A stretch of 18,453 nucleotides of DNA from CBDUXZ01 sp965371325 [NCBI: uncultured bacterium]. GTDB lineage: Bacteria > JAUYMQ01. The notes under the pieces were generated by a model that was given only the letters and a program-made list of their open reading frames with translations, had not been told where the DNA came from and ran no database searches. The first letter of the stretch is position 1; each line of letters starts with the position of its first letter. This document shows, piece by piece, positions 1 to 18,453 of this stretch. The stretch is taken from positions 1-18,453 of the forward strand of contig CBDUXZ010000004.1 in the NCBI GenBank assembly GCA_965371325.1, in the 5' to 3' direction. The translations under genes were made by a program, and so were the position numbers.

Positions 1-65
1 CGGCCCATCAGCTTCCAGCTGTTGGCAAAACGGGGCGGACGCGACGATAGGGCGCATGGCCGCAT

Positions 66-93
66 CGAGGCGGGAGCGCGCGCTCCCGCCTCG
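66..93. repeat. Perfect 28-nt palindrome (hairpin)
   Basis: Bases 66-93 are fully self-complementary around a CG centre at 79/80. As RNA they would form a 12-bp GC-rich stem with a GCGC loop. The palindrome lies 57 nt beyond the stop codon of the minus-strand acyl-CoA synthetase gene. No T-run follows it on either strand, so it is not a classic Rho-independent terminator. It may protect a 3' end or act as an atypical terminator. I see no gene in bases 1-149. Confidence 0.6.
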
Positions 94-149
94 CGATTGT
101 CGGCGCCTCCGAACCGGCAAGTCCGCCGCCCTCTTCCGGCCCTGCCCGC

Positions 150-1874
150 TCACCCCTTGCGCGCATCACGGAACTGGTCGCCCTTCCAGCGCTCGAAGAG
201 CGGCTTGAGCTTCATGCGCTGGTACTTCCCCGTGCTCGTGACCGGGATCTCCTCGCCGAAGACCACGCACTTGGGTCGCTTGTGGAAAGGGAGGCGCTCG
301 CGACACACGGCAAGAATAGCTTCCTCTCCGACATCCGCCCCCTCCTTCCGCTTCACGTAGGCGCCCACCTCTTCGCCGTACCAGTTATTGTTGAATCCGA
401 CCGCGAGCCCGCGGGCCACACCGGGAATCTGGTTTAAGACCTCGTCGATCTCAAAGGGGGAGATGTTCACACCACCGCGAATGATGAGCTCCTTGATCCT
501 TCCAGTGATAAAGAAGAATGAGCGGTCGTCCTCGTCGAGCTCAAAAAAACCTTCATCCCCCGTGCGAAACCAGCCGTGCGCGAAGCTCTCGCGGTTCGTC
601 TCCGGACGGCCGAAGTAGTATCGCATCACATCCCAGCCGCGCACGACGATCTCGCCGCGCACACCGGCCTGAACCGATCTTCCCTCGCTGTCATGGATCG
701 ACATCTCGTTGCAGGCGATGGGGACACCGATGCTTGGAAAGCCGTAATCCGCCATCCAGCGCGCGTGGGCCTCTGGTGGTAAATCGATCGGGAGGAAACA
801 GTTGTAGCAGGTGGTCTCTGAGAGGCCGTAGCCGTGGATGATCGGGATGCCGAAGATCTCCTCGAAACGGCGACCCGCCTCGACCGTAAGCGGTCCGGCG
901 CCGCAGATGACGTATCGAAAGTTGTCGAAGGTGCGCGGATCAACGCCCTTTTTCCCCTCCTCGCAAAGGAACTGCAGAAGCGTCGGCACGACGCTTGCCA
1001 CGCTCACGCCTTCGGCGTGAACGGTGCTCCAGAAAGTCGAGGTTCGGAAGCGCGGGCAGAGCACCACGCATCCTCCGAAGAGCATCGGGGTGACTAGGGT
1101 GACCACGATGCCGTTCACATGATGGATTGGTAGGACGCACATGAGCCGGTCCTGCGCGCGAAAGCGGTGCCAGCGGGCAATCGCCCAGGCATCGATCAGA
1201 AGATTCCCGTGCGTGAGGACGACCGCCTTTGGCTCCGCGGTCGTCCCCGACGTGTAGACGATGAGCGCTTCATCCAGATATGAGAGATCGGTGGGCGGCG
1301 CGAAATCCGTGGTGGGCGGCGCGTCCGGCACCACGAGCGGTTTGAAACCCTCCCGGGCCGCTCCGCCGATCTGCGCGCGGGCCACGAGCCCCTCCAAACC
1401 ACCCCCTGCCTCCGCGCCTTTTGCGGCGGCGCTCCCGCGCGCGATCAGCGCCCGAGCACGCGAGTGCCTGAGGATGAAGCGGATGCGTTCCACTTCCTCG
1501 TCGACGTTGATGGGAACGACCACGGCGCCGATCTTCAGCGCGGCGAAGTAGACGACGACTGTCTCTGGCGCGTTCACGAGCAGCGTTGCGAGGCGATCTC
1601 CCTTTCGGAGGCCCAGCCCTTCGCAGAGAAATCGGGCAACGGCGTTCACGCGATCGCGAAAGGTTGCGTAAGATATCTCCTCGCGCGCGCCGGTCTCCTC
1701 GCGAATGGCGATCAAATAGGGAAGCGCGCTCAGGCTCGCAGCCTGCCGGTCGACCATGTCACCGACGTGTGCGAAGGGAAGCGCGTCGGCTTGCAGGGGC
1801 CGCCCGAGAAAGCTCTGAGCATTGGCAATGAGGGTGAGGGTTTGCGGGTCGGCGTGTTGATGGGAATTGGACAA
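150..1874 (-). CDS. AMP-forming acyl-CoA synthetase (class I adenylate-forming enzyme)
   Basis: This enzyme is expected to activate a carboxylic or fatty acid to an acyl-AMP and then to the acyl-CoA in the cytoplasm. Its 574 residues carry the family motifs in order: the phosphate-binding loop YTSGTTAEPK (residues 207-216), GYGLSETT (348-355), the hinge-region WFRTGD (435-440), KELIIRGGVNISPFEIDEVL (461-480) and the C-terminal PVTSTGK, whose K550 should be the catalytic lysine. Length is normal for the family. The start is TTG, with GGAG 8 nt upstream; a stop lies 27 nt further upstream, and the next Met is residue 40, so TTG is the best start, though not certain. It is divergent from the thiolase gene, which suits a shared beta-oxidation role. 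The family is clear but the substrate (medium/long chain or aryl acid) cannot be read from the sequence. Confidence 0.93.
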   Translation of the reverse strand: MSNSHQHADPQTLTLIANAQSFLGRPLQADALPFAHVGDMVDRQAASLSALPYLIAIREETGAREEISYATFRDRVNAVARFLCEGLGLRKGDRLATLLVNAPETVVVYFAALKIGAVVVPINVDEEVERIRFILRHSRARALIARGSAAAKGAEAGGGLEGLVARAQIGGAAREGFKPLVVPDAPPTTDFAPPTDLSYLDEALIVYTSGTTAEPKAVVLTHGNLLIDAWAIARWHRFRAQDRLMCVLPIHHVNGIVVTLVTPMLFGGCVVLCPRFRTSTFWSTVHAEGVSVASVVPTLLQFLCEEGKKGVDPRTFDNFRYVICGAGPLTVEAGRRFEEIFGIPIIHGYGLSETTCYNCFLPIDLPPEAHARWMADYGFPSIGVPIACNEMSIHDSEGRSVQAGVRGEIVVRGWDVMRYYFGRPETNRESFAHGWFRTGDEGFFELDEDDRSFFFITGRIKELIIRGGVNISPFEIDEVLNQIPGVARGLAVGFNNNWYGEEVGAYVKRKEGADVGEEAILAVCRERLPFHKRPKCVVFGEEIPVTSTGKYQRMKLKPLFERWKGDQFRDARKG

Positions 1875-1916
1875 GAGCGATGCTCCGGAGCGTGAAATTC
1901 AGGTGGGTGGGCGCCG

Positions 1917-1945
1917 ATCCTATCGGCCGGGGTTCACAAACGCAA
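1917..1945 (-). promoter_or_regulatory. Possible promoter of the acyl-CoA synthetase gene
   Basis: On the minus strand TTGCGT (1940-1945) and TAGGAT (1917-1922) are separated by 17 nt. They match the sigma70 consensus at 3 of 6 and 4 of 6 positions. The element lies 43 nt upstream of the TTG start. The match is modest. Confidence 0.3.
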
Positions 1946-2023
1946 AGGCTTTCTGTATCTTGACGGACCGACGCGGACGGCGAGAGCCCGGCGCGTCGCG
2001 TACCCCTCCGGCCTCCGTCTGCA

Positions 2024-2039
2024 TCCGGTACGTAACGGA
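2024..2039. promoter_or_regulatory. Candidate operator palindrome upstream of thiolase
   Basis: TCCGGTACGTAACGGA is a 16-nt inverted repeat with one mismatched symmetric pair. It lies 30 nt upstream of the thiolase start, within the divergent intergenic region shared with the acyl-CoA synthetase gene. Size and symmetry suit a dimeric repressor such as a TetR- or GntR-type fatty-acid regulator. The regulator itself is not in the window, so this is inference. Confidence 0.4.
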
Positions 2040-2069
2040 GCTGCGGAGCCGCGCCCAAGGAGAATGGAT

Positions 2070-3251
2070 ATGACCCGCGTTGCAATCGTGAGCGCCGCGC
2101 GCACCCCGATCGGTACGTTTGGCGGCGCCCTCAAGAATACCCACGTCGTTGATCTCGGCACTCTGGTGATCAAGGAAGCAATTCGCCGTAGCGGGATCAA
2201 GCCGGAGGAAGTGGACGAGGTCATCATGGGGAACGTTCTCACGGGTGGCATGGGAATGAACACGGCGCGGCAGGCTGCCATTCGCGCCGGACTTCCGGAT
2301 ACCACGCCCGCCTTTACAATCAACAAGGTGTGCGGATCGGGCCTGAAGAGCGTGGCGCTCGCCGCCCAGGCCATCCAGCTGGGGGACGCGGAGGTGGTGG
2401 TTGCCGGGGGCATGGAATCGATGAGCACGTCGGCCTACGTGCTCCCCGCGGCGCGATGGGGCGCGCGGATGGGGCACGGGCAGATGATCGACACGATGAT
2501 CCTCGACGGACTTACCTGCGCCATGGCCGACTGCCACATGGGAATAACGGCCGAGAACGTCGCCGAGCGCCACAACATTTCGCGCGAAGCGCAGGATGCC
2601 TTCGCGGTGGGGAGCCAGCAAAAGGCGGGCGCGGCCATTTCGGCGGGGAAGTTCAAGCAGGAGATCGTTCCGGTCAGCATTCCGCAGCGGAAAGGGGAGC
2701 CGAAGATCTTCGATACCGACGAGCATCCGCGGCCGGACTCGACCGTCGAGATCGCGGCGAAGCTGAGGCCGGCCTTCAAGAAGGAAGGAACAGTGACGGC
2801 CGCCAACGCCAGCGGGCTCAACGACGGCGCTTCAGCCACGGTGCTCATGAGCGAGGCGAGGGCAGAGAAGCTGGGGCTTACACCGCTTGCGACGATACGC
2901 AGCTACGCTTCGGCCGCGCTGGATCCGAAGGTGATGGGCCTCGGGCCGGTGCCGGCCACACGCAGGGCGCTCGAGAAGGCGAAGCTCTCCGTGGCCGACA
3001 TCGAGCTCTTCGAGCTGAACGAGGCCTTCGCGGCCCAGTCCCTCGGCGTGGTGAAGGAACTCGCGGTTGAGCCCGGGAAGGTGAACGTGAACGGCGGCGC
3101 CATCGCGTTGGGCCATCCCATCGGCGCGAGCGGAAACCGCATTCTCGTGACGCTGCTCCACGCCCTGCAGGACCGGGGCCTCAAGACCGGCGTGGCCGGG
3201 CTCTGTATCGGCGGTGGGCAGGGGATCGCCATGGTGGTCGAGCGGGCCTGA
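2070..3251 (+). CDS. Thiolase (acetyl-CoA C-acyltransferase)
   Basis: This thiolase should catalyse thiolytic cleavage of 3-ketoacyl-CoA or condensation of two acetyl-CoA in the cytoplasm. Visible motifs are the nucleophile C88 in NKVCGSG, the GGMESMS loop (113-119), NEAFAAQ, H349 in GHPIGASG and the proton-shuttling C379 in GLCIGGGQG, so the catalytic triad is complete. Length is 393 residues, typical of the family. Two in-frame ATGs occur. ATG 2064 abuts the ribosome binding site AAGGAG (2057-2062), whereas ATG 2070 is 7 nt from it and begins [15 protein letters not shown] as family members do, so 2070 is preferred. The gene is followed by a strong terminator. I cannot separate the biosynthetic (AtoB/PhaA) role from the degradative (FadA) one by sequence alone. 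Confidence 0.95.
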
Positions 3252-3275
3252 CGCCTACTCAGGGGAATCAATCTG

Positions 3276-3310
3276 AAAGCATCGCGGCGGAAACGTTGCG
3301 GTGCTTTTTT
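3276..3310 (+). terminator. Rho-independent terminator (likely bidirectional)
   Basis: Arms 3276-3289 and 3294-3307 pair over 14 bp, including three G-U wobbles, around a GAAA tetraloop (3290-3293). A run of six T ends at 3310. The site lies between the convergent thiolase and DUF218 genes and also has a T-rich tail on the minus strand, so it probably serves both. Confidence 0.88.
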
Positions 3311-3311
3311 C

Positions 3312-3965
3312 TTAGTAGGGCTCAACGGGCGATTTGTCGCGGAAGAGGAAGAGTTCGTAGTAGGCGATCTTGGCGTACTCGTTCTGAACGCTGAGGAGAT
3401 CCCCTTCGTATCGCCACCAGGTGTCACGGTGGAACCGTGCATAGGGGGTGCCGCGAACGATGGCTTCGAGAGAGGTTTCCTCGGAGAGATGATTCCAGGT
3501 GAGCCGAATGCGTCGAAGGTGGTAAGGCGAGCTGACAAGAATCACGCGCTTCCATTTTCGCTCGAGCATCAGGTCTCGGACGATGATCAGCTCCTCGAAA
3601 GTGCTGGTACTCTGATTCAGGACAAGAATGTCCTTTTCGGGGATATTCATCTTCAGGAGGACAGTGGCGGAAAGCTCCGCGTGGGTCAGGGAGGGACCGG
3701 CCACCTGGAGGTATTCCGGCACCATGGAGGAGGCGCATAGGAGGCGCGGGGCGAGGCCCCTTTGATAAAGCACGGCGGCATAGCGTGGCCGGTCGGGGAC
3801 GGAACCTGACAGCACGACAATCAGATCCGAAGGCGCGAGGGGATCTTCGGTGATAAGAAAGCCCGAGATGGATGGGAGCCAGCGCGGGGCGGACTTGACG
3901 GCGACCGTCAGGAGCACGAGCGCGATGACGAGCGCCACAAGGAGTTGCTTCAGGCAGGCGCGCAT
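3312..3965 (-). CDS. DUF218 / YdcF-SanA-like membrane-anchored protein
   Basis: The 217-residue product starts with a hydrophobic segment (about residues 7-24) that should anchor it in the inner membrane, with the rest on the outer face. The remainder is a DUF218 domain: the first strand DLIVVLSGS (47-55), the STSTFEE segment (residues 120-126) and SSPYHLRR (145-152), which match the conserved positions of the YdcF/SanA/ElyC family. Members are linked to cell-envelope integrity and lipid-carrier or peptidoglycan precursor metabolism, but no reaction is firmly established. The ATG is preceded by an excellent ribosome binding site, AAGGGAGG, about 6 nt away. It is convergent with thiolase and divergent from the SDR gene. 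The exact role is unknown. Confidence 0.85.
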   Translation of the reverse strand: MRACLKQLLVALVIALVLLTVAVKSAPRWLPSISGFLITEDPLAPSDLIVVLSGSVPDRPRYAAVLYQRGLAPRLLCASSMVPEYLQVAGPSLTHAELSATVLLKMNIPEKDILVLNQSTSTFEELIIVRDLMLERKWKRVILVSSPYHLRRIRLTWNHLSEETSLEAIVRGTPYARFHRDTWWRYEGDLLSVQNEYAKIAYYELFLFRDKSPVEPY

Positions 3966-3977
3966 CCGGACCCTCCC

Positions 3978-4009
3978 TTGTCCACAGCTGTTGGCAAATC
4001 TGTGGAAAA
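3978..4009. other. Pair of inverted DnaA-box-like 9-mers
   Basis: TTGTCCACA (3978-3986, plus strand) and the complement of TTTTCCACA (4001-4009) face each other across 14 nt. Both match, or are one base from, the DnaA box consensus TTWTNCACA. AT-rich DNA follows (4007-4022). The pair lies just upstream of the DUF218 start, within the divergent intergenic region. It could bind DnaA as a regulatory or titration site, or it could be chance. No replication gene is nearby. Confidence 0.35.
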
Positions 4010-4016
4010 CAAAAAA

Positions 4017-4148
4017 TTGAAACGTGTTTACGCCTACTTAAAGGCCCTGGCGACTACAAAATCCCGATTTTTGTTTTGGCTACCCTAGGGCCCTGGCCAC
4101 CGGACCGCAAGGGTGGGCGCAAGATAAGGGGTCGGCCCCCTTTTTCTT
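4017..4148 (+). ncRNA. Candidate small RNA in the DUF218-SDR intergenic region
   Basis: A good terminator at 4126-4148 faces the plus strand, although no plus-strand gene lies between the previous terminator (3310) and it. A promoter-like TTGAAA (4017-4022) with TTAAAG 15 nt later could start a transcript of roughly 100 nt. Inside, AAAATC/GATTTT (4058-4071) and GGCCCT (4043-4048)/AGGGCC (4087-4092) could pair. No known RNA family is recognised. Promoter and structure are inferred. Confidence 0.3.
4126..4148 (+). terminator. Rho-independent terminator upstream of SDR gene
   Basis: AAGGGG (4126-4131) pairs with CCCCTT (4137-4142) across a 5-nt loop, followed by TTTCTT. It ends 10 nt before the SDR -10 box, so it may insulate the SDR promoter from upstream transcription or end a small RNA. 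Confidence 0.6.
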
Positions 4149-4157
4149 CACTTGGCC

Positions 4158-4163
4158 TATAAT
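4158..4163 (+). promoter_or_regulatory. -10 box (TATAAT) of the SDR gene
   Basis: An exact sigma70 -10 hexamer, TATAAT, lies 44 nt upstream of the chosen SDR start. No convincing -35 box is seen 16-18 nt further upstream, where the sequence is GC-rich and overlaps the terminator, so the promoter may be weak or activator-dependent. Confidence 0.45.
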
Positions 4164-4207
4164 GCCGGTTCACGCCGGCCGAACGTGGCCCGCCCATGGA
4201 GAAAGAG

Positions 4208-5008
4208 ATGCTGCTCGAGGGGAAGATCTGCATTATCACCGGCGCTGCTTCGGGAATCGGACGGGCCTCCGCACTTCTCTTCGCCAGAGAAGGGGGGACG
4301 GTCGTGGTCGCCGACGTGAACGAGGCCGACGGCAAGAAGACCGTGACCGACATCCAGTCCGGCGGGGGGAAGGCCTCCTTCACCCGTACGGACGTCTCCC
4401 GGGCGGACGAGGTCGAGGGACTGATCGAAGGGGCCGTATCGGAGTATGGCCGCCTCGACGTGCTCTTTAACAACGCCGGCGTGGACTTCATGGGGCAGCT
4501 CCACGCCATGAACGAGGCCGACTGGGATCGCATCATCGATGTCAATCTGAAAGGGACTTTCCTGGGGATCAAGTACGCCATTCCCCACATGAAGCGGCAG
4601 GGGAAGGGGACAATCGTCAGCACGGCAAGCGTGGCGGGCCTCATCGGTTCGAGCGGGATGGGCGCATACAATGCCGCAAAGGGCGGGGTCGTTCTGCTCA
4701 CCAAGCACGTGGCGGTGGAGTACGGGCGTATGGGGATCCGCGCCAACTGCCTCTGCCCGGGGGTCATCGAAACCCCTATGACAGCGATGCTTCGGGAGTC
4801 GCCGGCGGCGGAGGACATCCAGAAGGCGATGAAAGCGCTCTATCCGCTGAAGCGGTTCGGCAAGCCGGAGGAGGTCGCCTGGCCGGCGCTGTTCCTGGCG
4901 AGCGACGTTTCTTCCTATATCACGGGGCATGCACTTGCCATTGACGGCGGGATGACGGCAGGGACTCAGAGCGTCGTCGACATGTTCGGATTGAGAAACA
5001 AGCGCTGA
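4208..5008 (+). CDS. SDR family NAD-dependent oxidoreductase
   Basis: This is a classical short-chain dehydrogenase/reductase of 266 residues, expected to oxidise or reduce an alcohol/ketone in the cytoplasm. Motifs seen: cofactor loop TGAASGIG (11-18), acidic D36 after the second strand (favouring NAD over NADP), NNAG (88-91), N113, S141 in the catalytic-serine segment, and Y154-x3-K158 (YNAAK). The full N-S-Y-K tetrad is present. ATG 4196 has no ribosome binding site, while ATG 4208 is preceded by GGAG at 4198-4201 and starts at the usual distance from the glycine-rich loop, so 4208 is preferred. An exact TATAAT lies upstream and a long hairpin downstream. The substrate is unknown; 3-hydroxyacyl or cyclic alcohols are possible given the lipid-related neighbours. 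Confidence 0.92.
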   Translation: MLLEGKICIITGAASGIGRASALLFAREGGTVVVADVNEADGKKTVTDIQSGGGKASFTRTDVSRADEVEGLIEGAVSEYGRLDVLFNNAGVDFMGQLHAMNEADWDRIIDVNLKGTFLGIKYAIPHMKRQGKGTIVSTASVAGLIGSSGMGAYNAAKGGVVLLTKHVAVEYGRMGIRANCLCPGVIETPMTAMLRESPAAEDIQKAMKALYPLKRFGKPEEVAWPALFLASDVSSYITGHALAIDGGMTAGTQSVVDMFGLRNKR

Positions 5009-5024
5009 TACGTACGCGATGCCG

Positions 5025-5074
5025 CCCGGAATAACGAAGGCCTCCCGTCCCGGGGAGGTCTTCGTTATTCCGGG
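5025..5074. terminator. Long hairpin after SDR gene, probable bidirectional terminator
   Basis: Arms 5025-5046 and 5053-5074 pair over 22 bp with one G-U wobble around a 6-nt loop. The inner core (GAAGGCCTCCC with GGGAGGTCTTC) followed by GTTATT resembles a terminator stem whose U-rich tail is itself base-paired. It sits between the convergent SDR gene and the small basic-protein gene. Confidence 0.65.
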
Positions 5075-5139
5075 CACCGCCAACGGGGGCAGGCGACCGA
5101 TCGGATTGACGATGCGCTCTCACCCGGGTATGGAGGCCC

Positions 5140-5232
5140 TTAGCGGCGCCCCTTGCAGGGCTTGGTGCCGTGGTTGGCCTTCTTGCTCTTCCACTTGAGT
5201 TTCTGACGCTTCTTGTGGCGGCGCTTGCGCAT
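5140..5232 (-). CDS. 30-residue, very basic small protein
   Basis: A 30-codon gene begins ATG CGC AAG CGC CGC and ends TAA. The product starts MRKRRHKKRQKLKWKSKKAN and continues through HGTKP to GRR. More than half of its residues are Lys, Arg or His, and it has a single Cys and a single Trp. Minus-strand AGGAG lies 6 nt upstream of the ATG, an ideal ribosome binding site, which strongly supports translation. The composition resembles tiny ribosomal or ribosome-associated proteins (bTHX, bL36 or the AURKAIP1/COX24 type), but I do not recognise a family with certainty. It is divergent from the QueG-like gene and convergent with the SDR gene. A possible promoter is TTGAAG ... TCTAAA at about 5272-5298 on the minus strand. 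Confidence 0.72.
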   Translation of the reverse strand: MRKRRHKKRQKLKWKSKKANHGTKPCKGRR

Positions 5233-5421
5233 GGGTGGCTCCTCTAACCGGACGCGATCCAGAGGCGGCAATTTAGACTAAAAAAGGGCGGCCTTCAACC
5301 GGTAGCGGTCCCGTCCCCGACCGAACGGCTTGACTCCCGCCCTGCCCACTTCCACCATGGGGCGGGAAGCAGGTATCGAAAAACACGGTCCGAAGCATCG
5401 TCCATCCACAAAGGGGATAAA

Positions 5422-6174
5422 GTGTCCAGCAGGCCCCTCGCGTCTGAACCAGAAGGGCTTCTCGCGGCCATCCGGTGCGAGGCGGGGTCGCGGGGTTTCG
5501 ACCTGGTGGGCGTCGTGGACGCGGCCGTCTATGACGCGGCGGCGCCCGCCGGGCACCGGATCGGGGATGTGTGGGAAGAGGCACACGCGGCGATCGTAAT
5601 CGGAAACGCCGGTCCACGTTTCTGGAACCGGTTTCGGGGGGAGCACAAGGGCCGGCTTGATCGCGCGAAAGGCGAAGACCCGCTCGACGGGTTTACGGTT
5701 CGGGAAACCGCCCCCCTCAGTGCGATCCTCGCCGAACGGGGCTTCACCGAACGGACCGTCTACCCTTTCTTCGGCGCGACCGACCATGCGCTCTCATTTC
5801 GCGAACTGGCGATCGCGGCCGGGTTCGGCGTCTGGAGCGTCCTGGGCCTGGTTCTGAGCCCGGTCTACGGGCCCTGGATCGCGAGCCGCGCGGCTATTCT
5901 GACCAGCACGCCCCTCGCGCCGACAGGCCGGCTTGAGAGTTTCGACCCCTGCAGCGCCTGCCCCGCGCCCTGCATCGACATCTGTCCGGGCGACGCATTT
6001 CCGGGGCGGCAATGGTCCGCCAGGGCCTGTCTCAGCGCGAAGAGCCGCCTCGAGCCCTGCCGCCAGCGCTGCCTTTCACGCATTCATTGCGTCTACGGCA
6101 GCGAGTACCGTTACGCGCCCGAGGAGATGGCCTACCACGGCACCTACCCCCCGTCAGCGCAGAAAGATCGCTGA
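5422..6174 (+). CDS. Short QueG-like iron-sulfur protein
   Basis: The 250-residue product has an N-terminal region resembling the corrinoid-binding part of epoxyqueuosine reductase (QueG) and related reductases: FRELAIAAGFGVWSVLGLVL (126-145) and SPVYGPW (146-152) parallel the QueG segment around its GK-N-L-x-S-x-x-x-G-S-W motif. A Cys cluster follows: C177-x2-C180-x3-C184-x3-C188-P, then C203, C213, C217 and C223, and a conserved-looking CVYGSEYRYAPEEMAYH tail (223-239). Eight or so cysteines could hold one or two 4Fe-4S clusters. It is much shorter than QueG (about 350 residues), so a different substrate is likely. GTG 5422 is supported by AAGGGG 5 nt upstream. Function is unproven. Confidence 0.75.
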   Translation: MSSRPLASEPEGLLAAIRCEAGSRGFDLVGVVDAAVYDAAAPAGHRIGDVWEEAHAAIVIGNAGPRFWNRFRGEHKGRLDRAKGEDPLDGFTVRETAPLSAILAERGFTERTVYPFFGATDHALSFRELAIAAGFGVWSVLGLVLSPVYGPWIASRAAILTSTPLAPTGRLESFDPCSACPAPCIDICPGDAFPGRQWSARACLSAKSRLEPCRQRCLSRIHCVYGSEYRYAPEEMAYHGTYPPSAQKDR

Positions 6175-6206
6175 GGGCGCCGCAGGAACTGCCCGAGGGT
6201 GCATGA

Positions 6207-6229
6207 CGGCCTTTGAATAGGCCGCGTTT
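6207..6229 (+). terminator. Weak hairpin after the QueG-like gene
   Basis: CGGCCT (6207-6212) and AGGCCG (6219-6224) form a 6-bp stem with a 6-nt loop, followed by CGTTT. The tail is poor, so termination is uncertain. Confidence 0.35.
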
Positions 6230-6306
6230 CGGGGGCGTCGGGGGGGGAGCGAACCGGCGGGGAGGCCATCCGGTCCGGAAACACCCGCCCCTCCCTTCAT
6301 GGAAGG

Positions 6307-6335
6307 TTGACACACTGGTATGAGTGATCTAGACG
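6307..6335 (+). promoter_or_regulatory. Probable promoter of the alpha/beta hydrolase gene
   Basis: A perfect -35 hexamer TTGACA (6307-6312) is followed after 17 nt by TAGACG (6330-6335), a 3 of 6 match to the -10 box. Transcription would begin near 6342. That is downstream of the in-frame ATG at 6320, which supports the later start codon at 6368. Confidence 0.45.
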
Positions 6336-6367
6336 CAGGAAGACCTTTTTCAAGCAGTGAGGTCCTC

Positions 6368-7207
6368 ATGTCCCAATACAAGCACGAAGAGTGGCGCTAC
6401 GAGGGGAAGGGAGGCGTTTCGCTTTACGCACAGGCCTGGACGCCCAACGAGGTTCGGGCCTCGATGATCGTGGTTCACGGCCTGGGCGAGCACTCGGGGC
6501 GCTACATGAACATCGTGGATTACTTCTGTCCACGGGGCTTCGCCGTTCACGGTTCCGATCACCGCGGCTTCGGTAAAAGCGACGGAAAGCGGGCCTTCAC
6601 GGAATCCTTCGACGACTTCCTGGACGATCTCGACACATTTGTCGCGGCTATCAGGCGGAGACGTCCCGGTGAGAAGATCGTCGTCGTCGGGCACAGCATG
6701 GGGGGCCTGATCGTGCTCCGCTGGGCCGCCCTGCGCAATCCGGATGTGGCCGCCCTTATCAGTTCGGGCGCAGCGCTCGAGGTGGGGGAGTCGATCTCGC
6801 GCCTGAAAATTGCCGCTGCCCGGATCCTCTCGCGATGGGCCCCATCGCTCTCCATGAAGAACGAGGTCGATCCGAAGGATCTCTCGCATGATCAGGCCGT
6901 GGTGAAGGCCTACGAGGACGACCCGCTTGTCATTCGCACCATGACGGCGCGGCTGGGCTTCGAAATCATCCACAGTATGGAGACCACCCTCGACTCCGCG
7001 GATGGCGTGAAGGCGCCGTTGCTGGTCCTTCATGGCGAGGCCGATCCGCTTGTCGCAAAGTCGGGATCGCGCAAGTTCTTCGAGGCCACAAACGCCCCCG
7101 ACAAGCGTCTCCATCTCTATCCGGGCTTCTACCACGAGATTTTCAACGAGAACGGAAAGGAGAAGGTCTTCCAGGACATGGAGACCTGGCTGGCGGAGAA
7201 GGTTTAG
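6368..7207 (+). CDS. Alpha/beta hydrolase, monoacylglycerol lipase-like
   Basis: The 279-residue cytosolic enzyme belongs to the serine aminopeptidase S33 / monoacylglycerol lipase group and should hydrolyse monoacylglycerols, lysophospholipids or similar esters. Motifs: oxyanion-hole segment VVHGLGEHSGRY (35-46), DHRGFGKSDG (64-73), nucleophile elbow GHSMGG with S110, acid D226 in LHGEADPLV and H256 in YPGFYHEIFNE, giving a complete triad. No signal peptide is seen. ATG 6368 has GTGAGG 5 nt upstream. A longer reading from ATG 6320 would add 16 residues, lacks a ribosome binding site and overlaps the likely promoter, so it is rejected. The true ester substrate is not known. Confidence 0.92.
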   Translation: MSQYKHEEWRYEGKGGVSLYAQAWTPNEVRASMIVVHGLGEHSGRYMNIVDYFCPRGFAVHGSDHRGFGKSDGKRAFTESFDDFLDDLDTFVAAIRRRRPGEKIVVVGHSMGGLIVLRWAALRNPDVAALISSGAALEVGESISRLKIAAARILSRWAPSLSMKNEVDPKDLSHDQAVVKAYEDDPLVIRTMTARLGFEIIHSMETTLDSADGVKAPLLVLHGEADPLVAKSGSRKFFEATNAPDKRLHLYPGFYHEIFNENGKEKVFQDMETWLAEKV

Positions 7208-7210
7208 GGG

Positions 7211-7232
7211 CGGTCCTTCGAGGCCGGTTTTT
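7211..7232 (+). terminator. Weak terminator after the hydrolase gene
   Basis: A short stem (CGGTC 7211-7215 with GGCCG 7222-7226, including one wobble) precedes five T at 7228-7232, directly after the stop codon. The stem is only 5 bp. Confidence 0.4.
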
Positions 7233-7289
7233 GCTGGCAGTACGGGTTCGGCACCGCTATCTATTTCGCTCGGAAGTTACAACCCACCG

Positions 7290-7315
7290 CCCGGAACGGT
7301 CCTATTACTTCCGGG
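7290..7315. repeat. Inverted repeat in the OmpA-lipoprotein upstream region
   Basis: CCCGGAA (7290-7296) and TTCCGGG (7309-7315) are perfectly inverted across 12 nt, 97 nt upstream of the lipoprotein start. It could be an operator or a leader hairpin. I see nothing else clear in the 204-nt gap 7208-7411, and no convincing promoter. Confidence 0.35.
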
Positions 7316-7411
7316 TCTGTGGGGAACATGATCGGGGTCCGCTTTTTCCCTCACGAACCACACCTGCCCCGGGGGGACATGAGGGGGAGGCTTCCATTCA
7401 GGGAGGAGTGA

Positions 7412-8137
7412 ATGATGAAAATGGGACGTATGGCCCTCGCGCTTTTCCTCTCGGTTGCTCTGCTGGCCGGGTGTGAAGAGACGAAGGGCGCAATGGGCAG
7501 CAAGACAGGCAAGGGCGCCCTTATCGGCGGCCTTCTCGGTGCCGGCACGGGCGCCATCATCGGCAATGCAACGGGCAACACGGGGGCCGGCATTGCCATC
7601 GGGGCGGCGACAGGGGCGCTCGCGGGCGGGCTGATCGGGCATCAGCTGCAGAAGCAGGAGAACGAGCTCAAGCGCATCGAGGCCGAGTCCTACCGTCGCG
7701 ATCAGGAGCTTCAGGACATGATCGTCCGCCGCAACGCCGAGACGCAGGCGCTCGTCGTGACCCTCGCGGGCGATTTCCTGTTCGACACCGCTTCGGCGAC
7801 GCTGAAGCCCGGCTCCTACCGCAAGATCAACCAGATCGCGGGCGTGCTGAACCGGGATCCCAGCACATCCATCGTGGTGAAGGGGTTCACCGACAGCCGT
7901 GGCTCGGAAGGCTACAACATGGATCTCTCTCAGCGGCGCGCCGATGCCGTGCGGAATGCCTTCGTTCAGTCCGGCGTCGCTGCCCACCGGATGAGAGCGA
8001 TGGGCTACGGCGAGAGCCAGCCGCTCGTGAGCGAGGAGACACCCGCCGCCTGGCAGCAGAACCGGCGGGTGGAGATCGAGGTCCAGGCAGCGGGCGGAGG
8101 CGCGCCTCCACCGGGCGGGGCTCCGCCGCCCTACTGA
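7412..8137 (+). CDS. Glycine-zipper / OmpA-family outer-membrane lipoprotein
   Basis: The 241-residue precursor has a lipoprotein signal peptide ending in the lipobox ALLAGC, so Cys21 would be lipidated; E22 at position +2 does not retain it in the inner membrane, and an outer-membrane location is likely. Residues about 33-77 are a glycine-zipper region with repeated GxxxG spacing that could embed in the membrane. A charged linker (81-110) follows, then an OmpA-like peptidoglycan-binding domain (about 113-225) with D161 in GFTDSRG and R176 in LSQRRA, the diaminopimelate-contacting pair of the family. The C-terminus is Gly/Pro-rich. The ribosome binding site GGAGG is 5 nt from the first of two tandem ATGs (7412, 7415). 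It probably tethers the outer membrane to the cell wall. Confidence 0.93.
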   Translation: MMKMGRMALALFLSVALLAGCEETKGAMGSKTGKGALIGGLLGAGTGAIIGNATGNTGAGIAIGAATGALAGGLIGHQLQKQENELKRIEAESYRRDQELQDMIVRRNAETQALVVTLAGDFLFDTASATLKPGSYRKINQIAGVLNRDPSTSIVVKGFTDSRGSEGYNMDLSQRRADAVRNAFVQSGVAAHRMRAMGYGESQPLVSEETPAAWQQNRRVEIEVQAAGGGAPPPGGAPPPY

Positions 8138-8161
8138 TCGGCCGGCGCATCCTGTAACGAC

Positions 8162-8197
8162 AAAGGGCCTGCCCTCCGGGGCAGGCCCTTTCGTTTT
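8162..8197 (+). terminator. Strong Rho-independent terminator
   Basis: Arms 8162-8174 and 8179-8191 are perfectly complementary over 13 bp around a TCCG tetraloop. CGTTTT follows. It lies 24 nt after the OmpA-lipoprotein stop codon. The A-tract on the other side would also allow termination from the minus strand. Confidence 0.92.
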
Positions 8198-8219
8198 CGA
8201 CGCAGGGCGTAATAAATTC

Positions 8220-8248
8220 TTGACTTTCGGACTCCGATGGACTAGCCT
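8220..8248 (+). promoter_or_regulatory. Probable promoter of the patatin gene
   Basis: TTGACT (8220-8225, 5 of 6 to the -35 box) and TAGCCT (8243-8248, 3 of 6 to the -10 box) are separated by the ideal 17 nt, just after the upstream terminator and within locally AT-rich DNA. Transcription would start near 8255, giving a leader of more than 200 nt. Confidence 0.45.
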
Positions 8249-8261
8249 TGTTTTCGCTAAA

Positions 8262-8284
8262 AACTCCTTTATTACCAAGGAGTT
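8262..8284 (+). repeat. 8-bp leader hairpin
   Basis: AACTCCTT (8262-8269) and AAGGAGTT (8277-8284) are perfectly inverted across a 7-nt loop, at the expected 5' end of the patatin transcript. The right arm holds a Shine-Dalgarno-like AAGGAG, but no start codon follows at a usable distance. A 5'-end stabilising stem is the simplest reading. Confidence 0.5.
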
Positions 8285-8470
8285 AAGGGCTCCCGGCCGA
8301 CCGGGTCCGCCGCGGGGGCGATGGCCCCGCCCTGTGGGACAAAAGACGGGTCCGGAAGCGATTTAATCCCATGGTATCGGTGCTCCCCCGCACTCCCCCT
8401 CCCGGGACCCCCCTGTCGGGGACCTAGGCAGGGCAGCGGAAGGGCACGATACCTGCCGATAAGGGTTGGT

Positions 8471-9865
8471 ATGGGAATTACGATCGTCCAGAAGAGCGAC
8501 TTCTCGAAAAAGAAGCGCAACCCCAAGATCGCCCTCGTCCTGGCGGGGGGGGCGGTTTCGGGCGGCGCTTTCAAGGTCGGCGGCCTAAAGGCGCTGAACG
8601 ACTTCCTGGTCAACCGCAAGGTGACGGATTTCGATATCTACGTCGGGCTCTCCGCGGGGGCCTTCCTGGCGGCACCGCTGGCGGGCGGCGTGACCCCCGA
8701 GGAGATGCTCAAGAGCCTCGACGGATCGTCGAAAACATTCAGCCAGCTCCGTCCTTACGATTTCTACTATCCAAACCTGCGTGAATGGGTGGGCCGCCCC
8801 CTGCGGATGTGGTTGCAGATGGCCACCTTCCTGCCAGGCGTCTTCTACGACTTTGTTCGTGCGATACCGACCCTTCCCCGAAGCGTTTCCGCCTCGGCAC
8901 GCGACTTCGCAAAGGATCCGAGCTACACGAACTTCGAAGCGGTCACCAGTGAGATCATCAGGCTCGTCGCGCCCCGCCGCCAGCCACCGTCGATTTTTCA
9001 GGCCCTGCCCTCCGGGCTTTTCGATAATGCCGCGCTGGAGCGATACCTGCGGGAGAATATGCGCAAGAGCGGAAACAGCAACGAGTTCGCAGAGCTTTAC
9101 AAGCAACGGAAGAAGGAACTCTACATCGTGGCGATGAACCTCGATACGGCGGAGCGCGTCATTTTCGGCCACAACGAGGTAAGCAACGTGGCCATCTCCG
9201 AGGCCGTCCAGGCATCGACGGCGCTCCCGGGCTTCTACAAGCCGGCGCGCATCCGTGGTGTTGACTACGTTGACGGCGGGGTCCGGCACACGGCGAATAT
9301 CGATATCGCGATTGATCACGGCGCGGATCTCATCATTTGCTACAACCCGTTCCGCCCCTTCCACAACCGCGTCGACATCGAGGAGCAGGAGACGAACAAG
9401 GAGGTCGACTACGTCGTCACGAAAGGAAAGTATCTCTCGAGCCGGGGTATGCGAAGCGTCCTCAATCAGGTTTTCCGCACGCTCCTGCATTCCCGGCTCC
9501 AAATCGGACTCCGGAAGTACGTGGACGACGTCAAATTCAAGGGCGACATCATCCTGATCGAGCCGCAGGAGCAGGATCTCCAGTTCTTCGAGATCAACCC
9601 CCTCGCCTTCTGGGAGCGATCCTCGGCGGCGGAGCGGGGGTTCCACTCCGTCAAGACGAGCATCGAGAAGAAGTATCCTCAGGTTCGGGCCATCCTCGCC
9701 AGTTACGGGATCGAGACCACGCGCATCTACGTCGAGAAGGATATGCGGCAGATGAAGAGGTCGGCGAAGCGGCCCGACAAGGTGATCCAGATTCTCGAGC
9801 GCGAGCTGCCGAAGGTTCCCATCAAGGTTCTCAGGAGTTCTCGAAAATCCTCGAGAGCCGACTGA
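8471..9865 (+). CDS. Patatin-like phospholipase
   Basis: The 464-residue product carries the patatin Ser-Asp dyad: a glycine-rich oxyanion loop GGAVSGGAFKVG (26-37), nucleophile elbow GLSAG with S61, and D268 in VDGGV. It should release fatty acids from phospholipids or other acyl esters. The Arg/Lys-rich N-terminus (KKKR, 13-16) and C-terminus are basic and there is no signal peptide, so a cytosolic, possibly membrane-associated, enzyme is likely. The start ATG 8471 begins MGITIVQKSD 15 residues before the first patatin strand and has AAGGG 5 nt upstream; an in-frame ATG at 8321 is rejected. The middle region (about 90-215) is an insertion between the two catalytic blocks and looks mostly helical. 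The HPF-like gene follows after 67 nt. Confidence 0.92.
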   Translation: MGITIVQKSDFSKKKRNPKIALVLAGGAVSGGAFKVGGLKALNDFLVNRKVTDFDIYVGLSAGAFLAAPLAGGVTPEEMLKSLDGSSKTFSQLRPYDFYYPNLREWVGRPLRMWLQMATFLPGVFYDFVRAIPTLPRSVSASARDFAKDPSYTNFEAVTSEIIRLVAPRRQPPSIFQALPSGLFDNAALERYLRENMRKSGNSNEFAELYKQRKKELYIVAMNLDTAERVIFGHNEVSNVAISEAVQASTALPGFYKPARIRGVDYVDGGVRHTANIDIAIDHGADLIICYNPFRPFHNRVDIEEQETNKEVDYVVTKGKYLSSRGMRSVLNQVFRTLLHSRLQIGLRKYVDDVKFKGDIILIEPQEQDLQFFEINPLAFWERSSAAERGFHSVKTSIEKKYPQVRAILASYGIETTRIYVEKDMRQMKRSAKRPDKVIQILERELPKVPIKVLRSSRKSSRAD

Positions 9866-9932
9866 CCCCGGACGGTTACATGCCGCGAGCCGGTTTCCCC
9901 GATTCCCCTGTTCCGTTGATTCCGAAATCCGC

Positions 9933-10265
9933 ATGATCGTCCAGCTCAACTACAAGGGAATTAAGACGAACGCCAAGGTGGAGGAGTTTTTCCGCACGAA
10001 GGCGAAAAAGCTCGAACGGTTCACGCGCTCGTTCCCCGAGGACGCGGTCCATTTGAGGGCCACGCTCAATCGGCACCCCCGCAAGGCGACATACACAGCC
10101 TCTCTTCGTCTCTCCTTCCCCCAAAAGATCATCTCGGCCAAAGAGTCGGGCGCCGAGTTGATGCCGGCGCTGCACGCCTGCGTCGAAGATCTTTTCAAGC
10201 AGCTGGAGAAGTTCAAAAGTCGCCTGAACCGCCAGCACCTCCGGCGGCACGAACGGTCCGACTGA
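9933..10265 (+). CDS. hpf: HPF/RaiA (S30AE) family ribosome-associated protein
   Basis: The 110-residue product matches the short hibernation-promoting-factor / RaiA fold: a first strand IVQLNYKGIK, a helix KVEEFFRTKAKKLERF (15-30), strands around HLRATLNRHPRKATYTASLR (40-59), and a long second helix from about residue 73. It has a strongly basic tail. Family members bind the 30S decoding centre and inactivate or store ribosomes during stress or stationary phase. There is no long C-terminal dimerisation domain, so it is the short type. No clear ribosome binding site precedes ATG 9933, so translation may depend on the upstream patatin gene (67 nt away) or be weak. The family is likely, but the sequence is divergent. 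Confidence 0.82.
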   Translation: MIVQLNYKGIKTNAKVEEFFRTKAKKLERFTRSFPEDAVHLRATLNRHPRKATYTASLRLSFPQKIISAKESGAELMPALHACVEDLFKQLEKFKSRLNRQHLRRHERSD

Positions 10266-10274
10266 AGGGCGGCG

Positions 10275-10304
10275 TTGCGGCCTGCAGAGGGCCCTCCCCA
10301 TAAT
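10275..10304 (+). promoter_or_regulatory. Possible promoter of the NRDE-response regulator pair
   Basis: CATAAT (10299-10304, 5 of 6 to the -10 box) is preceded after 18 nt by TTGCGG (10275-10280, 3 of 6 to the -35 box). It lies in the 65-nt gap before the NRDE start codon. Confidence 0.4.
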
Positions 10305-10330
10305 CAAATCCGGGGTAGACGGGCAAGTCC

Positions 10331-11098
10331 GTGTGCACACTCATTGTTCTTGATCGGCTGATTCCCGGCTACCCGGTGATAGCTGCCGCAAACCGCGACG
10401 AGTTGTACGCGAGACCGGCGACGGGGCCTCTCCAGCTCTCCACCCGACCCTGGGTGCTCGGGCCGCGCGATGAGGAAGCGGGGGGCACCTGGATCGGCGT
10501 CGCCGGGGGGCGCTTCTTTGCCGGCCTGACCAATCGCCCCGAGGGGGGGGAGCGGAATTCCTCGCGTCGCTCGAGAGGCGAGGTTACGATGAAGGCCCTG
10601 GGACTCGGAAGTGTGGAGGCCGTCATCGCGGAGATCGGCGCTTTGCCGGAGCATCGTTACAACGGCTTCAACCTGCTGTGCGCGGGCCCCGGCGGAGCGG
10701 GTCTTGTTGCCTACGGAAAGGAAAGCTCAGCCCGGCGCCTCTCGCCGGGGCTTCACATCCTGACAAACAGGGGCCTGAACCTGCCGGAGGATTCGAAGGT
10801 CGGTCGCATTCGAAAGCTCATCGGCGACACCGCCGCGCTCGACTCGGCCGATCGCGCGCTCGAGGTGCTCGAGCGCGTCCTCGAGGATCACGCGGGCGCC
10901 GACATTCTGGAACGGGTCTGCATCCACTCCGCGATCTATGGAACACGATCATCGACCCTTGTGGCTCTTCACGGCGCAGACCCCGGACGATCTCTCTATC
11001 GCCACACCGAGGGCGCTTCCTGTGAAACACCCTGGAAGGACGTGTCGGGCCTGCTTCATGGCACGCCCGTTTCACGCATGAGGGGAGACAGCGCGTGA
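10331..11098 (+). CDS. NRDE (TANGO2-like) family protein
   Basis: The 255-residue product begins Met-Cys2-Thr and carries the name-giving motif AANRDELYARP (19-29), GGTWIGV (51-57), TNRP (67-70) and a later NRGLNLP, which together define the NRDE/TANGO2 family. The fold resembles Ntn hydrolases, in which Cys2 would be the nucleophile after Met removal. The cellular role is not firmly known; in eukaryotes TANGO2 is linked to lipid or heme handling. The GTG start at 10331 has only a poor upstream ribosome binding site but is fixed by the invariant Cys in second position. Its stop codon overlaps the GTG of the response regulator by four bases, so the two are translationally coupled. Confidence 0.88.
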   Translation: MCTLIVLDRLIPGYPVIAAANRDELYARPATGPLQLSTRPWVLGPRDEEAGGTWIGVAGGRFFAGLTNRPEGGERNSSRRSRGEVTMKALGLGSVEAVIAEIGALPEHRYNGFNLLCAGPGGAGLVAYGKESSARRLSPGLHILTNRGLNLPEDSKVGRIRKLIGDTAALDSADRALEVLERVLEDHAGADILERVCIHSAIYGTRSSTLVALHGADPGRSLYRHTEGASCETPWKDVSGLLHGTPVSRMRGDSA

Positions 11099-11784
11099 GA
11101 ATTCTTGTCGTTGAGGATGAGAGGAAGGTTCGAAACTTCGTTCAGAAAGGGTTCGAGGAGGAAGGGTACGCCGTGGATACGGCCGCCGACGGCGACGAGG
11201 CCATCTTTCTCGCCGAGACCAACGACTATGACCTGATCATTCTCGACTGGATGATACCGAAGCGTGACGGCCCCGCCGTCGTCAAGAGTTTGCGGGCCTC
11301 CGGCCTCACGACCCCCGTGATCATGCTCACGGCGCGAGACGCGGTTCAGGACGAGATTCACGGCTTTGACAGCGGCGCGGACGATTACCTGACCAAGCCC
11401 TTCGAATTCGCGGTATTGCTGCGGCGGGCCCGCTCGCTGTTCAGGCGCGGTAAGGGCGAGCTTCCCACTGTTCTCGCGGTCGCCGATCTCAGGATGGATC
11501 TTCTTGCGCGCAAGGTGACCCGGGAGGAGGCGGCGATAGACCTTACCGCCAAGGAGTACAGCCTCCTCGAGTACCTCATGCGCAACGCAGGCAAGGTGCT
11601 CACCCGGACCAACATCGCCGAGCACGTCTGGGACGTCCACTTCGATAGCGACAGCAACGTTATCGACGTCTACATCAACTATCTTCGCAACAAGATCGAC
11701 CGCCCCTTCAGCAAGAAGCTCCTCCAGACGGTTCGGGGGGTGGGCTACGTGCTGAATTCCGAGGAAGCGAGCGGGAACGTTTAG
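11095..11784 (+). CDS. OmpR/PhoB-type response regulator without adjacent kinase
   Basis: The 229-residue DNA-binding regulator has a receiver domain (1-115) with the acidic pocket E7/D8, phospho-acceptor D51 in LIILDWMIPKRDG, T79 in LTARD and K101 in TKPFE, all present. A winged-helix DNA-binding domain (about 128-222) follows, with DLTAKEYSLLEYLMRNAGKV and the closing TVRGVGYVLNS. It should bind tandem direct repeats as a dimer when phosphorylated. Its GTG overlaps the NRDE stop in GTGA, with a GGGGAGA ribosome binding site just upstream inside the NRDE gene. The sensor histidine kinase gene that usually follows an OmpR-type regulator is missing; the next gene encodes a small Cys-rich protein. 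The signal and target genes are unknown. Confidence 0.95.
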   Translation: MRILVVEDERKVRNFVQKGFEEEGYAVDTAADGDEAIFLAETNDYDLIILDWMIPKRDGPAVVKSLRASGLTTPVIMLTARDAVQDEIHGFDSGADDYLTKPFEFAVLLRRARSLFRRGKGELPTVLAVADLRMDLLARKVTREEAAIDLTAKEYSLLEYLMRNAGKVLTRTNIAEHVWDVHFDSDSNVIDVYINYLRNKIDRPFSKKLLQTVRGVGYVLNSEEASGNV

Positions 11785-11795
11785 CGTCTTCTAAT

Positions 11796-11811
11796 GGCCT
11801 CCTAAGAGGTC
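11796..11811 (+). terminator. Weak hairpin after the response regulator
   Basis: GGCCTC (11796-11801) and GAGGTC (11806-11811) form a 6-bp stem with a CTAA loop. Only TCTAATTCC follows, so it would be a weak terminator. TCTAAT occurs on both sides (from 11790 and 11812), which could alternatively be a direct-repeat binding site. Confidence 0.35.
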
Positions 11812-11852
11812 TCTAATTCCTTCCCCCCTACTCTCCGCCCCTGGTCTCCGAA

Positions 11853-11886
11853 CCCGGCCCCGCTGCGCCGGGACGGGTGCCCCGTC
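11853..11886 (+). repeat. Two tandem hairpins before the small Cys-rich gene
   Basis: CCCGGC (11853-11858) pairs with GCCGGG (11867-11872), and GACGGG (11872-11877) pairs perfectly with CCCGTC (11881-11886) across a 3-nt loop. The second is followed by ATGTTT and lies 16 nt before the AAGGAG ribosome binding site of the next gene. They may form a leader structure or an intergenic terminator. Confidence 0.35.
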
Positions 11887-11915
11887 ATGTTTCCCCCTCT
11901 GAAAGGAGCGGCTCC

Positions 11916-12191
11916 GTGCGCAGACACAGCATCGTCCACTACACCGATCGGGAACTGGCACGGGAAGAGTACCCCTTTCGCATTGTTTCGCCCCGTGCGC
12001 CCGCCGGCTGCTGCGTCGAGCAGAACAGAATTCGCATCGGCCGGGTGGAGGCGGAGCAGGGAGACAGCTATTTCTACAAGCGCTGCCGTGTCTGCGGCCA
12101 CACGGTCAGGTTTTTCTTCTCGCCCCGGCACAAATCGTCATCCTTCGAAATAAGAGCGCTGACCGAACGTCAGGGCCACACGATCCACTGA
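11916..12191 (+). CDS. Small Cys-rich protein, possible zinc ribbon
   Basis: The 91-residue product has adjacent C32-C33 and a CRVCGH knuckle (C57, C60), an arrangement that could bind one zinc ion as a degenerate ribbon. The segment SYFYKRCRVCGHTVRFFF (51-68) is aromatic and basic, as in nucleic-acid-binding zinc ribbons. I do not recognise a named family. The GTG start at 11916 is preceded by a near-ideal AAGGAG (11903-11908) 7 nt upstream; the longer reading from ATG 11877 would absorb a hairpin and the ribosome binding site, so it is rejected. The gene follows the orphan response regulator after 131 nt and is followed by a separate promoter for the phosphodiesterase gene. Function unknown; DNA, RNA or protein binding are all possible. 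Confidence 0.65.
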   Translation: MRRHSIVHYTDRELAREEYPFRIVSPRAPAGCCVEQNRIRIGRVEAEQGDSYFYKRCRVCGHTVRFFFSPRHKSSSFEIRALTERQGHTIH

Positions 12192-12230
12192 GCTGGGCGG
12201 GCCCGCCGGAACACGCGATTTCCCTCCGAC

Positions 12231-12258
12231 TTGCTCCGAACAGGCGCTTACCTATAAT
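12231..12258 (+). promoter_or_regulatory. Promoter of the phosphodiesterase-NAD kinase pair
   Basis: An exact -10 box TATAAT (12253-12258) is preceded by TTGCTC (12231-12236) at 16 nt. A 12-nt palindrome, GGCGGGCCCGCC (12196-12207), lies upstream. The start codon is 118 nt downstream of the -10 box, so the leader is about 110 nt. Confidence 0.5.
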
Positions 12259-12376
12259 CAACAGGGCGCCCCGCACCGGCCCTGACAGGACCCCACGGCC
12301 CGTCCCCCCTGAAGGGAAGAAACTTTGGCGGGGGGGCGCGGGATGGCAGACAAGCTTCCACCGCGGAGTTCCCTGC

Positions 12377-13639
12377 ATGAGCCTGTTCCGACGGGCGGTT
12401 GCCCTTCTGGGCTGTACGGCGCTCGCCCTCGCAATACACGCGTCGCCCTCCGAGGGGGCCAAAGCGTCGCGTCGCACCGTCATCCTGATCTCACTGGACG
12501 GCGTCTCCGGAGATCTGGTGAAACGGGCGGACACGCCAACCCTGGACCGGCTGGCCGCCGAGGGGGCACGCGTCGAGCGGGTCGTTCCCCCCTTTCCTTC
12601 GAACACGTTCCCCGTCCATGCCTCGATTGCAACGGGGACCTATCCCAGCAAGCACGGCATCATCAACAACAAGTTCCTGGATCGCAAACTCGGGCCATTC
12701 AACCGTGAGCGCCCTGCATCGTGGCTCAGATCGCAACCGCTTTGGGCGACCGCCGAACGGCAGAACGTTCGAACGGGCGTCATCATGTGGGTGACCAGCC
12801 AGGGTGACTGGCGGGGCGCGTTTCCCAGCTTTCATATGAAATTCAATCGCCGGACGGGCGATGACAAGAAGGTCGAGCGCATCCTCTCCTGGCTCTCTCT
12901 CCCCCCTGCGGAGCGGCCGCGGCTCATCATGGCCTGGTTTCGCGGGAGCGATGCGGAGGGGCACCGTTTCGGGCCGAATTCGGAGGAGGCGATACAACAG
13001 CTCGAGCGCGAGGACGGACTCCTCGGGAGGCTCAGCGAAGGCATCGGGCGGCGCGGACTTTCAAAGAGCACGACCCTGGTTGTCGTCTCGGATCACGGCA
13101 TGGTCCCGCTCGAGCGTGTGATCAATCTGGATCGCGCCCTTCGCGCAGGCGGGCTCGGCGGGCACGTGGCGACCACGGGGGGAGTTTCTCACATCTATCT
13201 CGACGCACCCTGGGAGCTCGAAGGGGCCAGCAAGATCCTCTCTGCTCAGACGGGCTTTACACTCTATCAACGGGAGGACCTGCCACTGGAATGGAACGCT
13301 ACTGCGGAGGGACGCGTGGGTGATCTCATCGCGGTGGCGGAACCAGGAGTATGGTTCTCTGAAGGGCCGGAATCTATCGTCGCGGGCAAGGTAAAGCATC
13401 GTCTGGGCGGACATGGCTACCCGCCCGGCGTACCCGGAACGGACGGCACCCTGGTAGCCGCGGGGCCGGGGGTCCGGCGAGGGGCGCGTCTTCCCACCGC
13501 ACGCGCCATCGATCTGTATCCCACCCTGTGCAGGCTTCTCGGCATCCGGCCGGCGCGGGGCATCGATGGTCGTGCGCTCGAGGCTATTCTCGAGGAGGGG
13601 CAGGCGCCGAAGGCCTCTTCTGCACAGAGGCGCCCATGA
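12377..13639 (+). CDS. Type I phosphodiesterase / nucleotide pyrophosphatase-like exported protein
   Basis: The 420-residue protein belongs to the alkaline-phosphatase superfamily, NPP branch. Two-metal residues are visible: D41 in ISLDGVS, T77 in PFPSNTFPVH (the nucleophile), D192 and H196 in SDAEGHRFGP, D239-H240 in SDHGM and H346 in GGHGYPPG. It should hydrolyse phosphodiester or pyrophosphate bonds in nucleotides or lipid head groups. The N-terminus is a signal peptide (hydrophobic 7-20); cleavage near HAS/PSEG is likely, while a very early LLGC (C13) could be read as a short lipobox. The ATG at 12377 has GGAG 8 nt upstream. Its end overlaps the NAD kinase start by four bases. The substrate is unknown. 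Confidence 0.9.
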   Translation: MSLFRRAVALLGCTALALAIHASPSEGAKASRRTVILISLDGVSGDLVKRADTPTLDRLAAEGARVERVVPPFPSNTFPVHASIATGTYPSKHGIINNKFLDRKLGPFNRERPASWLRSQPLWATAERQNVRTGVIMWVTSQGDWRGAFPSFHMKFNRRTGDDKKVERILSWLSLPPAERPRLIMAWFRGSDAEGHRFGPNSEEAIQQLEREDGLLGRLSEGIGRRGLSKSTTLVVVSDHGMVPLERVINLDRALRAGGLGGHVATTGGVSHIYLDAPWELEGASKILSAQTGFTLYQREDLPLEWNATAEGRVGDLIAVAEPGVWFSEGPESIVAGKVKHRLGGHGYPPGVPGTDGTLVAAGPGVRRGARLPTARAIDLYPTLCRLLGIRPARGIDGRALEAILEEGQAPKASSAQRRP

Positions 13640-14550
13640 AGCTCTCCCGGGTCCTTCTGGTCACCAAGCGCAGCGCTTACGAGACCCATGAAGAAGACCA
13701 TCGGGTCGGTCGTACGGCGCTCTCGAGGGCAAGGCGCACCACGGTGAAGGCGCTCCTTGCGAGCCATAACGAGCACTACAGGACGCTGGATTTTGTCGAG
13801 AAGGTGCTCGAGGACCTCGATCTTGCCGTGGATCGAATCCCGCGCGACGAAACCTTCGATGACAAGAATTACGATCTGGTCCTGGCGGTGGGGGGAGACG
13901 GGACGTTCATCTCGGCCTCGCACTATGCTCGGAACGTGCCGGTTCTTGGCGTGAACTCCTCGCCACGGGGGAGTGTCGGCTTTTTCTGCAGCGCGACGCG
14001 GGCGACCGTGGCGAGGAACCTGGAGAAGATCCGCCGGGATACCTTCCCCTGGCTCTCCCTGAGTCGGCTCCAGGTGGAAATCGACGGGCTGCCCGTCCCG
14101 GTCCCCGCTCTTAACGATATCCTCTACGCCCACGAGCAGCCGGCGGCCATGGCGCGCTACGAGATCAGGCTGTCCGGCGCGCGGGAGAAGCAGAAAAGCT
14201 CGGGCGTGTGGATCGCGGCCCCGGCGGGCTCGGGGGCGGCCGTGGGGTCGGCGGGGGGAAGGAAAATCGCGCTCGATGCAAAGAAGTTTCAGTTCGTTGT
14301 GCGCGAGCTCTACCGGGGCAAGAGGTATCGTTCCCCGATTTGCAAAGGCATCCTGGGCGCGAAGGAGGCTCTCCAGATCGAAAGCCACATCGGCCCCGGA
14401 AGGATCTTCATCGACGGCCAGCACGTGAGCTACGTCGTTCCTTTCGGATCGATGCTGCGATTTCGGCTGAGTCCTTACCCGCTTCGCGTGCTCGGCCTCC
14501 GCCCCCCCGTCAGGCGGAGGGCGAAGAAGAAGCCCCCTTCCAGGCGCTGA
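13636..14550 (+). CDS. nadK: NAD kinase (atypical substrate loop)
   Basis: The 304-residue product has the NAD kinase signature GGDGT (86-90, catalytic D88), the ND pair N160-D161, and SSGVWIAAPAGSGAAVGSAGG at about 188-208, the equivalent of the bacterial [20 protein letters not shown] stretch. In that loop the usual TGST becomes AGSG, and the SSG-W form resembles NADK2-type enzymes. It phosphorylates NAD to NADP in the cytoplasm. The ATG at 13636 overlaps the phosphodiesterase stop in ATGA and has AGAGG upstream; a longer in-frame reading from 13528 lies inside the previous gene and is rejected. A Lys/Arg-rich tail follows. Its 3' end overlaps the convergent kinase-fold gene by 41 nt. Confidence 0.9.
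   Translation: MKLSRVLLVTKRSAYETHEEDHRVGRTALSRARRTTVKALLASHNEHYRTLDFVEKVLEDLDLAVDRIPRDETFDDKNYDLVLAVGGDGTFISASHYARNVPVLGVNSSPRGSVGFFCSATRATVARNLEKIRRDTFPWLSLSRLQVEIDGLPVPVPALNDILYAHEQPAAMARYEIRLSGAREKQKSSGVWIAAPAGSGAAVGSAGGRKIALDAKKFQFVVRELYRGKRYRSPICKGILGAKEALQIESHIGPGRIFIDGQHVSYVVPFGSMLRFRLSPYPLRVLGLRPPVRRRAKKKPPSRR
14496..14520. repeat. Hairpin in the overlapping 3' ends
   Basis: CCTCCGCC (14496-14503) and GGCGGAGG (14513-14520) are perfectly inverted across 9 nt. The stop codon of the minus-strand gene (14510-14512) falls in the loop, while the arms lie within the NAD kinase coding sequence. No T-run follows. Confidence 0.4.
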
Positions 14551-15898
14551 GCAGGCGATCGGTGAGCGTCTTTAAATCACCGCCGGGCATCCCGCGGCCG
14601 CGAAATTCGACGGCATGGGGCGCCAGGAGAATCGCGCGAAGGGGCCACCTCCCCACGGGTTGGATAACGATCGCCGCCGGATCGAGAGAGAGATTCACCA
14701 CCGACACGGAGGCGAGGCGCTTCAGGAGAACCCGGAGGGCCCCTGCCGCGTTGCCCCTGCCCGTCGTCTCGCCCGGGAGGGGGCCCTTCTCATTTCTCTC
14801 CATGAACAACGTTGCCCTGCCTTGTCGCCAGAGCAGTGCGAGGGGCCTCGGTCCGAGCCGACCCCAGGCCCAAAGCGTATTCGCGCGTGCCCAGATCTCC
14901 CGTCCCTCCCCCGCCCTAAGGGGACCGTAGACAACTCGCCAGCAGGTCCCGTCGGCCAGAATTCGGGGCGTGCGTTCGGCGGCTGGAGCGTTGTCTGGTG
15001 CACACGCCGTGCCAAGCTGCGCCAGATCGTTGCCCCGCCGCGCGAAACCCCTTGCGCCGTTCTGGCGCACACGCGTGAAGTTGCGCCCGTCGCTCACGCA
15101 GTTGCGCCGCATGCGGCGGTGATCGCGCAGGGCGAGCCGGGGCGCGAATGCCGCGAGCTCACGCCACCAGCGGCGCGCCTCCCGCCCGTCTCCCTCCGCG
15201 TAGGCCTTGATGAAACGCATACGCTCGGCGGCCGTCGCGTCATCCATGTGTCGCGAAAACTTGGCGAGCATCCACCGTTGCATCCGGCGGCTCACGCGGC
15301 CCTGAAGGCGCGCCCTTTCGAAATCGACGAGCAGGAAGGAAGGCGACCTGCCGGAAGTAACCAGAATGTTGTTAGGAGCAAAGTCGTCCTGGAAGAGACC
15401 GCCGTCATGGACCCGCCGCGAAAAGGCGCCGAGCGCGGTCGCCAGGGCACGGCGCTGCGCAGATGACGGGGCGGCTACGAACCAGAGCTGCCGGAGATCG
15501 GTTACATCTTCCAGAACGGGAATAAGGAGGTAGCAGGCCGTGAGGCGGCCAAGCCGCCGGTGCTCACCGGCGGCAAGAGGGACGGGCGCGGGCAGTCCGC
15601 GCGCCGCGATGAGCGACGCGGTGCGAAGCTCGCGGCGTGATTTCGACATGCGGAGCATGCGTAGGATTCCGGATCCGAAGGGGTATTCGTTCGCTTTCAG
15701 AAGGTAATCCGCCGCCGCGCCACGCCCGAGGTTGAGGCCATAGAGCTGCTTGCGTCTGCCAGACTTCAGGTTCGGGGAGTCGCCGCGTGCGTGGGCGGTG
15801 AGGGCGGCGCGGATGATCCGGCTTGCCGACGTAGCCGGGGCGCCCGGTGCGAGCCACCAGCGCATGCCCTCTATCCGGATTACGCTCCCTTCGCGCAA
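14510..15898 (-). CDS. Kdo/WaaP-type kinase-fold protein with degenerate second lobe
   Basis: The 462-residue product has two related halves. The first resembles lipopolysaccharide core (Kdo/WaaP/InaA-type) kinases: K68 in YLLKANEY, an R-rich helix 88-100, catalytic-loop LFQDDFAPNNIL with D172 and N177, and the metal-binding SFLLVDFERARL with D192. The second half (about 300-435) repeats the order: RVVYGPLRAGEGRE, then ALLWRQGRATLFMER, VVNLSLDPAAIVI where D-x4-N is expected, and ILLAPHAV where VDFE is expected. The catalytic residues of that copy are therefore lost. The start is TTG 15898 after GGGAGGGG; ATG 15865 is an alternative. It follows MutS2 by 47 nt. It may phosphorylate an envelope sugar. 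Confidence 0.72.
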   Translation of the reverse strand: MREGSVIRIEGMRWWLAPGAPATSASRIIRAALTAHARGDSPNLKSGRRKQLYGLNLGRGAAADYLLKANEYPFGSGILRMLRMSKSRRELRTASLIAARGLPAPVPLAAGEHRRLGRLTACYLLIPVLEDVTDLRQLWFVAAPSSAQRRALATALGAFSRRVHDGGLFQDDFAPNNILVTSGRSPSFLLVDFERARLQGRVSRRMQRWMLAKFSRHMDDATAAERMRFIKAYAEGDGREARRWWRELAAFAPRLALRDHRRMRRNCVSDGRNFTRVRQNGARGFARRGNDLAQLGTACAPDNAPAAERTPRILADGTCWRVVYGPLRAGEGREIWARANTLWAWGRLGPRPLALLWRQGRATLFMERNEKGPLPGETTGRGNAAGALRVLLKRLASVSVVNLSLDPAAIVIQPVGRWPLRAILLAPHAVEFRGRGMPGGDLKTLTDRLLSAWKGASSSPSA

Positions 15899-15945
15899 CG
15901 CCCCTCCCCCACCTTCGTTCGTGAAATACCCGGCGAATCCGCTTC

Positions 15946-18327
15946 CTATGAGACCAGCGAAATGATGGTCACGCCATCTCCCCCTTCATGAGAGTCGGCC
16001 GCTCGAAAAGCATCGACGTAGGGACTCTCGGAGAGATAGGCGCGAAGCGCCGACTTGAGCGCCCCCGTACCGTGCCCGTGAATGAGGTAGGCGGTGGACT
16101 CCCCCGCCCCGTAGAGCTTGTCAAGGAAGTAGACCACCTTCGGCTCTGCCTCGTCGACGCGGAGACCGCGAACGTCGAGTGTATTCGCGCTCGTTCGCGG
16201 TGCATCATCTCCGCGCGGGACCGTCAACGGATGCACGGGTGGGCGCGACGGTGCCTTGGCGGGTGCGGCTTCGGGCGCCGGCTGCGCATCGGTAGAAGGG
16301 ATCAGCATGCGCTTCCCTCCGACGCGAACCTTGATCCGACCGGCCGCGTTCGGGCCTTCGATGAACTCGGCCGCGGTGCCGAGCCGCGTAAGGCGGAGCG
16401 CCGCCCCGGGAGGAACCCGGGACCAGTCGGTCTTGACGGTGCGCGGGTGCGGGGCGGGCATTTTATCCTTCAGGCGGCTCTCAACATCGATAATTCGCCG
16501 CCGCGCGGAGCCCGCCTCCTGCGCCGTTCCCTTGCGCTGCAGATCGCGAATGACCGAGGCGATCTCCCCGTGCGCGCGCGCCACTTCGGCATCGAGGGCC
16601 GCCTTTACGTCCTGTGAGATTTGAAGACGCGCCTGCTCGATTTCCCTAAGCTTCTCCACCCAATCCTGACGGGCATCCTCGGTCTGGGCCCGGGCCTTCT
16701 GGGCTTCACGCCGCTCTGCATCGAGCGCCAGCCGCAGCTCATCGAGCCGTCGCAGGCGATCATCCATCTCACAGCGATCGGATCCAAAAAGCGCGCGCGC
16801 CCGCTCCAGAACGGCCCCATCGAGGCCGAGATTCGCGGCAATCTCCAGGGCGCCGGAGCGGCCCGGAACCCCCGGGATGATGCGGTAGGTGAGACGGTGC
16901 GTTTCGGGGTCGTACCCCATGCTGGCGTTCTCGAAGCGCGGATCATGCGCGGCGAGTTCCTTCAGCAAAGGATAGTGGGTGGTCACCATGACGCGCGATC
17001 CGCGCGCAACGAGCGCTTCGAGAACGGCTTGCGCCAGCACCGCCCCTTCGGTCGGATCGGTTCCCACAATCATCTCGTCGAGCAGGACGAGGGCGCCCTC
17101 GTCGGAGGCCTCCAGGAACCGGATCATCTGGGCTATCTGTCCGGAGAACGTGGAGAGCGAATCCGCGAGGCTTTGATCGTCACCGATGTCGGCGTGGAGC
17201 CGGCTGAAGAGACCCACCGTGGAGCCCTCCTCCGCGGGAATGTGGAGTCCCGCCCGGACCATCAGGACCGCAAGGCCGGCTGACTTGAGCGCCACTGTCT
17301 TACCGCCTGCGTTCGGGCCGGAGAGAATGAGTCCGTCGTACGTCTCTCCGAGCACGATGTCGTTCGGAACCACGGGCTCCCCCCGAAGCGCGAGGAGGGG
17401 ATGTCGCGCGAGCCGCAGCGAGAGAAGATGTCGGGGGACCACCTGGGGACGGCTTGCCAGGATGCGCTTCGCGAGGCGGGCGCCGGCAATGATGCGATCG
17501 AGACGGCTCATCACCTTGGTCGACGCCTCGATCTCCAGGACCATCTCCCCCACGCGCCCCGCCAGGGCGATGAGAATCCGGATGCTTTCCCGCTCCTCCG
17601 CGCGTTCGGCATAGCGGAGGCGGTTGTTCATGTCGACGATTTCTTCCGGTTCCACGAAGACGGTCGTGCCGCTTGCCGAGACGTCATGGACGATTCCACG
17701 AATGCGGCCGCGGGATTCAATTTTAATGGGAAGCACATAGCGCTCCGCGCGGAGCGTGTAGAAGCGATCCTGAAGATGCGGCGTGAAGGCGGGCGAGACG
17801 AGAGCCGCGGTTATCTTCTTCTGGATCTTTGCGGTCAGCTGAAGCACTTCGCGACGTGCTTCGGCCAGCGCGGGGCTGGCCTCATCGCGCAGGCGGCCGC
17901 CGCCGTCGACTGCATGGAGAAGCGTCTGCTCGAGGCCGGAGAGATCGGGAAGCGCCTCGCCTCGCGCGGCGAGGCGGGGGGCGATGGTGCGGCATTCCCG
18001 CAGCGCGGTCCGGGTCATTCGCATCGCGCGAAGGGTCTCGCCAATCCTCAGAAGCTCGAGACCCCCGAGAACCTTTCCCTTGGCCGCCTGGGCAAGCTGA
18101 GCCACGATCTCGTGGGTGGCGCCGTGAAAAGGGTTCCTGCCGTTGGCAAGCAGCGCGCGCGCTTCCGTGACCTCGTCGAGACGGCCCTCAATCTCGTTAT
18201 CCCCGGCCCAATCCCGCGCGAGCGCAAGACGCCTACCGCCCGGAGAGACCGTCTCTTCCGCGAGGGCGGCTTCGAGGACGCCCCAGTCGAGCATCTCGAG
18301 AACGCGTTCGGAAACCTCGAAACCCAT
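15946..18327 (-). CDS. mutS2: MutS2 family protein (DNA/ribosome collision factor with Smr domain)
   Basis: The 793-residue protein has the MutS2 layout: core/lever helices (about 1-300), an ABC-type ATPase with Walker A GPNAGGKT (337-344), a DDQSLADSLSTFS segment (383-395), Walker B LVLLDE (413-418) and the switch His in TTHYP (449-453), a coiled-coil region (about 510-620), a small KOW-like barrel, and a C-terminal Smr nuclease-like domain (717-793) with LDVRG and HGHGTG (750-755). It lacks the MutS mismatch-recognition domain. MutS2 is reported to suppress recombination or to rescue collided ribosomes. ATG 18327 is chosen over TTG 18342, which has little support. It starts 26 nt after the glutaryl-CoA dehydrogenase stop, so the two are probably co-transcribed. 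Confidence 0.94.
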   Translation of the reverse strand: MGFEVSERVLEMLDWGVLEAALAEETVSPGGRRLALARDWAGDNEIEGRLDEVTEARALLANGRNPFHGATHEIVAQLAQAAKGKVLGGLELLRIGETLRAMRMTRTALRECRTIAPRLAARGEALPDLSGLEQTLLHAVDGGGRLRDEASPALAEARREVLQLTAKIQKKITAALVSPAFTPHLQDRFYTLRAERYVLPIKIESRGRIRGIVHDVSASGTTVFVEPEEIVDMNNRLRYAERAEERESIRILIALAGRVGEMVLEIEASTKVMSRLDRIIAGARLAKRILASRPQVVPRHLLSLRLARHPLLALRGEPVVPNDIVLGETYDGLILSGPNAGGKTVALKSAGLAVLMVRAGLHIPAEEGSTVGLFSRLHADIGDDQSLADSLSTFSGQIAQMIRFLEASDEGALVLLDEMIVGTDPTEGAVLAQAVLEALVARGSRVMVTTHYPLLKELAAHDPRFENASMGYDPETHRLTYRIIPGVPGRSGALEIAANLGLDGAVLERARALFGSDRCEMDDRLRRLDELRLALDAERREAQKARAQTEDARQDWVEKLREIEQARLQISQDVKAALDAEVARAHGEIASVIRDLQRKGTAQEAGSARRRIIDVESRLKDKMPAPHPRTVKTDWSRVPPGAALRLTRLGTAAEFIEGPNAAGRIKVRVGGKRMLIPSTDAQPAPEAAPAKAPSRPPVHPLTVPRGDDAPRTSANTLDVRGLRVDEAEPKVVYFLDKLYGAGESTAYLIHGHGTGALKSALRAYLSESPYVDAFRAADSHEGGDGVTIISLVS

Positions 18328-18352
18328 GCGCTGTCCGGGCAATGGCGGGCTC

Positions 18353-18453
18353 TCAGCGGAACGCCGCGTGCCCCGTTATGGCCTCCCCTATCACGAGGGT
18401 GTGGATGTCATGCGTTCCCTCGTAGGTCTTCACCGTCTCGAGATTGCAGAGGT
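18353..18453 (-). CDS. gcdH: Glutaryl-CoA dehydrogenase C-terminus (partial)
   Basis: The right edge holds the last 32 codons of a minus-strand gene. The tail [20 protein letters not shown] followed by [10 protein letters not shown] matches the C-terminus of glutaryl-CoA dehydrogenase, where the [12 protein letters not shown] segment is characteristic and helps bind FAD. The complete enzyme would convert glutaryl-CoA to crotonyl-CoA. The start lies outside the window. It ends 25 nt before the MutS2 start, in the same direction. Other acyl-CoA dehydrogenases share YEGT, so the sub-family is likely rather than certain. Confidence 0.82.

Follow-up and report, generated by a model that had tools for sequence, protein, structure and literature searches.

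WaaP, the heptose I kinase of the lipopolysaccharide (LPS) of Pseudomonas aeruginosa, has a solved structure, and its key residues are reported as K51, E78, D163, and D188 (PMC6147952). Its length is given as 268 aa (PMC9138534). In Pseudomonas, the gene PA5006 is reported to be located beside wapQ, wapP, and waaP (PMC8005017). In addition, PA5006 has been described as a putative LPS kinase, and a two-hybrid clone covering its residues 300-493 bound the EamA-like transporter protein PA2576 (PMC8707732). A review of 2025 treats the bacterial pseudokinase families of Ser/Thr kinase type, and the words Kdo, WaaP, tandem, and lipopolysaccharide do not occur in its main text (PMC12599244). In the part of the open-licence literature that our search covered, we found nothing describing a pseudokinase or a two-lobed protein of the Kdo family. 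Outside the bacteria, plant tandem kinase-pseudokinase proteins (Yr15/WTK1 and kin) are described as joining active and inactive domains in one chain, as the protein studied here appears to do. JAK kinases also hold an active and an inactive kinase domain in one chain. Both are eukaryotic protein kinases, and the likeness is an analogy only.

The window, that is, the whole stretch of DNA that was analysed, comprises 18,453 nucleotides of a contig of an uncultured bacterium. An initial annotation of the window had proposed an ORF at 14510-15898 with two kinase-like halves. We confirmed this ORF on the minus strand (14510..15898), where it encodes 462 aa from a TTG start codon. The frame stays open up to 15985 and so extends past 15946, where mutS2 ends. 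A full-length ortholog with 56% identity across residues 8-460 was found in L001, a contig of the metagenome-assembled genome (MAG) Deltaproteobacteria bacterium isolate C24_metabat.bin.90. The kinase frame is real because this ortholog exists in another genome, and a spurious ORF is thereby ruled out. Furthermore, the ortholog has the same lobe architecture and the same loss in its second lobe, and its neighbours are mutS2, directly upstream of it, and a convergent NAD-kinase-like gene. Thus, the same architecture does occur beside mutS2 in a relative, which the initial annotation had suggested as a place to look.

The window protein and the ortholog are the only two members of this decayed type that we found. 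Among the 386 genomes reached from the ortholog's genome, there was no further ortholog of the decayed type. The first search of genome contigs with the whole protein gave no relative, the plasmid collection gave no match, and the viral contigs searched for further sequences for folding gave none.

The genes nearest to the window kinase are mutS2, an NAD-kinase-like gene, and a phosphodiesterase gene, and there are no LPS core genes among them. The mutS2 gene (15946..18342, minus strand), which encodes MutS domain V and Smr, lies upstream of the kinase gene on the same strand and is its neighbour in L001 too. We have not taken this adjacency as part of the function of the kinase gene. The NAD-kinase-like gene at 13528-14550 on the plus strand is divergent: its N-terminal domain is over the Pfam cut-off and its C-terminal domain is below it (17.8 v 23.7 bits). 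This gene and the tail of the kinase gene share about 40 bases, as they do in L001, and the two NAD-kinase-like neighbours are 55% identical. Farther away, an OmpR-type response regulator is encoded at 11095-11784 on the plus strand. The plus-strand ORFs listed between this regulator and position 12377 are shorter than 130 aa, and thus no histidine kinase gene directly follows it.

The first lobe (residues 41-250; 15149..15778, minus strand) is assigned to the Kdo/WaaP-type kinases by a Pfam match and by 69% identity to the ortholog. Residues 82-233 match the Pfam family Kdo (PF06293), scoring 50.6 bits where the cut-off is 21.3 (E 2.1e-13). The initial annotation had noted that D172, N177, and D192 are kept in this half. 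We found all three, together with K68 and E90, and all five are identical in the ortholog. From the aligned columns, K68 (15695..15697) is the predicted ATP-binding lysine, E90 (15629..15631) the predicted helix-C glutamate, D172 (15383..15385) the predicted catalytic aspartate in the loop FQDDFAPNN, N177 (15368..15370) the predicted metal-binding asparagine, and D192 (15323..15325) the DFG-type aspartate of VDFE, all on the minus strand. These are the same kinds of residues as K51, E78, D163, and D188 reported for WaaP, a member of the same family. Among 75 aligned rows of single-lobe kinases, the catalytic column is D in 66 and the DFG column is D in all 75. At the asparagine column, 51 of these rows have N and 23 have H, and N177 is therefore the least telling of the five positions. 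The window protein scored far under the cut-offs of the equivalog models for RfaP (NF011703; 24.7 v 170 bits) and KdkA (NF002475; 37.3 v 142 bits), and with 462 aa it differs in length as well from WaaP as reported. Lobe 1 is therefore a member of the Kdo/WaaP family, and these scores do not mark it as an ortholog of either KdkA or RfaP.

The first lobe is followed by a linker (residues 251-310; 14969..15148, minus strand) with the block GRNFTRVRQNGARGFARR, which can be aligned to the corresponding linker in two-lobed kinases. Residues 311-440 (14579..14968, minus strand) form the putative second, degenerate kinase lobe, which was recognized from hhalign comparisons and from AF2 and Foldseek results. 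In this lobe, the equivalent of helix C is EIWARANTLWA (14867..14899, minus strand), with I335 at the place of E90 when the register is set by hand on a GL/GRL pair. The initial annotation had named NLSLDPAAIVI in place of the catalytic loop and APHAV in place of the DFE motif, and both strings are present, the former at residues 402-412 (14663..14695, minus strand; register by hand) and the latter, by alignment, at residues 426-430 (14609..14623, minus strand). With the register of the loop set by hand, the position of the catalytic D172 is S404 (G in the ortholog) and that of the metal-binding N177 is A409 (D in the ortholog). The position of the DFG-type D192 is A426 (R in the ortholog), and the region of the beta3 lysine is absent from the alignment. 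Thus, all five catalytic positions are lost in the second lobe, in a register set partly by hand. From the lost residues, we infer that lobe 2 is without activity.

The best explanation for this gene, to which we give a probability of roughly 0.7, is that it encodes a sugar kinase of the LPS-core type, a type that decorates the outer membrane, and that this kinase carries a pseudokinase lobe going back to a double kinase. Computation supports the ORF and the existence of its ortholog, the homology of both lobes and the linker to two-lobed kinases, and the loss of the catalytic residues. Lobe 1, whose catalytic residues are intact, would use ATP to phosphorylate a Kdo or heptose-like sugar on a lipid-linked glycan. 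Such a sugar is the most likely substrate by family membership and by the gene neighbourhoods of the relatives, the window's own locus not being an LPS locus. Lobe 2 would descend from the second lobe of an ancestral double kinase and would have become a pseudokinase by shedding the ATP lysine, the helix-C glutamate, the catalytic Asp, the metal Asn, the DFG Asp, and part of beta2-beta3. Its role is probably regulatory or scaffolding, and most likely it would serve as a docking module through which lobe 1 is positioned or regulated. The docking idea comes from the two-hybrid fragment of PA5006 and from pseudokinases in general. The pairing of a kinase with a catalytically dead kinase copy, which the initial annotation had put forward, is also our best reading, in view of the two-lobed homologs, the lost catalytic residues, and the end-to-end alignment.

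Lobe 2 could also be a decaying relic that has no job and is kept merely for shielding lobe 1 or for co-folding with it. This agrees with the identity between the two orthologs, which is 69% for lobe 1 but drops to 52% for the linker and 43% for lobe 2, and with the catalytic loop, the sequence of which is unlike between them. However, the reading frame is preserved, all gaps between the orthologs being in-frame, and EIWARANTLWA is invariant. Furthermore, the codons of lobe 2 differ less at position 2 than at position 3 (0.36 v 0.54; Fisher p 0.005, from counts rebuilt from rounded fractions), with 0.43 at position 1 (p 0.10). This test is weak because GC-rich codon use restricts position 3, and these values weakly suggest some constraint on the lobe 2 sequence. 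On balance, we regard a relic as unlikely.

For the second half as a whole (residues 267-462), Pfam gave no match to Kdo and NCBIfam gave none, and a lobe HMM built in this analysis found nothing in it at E 1. In addition, the direct comparison of the window protein's own two halves was not significant (score 15.1, E 0.22). These results would fit an unrelated C-terminal domain, for example an acceptor-binding one, with a kinase likeness arising by chance. The hhalign probability of 14.6% would fit it as well; it was obtained when a C-half profile of the two orthologs was compared with a profile of 41 Kdo domains, from which the window protein, the ortholog, and one Ser/Thr kinase had been left out. 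However, the same comparison gave a score of 26.0 (P 0.0018) over 131 colinear columns in the right order and spacing, in which the helix-C segments were matched to each other and the degenerate loop fell at the position of the catalytic loop. The best score in 300 column shuffles was 21.4, and the reversed alignment scored 11.0. With the trimmed C-half the score was 26.1, and 200 shuffles reached no more than 18.8. As a real-protein control, 29 segments were taken from three further pairs of orthologs on the contigs of the window protein and its ortholog, and the highest score among them was 16.3.

Furthermore, the two-lobed homologs align through the linker, which also argues against an unrelated domain. 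The window's linker and C-half, in a segment starting with about 20 residues of lobe 1, scored 40.8 (E 3.9e-5, 224 columns) in hhalign against the linker and second lobe of five two-lobed kinases. The C-half without the linker scored 25.6 against the same kinases, and the best of 200 shuffles was 25.4. On the shuffle and segment controls, we hold an unrelated C-terminal domain to be improbable. The same order of segments in the second half, as claimed at the outset, is seen in colinear columns that score above all shuffles against the 41 Kdo domains. At the level of sequence, the kinship of the two halves is visible through homologs only.

For the full-length protein, the AF2 model built with the two orthologs as input was poor, with a mean pLDDT of 41. 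The model of the C-half had a mean pLDDT of 49, with block means of 53-77 over its residues 11-108, where strands, a helix, and two strands follow one another in the order of a kinase N-lobe. When the C-half model was searched with Foldseek, the best match had an E of 8.2e-3 and a TM of about 0.2, and none was below E 0.001. Among the best 50 of 1513 matches (E up to 10), 49 were kinases or aminoglycoside phosphotransferases, including Rio2, MEK1, Wee1, and the BIR2 pseudokinase, and the remaining one was titled as a yeast pre-40S particle. A second structure search with the C-half model gave Z values of at most 6.5, which is middling; most of the 50 matches listed were kinases and at least 5 were other proteins. 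We read the kinase matches of this low-confidence model as support, short of proof. Taken together with the profile comparisons, this evidence is indirect but consistent, and the most fitting reading of the C-half is that of a degenerate second kinase lobe.

The relatives of the window protein show how common the two-lobed plan is. Of the 386 genomes mentioned above, which form the first set, 36 had a match. There were at least ten two-lobed genes in at least eight of the 386 genomes (two in G001, one of them from a separate further search, two in G041, and one each in G025, G049, G087, G174, G186, and G311); these counts were read off the reported matches and are lower bounds, long-frame matches in, for example, G002 and G229 lying outside them. 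A second set consisted of 370 genomes related to a gammaproteobacterial MAG, and 160 of them had a Kdo match at E 1e-6. In this set, a two-lobed gene was present in at least nine of the 370 genomes, as counted over 30 loci and 8 regions; some of these genes are truncated where the locus ends. The initial annotation had called a kinase-pseudokinase tandem unusual for this family. This does not apply to the two-lobed plan, which recurs in both sets of genomes, but it does apply to the decay of the second lobe. It had also named single-lobe homologs with an unrelated C-terminal domain as the case that would speak against a kinase pair. We found the opposite, and the closest architectures have two Kdo lobes.

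Ten second lobes were compared in the first set. Five of them keep the D, N, D triad (L083, L088, L103, L118, and L149), and these five kinases made up the two-lobed profile used above. They share the lobe-linker-lobe plan with the window protein, and L083, L088, L103, and L118 align with it from end to end. However, unlike the window protein, their second lobes keep D, N, D, and the lysine is kept in four of the five, that of L149 lying outside the aligned columns. Their neighbours, where read, are LPS or glycan genes, whereas those of the window gene are not. L149 (the same as L170) is an intact double kinase and a paralog in the ortholog's own genome. Thus, this genome carries both kinds, the decayed one beside mutS2 and the intact one elsewhere, adjoining a glycosyltransferase-like gene as well as sugar-nucleotide genes that were recognized by eye. 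We also observed fusions to a family 2 glycosyltransferase: L118:1-2511 (plus strand) encodes this domain and two Kdo lobes according to Pfam, and L084:3-2363 (minus strand) encodes two Kdo lobes with a family 2 glycosyltransferase recognized by eye, its C-terminal end being cut.

Among the other second lobes, four of the ten are without the catalytic Asp (the ortholog, L087, L097, and L124), and that of L084 is cut off. In L087, L124, and L097, as in the window protein, lobe 1 is over the Kdo cut-off and lobe 2 lacks the catalytic Asp; the second lobe of L124, with an HMM score of 6.5 bits, was judged on the alignment. The neighbours of L087 and L124 are a capsule-synthesis-like gene and a group 1 glycosyltransferase gene. 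L097 differs from the window protein in keeping N and D in lobe 2 and in having Glu for the catalytic Asp of lobe 1. In this gene (L097:637-2511, minus strand), Glu stands in VRPELDPRN of lobe 1 and Gln at the same position of lobe 2, and both lobes are possibly inactive. A search for further kinase-pseudokinase genes like L087 and L124 gave matches in 18 of 290 genomes and no new full-length one. The sequence from G319 breaks off at the place of a second lobe, and G319 was therefore set aside as a case of second-lobe loss. A tree of lobes set the window protein and its ortholog apart from L087, L124, and L097, which grouped together, with weak deep forks. This tree covered 68 of the 112 collected lobes, after exclusion of rows of at most 150 letters, of a single row for a Ser/Thr kinase, and of the majority of the second set's rows, and 24 of its 65 forks were open.

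The helix-C position deserves a separate description. The glutamate was found in none of the 16 readable rows among 17 second-lobe rows, which have A in eight and S in eight, even when the other catalytic residues are intact. At the same position, the 18 first-lobe rows have 15 E, 1 D, and 2 gaps, and the 75 single-lobe rows have 60 E and 12 A or S. Since second lobes in general are without this glutamate, the second lobe may have been specialised before it died. One first lobe from the second set, that of L189, has T at the DFG column, probably through an alignment shift. The missing glutamate, set beside a D, N, D triad kept in 14 of the 17 second-lobe rows, suggests that odd active sites are tolerated and would leave room for a lobe 2 that is still active by a non-standard mechanism with other residues, but this is very improbable for the window protein, in which all five positions are gone and the replacements mostly differ between the orthologs (S/G, A/D, A/R).

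We now return to the reading of a kinase with a pseudokinase lobe and to the place of its relatives in the genome. Five of the eight regions of the second set hold a two-lobed gene, in an open frame that spans 488-496 aa and in every case has single-lobe Kdo kinases as neighbours. Both lobes keep the catalytic D, N, D in these five genes (in L207, as seen through its duplicate L181). In L206, for example, WaaF and WaaC are followed by a protein of 400 aa, then by WaaP and three further Kdo-type kinases, and finally by the two-lobed kinase and a NodU-like carbamoyltransferase. The genes found beside two-lobed relatives include KdsA, heptosyltransferase II, WaaC, WaaF, and WaaP, all over the cut-off, and MsbA, GmhB, and the kinase domain of HldE, somewhat under it. 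The 488-496-aa genes, such as that of L206, occupy a place like that of the PA5006-type gene in the waa operon of Pseudomonas. Size and gene order suggest that PA5006 is itself a two-lobed kinase, and we infer that its fragment that bound PA2576 is the second lobe. The window protein differs from these genes in that its second lobe is without D, N, D and its gene lies outside a waa cluster.

In summary, the two-lobed architecture of Kdo kinases is pre-existing and little described, and the version with a dead second lobe appears to be new, as judged from the literature covered. It is conceivable, though we offer it tentatively and regard it as doubtful, that double kinases of the LPS type have repeatedly turned into kinase-pseudokinase pairs in which the dead lobe regulates lobe 1 or docks it on the machinery of glycan assembly. 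Such pairs would be the bacterial equivalent of the JAK arrangement, with sugars instead of proteins being phosphorylated. If the reading of the window protein as such a pair is true, this pair in the LPS-kinase family, together with its intact double-kinase relatives, would be a natural series for testing what a non-catalysing second lobe does. It would also draw attention to the uncharacterised two-lobed gene of waa-type clusters.
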